33,585 bases of DNA from Alphaproteobacteria bacterium (lineage in GTDB: Bacteria; Pseudomonadota; Alphaproteobacteria; UBA9219; RGZA01): assembly GCA_021732145.1 (NCBI GenBank), contig JAKFVN010000045.1, positions 1 to 33,585 on the forward strand, read 5' to 3'. The notes under the pieces are model-generated. The model did no database searches. It had not been told where the DNA came from and worked only from the letters and a program-made list of their open reading frames with translations. Position 1 is the stretch's first letter. The number at the start of each line of letters is the position of its first letter. A program made the position numbers and the translations under genes. Below are positions 1-33,585 of this stretch, piece by piece.

Positions 1-1812
1 TGGAGCTGCTTTGGCGATAATGGCGGCGTAACCGCGCAATGCGTTGTCTATACGCTTGTCAGCGGTGCATGCGGCCCTGCCAATCATATTGCAACGGGTT
101 CCGCGCCAACAACGGGCTTATGCAAATCTGGCCATGAAACGGCAGTGATCGGCGATGGCCCCTGGAGCTGGAGTTGCACGGGTTCCGGTGAAAACACAAC
201 CGTGAGCTGCACTGCGCCTGTTCTGAAGGAAGGCGCATGCGGTGAGGCGAATGGCATTGGCGCAGCATCTATGCCGCATTCAGGTCTTTGCGCATCCGGT
301 AATGCAAGCGCGGTTAGCGGCACAAATGGTAATGGGGGCCCATGGAATTGGAAATGCACCGGTGAAAATGGCGGCGCATCGGTTAGCTGTTTCGCGCCTG
401 TCTTATTGAACGCTGCGTGCGGCGCGGCGCATGGTGTGGGCGTTGCCGTTGCACCTGCTGAAAATCTTTGCGGTTCAGGCACAGCAAGCGCAGTTTCTGG
501 CACTCAAGGTAATGATGGCCCGTGGAACTGGACATGCAATGGTGAAAATGGCGGCGCAATGGCCGATTGCATGGCACCCAAGAAACTGGATGGCGTGTGC
601 GGCGCGGCGCATCAGGCTGGTTCATCCGATGCGCCAATAACAGGTTTATGCAATTCCGGAATGCCCAGCGCGGTTGCGGGCACGGGCCCGTGGCAATGGT
701 CGTGCCAAGGCGCTGGCGGCGGCATCACGACGACATGTGTTTCGCAGCCGTTGGTTCATGCAGGGTGCGGTTCAGCGCATGGCGTGAGCGTAACCGCGCC
801 GCCAACGGATCATCTCTGCGCAACCGGCACGCCAACCTCGGTGATTGGCAGCGGGCCGTTCATGTGGTCATGCCAGGGCGCGAATGGCGGCAGCGCGATT
901 AACTGCATGGCCCCATTGCAGGTAAATGGCGCATGCGGCAGCGCCGACGGCGTTCCAGTGAACATTGCACCAACGGGTAACCTCTGCCGCAGTGGCACGG
1001 CATCCGCCGTTTCCGGCAATGGCCCATATGCATGGACATGCAGCGGCGCTGGCGGCGGTATCAGCACCACATGTCAGGCACCCATTATCACGGCAATGCC
1101 AGACCCCGTTCCGCCACCAGCTGCTACTGCGCCCGCGCCCGAAGTGCATGTGCCGGAAGCCACCGCGAAGGCGGGTAATGAATGCACGCCGTCGGTGAAG
1201 CGGTGGACGATTACCTGCCAGCAGGGCGGTTATCCATCGAATTACACCGGCGTGATTGTTGGCGAAACCCAAACGCTGTGCCCAACCGGCGTTGAGCGCG
1301 GCGTGTGGCTATCCAACAGCTGCGCGGCCGCGACGGATTCAGCGCCCGTGTCACCATCCCCCGGTAAATTGGAAACGCCCGCCAGCAATCATAAGGTAAC
1401 GGATGTGCTGCCGCACATCGCGCCGATGCCGGCCAAGCAATTGGATGCGCCAAAAAAATTATACACGCCGCGTTACAAGCAAGCGCCATCTGCAACCGCC
1501 ACCGAAGACATGACGACGATTTCCTTTGCGTCAACTTCGGAAGCGCTGGATAGCAGCGCAACCAATGCGCTGGACGGCGTGATGAATGAATTGAACGGTA
1601 ACGATAAAAGCATCGTGACCTTGAACGCCTATGCCGCAACACCGGCGGATGGCGACCAGCAGGAATCCCGCCGCATGGCGCTGGCACGTGCCTTGGCCGT
1701 GCGCAGCTACTTAATGCGCAAGGGATTAGCCAGCAACCGCATTGACGTAAGAGCGGTTGGCCCAGCCAGCGATAATCGCGGCGATGACAGGGTTGATATT
1801 AAGGTCAAATAG
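1..1812 (+). CDS. Cys-rich tandem-repeat surface protein with C-terminal OmpA-like domain (5' truncated)
   Basis: The frame is open from the first base, so the true start lies upstream; 603 codons are visible. The first ~360 residues are tandem repeats of about 56-60 residues. Each carries four Cys and the recurring motifs GPWxW, CxGxNGG, ACGxAxG and LCxSG. A Pro/Ala-rich linker follows (nt ~1087-1170). Then comes a further Cys-containing block (nt ~1180-1330), a Pro/Lys-rich stretch, and an OmpA-like domain (nt ~1510-1809) with the pattern RxxALARALAVRSYL, a Gly-Pro turn and the terminal DDRVDIKV. OmpA-like domains bind peptidoglycan, so I infer an exported, cell-wall-anchored protein whose Cys pairs form disulfides. 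The repeats could mediate adhesion, but this is not shown. The signal peptide would lie outside the window. The OmpA call is good; the function of the repeats is unknown. Confidence 0.8.
   Translation, partial: WSCFGDNGGVTAQCVVYTLVSGACGPANHIATGSAPTTGLCKSGHETAVIGDGPWSWSCTGSGENTTVSCTAPVLKEGACGEANGIGAASMPHSGLCASGNASAVSGTNGNGGPWNWKCTGENGGASVSCFAPVLLNAACGAAHGVGVAVAPAENLCGSGTASAVSGTQGNDGPWNWTCNGENGGAMADCMAPKKLDGVCGAAHQAGSSDAPITGLCNSGMPSAVAGTGPWQWSCQGAGGGITTTCVSQPLVHAGCGSAHGVSVTAPPTDHLCATGTPTSVIGSGPFMWSCQGANGGSAINCMAPLQVNGACGSADGVPVNIAPTGNLCRSGTASAVSGNGPYAWTCSGAGGGISTTCQAPIITAMPDPVPPPAATAPAPEVHVPEATAKAGNECTPSVKRWTITCQQGGYPSNYTGVIVGETQTLCPTGVERGVWLSNSCAAATDSAPVSPSPGKLETPASNHKVTDVLPHIAPMPAKQLDAPKKLYTPRYKQAPSATATEDMTTISFASTSEALDSSATNALDGVMNELNGNDKSIVTLNAYAATPADGDQQESRRMALARALAVRSYLMRKGLASNRIDVRAVGPASDNRGDDRVDIKVK
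67..1086 (+). repeat. In-frame tandem repeats, 168 or 180 bp per unit
   Basis: Units begin at the Cys-Gly codon pair at 67, 235, 415, 595, 763 and 931, giving periods of 168, 180, 180, 168 and 168 bases. The last unit ends near 1086. The 180-base units have four extra codons before the GPWxW motif. Copies are clearly related in protein but diverged in DNA, with short identical tracts such as ggtgaaaatggcggcgca near 361 and 541. This indicates old duplication under selection for protein structure rather than a recent expansion. Confidence 0.85.
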
Positions 1813-1837
1813 TTCTAGAAAACCTCTCTCAAATTCC

Positions 1838-1864
1838 AACTGCGGCTTAGCCGCAGCGAATTTT
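1838..1864 (+). terminator. Perfect 17-base palindrome, candidate terminator and mini-repeat
   Basis: CTGCGGCTTAGCCGCAG at 1840-1856 is a perfect hairpin palindrome 28 bases after the surface-protein stop. It is followed by cgaatttt, a short T tract. It could act as a weak intrinsic terminator before gapR. Its left and right ends also match the two termini of the longer palindromic element at 5160-5272. Confidence 0.45.
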
Positions 1865-1870
1865 AAATCG

Positions 1871-1899
1871 GTTCAAATCGTTCAAATATTATAAAAGGA
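1871..1899 (+). promoter_or_regulatory. Direct repeat and ribosome binding site before gapR
   Basis: Two adjacent 9-base copies, GTTCAAATC and GTTCAAATA (1871-1888), sit in an AT-rich leader directly before the AAAAGGA ribosome binding site (1893-1899). The ATG is at 1905. The spacing of one repeat per 9 bases is not a standard operator. GapR prefers AT-rich DNA, so self-binding is possible but only inferred. No clear -35/-10 pair was found. Confidence 0.3.
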
Positions 1900-1904
1900 T
1901 TATC

Positions 1905-2186
1905 ATGCCCGCTCAAACCAGCGCCATTAAGGTCAGTGCCGGAACAACCCCAGGCAATTTTGCAGGTGACCGCTTAAAAACACTGATTGAACGCATTGAG
2001 CGTCTGGAAGAAGAAAAAGCTGGCCTGGCCGAGGATGTGCGCGATGTGTTTGCCGAAGCAAAATCAGCGGGCTTTGATGTCAAAGTGATGCGTCAGGTTA
2101 TTCGCCTGCGCAAGATTGACGGCAATGAACGCGCCGAGCAGGAAGAAATCCTGGAACTCTATAAAGCTGCCTTGGGCATGCTTTAA
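1905..2186 (+). CDS. gapR: GapR-family nucleoid-associated protein (DUF2312)
   Basis: The 93-residue protein has a disordered 20-residue N-terminus. Two charged helices follow: IERIERLEEEKAGLAEDV near residues 29-46, then the strongly conserved AEAKSAGFDVKVMRQVIRLR (residues ~51-70). The C-terminus ends in an EEILELYKAALG-type segment. This matches GapR/DUF2312 in length and motif order. Caulobacter GapR is an essential AT-rich-DNA-binding protein that senses overtwisted DNA and supports replication and chromosome segregation. The start is fixed by AAAAGGA six bases upstream. The Rieske gene begins 22 bases downstream with no terminator visible, so the two may be co-transcribed. Confidence 0.93.
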   Translation: MPAQTSAIKVSAGTTPGNFAGDRLKTLIERIERLEEEKAGLAEDVRDVFAEAKSAGFDVKVMRQVIRLRKIDGNERAEQEEILELYKAALGML

Positions 2187-2208
2187 GGACACCCCTTAGA
2201 AAGCTGAC

Positions 2209-3291
2209 ATGGCTGAGTTTGCACCATTCTTTTTAAGAAGCATCTGGTACTACGCACTGCCATCGCAGACCCTTGCCAAAGGCAAGATGGTTGCCAAGAC
2301 ATTGCTCGGCGAACCGGTTTTGTTTGCACGCAAGGACGACGGAACTGTATTTGCCTTGCGCGATGTATGCCCGCACCGTGCCATGCCGCTGTCCTGCGGA
2401 AGGTTTGATGGCCGCGAGGTTGAATGCTGCTATCACGGCTGGAGATTCGATAAGGAAGGCGTGTGCCGCGATATTCCGTGGCTGACAGGGCATGAAGGCA
2501 TTGACCCCGCCAACATCAAGGTGCGTACCTATCCCGTAATGGAAGTGCAGGGGAATATCTGGATTTTCATGTCTGATAAAAAAGAGGCAGAAAAAGCGGG
2601 CGCAAACCCTGATGCGTTTGCGCATAAGCCGCCCGTGCTGCCCGGCATTGCGATGGATGCACAAGCGGGGCTTTGGACCCATTCATTATTCCCGTGCCAT
2701 ATGGATCATGCGGTGATTGGATTGATGGACCCCGCGCATGGCCCGTTTGTGCATCAGGCATGGTGGTGGCGCGGTAAAACATCCATCCATGAAAAGGCCA
2801 AGGCCTTTGGCGCAGCGCCATTCGGGTTTGTGATGAAGAAGCACAGGCCATCCAGCAATTCATTTGGCTATAAAATTTTGGGCGGCGTGCCGGAAACAGA
2901 AATTGTCTTTGCGTTGCCTGGCGTGCGCATTGAGCATATTCAAATCGGCCAAGAAAAAAATAAGCATCACGTGATTAATTTGACCTGCGTTACGCCCATT
3001 AGCGAAACGCAAACGGAAATCACCCATTTGATTTACTGGACACAGCCCTGGCTGGCGCTGATTAAGCCATTTTTCCGCCCGTTCATGGAAGGGTTTATCG
3101 AGCAGGATAAGGATGTGGTGACGCGCCAGCAAATTGGCCTCAAGCACGAGAAATCCATGCTGTTATTAAAGGATGCCGATACGCAGGCGCGCTGGTATTT
3201 CCAGCTAAAACAGGAATATGCGAAGGCTTCGTCCGAGTCCCGCGCTTTTAATAACCCTGTACCTGACGTAACATTGCGCTGGCGGAGCTGA
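2209..3291 (+). CDS. Rieske [2Fe-2S] non-heme iron oxygenase
   Basis: The 360-residue protein begins with a Rieske domain (residues ~8-120). The cluster ligands are visible as C54-x-H56 and C73-x2-H76 (motifs CPHRAMP and CCYHGW). A catalytic domain follows with the likely mononuclear-iron facial triad D174, H177 and H182 in the pattern DPAHGPFVH. This is the layout of the ring-hydroxylating/demethylating oxygenase alpha subunits (vanillate demethylase, pheophorbide oxygenase and relatives). No ferredoxin or reductase gene is adjacent, so electron delivery must come from elsewhere. The substrate cannot be told; sterol-, lipid- or aromatic-type substrates are all possible. It follows gapR closely, an unusual pairing. 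Confidence 0.88.
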   Translation: MAEFAPFFLRSIWYYALPSQTLAKGKMVAKTLLGEPVLFARKDDGTVFALRDVCPHRAMPLSCGRFDGREVECCYHGWRFDKEGVCRDIPWLTGHEGIDPANIKVRTYPVMEVQGNIWIFMSDKKEAEKAGANPDAFAHKPPVLPGIAMDAQAGLWTHSLFPCHMDHAVIGLMDPAHGPFVHQAWWWRGKTSIHEKAKAFGAAPFGFVMKKHRPSSNSFGYKILGGVPETEIVFALPGVRIEHIQIGQEKNKHHVINLTCVTPISETQTEITHLIYWTQPWLALIKPFFRPFMEGFIEQDKDVVTRQQIGLKHEKSMLLLKDADTQARWYFQLKQEYAKASSESRAFNNPVPDVTLRWRS

Positions 3292-3340
3292 CGTTAGATT
3301 CGCCTGACTGCCCCAAGGGTTCAATGCATAGTGGCGATGA

Positions 3341-4174
3341 ATGGACAATATAGCGTTCTGGCTTAGCAAGGTTTTATGGGCAATTTTTTCGCCGGCGCAT
3401 TTCGCCGTATTTTTGCTTCTTGCCAGTTTTATTATTCAGCAGCGGCTTATCAAGCTGGTTTTGCGCGGGCTGGTTACCGCGTTTTTTACCATCGCGCTGA
3501 TATTCCCGATTGGCGATTGGGCGTTGCTGCCGCTGGAGCAATGCAATTCCGACCAGGGCATGCCGATGCGCGTGGATGGCGTGCTGGTGCTGGGGGGCGC
3601 AGTCAACATATCCGTTTCCAATGCACGAAATGCAATTGCATTTAATGATGCAGGCGAGCGGATTTTTGCGATGCTGAAGCTCATCAAGCAATATCCATCT
3701 GCGCAGTTCATCTATGCGGGCGGCAGCAATTCATTAAAGCGCGTCAATCTGGGTGAAGCCGATTATGTGCGCATGTTCCTGGAAGATATGGGCGCAAAGC
3801 CTGCCAATATGATATTTGAAAGCAAATCGCGGAACACTTATGAAGATGCGAAGGAAACCAGGGATGCGTATAGCCTTACGCCCAAGCAAAACTGGTTGCT
3901 TGTGACATCGGCATTCCATATGCCGCGTACCTTTGGGCTATTCCAGAAAATGGGCGAAAAATCGGAGACCGCCTTCTATCCCTATACCGTTGATTATAAA
4001 ACGCCGGGCAAGTTCAAGTTTGAATTCAAGTTTGATTTCCTGCAAACCCTATTGAAATTAGATACGGCTGCGCATGAATATGTTGGGCTGTTGTTTAATT
4101 CCATGATGGGCCGCAGCAACAGCTTCATGCCATGCTCGGTCAACAAGCAAACACTCAACAAAGAAACGCTATGA
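3341..4174 (+). CDS. YdcF/ElyC-like DUF218 membrane protein
   Basis: The 277-residue protein has two hydrophobic segments near the N-terminus (residues ~6-31 and ~38-56). A DUF218 domain follows, with DGVLVLGGAV (~80-89), an AGG motif, SRNTYEDA and LVTSAFHMPR. These are the signature blocks of the YdcF/SanA/ElyC family, inner-membrane proteins tied to envelope and peptidoglycan homeostasis in enterobacteria. The stop overlaps the mltB start (ATGA), so translation is probably coupled, which fits an envelope role. No strong ribosome binding site is seen at this ATG, so the start is less certain than the identity. Confidence 0.85.
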   Translation: MDNIAFWLSKVLWAIFSPAHFAVFLLLASFIIQQRLIKLVLRGLVTAFFTIALIFPIGDWALLPLEQCNSDQGMPMRVDGVLVLGGAVNISVSNARNAIAFNDAGERIFAMLKLIKQYPSAQFIYAGGSNSLKRVNLGEADYVRMFLEDMGAKPANMIFESKSRNTYEDAKETRDAYSLTPKQNWLLVTSAFHMPRTFGLFQKMGEKSETAFYPYTVDYKTPGKFKFEFKFDFLQTLLKLDTAAHEYVGLLFNSMMGRSNSFMPCSVNKQTLNKETL

Positions 4175-5154
4175 AAAAGCTTATCCCACTTTTCCTGCTT
4201 ATCGCACTGGCATTCCAGGCGCCTCTATTGCGTGCGCAAGAATACAGCAAGCCGGAATACAGCATCTGGCTTGGCGATTTGATTAAGGAAGCCATTCAGC
4301 ACGGTGTCCGTCCTCAAACAGCATATAACGCGTTAGCCAATGTGGAATTTGACCCAAGCATTATCGAAAAAGACCGCAAGCAGCCCGAAAGCCAGCAAAC
4401 GGCGCAGCAATACTGGAAAAAAATCATCACCAGCCAGCGCATGGAACGCGCCAAGAGCTTTTATAACGCCAACCGCGTATTGCTGAACCAGATTGGCGAT
4501 ACATACGGCGTGCAGCCGCGGTTTCTGGTGGCCATTTTAAGCCTTGAGAGCAATTTTGGCGATGTGCAGGGCGATGAACTTATCATTCCAGCGCTCACCT
4601 CGCTTTCCTATGACGGGCGGCGCACGGCGTTTTTCAAGGCCGAATTATTCAACGCGCTGAAGATTATTGATAAGGGACATATCGCGCAGGAGGAAATGGT
4701 AGGTTCATGGGCCGGTGCGATGGGCTGGTGCCAATTCATGCCATCCACATTCCTGAAATATGCCGTTGATTTTGATGGCGATGGCCGCACGGATATTTGG
4801 CATTCGGTTGCCGATGCTACGGCATCGGCCGCGAATTACATGCATGAAATCGGCTGGCGCAGCGATGAAACATGGGGCCGCCAGGTGCGGTTGACCAAAC
4901 CCGTGCCTGAAGAATTCATGGGCCGCGATGTGCGCCGCCCGCTTAGCGAATGGTCAGCAATGGGCGTGCGCGGCATGAACGGCAAGGCCTTGCCGGAAAG
5001 CAAAAATATCGAAGCATCGCTGATTACGCCCGATGGTTCGGACGGGGTCAGCTTCCTTGTGTACAACAATTTCAACGTGATTATGCAGTGGAACAAATCC
5101 ACCTATTTTGCGACTTCCATAGGCATGATTGCCGATAAACTAGGCAATAAATAA
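4171..5154 (+). CDS. mltB: Lytic murein transglycosylase B
   Basis: I place the start at the ATG overlapping the previous stop. It gives a proper signal peptide (MKK followed by a hydrophobic core to about residue 22, ending LLRAQ), whereas the longer in-frame start does not. The 327-residue protein has the MltB/Slt35 fold motifs: catalytic Glu126 in ILSLESNFG, then AGAMGWCQFMPSTF and the Ca-binding-like loop DFDGDGRTDIW. It ends in the conserved NxSxYFAxxIGxxAD-type segment. No lipobox is present, so it is probably soluble in the periplasm. It cleaves the MurNAc-GlcNAc bond to give 1,6-anhydro ends, a substrate source for Mpl-type recycling (mpl is also in this window). Confidence 0.92.
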   Translation: MKKLIPLFLLIALAFQAPLLRAQEYSKPEYSIWLGDLIKEAIQHGVRPQTAYNALANVEFDPSIIEKDRKQPESQQTAQQYWKKIITSQRMERAKSFYNANRVLLNQIGDTYGVQPRFLVAILSLESNFGDVQGDELIIPALTSLSYDGRRTAFFKAELFNALKIIDKGHIAQEEMVGSWAGAMGWCQFMPSTFLKYAVDFDGDGRTDIWHSVADATASAANYMHEIGWRSDETWGRQVRLTKPVPEEFMGRDVRRPLSEWSAMGVRGMNGKALPESKNIEASLITPDGSDGVSFLVYNNFNVIMQWNKSTYFATSIGMIADKLGNK

Positions 5155-5159
5155 AATCT

Positions 5160-5272
5160 AACTGCGGCTTCAGCTTTTTGCGCTTTCCTCTGCTTCCGGT
5201 GCTCACGTACTTAAACGCACGCTCCGCGCCGGTTCTCGAAAAGCATCAAAAATCCTTTGCCACAGCGATTTT
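5160..5272. repeat. Nested imperfect palindromic intergenic element
   Basis: This 113-base element fills most of the 225-base gap between mltB and rlpA. Its ends form an inverted pair, ctgcggc (5162-5168) with gccacag (5259-5265). A second pair is TTTTTGCGCTTTC (5175-5187) with the T-rich complement of 5238-5252. A third is CCGG at 5196-5199 and 5229-5232, around a core containing acgtacttaaacg. The whole can fold as one long imperfect hairpin. The termini recur joined together at 1838-1864. This looks like a dispersed palindromic repeat family rather than a terminator, though it may serve as one. Confidence 0.6.
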
Positions 5273-5379
5273 CTGCATAAGATTTAGGTCAATAATTAAG
5301 GCAAAAATTGTTTACGCTTTGGTAACCGAATCTGGAAGACTGTGAAAAACTCTAATACGTTTCGGCTAAAGGATTCGTC

Positions 5380-6540
5380 ATGTCACCTCGTCATTTAACA
5401 CGCCTCGCTCTCGCGCTGCTCATGCTGGTGGTTGTTGCCGCATGTTCCGACACGCGCGATTATGGAAAAGGCAGCGGCACACCCGGGCAATATAAAGTAG
5501 GTGAGCCCTATGAAATTGACGGCATACAATATGTGCCACGCGAAGATTTCAAATATTCGGAAACCGGGATTGCGTCATGGTATGGCCCTGGCTTTGAAGG
5601 CCGGCGCACCGCCAACGGCGAAACCTTTGATCCAGGCGAATTGACGGCGGCGCATCGCACATTGCCGATGCCGTCGCTTGCGCGCGTAACCAATCTGGAC
5701 AACGGCAAGTCCGTTGTCGTTCGCATTAATGACCGCGGCCCGTTTGCCAACAACCGCATCATTGATATGTCGCAGCGTTCAGCTGAGTTACTTGGATTTG
5801 CAGGGCAGGGAACGGCAAAGGTGCGAGTGGACATCATGGAGATTGAAAGCCGCGCAATCGCCGATGCTGCTAAAAAACGCGGTTATATCGCCCCAAGACG
5901 CGGCGAAACGCAGTATGCTGCAAAGAGTTCTGCGCCTCGGCAAGAATTCATCATGCCAAAGGCTGAAATGCAGGATGGTGAAGGCATAACCGAAACCGCC
6001 AAGGTTGAGCATGTAGAAGCGGTTCCGCTCGATGCAACACCCTCTGGCCCGCAAGCAACCGATGCGGATGCGCAGATTAATACATCCGTGCAATCCGCTG
6101 AGCTGGACGCGCCAGCCGATTTAGCGCCCAAAGCCAAGACCGTTGATATTTCAAAGGTTGTTGCTGCGGGCAACACAAAAGCGGCGGCACCAAAGCAGGT
6201 GTTACATGCGCCCGTGCCATTGGTTCGCGACAAGGTGACGACGGTTCCTGGCCACACGGTGCAGGGCCGTTTCTACCCCGCGCCGCAAGTGAAGCAAATG
6301 AAGGTAACGGGCAAAGACCGCATCTTCATTCAAGCGGGTGCATTTGCGCAAAAAGACAATGCAACGCGTTTGCAATCATCGCTTGGCAAGATTGCCAAGG
6401 CCGATGTAAGCCTGATTACCGTAAAGGGTAAGAAGCTGTACCGCGTACGCCTTGGGCCGCTTAAGAACGTGAGTGAAGCTGACCGTGTGCTTGCCAAAGT
6501 ACTGCCGCTCAGCAAGCAGGCGCGTATTACTGTTGAATAA
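5380..6540 (+). CDS. rlpA: Septal-ring-type rare lipoprotein A (RlpA)
   Basis: The 386-residue protein has a lipoprotein signal peptide with the lipobox VAAC and acylation at Cys22. A double-psi beta-barrel domain follows (residues ~60-155; motifs GIASWYGPGFEGRRTANGE, AAHRTLP and VRINDRGPF). A long Ala/Pro-rich linker leads to a C-terminal SPOR domain (~310-386; IQAGAF... and KLYRVRLGPL). RlpA proteins are outer-membrane-linked transglycosylases acting on glycan denuded of peptides, and SPOR domains target such glycan at the septum. The ATG at 5380 has AAAGGA at spacing 6. It is likely the first gene of an operon with the D,D-carboxypeptidase 28 bases downstream. Confidence 0.95.
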   Translation: MSPRHLTRLALALLMLVVVAACSDTRDYGKGSGTPGQYKVGEPYEIDGIQYVPREDFKYSETGIASWYGPGFEGRRTANGETFDPGELTAAHRTLPMPSLARVTNLDNGKSVVVRINDRGPFANNRIIDMSQRSAELLGFAGQGTAKVRVDIMEIESRAIADAAKKRGYIAPRRGETQYAAKSSAPRQEFIMPKAEMQDGEGITETAKVEHVEAVPLDATPSGPQATDADAQINTSVQSAELDAPADLAPKAKTVDISKVVAAGNTKAAAPKQVLHAPVPLVRDKVTTVPGHTVQGRFYPAPQVKQMKVTGKDRIFIQAGAFAQKDNATRLQSSLGKIAKADVSLITVKGKKLYRVRLGPLKNVSEADRVLAKVLPLSKQARITVE

Positions 6541-6568
6541 TATCTAAGAGCCGGAGTTTCCAACCCAC

Positions 6569-7762
6569 ATGCGTTTTTTAATCGCGCTGCTGCTTGCGCT
6601 TCTGCCATCCCATTCCTTTGCTGCTAAATCCGCGCCCAAGCCCGTTGCAGCACCGGTTGAAAAAGCAGCGCCGGAAATGGTGGGCGGTTCCATTGCCAAG
6701 CAGGCTTATCTGATTGATATGAATACCCACACCGTGCTGCTCGATAAGGGCGGCGAGGTGAAAATGCCGACATCCAGCATGAGCAAGATGATGACCGTCT
6801 ATGTGATGTTTGAAGCATTAAAGGCGGGTAAGGTCGCGTTGAGCGATGAATATACGGTGAGCGAGAAAGCATGGCGCTCCACATACAAGGCGGAAGGTTC
6901 CAGTTCCTTCATGCCGCTGAACAGCAAGGTGAAGGTGGAAGATTTAATCCGCGGCATCATCATTCAATCCGGGAATGATGCGACGATTGTGATGGCCGAA
7001 GGGCTTGCGGGTTCCGAAAGCGCGTTTGTGGCGGCGATGAATGACAAGGCGCAGCAATTGGGTATGAAGAACAGCCATTTTGCAAATCCATCCGGCCTTC
7101 CAGAGCCGGAGCATTATTCAACCCCGCAGGATCTGGCGTTGCTGGCATGGCATCTCATTCATGATTTTCCGGAGTATTATCATTACTTCGCGGAAAAGGA
7201 ATTCACCTTCAATAATATCAAGCAGGGCAATCGCAATCCGTTGCTGTATAAAAACCTTGGCGTGGATGGTTTGAAAACCGGCCATGCCGATGAAGCGGGA
7301 TATGGCATCACGGCATCCGCCATTCGCAATGGGCGGCGCTTGATTTTGGTGGTGAACGGTCTTGGCAATATGCAGGAACGATCCGATGAAGCGCAGCGTT
7401 TGATTAATTACGGCTACGATGAATTCGCGCTGGTGAATGTTGCCAAAAAAGACGAGGCCATTCGCAACGTGAAGGTTGCCTTTGGCAAGGCCAAAACCGT
7501 TCCCGTTGCCATTACCAGTGATGCGTCCGTGACCGTGCGCAACACCGAGCGTTCAAAGGTGAAAACCAATGTTCAACTCAGCGAACCCATTGAAGCGCCC
7601 ATTGCCAAGGGAACCGAAATTGGCAAATTCAACGTGTTGATGGGTGATGAAAAACTTGCAACTTATCCGCTGGTTGCAGGCGAAAGCGTGCCAAAGCTTG
7701 GCTTTTTCCCTTTAATGTGGGCAAAATTGCGCTTTATGATTACCGGGAAATATGACGAATAA
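6569..7762 (+). CDS. D-alanyl-D-alanine carboxypeptidase, PBP5/6 type
   Basis: The 397-residue protein has an N-terminal signal peptide (~1-19, ending SFAA). It carries the three penicillin-binding motifs: S70-x-x-K73 (SMSK), S134-G-N136 and K236-T-G238. A C-terminal PBP5-like beta domain lies at ~290-380, and a basic/hydrophobic tail (MWAKLRFMI) probably anchors it to the inner membrane. It trims the terminal D-Ala from pentapeptides, limiting cross-linking and creating denuded-stem substrates. It lies between rlpA and tmk and overlaps tmk by 11 bases, so the wall genes and the replication/translation genes appear to be one transcript. The dacA/dacC distinction cannot be made from sequence alone. 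Confidence 0.95.
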   Translation: MRFLIALLLALLPSHSFAAKSAPKPVAAPVEKAAPEMVGGSIAKQAYLIDMNTHTVLLDKGGEVKMPTSSMSKMMTVYVMFEALKAGKVALSDEYTVSEKAWRSTYKAEGSSSFMPLNSKVKVEDLIRGIIIQSGNDATIVMAEGLAGSESAFVAAMNDKAQQLGMKNSHFANPSGLPEPEHYSTPQDLALLAWHLIHDFPEYYHYFAEKEFTFNNIKQGNRNPLLYKNLGVDGLKTGHADEAGYGITASAIRNGRRLILVVNGLGNMQERSDEAQRLINYGYDEFALVNVAKKDEAIRNVKVAFGKAKTVPVAITSDASVTVRNTERSKVKTNVQLSEPIEAPIAKGTEIGKFNVLMGDEKLATYPLVAGESVPKLGFFPLMWAKLRFMITGKYDE

Positions 7763-8381
7763 CGCGCTCAATAGTTACGGCACATTCATTACATTGGAAG
7801 GCGGCGAGGGCGCGGGCAAAACCACGCAAATTGCGCGCCTGAAAACACGCCTCGAGGCTTTAGGCAAGAAAGTCGTCATCACGCGCGAACCCGGCGGCAG
7901 TGTCGGCGCGGAAGCCATCCGCACATTATTGGTCGAAGGTGATACGCATCGCTGGGATGCGCTGACCGAAGCGATGCTGTTATTCGCCGCGCGCCGCGAC
8001 CATGTTGAAAAACTGATTGCGCCTGCATTGGCACGCGGCGAATGGGTAATCAGCGATCGCTTCTTCGACAGCAGCTATGCCTACCAAGGGTATGGTCAGG
8101 GATTGGAACTCTCGAAGCTGGATGAACTGCGTAAGCTTTCCATCGGCGAATTAAAACCCGATGTGACGTTTATTCTGGATTTACCCGTTGATGTGGGCTT
8201 GAAGCGCGCTGCCGTGGAGCAGCGTTATGAACGTATGGGTACTGCTTTCCATGAAAAGCTACGGCAGGGTTTTCTAACCCTTGCAAAAGCAGAGAGCGGC
8301 CGCATCAAAGTGGTTGATGCCGGGCAAGCCGTGGAAGCCGTGGAAAACGCTATTTTTCAACATATTAGCAGCTTTATTTAA
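7752..8381 (+). CDS. tmk: Thymidylate kinase
   Basis: The 209-residue protein has the P-loop EGGEGAGKTTQ near the N-terminus, REPGGS at ~40, the DRFFDSSYAYQGYGQG motif (~98-113) and a lid region near residue 150. This is the standard Tmk layout and size. It phosphorylates dTMP to dTDP for DNA synthesis. The ATG lies inside the last codons of the carboxypeptidase gene in another frame (11-base overlap), so coupled translation is likely. holB follows after 27 bases, the usual alphaproteobacterial order. Confidence 0.97.
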   Translation: MTNNALNSYGTFITLEGGEGAGKTTQIARLKTRLEALGKKVVITREPGGSVGAEAIRTLLVEGDTHRWDALTEAMLLFAARRDHVEKLIAPALARGEWVISDRFFDSSYAYQGYGQGLELSKLDELRKLSIGELKPDVTFILDLPVDVGLKRAAVEQRYERMGTAFHEKLRQGFLTLAKAESGRIKVVDAGQAVEAVENAIFQHISSFI

Positions 8382-8408
8382 CGTGGCTGGCCATGCTATT
8401 CTTGCGGC

Positions 8409-9452
8409 ATGTCAAACCATCCGCAAACACATCCACGCCAACAACATGATTTTATCGGCCATGACGCTGCTGAACAGCAAATTGTTCAGGCAATGGCGGG
8501 TGGCCGTTTGCCGCATGCATGGCTAATCACGGGCGCGGAAGGTGTGGGCAAGGCAACATTGGCCTACCGTTTTGCGCGCGCGATTTTGGCAAATAAAAAA
8601 GGCGCGAAAGACTTATCGGTTTCGCCGGATGCTTCGGCTGCCAAGCTCATGGCCGCATCATCGCATCCTGACCTTTTGGTTTTGGAGCGCCCGTTTGATG
8701 AAAAGAAAGGCCGCTATCTGCAAAACATTCCCGTTGATGATGTGCGCAAGGTTGCGCCTTTCCTGCGTTTAACCGCCAGCCAAGGCGCTGCACGCGTGGT
8801 GATTGTCGATGGCGCGGGAACATTAGGCCGTGCAGGGCAAAACGCCATTTTGAAGATATTGGAAGAACCGCCTGAAAACGCGATTATTCTGCTTGCCGCC
8901 GAAAGCGCGGCGGTATTGCTGCCCACCATCCGGTCGCGTTGCCGTGTGTTGAAACTGGAACGCTTATCGGAAACGCATTTGCGCCAGATAGCAGCGCAGC
9001 ATGATATTACCGAAAATCTGGATTTCATTTTGAAACTGGCGGATGGCAGCGCGGCGCGCATGGTGCGCTATGCGGCGTGTGAAGCGCATGAGCTTTACCA
9101 AAACTGGTGCGAATTCTTGAAAACACCGAATAGTTCGACGCTGCGCTTGAAACTTGCCGAAAGCTGGTCAGGCCGCAATAACGAAGATGTGTATTACACC
9201 GCGCAAGAAGTGATGTTTTCATGGTTGCAGCGGTTGATACAGGCAAAGGCGCGCGGAACCGCGCCGCAGCCGCTGCTACCATCGGAAATCGCGATGTTAC
9301 AGGGGCTTTATCCGCAGCTACAGCTTGAAAGGCTGTTGCAGTTATGGGATGAGTTGTCCGGCCAAGCCAAGGATGCGGAGCATCATAATCTTGACCATAA
9401 AATGGTGTTACTAAACATGTTTGATAAGACAGCGAATTTACTCGCTGCGTAA
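8409..9452 (+). CDS. holB: DNA polymerase III delta-prime subunit
   Basis: The 347-residue AAA+ clamp-loader protein has HAWLITGAEGVGKATLAY as its P-loop region (~37-54), DVRKVAPFLR, VVIVDGAGTLGRAGQNAILKILEEPP (the Walker B/sensor region, conserved in delta-prime and gamma/tau) and RSRCRVLKLERL. It works with HolA and DnaX to load the beta clamp. The gap to metG is 12 bases, with AGGAAG before the metG start. Position between tmk and metG supports the name. Confidence 0.95.
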   Translation: MSNHPQTHPRQQHDFIGHDAAEQQIVQAMAGGRLPHAWLITGAEGVGKATLAYRFARAILANKKGAKDLSVSPDASAAKLMAASSHPDLLVLERPFDEKKGRYLQNIPVDDVRKVAPFLRLTASQGAARVVIVDGAGTLGRAGQNAILKILEEPPENAIILLAAESAAVLLPTIRSRCRVLKLERLSETHLRQIAAQHDITENLDFILKLADGSAARMVRYAACEAHELYQNWCEFLKTPNSSTLRLKLAESWSGRNNEDVYYTAQEVMFSWLQRLIQAKARGTAPQPLLPSEIAMLQGLYPQLQLERLLQLWDELSGQAKDAEHHNLDHKMVLLNMFDKTANLLAA

Positions 9453-9464
9453 TTAGGAAGATAG

Positions 9465-11012
9465 ATGTCAAAGCCCTATACCATCACCACCCCGATTTAT
9501 TATGTGAATGACAGTCCGCATATTGGGCATGCCTATACGTCATTGGCTTGCGATGTGCTGGCGCGTTTCAAGCGCATGGATGGCTATGATGTGCATTTTT
9601 TAACGGGCACCGATGAACACGGGCAGAAAGTTGCGAAATCCGCCGAAGCGGCTGGCGTTGACCCATTAACATTCTGTGACCGCGTGTCGCAAAACTTCCG
9701 CGACCTTGGCACCGCAATGCAGTTCACGAATGATGATTTTATTCGTACCACTGAGCCGCGCCATGTAAAGGCTTGCCAGGCGTTATGGGCGGAATTGATA
9801 AAGCGTGGCGAGATTTATCTGGATAAATACGCAGGCTGGTATGCCGTGCGCGATGAAGCGTTTTATGCCGCTGATGAATTGAAGGATGGCCCGAACGGCA
9901 AAAAAATCGCTCCATCCGGCGCGGAATGCGAATGGGTGGAAGAGCCGAGCTATTTCTTCAAGCTCTCCGCATGGCAGGACAAGCTGCTGGCGTTTTATGA
10001 AAAAAATCCGGACTTCATTTTGCCTGCCAGCCGCCGCAATGAAGTGATTAGTTTTGTAAAAGGGGGCTTGCGCGATCTATCCGTTTCACGCACCACCTTC
10101 ACATGGGGCATTTGCGTGCCGGGTGATGAAAAGCACATCATGTATGTGTGGCTGGATGCGTTGACCAATTATATCACGGCGCTGGGCTACCCCGATACCA
10201 ACGCGCCGCTGTATAAAAAACACTGGCCTGCTGATGTGCATATGGTGGGTAAGGATATTTTGCGTTTCCATACCGTGTATTGGCCCGCATTCCTGATGGC
10301 AGCCGGGCTGGAACCGCCAAAGCGCGTATTTGCGCATGGCTGGTGGACAAATGAGGGGCAGAAAATTTCCAAATCGACGGGTAATGTGATTAATCCGCTG
10401 GAGCTCACGGCAACCTATGGCCTTGATCAGGTGCGTTACTTCCTGTTGCGCGAAGTGCCGTTTGGTCAGGATGGCGATTATGCCAAGGCCGCGATGATCC
10501 AGCGCATCAATTCTGATTTATCAAATAACTTCGGCAATCTGGCGCAGCGCACATTGTCCATCATTGCTAAAAACTGCAATGCAGCCGTGCCGAATGCTGG
10601 TGCCTTTACCGACGTTGATAAGGCATTATTGCAACGCGCCTATAATTTGCTGCCGCTGTGCCGCGGGCATCTGGATGTGCAGGCGTTTAACAAGGCGCTG
10701 GATGAAATCTGGGCGGTGTCGGGTGAAGCCAACCGTTACATTGATGAACAAGTGCCGTGGACATTAAAGAAGACTGACCCTGCGCGCATGGAAACCGTTT
10801 TATATGTGCTTGCAGAAACCATTCGCTGTCTTGCGCTCATCACGCTGCCATTCATGCCATCATCGATGCACAAGATGCTGAACCAATTGGCGGTGCCGGA
10901 AGATAAGCGCAATTATACGGAGCTGAATGCGCAACACGCATTAAAGGCCGGAACGGCATTGCCAGCGCCGCAGGGCATTTTCCCGCGCTTTGTGGAGGCG
11001 CCCGCCGCATGA
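9465..11012 (+). CDS. metG: Methionyl-tRNA synthetase
   Basis: The 515-residue class I aminoacyl-tRNA synthetase has the HIGH motif at H19-I-G-H22. The KMSKS equivalent reads KISKS (300-304). The protein is the short form without a C-terminal tRNA-binding EMAP domain. It charges tRNA-Met for initiation and elongation. AGGAAG precedes the ATG at good spacing. The last codons overlap the tatD start by four bases (ATGA). Confidence 0.97.
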   Translation: MSKPYTITTPIYYVNDSPHIGHAYTSLACDVLARFKRMDGYDVHFLTGTDEHGQKVAKSAEAAGVDPLTFCDRVSQNFRDLGTAMQFTNDDFIRTTEPRHVKACQALWAELIKRGEIYLDKYAGWYAVRDEAFYAADELKDGPNGKKIAPSGAECEWVEEPSYFFKLSAWQDKLLAFYEKNPDFILPASRRNEVISFVKGGLRDLSVSRTTFTWGICVPGDEKHIMYVWLDALTNYITALGYPDTNAPLYKKHWPADVHMVGKDILRFHTVYWPAFLMAAGLEPPKRVFAHGWWTNEGQKISKSTGNVINPLELTATYGLDQVRYFLLREVPFGQDGDYAKAAMIQRINSDLSNNFGNLAQRTLSIIAKNCNAAVPNAGAFTDVDKALLQRAYNLLPLCRGHLDVQAFNKALDEIWAVSGEANRYIDEQVPWTLKKTDPARMETVLYVLAETIRCLALITLPFMPSSMHKMLNQLAVPEDKRNYTELNAQHALKAGTALPAPQGIFPRFVEAPAA

Positions 11013-11800
11013 ACCTGTCATTGATTGATACCCACTGCCATCTGGATTTTCCGGAATTTAAAGAAGAACGCGATGCTGTGGTGCAACGCGCGCGCGATGC
11101 GGGCGTGAAGCGTATGATTACGATTTGCACCCATGCCAGCCGGTTTGCAGGCGTAAAGGAAGTTGCGGAAACATATGATGATGTCTATTGCAGCCTTGGC
11201 GTGCATCCACATCACAGCGGCGAAGACGGCGAATTGGTGGAAACCCAATGGCTGGTCGAACAAAGCAAATATAAAAAAGTCGTTGGGCTTGGTGAAACGG
11301 GATTGGATTACTATTACAATAACAGCCCCGCCGATGTGCAAAAGGAAAGCTTCAAGCGGCATATTCGTGCATCGCTGGAAACCGATTTACCGTTGATTGT
11401 GCATACCCGCGATGCGGATGCAGATACTTACGAAATTCTTAAACGCGAAGGGCAGGGGAGGCTGCGCGGGTTGCTGCACTGCTTCAGCAGTGGAGCGAAG
11501 CTGGCCGAACAAGCGGTTGAAATGGGTTTTTATTTATCGTTGTCAGGCATTGTGACGTTTAAGAAATCACAGGAACTACGCGATATCGTAAAAAACATTC
11601 CACTCGAAAAAATTCTCGTTGAAACCGATGCACCCTTTTTAGCGCCGATGCCGCATCGCGGCCGCACCAATGAACCGGCTTATGTCGTGCACACGGCAGC
11701 GGCGGTTGCGGAAGTGAAGGGCGTAAGTCTGGAAGAGCTTGGCAAAATCACCACGGCCAATGCGCTGCGCGTATTTAATTTAATGAGCGCGCCTAATTAA
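11009..11800 (+). CDS. tatD: TatD-family metal-dependent hydrolase/DNase
   Basis: The 263-residue TIM-barrel protein has metal ligands in DTHCHLDF (H9, H11), a Glu in GLGETGLDYYY, IVHTRDAD, HCFSSG and the terminal VETDAPFLAP. This is the complete TatD/YcfH signature. Family members are 3'-5' exonucleases or quality-control nucleases. It follows metG with an ATGA overlap, the common alphaproteobacterial arrangement. Its stop overlaps the end of the opposing hypothetical gene by eight bases. Confidence 0.93.
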   Translation: MNLSLIDTHCHLDFPEFKEERDAVVQRARDAGVKRMITICTHASRFAGVKEVAETYDDVYCSLGVHPHHSGEDGELVETQWLVEQSKYKKVVGLGETGLDYYYNNSPADVQKESFKRHIRASLETDLPLIVHTRDADADTYEILKREGQGRLRGLLHCFSSGAKLAEQAVEMGFYLSLSGIVTFKKSQELRDIVKNIPLEKILVETDAPFLAPMPHRGRTNEPAYVVHTAAAVAEVKGVSLEELGKITTANALRVFNLMSAPN

Positions 11801-12419
11801 GCGCTGCTTGGGCAATTGCCGCACCGCCAGCCGCAACAGCTGGCCAGACAACGGTCTTAGCAGGCGTTGGATTTGGGCGAACAGCCACTGGCATCGGCTT
11901 ATTCCGCGTTTGCGGGCAGCTGCGATGCAGGGTTGCGACAATCAATTCCGGCGTTACTTCAATATCCATAATCTTGGCAACTTGCGTGAGCGCGGCGTTG
12001 CGCTTGCCAACGCTGCGTGCTTCGCGGCCACATAGTTCCTTGGCGGACATGCCATGAATGGAAATATCATTCGCCGTAATGCCATAGGGGTTGGATGCAA
12101 GCAGTCCCTGGGAAATCGCCGCGCGTTCTTGCGTGACTTCCATCAACTTTTTATCGGAGACGATTTGCGAATAAAGGAATTTGACGATGCGTTCGGCCTG
12201 TGATTTCGAAATCTTGCCGCTGGCATTGCTGACCCGCACATGACGTTCATGCACGCGCACCACATCGGTTCCATTCACCATAAAAAAAACCACCAAAGTG
12301 TTTCCTTTGGTGGCTGCTGCCAGAACCTCTGTCCCTTGGGAGGAGGTGAGTGCTTCAATCTCCTTGGAGATTTTGTTTCGGAGTTTAGGGACGGGGGGTA
12401 CGTCGTTGTTTTCGCTCAT
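11793..12419 (-). CDS. Unrecognised protein inserted in the tatD-MBL run
   Basis: I do not recognise this 208-residue protein. The start is chosen at the ATG at 12419 because AAGGA lies five bases upstream; a longer version from 12440 lacks that. Residues 1-60 are charged, with a beta-like stretch (TLVVFFMVNGTDVVRVHERH). Residues ~70-165 look helical and polar. The tail is Pro-rich (RPNPTPAK), then Ala-rich and mildly hydrophobic (191-207), perhaps a membrane-contacting or low-complexity end. No signal peptide is seen. There are two Cys (130, 168), with no zinc motif. It is transcribed against its neighbours, has its own candidate promoter, and splits a gene order usually continuous from tatD to the MBL hydrolase. 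It may be a lineage-specific insertion. Confidence 0.7.
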   Translation of the reverse strand: MSENNDVPPVPKLRNKISKEIEALTSSQGTEVLAAATKGNTLVVFFMVNGTDVVRVHERHVRVSNASGKISKSQAERIVKFLYSQIVSDKKLMEVTQERAAISQGLLASNPYGITANDISIHGMSAKELCGREARSVGKRNAALTQVAKIMDIEVTPELIVATLHRSCPQTRNKPMPVAVRPNPTPAKTVVWPAVAAGGAAIAQAALN

Positions 12420-12466
12420 AAACATCCTTACAATATGCAAGCAACATGAGTAAATAGATGTCTCTT

Positions 12467-12494
12467 ACTATGTAGCAGTTGTATTTGAAGTCAA
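12467..12494 (-). promoter_or_regulatory. Candidate sigma-70-type promoter for the 11793-12419 gene
   Basis: On the reverse strand TTGACT (complement of 12489-12494) is followed after 16 bases by CATAGT (complement of 12467-12472), about 47 bases before the chosen start. The -35 is 5 of 6 to consensus and the -10 is 4 of 6. It lies in the only non-coding gap around this gene, which supports independent transcription. Confidence 0.35.
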
Positions 12495-12518
12495 GCCAGA
12501 ATCTGTGAAAGTGCGCAT

Positions 12519-13298
12519 ATGAGCAATATGACAGTTACCATTTTGGGATGTGGGTCATCGGGCGGATTACCGCTGATTGGCAATGATTGGGGCGCGTGCG
12601 ACGCCACAAACCCGAAAAACTGCCGCACGCGCGCATCCGTTTTAATCGAGCAGGATGACACAACGGTATTAATCGATACCAGCCCCGATATGCGCGAACA
12701 ATTGCTGCGCGAAAATGTGCAAAAGCTGAGCGCGGTTTTATATACCCATGCGCATGCCGACCATTGCCACGGCATTGATGATTTGCGTTCAATGAACTGG
12801 CGCATGAAAACACCGATTGATATTTATGGTGATGCGCCAACCATCCAAAAATTAACATCGCGCTTTGATTATATTTTTAATCACCGCGTGGAAGGTGATG
12901 CGTATTACAAGCCATCGCTCACGCCGCATGTGATTGAAGCGGGAAAACCGCTGAGCTTTGGCCCGTTAACGGTTTTGCCGTTTGAACAAGACCACACCTA
13001 TGTCAAAACCCTTGGTTTCCGTGTGGGAAGCTTTGCCTATACAACCGATGCAAAACAGCTGAATGACGCGGCTTTTAAGGCATTGGAAGGGGTGGAAGTT
13101 TGGGTCGTGGACTGCGTCTCCAAGAACCCGCATCCAACCCATTCGCATTTGCAGCAAACCGTGGATTGGGTCGCGCGCGTTAAGCCCAAAATGGCGTATT
13201 TAACGCATATGGGGCAGGGCATGGATTACGAAAGTATTTTGGGGGAATTGCCAAGCCATATTCGGCCTGCATATGATGGATTGAAGATTAGTTTATAG
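12519..13298 (+). CDS. MBL-fold metal-dependent hydrolase, PhnP/lipoate-related type
   Basis: The 259-residue metallo-beta-lactamase-fold protein begins with TILGCGSSGGLPLIG. It has the HxHxDH metal site at H77-A-H79-A-D81-H82 (YTHAHADHCHGIDDLR), a later DHTYV, DCVSK and a final LTHMGQGMDY. This matches the PhnP-like phosphodiesterase branch commonly found right after tatD in alphaproteobacteria. The substrate is not known for this branch outside phosphonate operons, and no phn genes are nearby. Cys11, Cys27 and Cys35 near the N-terminus resemble the extra metal site seen in PhnP-type proteins, but this is tentative. Confidence 0.88.
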   Translation: MSNMTVTILGCGSSGGLPLIGNDWGACDATNPKNCRTRASVLIEQDDTTVLIDTSPDMREQLLRENVQKLSAVLYTHAHADHCHGIDDLRSMNWRMKTPIDIYGDAPTIQKLTSRFDYIFNHRVEGDAYYKPSLTPHVIEAGKPLSFGPLTVLPFEQDHTYVKTLGFRVGSFAYTTDAKQLNDAAFKALEGVEVWVVDCVSKNPHPTHSHLQQTVDWVARVKPKMAYLTHMGQGMDYESILGELPSHIRPAYDGLKISL

Positions 13299-13329
13299 AA
13301 TAATCCCAGTATTTTAGAGGATGTTATTA

Positions 13330-14463
13330 ATGTTGAGCATGCTTAGCCGGATGTCATTGTCACACATGCCGGCATTATTCCGCCGCACGGCGCAAGATAT
13401 TGAATTTACGCCCGATATGTTTGATGCCAAGCCAACATCAAGCGGCACATTGGTGCGCTTAACCTATGGCGATGTATTGAGATTGGAAGAACGCCGCCCG
13501 GGCTTTATCGCCAAGCTAGTGGATTATGAAGTGGTCGCGCCATATCCTGCAAATGGTCATTTGCATGATGAATTAAAGCGCCGCTTTGGCCATACCAACC
13601 AAGACCGTATCGTGTTTGCCATTCTGGATGATAAAGGCATGCCGGAAACGCATATCGGCGAGCCGCTCAGCATCATCTATGGCGCGTTTGGCCACAAGCT
13701 GGGCGATAGCCTTGCGGAAATCACATCCGAACAGCTTGGCCGCAGAAAAGGTTATGCGCCGACAGCCATCACGTTTTATAGCGCCATCAACATGGCGCAT
13801 AAGGATGCCGATGAACGCCGCATCAAGCTCAGCGCTGGTATTGGCGGCCGCCAGGTTGAAGAAGCGCGCCGCTGGCTCAAGGAAAAATGCAAATCGCTGA
13901 AAATTGCCGCAACGCTGTCACCATTGATTGGGTTCGAGCAATGGCTACAGGACACCACGGATGAAAACGAGCTTGCTGCGTTAACGAAGTCGTTAAGCCA
14001 GATGGTACGCAAGATTTCCCTGGAAGATTTACGCAGCGCGCGCCGTGATGGTGGCAAGGCGTTGCTGAACCGCAGAGTGCTTGGTGGTACAGCTCGCGCC
14101 ATAGCCGTATTCGTGATGCGTACGAAGCCCGGCAAAGACGGCAAGCCTGTGCCGCAGGATTTGGCGTTCCGCCTGCATGCCGGCAATGGCGGCAATGTTG
14201 CCGCGGCCTTATTGGCAGACCCAGCAGACCCGCGCATGCGTTATTATTACCCGATGAATGACGAGTTGCTGGCGGTGCATGCCGAACGTTTCAGGGAAAC
14301 CGGAATGCCGACCGTACTAAGCCCGTTCTGGAACATCATGGATCCCGAAGCCGTGAAGCGCGTGTACGAAGTGACGCATCCGGAAGGCCGCCGTGGATGG
14401 CTGGGTCACGGAGTGCTTAGTCCGGTTCGGTCGGCAGTAAATCGCATGTATCTAGGCTTCTAG
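13330..14463 (+). CDS. Divergent malonyl-CoA decarboxylase-like protein
   Basis: The start at 13330 is preferred because AGAGG sits nine bases upstream; the ATG at 13321 touches it directly. The 377-residue protein carries blocks that resemble malonyl-CoA decarboxylase (MCD): HIGEPLSIIYGAF (108-120), TAITFYSAIN (145-154), a helix GGRQVEEARRWLKEK, and ATLSPLIGFEQWL (194-206; MCD has LSPxPGFxxWL). Near the C-terminus are LAFRLHAGNGGN (278-289) and NDELLAVHAERF. In true MCDs the corresponding block reads ARFHLxNGA with the catalytic His, which here is Arg or shifted by two residues. I infer an MCD-superfamily (GNAT-like fold) protein whose activity is uncertain. It has no malonate-pathway neighbours. 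It ends convergently toward the MerR gene across 112 AT-rich bases. Confidence 0.55.
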   Translation: MLSMLSRMSLSHMPALFRRTAQDIEFTPDMFDAKPTSSGTLVRLTYGDVLRLEERRPGFIAKLVDYEVVAPYPANGHLHDELKRRFGHTNQDRIVFAILDDKGMPETHIGEPLSIIYGAFGHKLGDSLAEITSEQLGRRKGYAPTAITFYSAINMAHKDADERRIKLSAGIGGRQVEEARRWLKEKCKSLKIAATLSPLIGFEQWLQDTTDENELAALTKSLSQMVRKISLEDLRSARRDGGKALLNRRVLGGTARAIAVFVMRTKPGKDGKPVPQDLAFRLHAGNGGNVAAALLADPADPRMRYYYPMNDELLAVHAERFRETGMPTVLSPFWNIMDPEAVKRVYEVTHPEGRRGWLGHGVLSPVRSAVNRMYLGF

Positions 14464-14575
14464 TCCTTCTTGGCCGCTTCTTTATTTAACATAATACATA
14501 TTATACGACTATCATATATAAAACCAAGTTAGAAATGTCACTCTAGTGTCCCCTCCGGGCCTTTGGGCTTGGTGA

Positions 14576-15001
14576 TTAATGCGTGTTATGAAGGCAATGC
14601 TCATGATGTGCGAGCACATCGATAATGCGGCACTCCGCAACAGTTCCTTTGGCGCATTGCCTAATCATGCGTGATACTTCGGTTTTGAGTGCCTTGAGCC
14701 GTTTTAGCCTGCTATTGATATCGGCCAGATGACGCTGCGCGATCGCATCCACCTCCCTGCACTCACGCTTGGGGTCAACCGACAATGTCAGTAGCTGTAG
14801 GATGTCTTCAATTTCAAATCCCAGCTCGCGTGCATGGCGAATGAAGCGCAAGCGTCGTATCGCATCCTCCCCGTAAAGACGGCGGTTTGCATCGGAACGC
14901 TCTGGGCTAGGTAAAAGGCCAATCGTTTCGTAATAGCGAATGGTTGGAATTTTAACCCCTGCTGCTTCAGCCAGTGCCCCGATGGCAAATGATTTGGTCA
15001 T
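14576..15001 (-). CDS. cadR: MerR-family Zn/Cd/Pb-responsive regulator (CadR/ZntR type)
   Basis: The 141-residue protein has the MerR winged helix at the N-terminus (IGALAEAAGVKIPTIRYYE, then GLLPSPxRSxxNRRLY), a long dimerisation helix (~75-112) and a metal-binding end. C81, C116 and C124 are present, plus a His/Cys-rich tail (HHEHCLHNTH). Cys at these places and the absence of the copper-type CxxC-only pattern point to divalent Zn/Cd/Pb sensing. It is divergent from the ATPase, with the shared operator between them. When metal binds, the dimer untwists the over-long spacer and activates the ATPase promoter. The exact metal cannot be assigned. Confidence 0.9.
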   Translation of the reverse strand: MTKSFAIGALAEAAGVKIPTIRYYETIGLLPSPERSDANRRLYGEDAIRRLRFIRHARELGFEIEDILQLLTLSVDPKRECREVDAIAQRHLADINSRLKRLKALKTEVSRMIRQCAKGTVAECRIIDVLAHHEHCLHNTH

Positions 15002-15009
15002 AAAAAATC

Positions 15010-15044
15010 CCTCTTGATGCTATAGTCACTAGAGGATGTAGTTT
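15010..15044 (+). promoter_or_regulatory. MerR-type operator/promoter of the metal ATPase
   Basis: A 26-base dyad runs from CCTCT (15010-15014) to AGAGG (15031-15035) with a CTATAG core. A -35 TTGATG (15014-15019) and a weak -10 TAGTTT (15039-15044) are separated by 19 bases, the long spacer typical of MerR activation. The sequence closely resembles known CadR/PbrR/ZccR targets (TTGACyCTATAGT...CTAGAGGGTGT). The MerR gene starts nine bases to the left and the ATPase 41 bases to the right. Confidence 0.8.
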
Positions 15045-15085
15045 CTGTTTCAATAATTCAAGACCTTAAAATATGGAGCTCCCGC

Positions 15086-17320
15086 ATGAGCAATATCATT
15101 CCCAGCCAAACCCGGTTCCGCGTGGGCGGAATGGATTGTGGTTCCTGTGCTATCAAAATTGAAACCGCTGTTCGCCGCATCAGCGGAGTCAGTAACGTGG
15201 CAGTGTCGGCGACGGCAGGCACAATGATCGTCACCCATGATGGCGGCGCCAATATCCAGAAGCCGGTCATCAAGGCTGTGACCGCGTTGGGCTATACGGC
15301 ATCATCCAACTCGCCGGATGGCGAAGCCAATGCCAGCGGTTCCAGCGGCTCTGCGACCCACTCCCACGCGCACGGCAATGCCGCTCACTCGCACGGGCCG
15401 GACGATAAAGATCATGGCGATAAAAATCATGGTGCGCCGCATGATGGGCCGTGGTGGAAAAGTTCAAAGGCGCGCCTGACCATCGGTTGCGGCGCGGCGC
15501 TGGCGGTTGCTTATGTTGTCGCCAAAGCTTTTCCGGCAATTGGTTCGTGGGCATTCATCGCCGCCATGATGATTGGCCTTGTTCCAATCGCGCAGCGCGC
15601 TTTTCAGGCCGCGCGCGCAGGCACTCCCTTTAGCATCGAAATGCTCATGACCATCGCGGCTGTGGGTGCCGTTATTATCAACGCAGCCGAAGAAGCTGCG
15701 GCAGTCGTCTTTCTCTTTTTAATCGGCGAGCTGCTTGAAGGCGTTGCTGCCGGGCGTGCCCGTGCAAGCATCCAGTCGCTGACCATGCTTGTGCCAAAAA
15801 CCGCGCAGATGGAACAGAACGGCATGGTTACAGAAGTTGCTGCGGACAGCCTTGCAATTGGAGCAATTGTGCTTGTGCGACCCGGCGACCGGATTCCTGC
15901 CGATGGCGAGATACTCAGTGGTGAAAGTTCCATCGATGAAGCGCCTGTGACGGGCGAGTCGGTACCTAAACGCAAAGGCACAGGTGACATGGTTTTTGCG
16001 GGTACCATCAATCTGGATGGTGCCCTGCGCGTTCGCGTCACAGCGGCGGCTAGCGACAACACCATTGCGCGCGTTGTGCGGCTTGTGGAAGAAGCGCAGG
16101 AATCCAAGGCCCCAACCGAGCGGTTCATTGACCGGTTCTCGAGCTATTATACACCGCTCGTGCTGGTTATCGGCGCATTAGTGGCTGTTATCCCTCCCCT
16201 GTTTTTTGGCGGCGAATGGAATGGCTGGGTTTATAAAGGCCTTGCCATTCTTTTGATTGGATGCCCTTGCGCGCTTGTCATTTCCACGCCGGCGGCAATT
16301 GCTGCCGGACTTTCATCCGGGGCGCGCCGCGGCCTGCTGATGAAAGGTGGCGCTATTCTGGAGGCTGCCCGCACAATCACCGTGGTCGCTTTTGATAAGA
16401 CCGGCACATTGACCGAAGGGCGGCCCAAAGTCACGGACATCATCGCAATCAGCGCAAGCGAGCAGGAATTATTATCGCTTTGTGCGGCGCTTGAAACCGG
16501 GTCAAGCCATCCTCTTGCCAAGGCTATTCTCGATAAAGCAGCCGCCAATAAAGTGCAGGTTCCAGCCGCTTCGGGGCTGGCCGCGGTGGGCGGCAAGGGG
16601 ATTGTCGGAACCATCAACGGCGTGGAGTATTTTTTGGGTTCCGCCAAGGCCAGCGCGGCGCGAGGCGCAAACCTGGACGCTGTGCGCGAACGCATCGATA
16701 TGCTTAATGATGAAGGCAAGACGGTATCCATCCTGTTGGCTGGCACGAACCTTGTGGGTGGGATTGCGTTGCGCGATGAACCGCGCCCCGATGCAATCGC
16801 CGGGTTGAAATCGCTTTCGGATTCCGGCATCACGATGATGATGTTGACCGGTGATAACCGGCGCACCGCCACGGCCATCGGCAAGCAACTGGGCATAGAG
16901 GTGCGCGCGGAAATGCTGCCCGAGGACAAGCAGCGCGTTGTGAATGAATTGAAATCGTCGGGCAGTATCGTTGCCAAGGTTGGCGATGGCATTAATGATG
17001 CCCCTGCCCTTGCTGCAGCCGATATTGGCATTGCCATGGGTGGCGGCACGGATGTGGCGCTTGAGACGGCGGATGCCGCAATCCTGCATGGTCGTGTTGG
17101 CGATGTGGCGGCGATGATCGATTTATCGCGCCGGACGATGACGAATATTCAGCAGAATATCGTGATTGCATTAGGCCTGAAGGCCGTATTCCTCGTGACG
17201 ACGGTTATGGGCATTACTGGCTTATGGCCAGCCATTCTTGCCGATACGGGTGCAACTGTGCTTGTCACGATTAACGCCCTGCGCCTTCTGCGGCCGGGTG
17301 CTTCGCCTTCGCGCGCGTGA
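15086..17320 (+). CDS. zntA: P1B-type Zn(II)/Cd(II)/Pb(II)-translocating ATPase
   Basis: The 744-residue protein has one heavy-metal-associated domain with GMDCGSC (C18, C21; the Asp before Cys is typical of Zn/Cd/Pb pumps). A His-rich linker follows (residues ~91-118, with at least nine His), then several membrane helices. The actuator loop contains TGES. The transport motif is C393-P-C395 (GCPCALVIS). The phosphorylation site is D437 in DKTGTLTEG, and the hinge motif is GDGINDAPAL (~633). It exports divalent metal from the cytoplasm using ATP. GGAG lies eight bases before the ATG. It is controlled by the divergent MerR regulator through the operator at 15010-15044. Confidence 0.95.
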   Translation: MSNIIPSQTRFRVGGMDCGSCAIKIETAVRRISGVSNVAVSATAGTMIVTHDGGANIQKPVIKAVTALGYTASSNSPDGEANASGSSGSATHSHAHGNAAHSHGPDDKDHGDKNHGAPHDGPWWKSSKARLTIGCGAALAVAYVVAKAFPAIGSWAFIAAMMIGLVPIAQRAFQAARAGTPFSIEMLMTIAAVGAVIINAAEEAAAVVFLFLIGELLEGVAAGRARASIQSLTMLVPKTAQMEQNGMVTEVAADSLAIGAIVLVRPGDRIPADGEILSGESSIDEAPVTGESVPKRKGTGDMVFAGTINLDGALRVRVTAAASDNTIARVVRLVEEAQESKAPTERFIDRFSSYYTPLVLVIGALVAVIPPLFFGGEWNGWVYKGLAILLIGCPCALVISTPAAIAAGLSSGARRGLLMKGGAILEAARTITVVAFDKTGTLTEGRPKVTDIIAISASEQELLSLCAALETGSSHPLAKAILDKAAANKVQVPAASGLAAVGGKGIVGTINGVEYFLGSAKASAARGANLDAVRERIDMLNDEGKTVSILLAGTNLVGGIALRDEPRPDAIAGLKSLSDSGITMMMLTGDNRRTATAIGKQLGIEVRAEMLPEDKQRVVNELKSSGSIVAKVGDGINDAPALAAADIGIAMGGGTDVALETADAAILHGRVGDVAAMIDLSRRTMTNIQQNIVIALGLKAVFLVTTVMGITGLWPAILADTGATVLVTINALRLLRPGASPSRA

Positions 17321-17353
17321 CAATCGGTTGAAGCGGGGGCTGTGGGGTATCGC

Positions 17354-18184
17354 TTAGAACAGCTTCAGAATGGCTTGCTGCAATTGGCCAGAGATGCCCA
17401 GCGATGTGATGCCAAGGGAGTTGCGCGCCTGCAATGCCTGCAAATTTGCGCCCTCCTCGTTCGTATCGGCCAGAATCAGATTATCGGAAGCGGTCTGCAA
17501 GGTGCTGATCAGGTTGGCGGTAAAATCCTGGCGCGTGGTAATAACAGTGGTGTTGTTGCCAAAGCTGGAGGCCGTAGTGCGCAGTTTCGTGAGCGCCGTG
17601 CCAAGCTGCGATACCGCCGTGAGGATGTTACTGTCGGATACGAAACCCGCGGCAGCTATCGCAATGCTCATGCCGTTGGTTGTATCGATGGACAGATTGG
17701 TATTGGTAATCGTGAGTTTCGAGGTGTTGTCTTCGTTAAAGTACACAACCAGGCTGATGGATGTCTGGCCAATCAGGTTTGTGCCATTGAACGATGCGTC
17801 ATTTACAAGCGCGTTGACCTGAACGAGCAAGTCGTTGAATTGAACCGCGAGCACGGAACGCGTTGTGGCATCGGTTGTCTGCAATGCAGCGGTCGTGAGG
17901 CCTTGGGCTTGCTGAACAATCTTGGTGATGCTGTCAATCGCGCCATTCGCCGCTTTCACGGTTTGCAGCGCGTTGGATAGACCGTCTTTTACGTTCGATA
18001 AATCGTTGGCGCGGTTAATAAAGCCAATGCTGGCAAAATAGGCTGTTGCGCCATCCAGTGCGGATGAAATCTTTTTACCGGTCGCGAGGCGAGCTTGGGT
18101 TTGATTCAAAAGGCCGGCGGTTTGTTGCAGCGATAACAAATTGGCGCGTGCGCCTGCGGTCAGTGAAATATTGGAAATCGCCAT
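17354..18184 (-). CDS. fliC: Flagellin, short alphaproteobacterial form
   Basis: The 276-residue protein consists almost only of the D0/D1 core. The N-terminal part (1-135) contains LNQTQARLATGKKISSALDG and helical repeats. A short Thr/Asn/Ser-rich middle (136-185) replaces the large D2/D3 domains. The C-terminal part ends NEEGANLQALQARNSLG... and LQQAILKLF, the typical flagellin tail. AAGGAGAG gives a strong ribosome binding site. No sigma-54 or sigma-28 promoter of good match is visible in the 130-base upstream gap. No other flagellar structural gene is nearby; the next genes upstream are a glycosyltransferase and an FkbM methyltransferase. Confidence 0.95.
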   Translation of the reverse strand: MAISNISLTAGARANLLSLQQTAGLLNQTQARLATGKKISSALDGATAYFASIGFINRANDLSNVKDGLSNALQTVKAANGAIDSITKIVQQAQGLTTAALQTTDATTRSVLAVQFNDLLVQVNALVNDASFNGTNLIGQTSISLVVYFNEDNTSKLTITNTNLSIDTTNGMSIAIAAAGFVSDSNILTAVSQLGTALTKLRTTASSFGNNTTVITTRQDFTANLISTLQTASDNLILADTNEEGANLQALQARNSLGITSLGISGQLQQAILKLF

Positions 18185-18272
18185 CGGTTACTCTCCTTCA
18201 TGCCCAGAGGTGCATGATTGCGAATGAATCATGCCGTTCAGTCATTTCAGCGGTAACACGCAGCGATGTTTA

Positions 18273-18285
18273 TTATCAATGATAA
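18273..18285. repeat. Perfect 13-base palindrome upstream of flagellin
   Basis: TTATCAATGATAA is a perfect odd-length palindrome 89 bases before the flagellin start, in the gap after the glycosyltransferase gene. Its size and position suit a dimeric transcription-factor site controlling flagellin, but no known factor is identified. Confidence 0.35.
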
Positions 18286-18294
18286 AGGATTTGA

Positions 18295-18308
18295 GGAATC
18301 ATGATTCC
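18295..18308. repeat. Perfect 14-base palindrome after the glycosyltransferase
   Basis: GGAATCATGATTCC begins six bases beyond the glycosyltransferase stop on the reverse strand. It can form a short hairpin, but the T-run that follows (tcaaatccttt) is poor. It may therefore be a weak terminator or a second operator next to the palindrome at 18273-18285. Confidence 0.3.
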
Positions 18309-18314
18309 AAACGG

Positions 18315-19442
18315 CTATTTTTTAGTGTTTTTTGTTTCGTTGGGGTACAGCCAATCCTGCTTTTCCTGCTTTAAACGCAGGAATGTTTGGCTGTTTGGAT
18401 TACGTTTCAGAACATCTTCCAGTATGGCGACTGCTTTGTCACGGTTCCACAAATAATGATATACAAAGAATAGCCACTCATAAAACCAATCGCCTTCGTA
18501 AATGGATTTATCATAGATGACATGCACATCGTCGGGCGGTATGGGTATTTCGGCTGCTATCAGCATCATCTTCAGCGCTTCCTTATAGCGCGCGGTATAG
18601 AAATAGACATGCGCGGTATAAAAAAACGGCTCTCTCCACAGCGGGTAATAGGCAATTGCTTTTCCGCCTGCTTCCAATGCTTCGTCATACCGCTGGAGCG
18701 TGATAAGCTTGCGCAGGTAATGCACCATCGTCTGGGAATGCCAGATTTTATCAACATTTCCGCACATGGTGTTGAGGATATGCTCGTAATAAACAGCGCC
18801 TTTTTGCGCATCGGATTCCTGCGCCAGATATGACCAGATACGCACATTGTTTTTGTATTCCTCGGTTTCAACTGCTTTTGACAATATGCGCAGATTGCGC
18901 GTAACGCTGGGTTCGCTAGCGACAATTTTGTTATGAATGATTTTAATATCATTCCTATGCTCGAATTTAAGCTCACCGACATATTTCAGGCATTCGTGAA
19001 TGGGGAATTCAAATGCCAGCCCCTTATTGTTGCGGAATATGCGTTCACGCACTTGCGAAAGCGTGATCTGCCCTTCTGCATTGCGCGCATAGACGTATGG
19101 AAGATAAAGCACATCCCATTCAATGGGTTTTGATTTTAAATCGTTCAGCATTTCTGCTGTTTCTTTGGGTATCATGTCATCGGCATCAAGCCAGATGATG
19201 AAATCCGACGTGCATTTTTCAAGGCCAAAATTACGGGCTTTGGAAAAATCATCCACCCAACCAAAATCGAAAATTTTGTCGGTGTATTTGCGCGCTATTT
19301 CTTTGGTTTTATCGGTTGATCCCGTATCCACGATAACGATTTCATCCGCATAGATGCGCGCAGTTTCCATGAGTGTCGGCAAATGAACTTCTTCATTTTT
19401 GACAATTACGGCGAGCGATAAAGTATGATGTTTTTTTTGCAT
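18315..19442 (-). CDS. GT2-family glycosyltransferase with TPR-like C-terminal half
   Basis: The 375-residue protein has a GT-A domain (1-~190): SLAVIVKNEE at the start, IVIVDTGSTDKT (35-46), DDFSKARNFG (64-73) and the metal-binding DADD (86-89). Then come RIFRNNKGLAF and HECL blocks like those of SunS-type glycosyltransferases. The C-terminal half (~190-370) is helical, with TPR-like spacing (YDEALEAGGKAIAYYP, YKEALKMMLIAAEIP, KAVAILEDVLKRNP). There is no signal or membrane segment, so it acts in the cytoplasm. TPR regions often hold a protein acceptor. As it is adjacent to flagellin, flagellin O-glycosylation is a reasonable but unproven role. Confidence 0.85.
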   Translation of the reverse strand: MQKKHHTLSLAVIVKNEEVHLPTLMETARIYADEIVIVDTGSTDKTKEIARKYTDKIFDFGWVDDFSKARNFGLEKCTSDFIIWLDADDMIPKETAEMLNDLKSKPIEWDVLYLPYVYARNAEGQITLSQVRERIFRNNKGLAFEFPIHECLKYVGELKFEHRNDIKIIHNKIVASEPSVTRNLRILSKAVETEEYKNNVRIWSYLAQESDAQKGAVYYEHILNTMCGNVDKIWHSQTMVHYLRKLITLQRYDEALEAGGKAIAYYPLWREPFFYTAHVYFYTARYKEALKMMLIAAEIPIPPDDVHVIYDKSIYEGDWFYEWLFFVYHYLWNRDKAVAILEDVLKRNPNSQTFLRLKQEKQDWLYPNETKNTKK

Positions 19443-19478
19443 GGCGGAACGGTTTGAAGCGTTGCTCCCAATCTAACG

Positions 19479-19501
19479 TTAACAGTTTACAATCCTGTTA
19501 A
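19479..19501. promoter_or_regulatory. Inverted repeat in the GT2/fkbM divergent gap
   Basis: TTAACAG (19479-19485) and CTGTTAA (19495-19501) form a perfect 7-base inverted repeat with a 9-base spacer, 37 bases upstream of the glycosyltransferase start. The half-sites are one helical turn and a half apart, suitable for a dimeric regulator acting on the two divergent genes. No factor is identified. Confidence 0.35.
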
Positions 19502-19522
19502 TGCAATCAATCCGTAGCCGGA

Positions 19523-19550
19523 TTGCTCTTGCCGTAAAGCGTGTTAGAAT
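19523..19550 (+). promoter_or_regulatory. Candidate sigma-70-type promoter for the fkbM gene
   Basis: TTGCTC (19523-19528) and TAGAAT (19545-19550) are separated by 16 bases and lie about 40 bases before the ATG at 19592. The match is 4 of 6 and 5 of 6 to consensus. The inverted repeat at 19479-19501 lies just upstream, where an activator could bind. Confidence 0.4.
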
Positions 19551-19591
19551 CGGGATTACGCAATAAAATCGATGGAATGTAAGATAGCCGC

Positions 19592-20512
19592 ATGAGCGCA
19601 TATAAGACCAGGCCACGTTATGTGATGGAGCAAATCTCGGCAGTGAAAACACTGCCTGATCCCGAGCGTCCATTTGCCTTTGCTGAGCTGCAAATCGACG
19701 GAAAAATTTTACGTTATTGCATGTCGACGCCCCATTCGCGTTGGCGCGTGAACACGCTGTTTTTAAAGGAGCCCACCACCATTGAATGGCTGCACAGTTT
19801 TAAAGCGGGTGATGTGTTTGTGGATATTGGCGCGAATGTGGGGATTTATACATTATATGCGGGCGTGATTGCCGGCGCGGACGTTTACGCATTCGAACCT
19901 GAATCCCAAAATTATGCCGAGCTATGCCGCAGTATTTTATTAAATGCTGCGCATCAGAAAATTAGCGCGTTCTGCGCCGCGATGAGCGATAAGCCGCTGG
20001 AGATTTCCAATCTGATTTTAAGCGACCCGATGAAAACCGGTTCGTCGTTTAATGATTTTTCTGTACCCAGCCATGAATATGAAGCGGCATCGCGCTTTAC
20101 CCAAGGGTGCATTGCGTTATCACTCGACCATGTGGTGGAAACGAAAGCTGTGCCCATGCCCAAGCACGTGAAAATCGATGTGGATGGGCACGAGAATAAG
20201 GTTGTTGCGGGGATGAAGAACGTGCTGCAAAGCCCTGAATTACGAACGCTTTTGCTGGAATGCGACCCCAAAACGCCAAGCTGCTATCACATTGTGAAGC
20301 ATTTCATTAAATCCGGCTGGGTTTATAATATTGACCAGGCGCGGCTTTCACGTAATGGATTGGCGAGCAAAGAAGCAACCGTACAGGCAATTGAGCAATC
20401 AAGCTTCGCCGGCAATATTGTTTTTGCACGCGATGCGAATGATGTGGCGTTTGCGACAAAGACGCTGGAGCGTTTTAGCGCGGCCGATTTGGAAGCGATG
20501 AAGGTGGCGTAA
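19592..20512 (+). CDS. FkbM-family SAM-dependent methyltransferase
   Basis: The 306-residue protein has SAM motif I in DVFVDIGANVGIYTLYAG (~72-89), an acidic AFEPES after the second strand, and HVKIDVDGHENKVVAGM (~190-206), which are FkbM hallmarks. These enzymes O-methylate sugars or polyketides, often on surface glycans. The gene runs divergently from the glycosyltransferase, and its stop shares one base with the ATG of the next gene, so the two are surely co-translated. Surface or flagellar glycan methylation is the likely role by context. Confidence 0.87.
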   Translation: MSAYKTRPRYVMEQISAVKTLPDPERPFAFAELQIDGKILRYCMSTPHSRWRVNTLFLKEPTTIEWLHSFKAGDVFVDIGANVGIYTLYAGVIAGADVYAFEPESQNYAELCRSILLNAAHQKISAFCAAMSDKPLEISNLILSDPMKTGSSFNDFSVPSHEYEAASRFTQGCIALSLDHVVETKAVPMPKHVKIDVDGHENKVVAGMKNVLQSPELRTLLLECDPKTPSCYHIVKHFIKSGWVYNIDQARLSRNGLASKEATVQAIEQSSFAGNIVFARDANDVAFATKTLERFSAADLEAMKVA

Positions 20513-21249
20513 TGGACTTAGAAGGGCTGAACAGAGGATTACAAGACACTCTCACCCGCCTGAACCGCACACCTGTTAAGCGCGACCCGTTTTCATATCT
20601 TATCTCCGAAGAATTTTTTCCGCGCGAGATGTATGATTTCATCTTCGCCAATTTGCCAACGCAAGACCAGTTTGATGACAGCAAGGCCATTGGCCAGGCG
20701 GTGGATGAATATGCAAAATCTGGCGCGTTGGCGCGGCGCGAATTTCCCCTGCAACCAGCGTTTATTGAGCGTTTAAACCCGCAGCAACGCCCGATTTGGA
20801 GCGCGCTGGCTTCCTTCTTTTCCCATGAGATGTTCTTATCAGTGATGCTGAAGCAGTTATTGCCGCCCGAAATGCTGGAGACGTTGCAGCGCGAGAAATG
20901 GAAATTGGGCCCCAGCGCTAACCTGGTGCAAAGCACTAACGGGTATTATCTGGGCCCGCATACCGACAGCCCGCGCAAGATCCTGACCGGCATTTTGTAT
21001 TTTGCCGAAGATGAGACCCAGCCCGATTTGGGAACGGAAGTTTACGCGGCCGATGATCCGGAACGGATTTCAACAGACGGCGTGCATTTGCCGTATGAAG
21101 GATTTCACAAGGTAGATTATTCGGCGTATCTGCCCAACCGTTTTTTTGCCTTTGCGCGCAGCGATAAAAGCTTCCACGGCTTTCACCGTTTGAATATCCG
21201 CAAGGGCCGCCGCATTATTCTGGATTTCAAATTATTCTGCGAAAATTAA
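20512..21249 (+). CDS. 2OG-Fe(II) oxygenase family protein
   Basis: The 245-residue protein has the HxD iron motif at H150-T-D152 (YLGPHTDSPRK) and a distal His at H222 (or H225) in KSFHGFHRL. Arginines at 230 and 233 follow and could bind 2-oxoglutarate; then comes IILDFKLF. The strands ILTGILYFAEDE between them fit a jelly-roll core. The substrate is unknown, and relatives often sit in glycan or methyltransferase clusters. It overlaps the fkbM stop by one base and meets mpl tail to tail with a four-base overlap. I infer that it acts on the same molecule as the methyltransferase. Confidence 0.75.
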   Translation: MDLEGLNRGLQDTLTRLNRTPVKRDPFSYLISEEFFPREMYDFIFANLPTQDQFDDSKAIGQAVDEYAKSGALARREFPLQPAFIERLNPQQRPIWSALASFFSHEMFLSVMLKQLLPPEMLETLQREKWKLGPSANLVQSTNGYYLGPHTDSPRKILTGILYFAEDETQPDLGTEVYAADDPERISTDGVHLPYEGFHKVDYSAYLPNRFFAFARSDKSFHGFHRLNIRKGRRIILDFKLFCEN

Positions 21250-22661
21250 AGCGGAAACTGCTTTTCCGCAAATTCCGGCACGGTTTTAATCAGCCCGCCC
21301 AAATCGCCGGATGTCAGGAACAGCACCACATCATCCGCCTTTAAATCGCTGGCAATACGCTTCAACGCTTCATCGGGCGCAGTTATCGCCACTGCATTGC
21401 AATTGGCGGCCTTTAACCGCGCCATGATATCCGCATGGCTGGCCTGGTTATGGGTGCCTGCTCCCTGTGATGCGGGCTGGTAGATATAGGTGCGCGCCGC
21501 GCCTTCAAATACATCATCATACCAATGCAGCGTGTCATGGCTGCGCCAGCTAAACGTGTGCGGTTCAAACACCACGACGAGATTGCGTTTGGGAAAGCCG
21601 CGCTTGACGGCGGCGATGGCAGAGCGCGCCTTGTCATAGGATGACCCAAAGCCTTCGTAAATGGGGATGGATGTTTTTTCCGATTTTTTATCAAGGCGGC
21701 GCATCACGCCCTTAAACCCATCAATCGCATGCGCAAAGGCATCAGGTAATACCAGTTTATTGGCAAACACAAAGGCCGCGCAGCCAAGGATGTTTTCAAT
21801 GCTGTGCTCGCCCAATTGCGTGGTCGCAACCCGGCACAGTGTTTTTCCTTCATGCAGGATATCAAACTTGGTTTTATCGTTTTCGCCATAAGCGATAGTG
21901 GCCGCGCGATAATCCCCTTCATGCACGCCGTAAGTGATGACAGGGCGCTTGATGCTGCCCAGCAACTGCTTGCTAAGCGGCCCGCTGGTGGCGGCGATAA
22001 GCGGAGTTTCTTGCGGCAATAACGCCACCAACTGGCGGAATGGTGAAAGGTACGCATTAACTGTCGGGAAGATGTTCACATGGTCATGCGCCAGCGGCGT
22101 AAGCAGCAAATGCCGCGGTTTCAAATGCAGAAATTTGGAACGGTTATCGGTGTTGGATGACGGGTATTCATCGCCTTCAAACACAAACAAATCCCCCTTC
22201 CCTATTTGCGCAGGCGATGACGGGGTGAGTGGCACTGCGCCAATAAAAAACGATGGGTCTAAGCCAGCATCTTGCAAAATATGCGCAAGCAGCGCAGAGC
22301 AGGATGATTTGCCATAGCTGCCCGCAACGACAACCGATGCCTTGCTGGTTGATAATTCGCCAAGTATTTCGGGGAATGACGCAATGCGCTTGCCGGATTG
22401 ATAGGCGGCGGCAACTTCGGCGTTGGTTTCGGGAACCAGCTTCGCGTTTTTGCCGATGACGATTAAATTGACATCTGGTGGAATGTTGCTGGCCGCATAG
22501 GGCGTGCGGCATTCCAGTTTTTCTTTTTCCAGCACGATTGAAATGGGCGGATAAACGGCTTCATCGCTGCCGGTCACGGCCCAGCCCGCATCGCGTAACA
22601 GCTTTGCGGTTGCCGACATTCCAACGCCGCCCAGCCCTATAAAATGTGCCTTTTGTTCCAT
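21246..22661 (-). CDS. mpl: UDP-MurNAc:L-Ala-gamma-D-Glu-meso-DAP ligase
   Basis: I choose the ATG at 22661 (471 residues) because family members start a few residues before the dinucleotide-fold-like GLGGVGMSA. The upstream ATG at 22688 adds an odd basic segment with no ribosome site. The ATP loop is GSYGKSS (~115-121). The block VFEGDEYPSSNTDNRSKF followed by HDHVNIF corresponds to the Mpl hallmark (DEYDTAFFDKRSKF...DHADIF) rather than MurC. Mpl attaches the recovered tripeptide to UDP-MurNAc, recycling peptidoglycan. MurC is the main alternative. It is divergent from mazG. Confidence 0.85.
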   Translation of the reverse strand: MEQKAHFIGLGGVGMSATAKLLRDAGWAVTGSDEAVYPPISIVLEKEKLECRTPYAASNIPPDVNLIVIGKNAKLVPETNAEVAAAYQSGKRIASFPEILGELSTSKASVVVAGSYGKSSCSALLAHILQDAGLDPSFFIGAVPLTPSSPAQIGKGDLFVFEGDEYPSSNTDNRSKFLHLKPRHLLLTPLAHDHVNIFPTVNAYLSPFRQLVALLPQETPLIAATSGPLSKQLLGSIKRPVITYGVHEGDYRAATIAYGENDKTKFDILHEGKTLCRVATTQLGEHSIENILGCAAFVFANKLVLPDAFAHAIDGFKGVMRRLDKKSEKTSIPIYEGFGSSYDKARSAIAAVKRGFPKRNLVVVFEPHTFSWRSHDTLHWYDDVFEGAARTYIYQPASQGAGTHNQASHADIMARLKAANCNAVAITAPDEALKRIASDLKADDVVLFLTSGDLGGLIKTVPEFAEKQFPL

Positions 22662-22691
22662 TGCATTCTGCTTTAGTTTGAATCGCATCAG

Positions 22692-22697
22692 ATTATA
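22692..22697 (-). promoter_or_regulatory. Consensus -10 (TATAAT) facing mpl
   Basis: The complement of 22692-22697 is a perfect TATAAT, placed so that transcription would begin near 22685. That is downstream of, or at, the alternative upstream mpl start codon and about 24 bases before the chosen ATG. No good -35 is seen at 16-18 bases. This supports the shorter Mpl start. Confidence 0.35.
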
Positions 22698-22708
22698 AGG
22701 AAGATTCC

Positions 22709-23563
22709 ATGAATAGAAACGACCAAAAAGGCCCGCTCAAAGGCACCGAAAAGCTGCTGGCGGTTATGGCGCGATTACGCGACACCGAAAAGGGCTGCCC
22801 GTGGGATGTGGCGCAGGATTTTGCGACCATCACCAAATATACCCTCGAAGAAGTGTATGAGGTGGTGGAGGCGATTGAACGTCAGGACATGGCCGCGCTG
22901 AAAGAAGAACTGGGCGATTTGTTATTCCAAATCGTGTTCTATGCGCAAATCGGCACTGATAAAAAATTGTTCAGCTTTGATGAAATTGCCGATGCGGCAG
23001 CAGAAAAAATGATTGAACGTCACCCGCATGTGTTTGAAGACAAAAAACTGGATGACCACGCGGCACTGATGAAGATGTGGGAAGGCGATAAGCAGGCCAA
23101 GCGCGATGCCAAAACAGTTGCGCAAGGCGGCACGCCAAGCGCATTGGATGATGTGGCGCATGCCCTGCCCGCAGTTACAAGGGCGGTTAAACTGCAAAGC
23201 CGCGCCGCGCGTGTGGGTTTTGAATGGACGGATATCAAGGATATTTTCGCGAAACTGGATGAAGAAATCGCGGAATTAAAGGAAGTGGTTGCCGAACGCC
23301 AAACCAAAAAAGAACCGCTGGATTTGGAATTGGTTGATCGCCTGACGGAAGAATTGGGTGATGTGATGTTTGTGGTGGCCAATTTGGGTCGCAAGCTGCG
23401 CGTTGACCCTGAATACGCATTGCGCACCACCAACCGCAAATTCGAAAAACGCTTTCACAGCATTGAAGGCACATTGGCGCAACAGGGCAAAAAACCGCAG
23501 GATGTTGGTTTGGACGAGCTGGTTGCCATGTGGAACACCGTGCGCAAAGCGGGCGTAAAATAA
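22709..23563 (+). CDS. mazG: Nucleoside triphosphate pyrophosphohydrolase MazG
   Basis: The 284-residue protein has two MazG repeats. The N-terminal one has CPWDVAQDFATI, LEEVYEVVEAI and LKEELGDLLFQIVFYA (Glu/Asp metal ligands). The C-terminal one has a KLDEEIAELKEV segment and LTEELGDVMFVVANLGRKL. The protein ends near a GLDELVAMWNTVRK-type segment. MazG hydrolyses (d)NTPs to NMP and PPi and lowers aberrant nucleotides or ppGpp. AAGGAAG precedes the ATG. It is divergent from mpl and convergent with the IMPase gene. Confidence 0.95.
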   Translation: MNRNDQKGPLKGTEKLLAVMARLRDTEKGCPWDVAQDFATITKYTLEEVYEVVEAIERQDMAALKEELGDLLFQIVFYAQIGTDKKLFSFDEIADAAAEKMIERHPHVFEDKKLDDHAALMKMWEGDKQAKRDAKTVAQGGTPSALDDVAHALPAVTRAVKLQSRAARVGFEWTDIKDIFAKLDEEIAELKEVVAERQTKKEPLDLELVDRLTEELGDVMFVVANLGRKLRVDPEYALRTTNRKFEKRFHSIEGTLAQQGKKPQDVGLDELVAMWNTVRKAGVK

Positions 23564-23583
23564 AGTTACGTGAAGTAAGGCGC

Positions 23584-23599
23584 GTAACCTATTGGTTAC
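23584..23599. terminator. Hairpin between convergent mazG and IMPase genes
   Basis: GTAACC TATT GGTTAC is a perfect 6-base-pair hairpin with a 4-base loop, covering the last codons of the reverse IMPase gene in the convergent gap. It could act as a bidirectional terminator, but neither side shows a good T-run. Confidence 0.3.
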
Positions 23600-24407
23600 C
23601 CATTACAATCCGGCGGATTTCTTCCAGCGTTGCCTTGTTCGGCGCAATCACCAAGCCGCCTGTGGTATCGCCCGGCACGTATGGGCTGCCATCATGCTTG
23701 CAATACACAAAGCCAAGCTGCGTCAACATCGCCAAGCCCGGCAAATGATCCCACGGCATGCATTTACCAAAGACAGCGAATTGCGCCTCCCCGCGCAGCA
23801 TCATCGCATAGTCATGCCCAGCGCAAATGGAGGACGTGATTTTCCGGAATTTGTTTTCTTGCGCCTTTACATAATCACGGTGTTCCTTGCTGAGCAGTTT
23901 GTTGCCCAGCACGCCGGAAAATTCCTTGATCGAATTGAATGCGGGTGGATGCAGTTTCTGCGGCGTGCCGTTTTTTACAACACGCACTGCGCCGTTTTTA
24001 TCGGCCATGATCATTTCATCATCAACGGGCGCATAAATCCAACCCGCGACCAATGTGGCGCCCTGAACCAGCGCCAGCATGACATCGAATTGCGGTTCAC
24101 CGCTGGCAAACCCCATTGTGCCATCAATGGGATCGATGACCCAAATGGGCTGGTTTTGCTTGAATAAATCCATCTTTTTGGGGTCGGCTTCCACGCCTTC
24201 CTCTCCCACCACCACGGTGCCAGGGTAACGTGCGATGAGTTTTGCGGAGAGTGCTTTTTCGGCGGCCTGGTCGGCAATCGTCACCAAATCCTGCGGGCCG
24301 GTTTTTTGGTGGATCTCGCTTTTATCCAGATGACGCCAGCGCGGAAGAATTTCGGTTGCCGCCACTTCGCGGATGATATCGGCGATTTTATTTAAGTCAA
24401 AATTCAT
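23589..24407 (-). CDS. Inositol monophosphatase-family phosphatase
   Basis: The 272-residue protein has the IMPase metal motifs: GEEG (Glu ligand, ~68-71), WVIDPIDGTMGFASG (~90-104, the two Asp ligands) and the distal MPWDHLPGLAML. Relatives act on inositol-1-phosphate, histidinol-phosphate (HisN) or 3'-phosphoadenosine phosphate (CysQ). I cannot choose between them: no his or cys genes are present, although the close match of layout to HisN-like proteins makes that a candidate. It overlaps the hflX stop (ATGA), so it is the last gene of the hfq-hflX operon. Confidence 0.85.
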   Translation of the reverse strand: MNFDLNKIADIIREVAATEILPRWRHLDKSEIHQKTGPQDLVTIADQAAEKALSAKLIARYPGTVVVGEEGVEADPKKMDLFKQNQPIWVIDPIDGTMGFASGEPQFDVMLALVQGATLVAGWIYAPVDDEMIMADKNGAVRVVKNGTPQKLHPPAFNSIKEFSGVLGNKLLSKEHRDYVKAQENKFRKITSSICAGHDYAMMLRGEAQFAVFGKCMPWDHLPGLAMLTQLGFVYCKHDGSPYVPGDTTGGLVIAPNKATLEEIRRIVMGNQ

Positions 24408-25753
24408 TTCTTTTTTCCGAATTGCGATTGGTAACGGCCCCAGTTCGCGGGGCTTAGCTCCACATCCAATATAATGTGCTTGGCGTTATCTTTGCGGTTG
24501 ATAATGGTGCCATTTTCATAAAGCCAGGCTAAAGGTGCGCCCTCAGCATAGCTGAGTTTAATGGCATACGTTTTATGACCAAGCTTCAAGCGGTCATCAA
24601 TCATATGCAGCATGTCATCAATGCCATCGCCGCTTAAGGCCGATATGGCAGCGCTGGCACCTTTTACCATATCGCCCTGGAATGACCATGCGCTCATCGT
24701 TTCACGGCCAGAGCGCCGCGATTGCTGGATGATGGTTTGCCTGTCTTCGGGCGCAATCGCGTCGATTTTATTTAAGGCTTCGATGACGCGCGGGTCGTCA
24801 TGGTTAATCGCCAGCGTTTCCAGAACATTCTGCACGTCTTCCTTTTGGGCGCGGGTGTCTTCATGCGAAATATCGCGCACGTGAAGAATAATGTCGGCGT
24901 TTTCAACTTCTTCCAGCGTGGCATGGAATGCTTCGACCAAATGGGTTGGCAAATCGGAAATGAAACCCACGGTATCGGATAAAATCACCTGCTTGCCCGA
25001 TGGCAGCGTGATTTGGCGCATGGTGGGGTCTAGCGTTGCGAATAAAAGGTTTTCGGCCATGACCCCTGCATCGGTCAGGCGGTTGAACAGGGTGGATTTA
25101 CCAGCGTTGGTATAGCCCACCAGCGCAATCACGGGTTGTTCCGCGCGTTCGCGTTGCTTGCGGTGTAACCCTCGCATGCGGCGCACATCATCCAGTTCTT
25201 CTTTAATCTTGATGATGCGATTGCTGATTAAACGTCTATCCAATTCAAGTTGGGATTCACCAGGGCCACCAAGGAAGCCGAAGCCGCCGCGCTGCCGTTC
25301 TAGGTGAGTCCATGACCGCACAAGGCGCGAGCGCTGGTAGCTGAGCGCAGCAAGTTCAACTTGCAACTGGCCTTCCTTGGTGCGCGCGCGTGCACCGAAG
25401 ATTTCCAGAATAAGACCCGTGCGGTCGATGACCTTCGCGTTCCATTCGCGTTCCAAATTGCGTTGCTGCGGCGGGGTGATGTTGTGGTTGACGAACACCA
25501 GTTCCACCTTGTTTTCCTTGCAGAACGCGCCAATATCGGCCATTTGCCCCTTTCCCATCAGGGTTGCGGGCGATGGGTTGGTGATATTGATGGTTTTGCT
25601 GCCGACCACATTGAGCTGGATGGCTTCGACAAGGCCAACGGCTTCTTCCAGTAACGCGTCGCTGCTGCGGCGCGCATTGGTAAAGCGGAACATGGGCTGA
25701 ACGATAAAGGTTCGCGCCGGATCTACGGTTGTGAGGTGTTCGCGTTCAATCAC
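24404..25753 (-). CDS. hflX: Ribosome-associated GTPase HflX
   Basis: The 449-residue protein has an N-terminal HflX domain (to ~200, with a glycine-rich segment [15 protein letters not shown]) and a G domain: [18 protein letters not shown] (G1), [11 protein letters not shown] (G3), NKID (G4) and ISALSGDG (G5). HflX splits stalled or hibernating 70S ribosomes. The start is a GTG overlapping the hfq stop (GTGA). The order hfq-hflX is widely conserved. Confidence 0.96.
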
Positions 25754-25992
25754 GCTTGTTCGGCTTCTTGCGCTTCAAACAGCGATACAGGGCCGGATGG
25801 CATGATGGTGGAGATGGCGTGCTTATAGACCAGTTGGATATGGCTGTCGCGGCGCAGCAGCAGCGAGAAATTATCAAACCAGGTGATGATGCCCTGCAAT
25901 TTCACGCCGTTCACCAGAAACACGGTGACGGGAACTTTGGCTTTGCGCACGGAATTGAGGAATACGTCTTGCACGTTTTGCTTGTCTGACAT
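25750..25992 (-). CDS. hfq: RNA chaperone Hfq
   Basis: The 80-residue protein has the Sm1 motif ([27 protein letters not shown]) and Sm2 motif ([11 protein letters not shown], with the KH pair of the RNA-binding proximal face). It matches short alphaproteobacterial Hfq, without the long acidic tail of E. coli. Hexameric Hfq pairs small RNAs with mRNAs. The 31-base gap to the HAD gene upstream is A/T-rich and contains no obvious terminator, so it is likely expressed from the ntr operon and perhaps from a promoter within the HAD gene. Confidence 0.97.
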
Positions 25993-26023
25993 GGCGGTTT
26001 CTTTTTTTATTATTATTGGGACG

Positions 26024-26692
26024 TTACTTTGAGGATAGAAGCTGCTTCAATTCTGTCAAGAGCTCCCCTAGGTCATACACCCACACGGATGGCTGAAATT
26101 CAGGGTTTTCAAGGCTTGCACGGCCAATTCCGACGGTAAAGCAGCCGGATTTGGTGCCGCAAATCATGTCCGTTGCGGTATCGCCAATGAACCAGATGGT
26201 TTCATACTGCTTCAGATTATTGCTTTTCATAATTAGCTCCGCCGGTGCGGGGTCGGGCTTGTCTTTAGGGGCATCGGTTGCGCCGACAATGCTGGAGAAA
26301 TAATGGTTCCAGTTGAGGTGCCTTACTTCACGGCGAAGCAAGTCGCCATTCTTGTTGCTGCATATGGTCAGCTTCACGCCGTGGGCGCAGAGAAGATTTA
26401 ATATCTCCTCCGCATGTTTCAGTTTGTGAAGGCCGTTAAGATGATTGGCGCGGAAATGCCCATAAAAAATATCGCGTGCGCGGTGCCAGTCATCGCCGAA
26501 AATAACCGGAAAACTGTCGCGCATGCTGTATTTGGAATTTTCCATCATGCGTTCAACATTCCACAGCGGCAGGTTGAAGGCGTTGAGCGCAGCATTCACG
26601 CTGTCGGTCAGCGTTTGCCAGTTTTCAATAAGCGTATTGTCCCAGTCGAATAAAACGGCCTGCGGCAGGCTGTGAAGGGAATGCTGGGGCAT
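26024..26692 (-). CDS. HAD-superfamily hydrolase (phosphoglycolate-phosphatase-like)
   Basis: The 222-residue protein has the four HAD motifs: LFDWDNTL (Asp16 nucleophile, Asp18), TICSNKNG (motif II), a Lys in the [11 protein letters not shown] region (motif III), and [10 protein letters not shown] (motif IV). A helical cap lies between motifs I and II. The substrate is unknown; phosphoglycolate, pyrophosphate or a sugar phosphate are possible. It sits between ntrX and hfq, 27 bases after ntrX, a position where many alphaproteobacteria have no gene or a trkA gene. Confidence 0.85.
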
Positions 26693-26719
26693 AAGGCATG
26701 GGTGGCTGGTTGCAGAACT

Positions 26720-28141
26720 TTAGTTGACGTGGGTCGCCGCAATCATTTCTGGTTCTGGTACACCGTGACCGGAGCCATGAACGCCAAGCATCTTGAGCTT
26801 GCGGTGAAGCGCGGAGCGTTCCATGCCGATGAAGTTCGCGGTACGGGAAATATTGCCGCCAAAGCGCGTGACTTGCGCCAGCAGGTATTCACGTTCGAAC
26901 ATTTCGCGGGCATCACGAAGTGGCAACATCATGATTTCGCCGCCCTTTTCCCACTTCAGCACGTTTGGCGTGCTGGATGTGATTTCAGGTGGCAGCATAT
27001 CGGCGCGGATGGGCTCATCCTTGCTATTATTATGGATAATCAAAATCCATTCCATCGCGTTGCGCAATTGGCGGATATTGCCCGGCCATTCGTAAGCCTG
27101 AAGGGCGGCAAGCGCATCTTCGCCTAACGTGCGTACTGGCAAGCCAGCATTTTCGGCCGCGCGGTTCAGGAAATGCTGCGCCAGCAAGGGGATATCATCG
27201 CGGCGTTCACGAAGCGCCGATACCTTAATCGGTACCACGTTCAAGCGGTAATAAAGGTCTTGGCGAAGGGAACCTTCGGCCATCAGCAAATCTAGGTTCT
27301 TGTTGCTGGACGCGATAACACGCACATCCACCTGTACCTTGGTGTTGCCGCCCACGCGAGTGAAGGATTGTTCCTGCAAGGCGCGTAAAATCTTGCCTTG
27401 GGTTTCCAATGGCATGTCAGCTACTTCATCTAATAATAAGGTGCCGTTGTGAGCTTGCTCAAGGAAGCCAATTTTACGGGATGCGCCATTGGCGCCCAGT
27501 TCCGTTCCGAACAATTCCACTTCCAAACGGTCAGGCTGCATGGTTGCGCAGTTGACGACCACAAACGGGCCTTCTTCACGGCGGGACATTTTATGGAGCT
27601 GACGTGCGATGATTTCTTTACCGGCACCTGCGGGGCCGGTAATCATCACGCGGCTGCCGGTTGGGGCAACTTTTTCAAGTGTCTTACGAATTTCCTGAAC
27701 GGATGGGGATTTGCCAATCAGCTCCGAATCGCCCAGTTTCAGCTTCAATTCTTCATTTTCGCGTTTCAGCCGAAAGGCCTGTAGCGCTTTGTCGACCACC
27801 AATAGCAAGCGGTCAGATTTGAATGGCTTTTCGATAAAATCGAATGCGCCCTTCTTCACTGCTGCAACCGCGGTTTCGATATTACCGTGACCCGAAATCA
27901 TAATAACCGGAAGTGTCGGGTAGGTTTTGGCGATGTGCTCCAGCAATTGCAAGCCATCCAGCTTGCTGCCCTGTAACCAGATGTCCAAAATCACCAGACT
28001 TGGAAGACGTTGTGCAATTTCATGGACAGCAAGTTCGGAAGAAGACGCTTCGCGCGTCTTGTAACCTTCATCGCTCAAGATGCCAGCGACCTGTAACCGG
28101 ATGTCCGCTTCATCATCTACAATCAGAATATCGTGCGTCAT
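26720..28141 (-). CDS. ntrX: Sigma-54-related response regulator NtrX
   Basis: I start at the ATG at 28141 (GAGGA upstream) rather than the in-frame TTG at 28156. The 473-residue protein has a receiver domain with the phosphoacceptor D53 (LVILDIWLQGSKLDG) and the KPF lysine. An AAA+ domain follows with Walker A in GPAGAGKE. The GAFTGA loop needed for sigma-54 contact is replaced (FGTELGANGASRKIGFLEQ), as is typical of NtrX. A C-terminal Fis-type helix-turn-helix ends the protein (ISRTANFIGMERSALHRKL). NtrX acts with NtrY in nitrogen, redox and envelope control. No NtrC receiver/AAA+ gene accompanies it here. Confidence 0.95.
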   Translation of the reverse strand: MTHDILIVDDEADIRLQVAGILSDEGYKTREASSSELAVHEIAQRLPSLVILDIWLQGSKLDGLQLLEHIAKTYPTLPVIMISGHGNIETAVAAVKKGAFDFIEKPFKSDRLLLVVDKALQAFRLKRENEELKLKLGDSELIGKSPSVQEIRKTLEKVAPTGSRVMITGPAGAGKEIIARQLHKMSRREEGPFVVVNCATMQPDRLEVELFGTELGANGASRKIGFLEQAHNGTLLLDEVADMPLETQGKILRALQEQSFTRVGGNTKVQVDVRVIASSNKNLDLLMAEGSLRQDLYYRLNVVPIKVSALRERRDDIPLLAQHFLNRAAENAGLPVRTLGEDALAALQAYEWPGNIRQLRNAMEWILIIHNNSKDEPIRADMLPPEITSSTPNVLKWEKGGEIMMLPLRDAREMFEREYLLAQVTRFGGNISRTANFIGMERSALHRKLKMLGVHGSGHGVPEPEMIAATHVN

Positions 28142-28193
28142 GCTATCCTCGTTCAAATTTATATCATCAGCGCCTAATGCGCAGAATCAAAAC

Positions 28194-30515
28194 TTATGTC
28201 CTATTGTGCGCGAGCCCCAACCGTTTTTCAACGGGCGTTTCTTCAACTGCTTCGGCAGAGTCTTTTTCGTTCTCTTCCATATGCAATATCGGGAAACGCA
28301 GCATGACTCGCGCGCCGCCTTCGATTCTATCTTCGAGGGTCAGCGAGCCGTGATGGTCTTCCATAATCTTCTTCACGATGGCAAGGCCCAAACCGGTTCC
28401 CTTGGCGCGCGTTGTCACATATGGCTCCGTCAAACGGTGACGTTGCTCTTTGGGCAAGCCTTTGCCGTTATCTTCAATCGTAATCACGGCTTCTTCGCCG
28501 ATGTGTTTCAATGACACAACCACCAGACCACGTGGCGGGTTTTCAGCTTCCCTTCCTTCAATGGATTCCATGGCGTTCTTAATCAGATTGGAAATCGACT
28601 GGCTCAGCAAGCGGCCATCGCAGGTTGCCATCAGCACTTCATGCGGCAGATCTGTTTTTACATCGATGTCATTTCTGCCAGCGCTGCGCAGCAGAACAGC
28701 CTGACGGCATACATCGTTCAAATTGGTGGGTGTCATCACGGCAGTTGGCATGCGCGCAAAGCCGGAGAATTCATCGACCATGCGGCCAATGTCTTCGACC
28801 TGACGGATGATGGTATCGAGACACTGCACGAATACTTCCGGATCGCTGCTGATTTCCTTTAAATAGCGGCGGCGCAAGCGTTCTGCTGATAGCTGAATCG
28901 GCGTGAGCGGGTTCTTGATTTCATGCGCGATACGGCGGGCAACGTCACCCCATGCGGCTTTACGTTGCGCGGCAATCAAATCGGAAACGTCATCGAAGGT
29001 AACCACGTAACCCTGAACATCCTGCTCAACCTGTTCGAGCGATGCGCGCACGAAGAATGTTTTGGTCGATTGTTCATGACGATGAAGTTCGATTTCGCCT
29101 TCCACGAAACGCGCGACGGGGCGTTCGTAAATCTGCTGCATCAATTCCTGTAATTCGGGCAGCAAAGAGAGCAATGGTTTTTGCAGCCATTCTTGCGTAT
29201 TCGGAATGCCGAGCAAAATGGCAGCCGAAGCATTCACCAGGGTGATGAGGCCGTGATTGTCGACGCCAATCACGCCCGATGAAACACCGGATAGTACGGC
29301 TTCAGTGAAGCGGCGGCGGGTATCCAGCTGGCGGTTGGCATCAATCAATTCGCTGCGCTGGCCTTCCAACTGGCCTGTCATGCGGTTAAAGGCGCGGCCC
29401 AATGAACCCAGTTCATCTTCGTATTTGAGAAATTTTTCCTGAATGCGGGCGGATAAATCCCCTGCCCGCACGCGTTCGGCCATATCCACCAGAACACTAA
29501 GCGGCATGCCCAGCTTGTTCGCGAAGTTCATGCCGAACCAGACCGCGACTAATAATAAGAGGAGCGCGACGACGGCGAAGGTAAGGAACAGCCTTCGCTG
29601 CAATTCCCCGCCGCGCTGTTTGATGGTGGCATATTCATTGACCGCGCCTTCGGCAGTTTCAACGTGTTCAAGCACCTTGGCTTCCACCTGCCGCCCGACC
29701 AATAGATAGGCGTCGAAGAGGGATGAAATTTTGGCAAGCGCCCTCACCTTGTCGTATTTCTGGCCGACCATCACGACGACTTCGCCCTGACGCGCGCGTT
29801 CCAGAATATCTTCGGTGACGGGTTCGAATTCCAACGAGAAGCTGAGTGCAGAACGGCCCAGAATGCGGCCCGTGCTGTCAAACACCAAAGCTTCGGATAG
29901 CGAACGCGCATTCGATTGCGCATCGATGAACTGGTTGAAGATGTGCTTGTTCAGCGCGAATTGCGGCGCTTCGCGATTGATATCGTTAATCATCGCCAGC
30001 GTATCGGCGCGGATGGTTTGTTGATGTTCGTGCAAATAGGACTTTGCAACCTCCATGGATTCATCAACGACCTTTTGCACACGGTCGGAGAACCAGCTTT
30101 GAACGCCTAAGTAAAAGAACAGGCCAGCAAAGAGCGCGACCACAACGGTTGGTGCAACGGCGAGCAAGCTGAACATGCCCACCATGCGCAGATGCAGCGT
30201 GGATTTTCCCTGCCCCTTCGCGCGGGTGAGCGTGATAACACGGATAAGGCGGTAAAGAATAAGCCCCGCCAGCGCCACAAGGCAGACAAGGCAAAGCGAG
30301 AGAAGCGTCTTAATGGTCGCATCGCCGCCCATGATGGGAACGCGCAGCGTAATCAGCGCGAAGGTGGTCAGCCCAATCAGAACGGATGCGATGGTCAGCC
30401 ACAGCGCGATTTTCTTGAACGCCTTTTTACGACGCGCCCAATCCTTCGCCTGTTCCCAGAATGTGGGCGGCGTGACGGGTGGCGTCGTGTCTACTGGCGT
30501 TGGCAGTGCTGTCAC
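28194..30515 (-). CDS. ntrY: Sensor histidine kinase NtrY
   Basis: The 773-residue protein begins with a GTG codon. Membrane segments lie near 36-58, 68-90 and 115-137, with another at 310-328. Between the last two is a periplasmic sensor region. A HAMP domain (~330-385), a PAS domain (~400-510) and a HisKA domain with H531 in VARRIAHEIKNPLTPIQ follow. The HATPase domain (~620-745) carries GKGLPKEQ and TTRAKGTGLGLAIVKK. NtrY is the partner of NtrX, whose gene is 52 bases downstream. No ribosome site is evident at the GTG, so an alternative start is possible. The Fis-like gene ends 22 bases upstream. Confidence 0.95.
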   Translation of the reverse strand: MTALPTPVDTTPPVTPPTFWEQAKDWARRKKAFKKIALWLTIASVLIGLTTFALITLRVPIMGGDATIKTLLSLCLVCLVALAGLILYRLIRVITLTRAKGQGKSTLHLRMVGMFSLLAVAPTVVVALFAGLFFYLGVQSWFSDRVQKVVDESMEVAKSYLHEHQQTIRADTLAMINDINREAPQFALNKHIFNQFIDAQSNARSLSEALVFDSTGRILGRSALSFSLEFEPVTEDILERARQGEVVVMVGQKYDKVRALAKISSLFDAYLLVGRQVEAKVLEHVETAEGAVNEYATIKQRGGELQRRLFLTFAVVALLLLLVAVWFGMNFANKLGMPLSVLVDMAERVRAGDLSARIQEKFLKYEDELGSLGRAFNRMTGQLEGQRSELIDANRQLDTRRRFTEAVLSGVSSGVIGVDNHGLITLVNASAAILLGIPNTQEWLQKPLLSLLPELQELMQQIYERPVARFVEGEIELHRHEQSTKTFFVRASLEQVEQDVQGYVVTFDDVSDLIAAQRKAAWGDVARRIAHEIKNPLTPIQLSAERLRRRYLKEISSDPEVFVQCLDTIIRQVEDIGRMVDEFSGFARMPTAVMTPTNLNDVCRQAVLLRSAGRNDIDVKTDLPHEVLMATCDGRLLSQSISNLIKNAMESIEGREAENPPRGLVVVSLKHIGEEAVITIEDNGKGLPKEQRHRLTEPYVTTRAKGTGLGLAIVKKIMEDHHGSLTLEDRIEGGARVMLRFPILHMEENEKDSAEAVEETPVEKRLGLAHNRT

Positions 30516-30537
30516 TGAAAATACCGTTATCTATCGG

Positions 30538-30804
30538 TTACGCAGCTTTGCGGTAATTGTCGCGCGCTGTTGGAATAGATAGGTCACGGATTTTTTTGCG
30601 CAAGGTATTGCGGTTGATGCCGAGCATCTCTGCTGCGCGGAGCTGGTTACCTTTACATGCAGTCAGGCTGAGGATGATGAGCGGGCGTTCCACTTCGCGC
30701 ATCACGCGGTCGTAAAGGCCATTGGCCGGCAATTGGAAGCTGTGCATCAGGAAGTAGCTGCGCAGGTGGTTTTCGACCGAGTTGGACAGGTTGGTTAGCG
30801 ACAT
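30538..30804 (-). CDS. Stand-alone Fis-like protein equivalent to the NtrC C-terminal domain
   Basis: The start at 30804 is supported by GGAG six bases upstream; an in-frame ATG at 30816 has none. The 88-residue protein has a dimerisation helix region (NSVENHLRSYF, residues 8-18), LYDRVMREVERPLI (30-43) and a helix-turn-helix, GNQLRAAEMLGINRNTLRKK (52-71). This is the block shared by the C-termini of alphaproteobacterial NtrC and by gammaproteobacterial Fis. The N-terminal beta-hairpin arm of E. coli Fis is absent. In many alphaproteobacteria dusB is followed by full-length ntrB and ntrC; here no receiver, AAA+ or NtrB sequence exists between dusB and ntrY. It probably binds DNA as a dimer. 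I keep both readings open: remnant of ntrC, or true Fis counterpart. Confidence 0.85.
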   Translation of the reverse strand: MSLTNLSNSVENHLRSYFLMHSFQLPANGLYDRVMREVERPLIILSLTACKGNQLRAAEMLGINRNTLRKKIRDLSIPTARDNYRKAA

Positions 30805-30818
30805 GTTCTTCTCCATTG

Positions 30819-31856
30819 TTAAGCTGCCAATAATGTTTGTTCGTAAGAGGTATCAAAAAACGTATGCAATAATTCCTGCACGGCGGGAACCGTGTGCAGG
30901 TTGTTGACTTCCGCGCGGAATTCCGCGCCGCCGCGAAGGCCTTTGCTGTACCAGCCAAGGTGCTTGCGTGCAACGCGCATCCCTGCATCAATGCCGTAAT
31001 GGCGCAGCATTTCGTCGTAATGCTTCAGAATTATTTCTTTTTGGTGGTGCAATGCCGGTTCGGTTTGCGGCTTTCCTTCGCGCAAATAATCCATCACCTG
31101 GCGGATGAACCACGGGCGGCCATAAGAGCCGCGGCCAATCATCACGCCATCCGCGCCGGATTGTTGCAGCGCTTCATCCACTTTTGCAAAGCTGGTGATA
31201 TCGCCGTTCACGATAATGGGGATGCTGACCGCTTCCTTCACATTGCGCACAAATGCCCAGTTGGCGTTGCCTTCATAGAACTGGCAGCGGGTGCGGCCAT
31301 GCACGGTGACCATCTTAATTCCGCATTCCTGCGCAATACGCGCAAGGTTTGGCGCGTTTAAACTATTGGCATCCCAGCCCATGCGCATTTTCAGCGTTAC
31401 GGGGATTTTTACGGCTTTCACCGTGGCTTCCAAAATCCTGGCGGCGTGCACTTCATCACGCATCAGCGATGAGCCCGCATGGCCATTCACGACTTTTTTA
31501 ACGGGGCAGCCGAAATTGATGTCGATAATGTTGGCACCGAGGTCTTCATTCACCTTGGCGGCTTCGGCCATTACTTCCGGTTCACAGCCTGCAAGCTGAA
31601 CCGCCATCGGGTATTCTTCGGCCTTATGTTCCATCATTTTGAAGGTTTTGCGATTTTCACGCACCACGGCAACGCTGGCAATCATTTCCGAAACAACCAT
31701 GCCCGCGCCATAGGATTTTACGAGGCCACGAAACGGCATATCGGTCACGCCCGACATGGGCGCAAGAATAACCGGCTCGGCAATTTCGATATTGCCGATT
31801 TTAATGGGGCCGACTTTAATTGGCTTCAAGCGCGGTGTTGCAGCAGTGCTGTTCAT
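30819..31856 (-). CDS. dusB: tRNA-dihydrouridine synthase B (NifR3)
   Basis: The 345-residue FMN TIM-barrel protein has PVILAPMSGVTDMPFR (residues 28-43), the catalytic Cys117 in INFGCPVKKV, KMRMGWD, VHGRTRCQFY, NGDI and GVMIGRGSYGRPWF. These are complete Dus signatures. It reduces uridine in the tRNA D-loop. It heads the dusB-fis-ntrY-ntrX transcript, with the Fis-like start 14 bases after its stop. It is divergent from ispDF, the standard alphaproteobacterial arrangement. Confidence 0.96.
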   Translation of the reverse strand: MNSTAATPRLKPIKVGPIKIGNIEIAEPVILAPMSGVTDMPFRGLVKSYGAGMVVSEMIASVAVVRENRKTFKMMEHKAEEYPMAVQLAGCEPEVMAEAAKVNEDLGANIIDINFGCPVKKVVNGHAGSSLMRDEVHAARILEATVKAVKIPVTLKMRMGWDANSLNAPNLARIAQECGIKMVTVHGRTRCQFYEGNANWAFVRNVKEAVSIPIIVNGDITSFAKVDEALQQSGADGVMIGRGSYGRPWFIRQVMDYLREGKPQTEPALHHQKEIILKHYDEMLRHYGIDAGMRVARKHLGWYSKGLRGGAEFRAEVNNLHTVPAVQELLHTFFDTSYEQTLLAA

Positions 31857-31892
31857 TTTCTTCAGTAAAATCAGGACGTTAAATTCTGCCCA

Positions 31893-31921
31893 AAAATACA
31901 GCAGTTAAAAACCTCGCGCAA
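31893..31921 (-). promoter_or_regulatory. Weak candidate promoter for dusB
   Basis: On the reverse strand TTGCGC (complement of 31916-31921) and TATTTT (complement of 31893-31898) are spaced by 17 bases, about 37 bases before the dusB ATG. The match to consensus is only 3 of 6 and 4 of 6, so the spacing and location are the main support. Confidence 0.25.
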
Positions 31922-31956
31922 GCTAATAACTTGCGGTACACCCTATGCTTTAGCAT
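31917..31956. repeat. Two small inverted repeats in the dusB/ispDF gap
   Basis: CGCAAG (31917-31922) and CTTGCG (31930-31935) pair around a 7-base loop. ATGCT and AGCAT (31945-31956) pair around TT. Both lie in the 124-base divergent gap and could be operators or leader hairpins of ispDF; no regulator is recognised. Confidence 0.35.
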
Positions 31957-31980
31957 TGAAAATGTTGGGTTTTAAAAGAT

Positions 31981-33159
31981 ATGAAAGATTGCGTTGCATT
32001 AATCGTGGCGGCTGGCACTGGCGAGCGCTTTGGCGGTGAAGTTCCCAAACAATACCAGGATTTGGCAGGCAGCACGATTTTGCGCCGCTCCATCCTCGCA
32101 TTCCTCACCCATCCGCGCATTGGACAGGTGCAAGTTGTCATCAATCCGCAGCACCGCGATTTGTATGATGCGGCGGTTGATGGGCTGGATTTACCCGTGC
32201 CCGTGAATGGCGGTTCATCACGCCAAGAAAGCGTTCGCCTTGGTTTGGAAAGTTTGCAAAAAGATAAACCGAAGACGGTTCTTATTCATGATGCTGCGCG
32301 CCCATTGATTGATGAGCCGACCATCAGCGCGGTATGCGATGCACTATTGGAACATAAAGCCGTGATTGCGGCAAAGCCATTGGTGGATACATTAAAGCGC
32401 GGCGAAAACGGAATTGTACAGGCAACCATCAGCCGTGAGAATTTATGGCAAGCGCATACGCCGCAAGGTTTCCATTTTGATACGATTTTGGCTGCGCACC
32501 AAAAGGTGAAAGGCCAAGCCTTGACGGATGATGCAGCCGTTGCCGAACAAATTGGATTACCTGTTGCCCTCATCCATTCAAACCCAGATAACATGAAACT
32601 CACCAACCCAGATGATTTAGACCGCGCGCGGAGGCTGTTAGGAATGAATGCTTTATTAGATGTACGCACGGCGTCCGGCTTTGATGTGCACCGTTTAATT
32701 CCCGGCAATCAAATCACCATTTGCGGCCATACCTTTGCCCATGACCAATCATTGGAAGGCCATTCGGATGCGGATGTGGGCTTGCATGCCATTACCGATG
32801 CGATTTTGGGAACCTTTGGCGCGGGCGATATTGGCATGCACTTCCCGCCTTCCGACCCGAAATGGAAAGGCGCGGATAGCACGCGGTTTTTGCAGCATTC
32901 GGTTGATTTGCTGCAGCAACGCGGCGGCGCCATCAGCCATGTGGATGTGACGATTATGTGCGAGCGCCCGAAGATTGGCCCGCAGCGCGAAGCGATGCAA
33001 AAGCGTTTATGCGAATTGCTGAAACTTTCGCCTGACCGCGTGAGCGTGAAGGCAACCACAACCGAACGTCTGGGCTTTACCGGACGCGGCGAAGGCATTG
33101 CCGCGCAGGCGATTGTCACCGCGCGCTTCCCGTTTAAAGAAGAAGCGCATGCTGCCTGA
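31981..33159 (+). CDS. ispDF: Bifunctional IspD-IspF isoprenoid enzyme
   Basis: This 392-residue protein is a fusion. Residues 1-~220 are IspD (4-diphosphocytidyl-2-C-methyl-D-erythritol synthase), with ALIVAAGTGERFGGEVPKQY (nucleotide site), LIHDAARPLI and a VADTL-like substrate loop. Residues ~228-392 are IspF (MEcPP synthase), with GFDVHRL (metal Asp/His), GHSDADVGLHAITDAILG, IGMHFPP and KATTTERLGFTGRGEGI. It catalyses the CTP-dependent third step and the fifth step of the MEP pathway; the kinase IspE is elsewhere. The fusion is characteristic of many alphaproteobacteria. It overlaps pncC by 11 bases. Confidence 0.97.
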   Translation: MKDCVALIVAAGTGERFGGEVPKQYQDLAGSTILRRSILAFLTHPRIGQVQVVINPQHRDLYDAAVDGLDLPVPVNGGSSRQESVRLGLESLQKDKPKTVLIHDAARPLIDEPTISAVCDALLEHKAVIAAKPLVDTLKRGENGIVQATISRENLWQAHTPQGFHFDTILAAHQKVKGQALTDDAAVAEQIGLPVALIHSNPDNMKLTNPDDLDRARRLLGMNALLDVRTASGFDVHRLIPGNQITICGHTFAHDQSLEGHSDADVGLHAITDAILGTFGAGDIGMHFPPSDPKWKGADSTRFLQHSVDLLQQRGGAISHVDVTIMCERPKIGPQREAMQKRLCELLKLSPDRVSVKATTTERLGFTGRGEGIAAQAIVTARFPFKEEAHAA

Positions 33160-33585
33160 TGATTTGATCGCCCGCGCGGCGCGCGTTGTGCAGTTATTCA
33201 CTGAAAAAAAGCAAACCCTAGCTCTCGCCGAAAGCTGCACGGGCGGTTTAATCGCGGGCTGCATCACGGCAATTTCTGGGGCATCCGCCGTGCTGGAACG
33301 CGGCTTTGTTACCTATTCCAACGCATCGAAAACGCAGGAAGTGGCAGTGCCCGCTGATTTGATTATTGAGCACGGCGCGGTCAGCGCGGAAGTTGCCAGC
33401 GCGATGGCCGTTGGCGCGCGTAAAATTGCGAATACCAATGTTGGGTTATCGGTTACCGGAATTGCCGGGCCAACGGGCGGCACGCCGGATAAGCCTGTGG
33501 GATTGGTTTTTATTGCGCTGGCAACCGAAAGCGATGTGGATGTGCGCCGCTTTGTATTTCAGGGCGAACGTGATGAAGTGCGCCG
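33149..33585 (+). CDS. pncC: CinA-like nicotinamide-nucleotide amidase, 3' truncated
   Basis: The frame starts with ATG at 33149 inside the end of ispDF (11-base overlap) and runs off the window after 145 codons. It shows LAESCTGGLIAGCITAISGASAVLERG in two adjoining blocks, VTYSNASKTQEV, HGAVSAEVASAMA, and SVTGIAGPTGGTPDKPVGLVFI. These are the signatures of the CinA C-terminal (PncC) deamidase domain. It hydrolyses NMN to nicotinic acid mononucleotide in NAD recycling. The start near the domain edge shows that this is the stand-alone form, without the CinA N-terminal MoaB-like domain. About 20 residues are missing from the end. Confidence 0.92.
   Translation, partial: MLPDDLIARAARVVQLFTEKKQTLALAESCTGGLIAGCITAISGASAVLERGFVTYSNASKTQEVAVPADLIIEHGAVSAEVASAMAVGARKIANTNVGLSVTGIAGPTGGTPDKPVGLVFIALATESDVDVRRFVFQGERDEVR

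Follow-up and report, generated by a model that had tools for sequence, protein, structure and literature searches.

The DNA analysed here (the window, 33,585 nucleotides) begins inside a gene for a Cys-rich repeat protein with an OmpA-like end. The locus raises two questions: what such a protein does in the envelope, and where its repeats came from. Frame +1 is open from base 1 through the stop codon at 1810-1812 and forms a single reading frame that enters at the left edge. Base 1 of the window is also base 1 of contig C25 in the source genome (G000), so the gene is truncated by the contig end. Window positions 1-1812 are the 3′ portion of a longer gene for a secreted Cys-rich envelope protein.

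The upstream part, which a preliminary description had placed beyond the window, was located on contig C49 of the same assembly. The reverse strand of C49 stops within the same repeat where the window begins. The two contigs share no overlapping sequence; the placement relies on the matching repeat in a full-length relative from the same genus (G002), and the C49 and window sequences were kept separate and never joined into one gene. The open frame on C49 starts with a signal peptide recognised by eye (MLLQKFKLSLLFALLVALCLGPVHA), followed by a long Pro/Ala-rich stretch and then the first repeats. A signal peptide was also seen by eye near the start of 12 full-length relatives in alignment A1, whose start codons were guessed. 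The full-length protein therefore appears to carry the signal peptide that the preliminary description had made its reading depend on. The G002 relative has 1186 residues as read and eight repeats, and is 92% identical across the window part. By comparison with it, the parts encoded in the window are as follows.

1..54, + strand: 3′ end of one more repeat, truncated at the contig boundary (repeat 2 of 8 by comparison with G002; HMM 9.8 bits; remainder on C49)
61..225, + strand: complete four-Cys GPWxWxC repeat (3 of 8; HMM 60.2 bits)
229..405, + strand: complete repeat (4 of 8), loop ahead of GPW longer by 4 residues (HMM 62.7 bits)
409..585, + strand: complete repeat (5 of 8), loop ahead of GPW longer by 4 residues (HMM 61.9 bits)
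589..750, + strand: complete repeat (6 of 8; HMM 60.9 bits; in the AlphaFold2 model)
757..921, + strand: complete repeat (7 of 8; HMM 63.2 bits; in the AlphaFold2 model)
925..1089, + strand: complete repeat (8 of 8; HMM 66.2 bits; in the AlphaFold2 model)
1090..1176, + strand: Pro-rich linker (from the translation)
1177..1329, + strand: second four-Cys block (W...C...GYP...G...GET...C...W..N.C) with three predicted beta strands (28/33 order genomes and 0/380 others; pLDDT about 96)
1330..1494, + strand: Pro/Lys-rich linker of low model confidence (pLDDT 45-70 by 10-residue block)
1495..1809, + strand: OmpA-like domain, conserved Arg kept, DAP-binding Asp replaced by Ala (PF00691 E 6.6e-10; VIA Z 16.3)
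1810..1812, + strand: stop codon (end of the open frame)

The HMM used for the repeats was built without any sequence from the window's family, and its noise level was set by 1000 shuffles of the same protein (top score 7.6 bits). It found six complete four-Cys repeats (60.2-66.2 bits) and a piece of a seventh, which bears out the count of at least six in the preliminary description; the Pro-rich linker, the further Cys block and the OmpA-like end are also all present in the order given there. A scan for promoters and terminators at window 1700-2250 gave nothing useful. On the 3′ side, window 3341-7762 holds genes for DUF218, a lytic transglycosylase (MltB type), RlpA and a D-Ala-D-Ala carboxypeptidase, and this set stays together in G002 and partly in G003 and G004.

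The repeat has a period of 56 residues, or 60 where the loop has 4 extra residues, with Cys at model positions 4, 21, 39 and 50. Among 510 distinct repeats in the examined loci, 478 covered all four Cys columns, and 476 of these 478 had Cys in every one of them. Both the Cys and the Trp residues are near-invariant. Complete repeats missing two Cys, sought as a guide to the disulfide pairing, did not occur among the 510.

Three consecutive repeats (window nt 583-1098) were modelled with AlphaFold2 from 122 aligned rows. Besides the window, the alignment (A2) contained 121 three-repeat stretches, taken from the 152 non-redundant ones found. The model was all beta with a mean pLDDT of 96.7 and a pTM of 0.75, so the ordered repeat fold that the preliminary description expected was indeed predicted, as three ordered beta domains. 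A Foldseek search of this model against the PDB returned nothing at E 0.001 or better, the best matches being Ig domains at E 0.18. No VIA-align comparison reached a Z of 5. The Ig-like matches were weak; the top one had a Z of 4.3 over 156 residues at 6.9 Å, a level which by VIA-align guidance is possibly just a common arrangement. Tandem Ig-like domains such as those of ICAM-1, IgLON and bacterial Ig-like proteins resemble the repeats in being tandem all-beta chains, but the window repeat has merely 56 residues and carries four near-invariant Cys. Given the confident pLDDT, the repeat fold is taken as ordered; no solved structure resembles it convincingly. A phage protein, the best viral fold match (E 1.1e-4, TMq 0.35), was rejected as evidence of origin for its poor superposition and 18% identity.

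Searches with the sequence gave a similar picture. Nothing scored above the curated cut-off on the repeats in Pfam, NCBIfam or PHROGs (scans of five, five and four proteins, of which three were orthologues and the rest other repeat-bearing proteins), and the notable library matches were of OmpA type at the C-terminus. A sequence look-up of the repeat in the PDB gave no match and a profile search no convincing one (best E 0.53), and phage and plasmid records had no match. In viral contigs, 4 pattern matches were found and 0 were confirmed. Motif spellings and five of six descriptive terms led to no paper in the literature collection searched, a result that holds for that collection.

The repeats hold their positions in the array. 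Within the window's family, a repeat was matched best by its counterpart at the same position in 43 of 48 comparisons (6 expected). The same was found in three groups with equal repeat number, at 351/360, 150/160 and 57/66 (30, 20 and 6 expected), where close relatives within the groups inflate the larger counts. Alignment A6 omits row L001, a duplicate of the window, and A5 omits row L007, whose coordinates were wrong. Since position identity holds between genera, the array is not freely exchanging, and this stability would speak for fixed roles in a structure more than for an adhesin array with free exchange. Three G000 repeats share the 4-residue loop insert before GPW (window 307-375 and 487-555, and C49, L039 reverse strand, 5808-5876), and the insert is absent from these positions in G002 of the same genus. 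At the DNA level the three inserts resemble one another, a sign that repeats may have been exchanged within the gene, and this is an exception to the position stability.

Repeat number ranges from 1 to 12 across the order; the two copies read in G009 and G012 each gave one repeat hit. This range argues against a strict length role. It could also be read as neutral expansion, in which the repeats would be a spacer with no specific function that was inserted into an envelope gene. We consider this highly improbable, as it sits badly with position-specific conservation between genera and with the near-invariant Cys and Trp.

The second Cys block lies between the repeats and the OmpA-like domain in the window's family, and before the repeats in the other families of the order that were read. 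It was modelled together with the OmpA-like part, with a pLDDT of about 96 and three strands; the fold-search listing for this model was filled by OmpA-like matches. Sequence searches with it gave no match (best E 0.33 against the PDB; in Pfam, one of 15 members reached E 0.051), and a profile comparison found no relation to the repeat.

The C-terminal domain matched PF00691 with 39.7 bits (cut-off 27.2, E 6.6e-10), and its predicted fold is OmpA-like (VIA Z 16.3 to 9uu2, 2.0 Å over 103 residues; Foldseek E 9.9e-07 to 6jfw). In A. baumannii OmpA, D271 and R286 are described as critical for diaminopimelate binding (PMC6572160). When the window was aligned to two OmpA-like structure sequences, the conserved Arg was present and the DAP-binding Asp was Ala. 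The Asp is also absent from the three aligned relatives in the window's family. All 19 aligned family and outgroup domains have the Arg, and 7 have the Asp. At the Asp position, Ser, Ser and Gly stand in the three outgroup proteins from the same locus, which keep the Arg, and seven relatives in the same order retain the Asp. The protein shares the C-terminal fold and the conserved Arg with OmpA, Pal, YiaD and OprF; it differs from them in having no Pfam beta-barrel, no lipobox by eye and Ala at the Asp position, and its family has hundreds of low-complexity residues and the Cys repeats ahead of the domain.

Thus, the peptidoglycan-binding OmpA-like end named in the preliminary description stands as far as the fold and the Arg are concerned, and is weakened at the Asp. 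Docking of this domain at peptidoglycan is plausible from the predicted fold, less so from the Ala. The residues at the Asp position, in the family and in the outgroup, together with the role of Asp and Arg in A. baumannii OmpA, also suggest another possibility: the domain may no longer bind peptidoglycan and may dock on a different envelope protein, making the whole a linker within the envelope. The retained OmpA-like fold and the seven relatives that still have the Asp count against such a loss, and we regard it as rather improbable.

The genomic context bears on the origin of the repeats. Of the 15 order genomes whose upstream flank was 2.7 kb or more, 8 have the genes efp and suhB immediately upstream and 7 lack this neighbourhood. 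At each of the 3 loci taken from genomes beyond the order, the gene that comes after efp and suhB is OmpA-like, and neither the repeat HMM nor the Cys-block HMM hits it. The proteins of these other Alphaproteobacteria (G033, G034 and G035) share the locus, the OmpA-like C-terminus and a low-complexity part ahead of it; they differ in their length of 292-469 residues as read and in having neither the four-Cys repeat nor the Cys block by HMM. Because the same locus outside the order holds a repeat-free OmpA-like gene, the simplest account is that an envelope gene of older origin probably received the repeats and the Cys block by insertion.

The order typically carries this protein. Searches with the entire protein of the window matched 30 of 33 order members and 4 of 6 other members of the class, where the three matches that were read run through the OmpA-like part. 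The Cys block was present in 28/33 order genomes (20/21 of the good ones); in a class sample of 385 genomes, it occurred in 4 of the 5 order members and in none of the 380 others. The three-repeat profile matched 5/5 order members and 2/380 others in the class sample, and 7 of 398 genomes in a phylum sample, two of the 7 being order members. Among named genomes, 134 of 247 pattern stretches encoded relatives and 76 loci were kept; these include records labelled Geobacteraceae, Bdellovibrionaceae, Paceibacterota, Gracilibacteria and Micrarchaeota, although MAG labels may be wrong. In 15 scanned proteins from other lineages, the partner domains included RCC1, NHL, laminin-G, LRR, InlB-type B repeats and IPTL-CTERM. 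A Micrarchaeota MAG encodes a protein with three repeats and a class III (archaeal pilin-type) signal peptide (L090 5635-7509). In G007, a 1.5 Mb genome of the same order, 34 repeat-profile matches are spread over many open frames, an apparent expansion. The source genome also encodes other large secreted-looking Cys-rich proteins: two on contig C8, of 1386 and 775 residues (L187 10077-14237 and 3341-5668), one on C3 (L143 589-1803) and one on C29 (L188 8765-10066). Those on C8 and C29 have no Pfam hits, and in several of these proteins a shared N-terminal region, with a VPFxTxxEWxAF-like motif, is apparent by eye.

The preliminary description had proposed an adhesin or contact factor. In that case the OmpA-like end would sit at the wall and the repeats would cross the outer membrane to bind cells or surfaces. 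The extracellular-type partner domains in other phyla (RCC1, NHL, laminin-G, LRR, IPTL-CTERM) leave room for a surface role, and the archaeal signal peptide, the many matches in G007 and the weak resemblance to Ig-like adhesion chains point the same way. No result supported adhesion or surface exposure. The three full-length orthologues scanned have no Pfam beta-barrel or other outer-membrane exit domain and no adhesion domain, and the repeats hold their positions. A surface adhesin is thus unlikely, though an alternative to be taken seriously.

The contact role had been linked to a possible Micavibrio-like predatory host, and none of our results supports such a host. Micavibrio labels are attached to two MAGs from this order; the Cys block is missing from EAC75 and SAT33, two further MAGs with the label Micavibrio sp. 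No 16S match was found in the window's own genome, so G002 from the same genus was used as a stand-in; its 16S is just 84.0% identical to that of EAC75 over 1090 bases, and 87.9 and 88.1% identical to those of two other order members. In NCBI taxonomy the name Micavibrionales is absent and Micavibrio is placed elsewhere. Micavibrio aeruginosavorus ARL-13 has large repeat proteins of RTX type for which a role in prey contact was proposed (PMC3189940). The likeness to the window protein is that of large repeat proteins with such a proposed role; as described there, the ARL-13 proteins have GGXGXD repeats and type I secretion signals, and in the window protein the repeats are of the Cys type and the signal peptide, read by eye, is a Sec one.

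We favour a Sec-exported, wall-docked, disulfide-stabilised rod that most likely serves as an envelope scaffold or spacer, a reading to which we give about an even chance. In its favour are the order of the domains, the number of repeats in relatives, the confidently predicted folds, Cys that hardly vary, a locus shared with repeat-free OmpA-like genes, and the position identity. Against it stand the missing Asp, the variable repeat number, the seven genomes that lack efp and suhB upstream, and the extracellular-type partner domains in other phyla. The protein would comprise a signal peptide, a long and probably disordered Pro/Ala-rich stretch, eight four-Cys repeats, the second four-Cys block, a linker and the C-terminal OmpA-like domain. 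After export into the envelope by the Sec route, the repeats would fold as a chain of small beta domains into a stiff rod, probably held by disulfides formed in the periplasm. The OmpA-like domain probably retains the C-terminal end at peptidoglycan, and the rod and the flexible N-terminus may together span the periplasm, so that the whole protein would act as a structural scaffold or spacer of the envelope. The scaffold is the simplest reading, and the adhesin reading stands beside it.

Taken more broadly, we tentatively propose, at somewhat less than an even chance, that the repeat represents an extracellular family of beta domains which has no name yet, is marked by four Cys that hardly vary, and is common to alphaproteobacteria, other proteobacteria, CPR bacteria and an archaeal MAG. 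Within a single order of alphaproteobacteria, it would have been built into an old efp-suhB-linked OmpA-like gene, giving an envelope rod typical of that order, with a separate and fixed role for every repeat. A widespread and very regular extracellular repeat with a confidently predicted fold is without an entry in the Pfam, NCBIfam and PHROG libraries searched, and the proteins that bear it go unannotated for this reason. For the order, the finding means that an envelope gene has been remodelled across all of it, with the likely before-state still seen at the same locus in other alphaproteobacteria. Because this before-state is visible at a shared locus, the role of the putative inserted rod may be tested by comparison.
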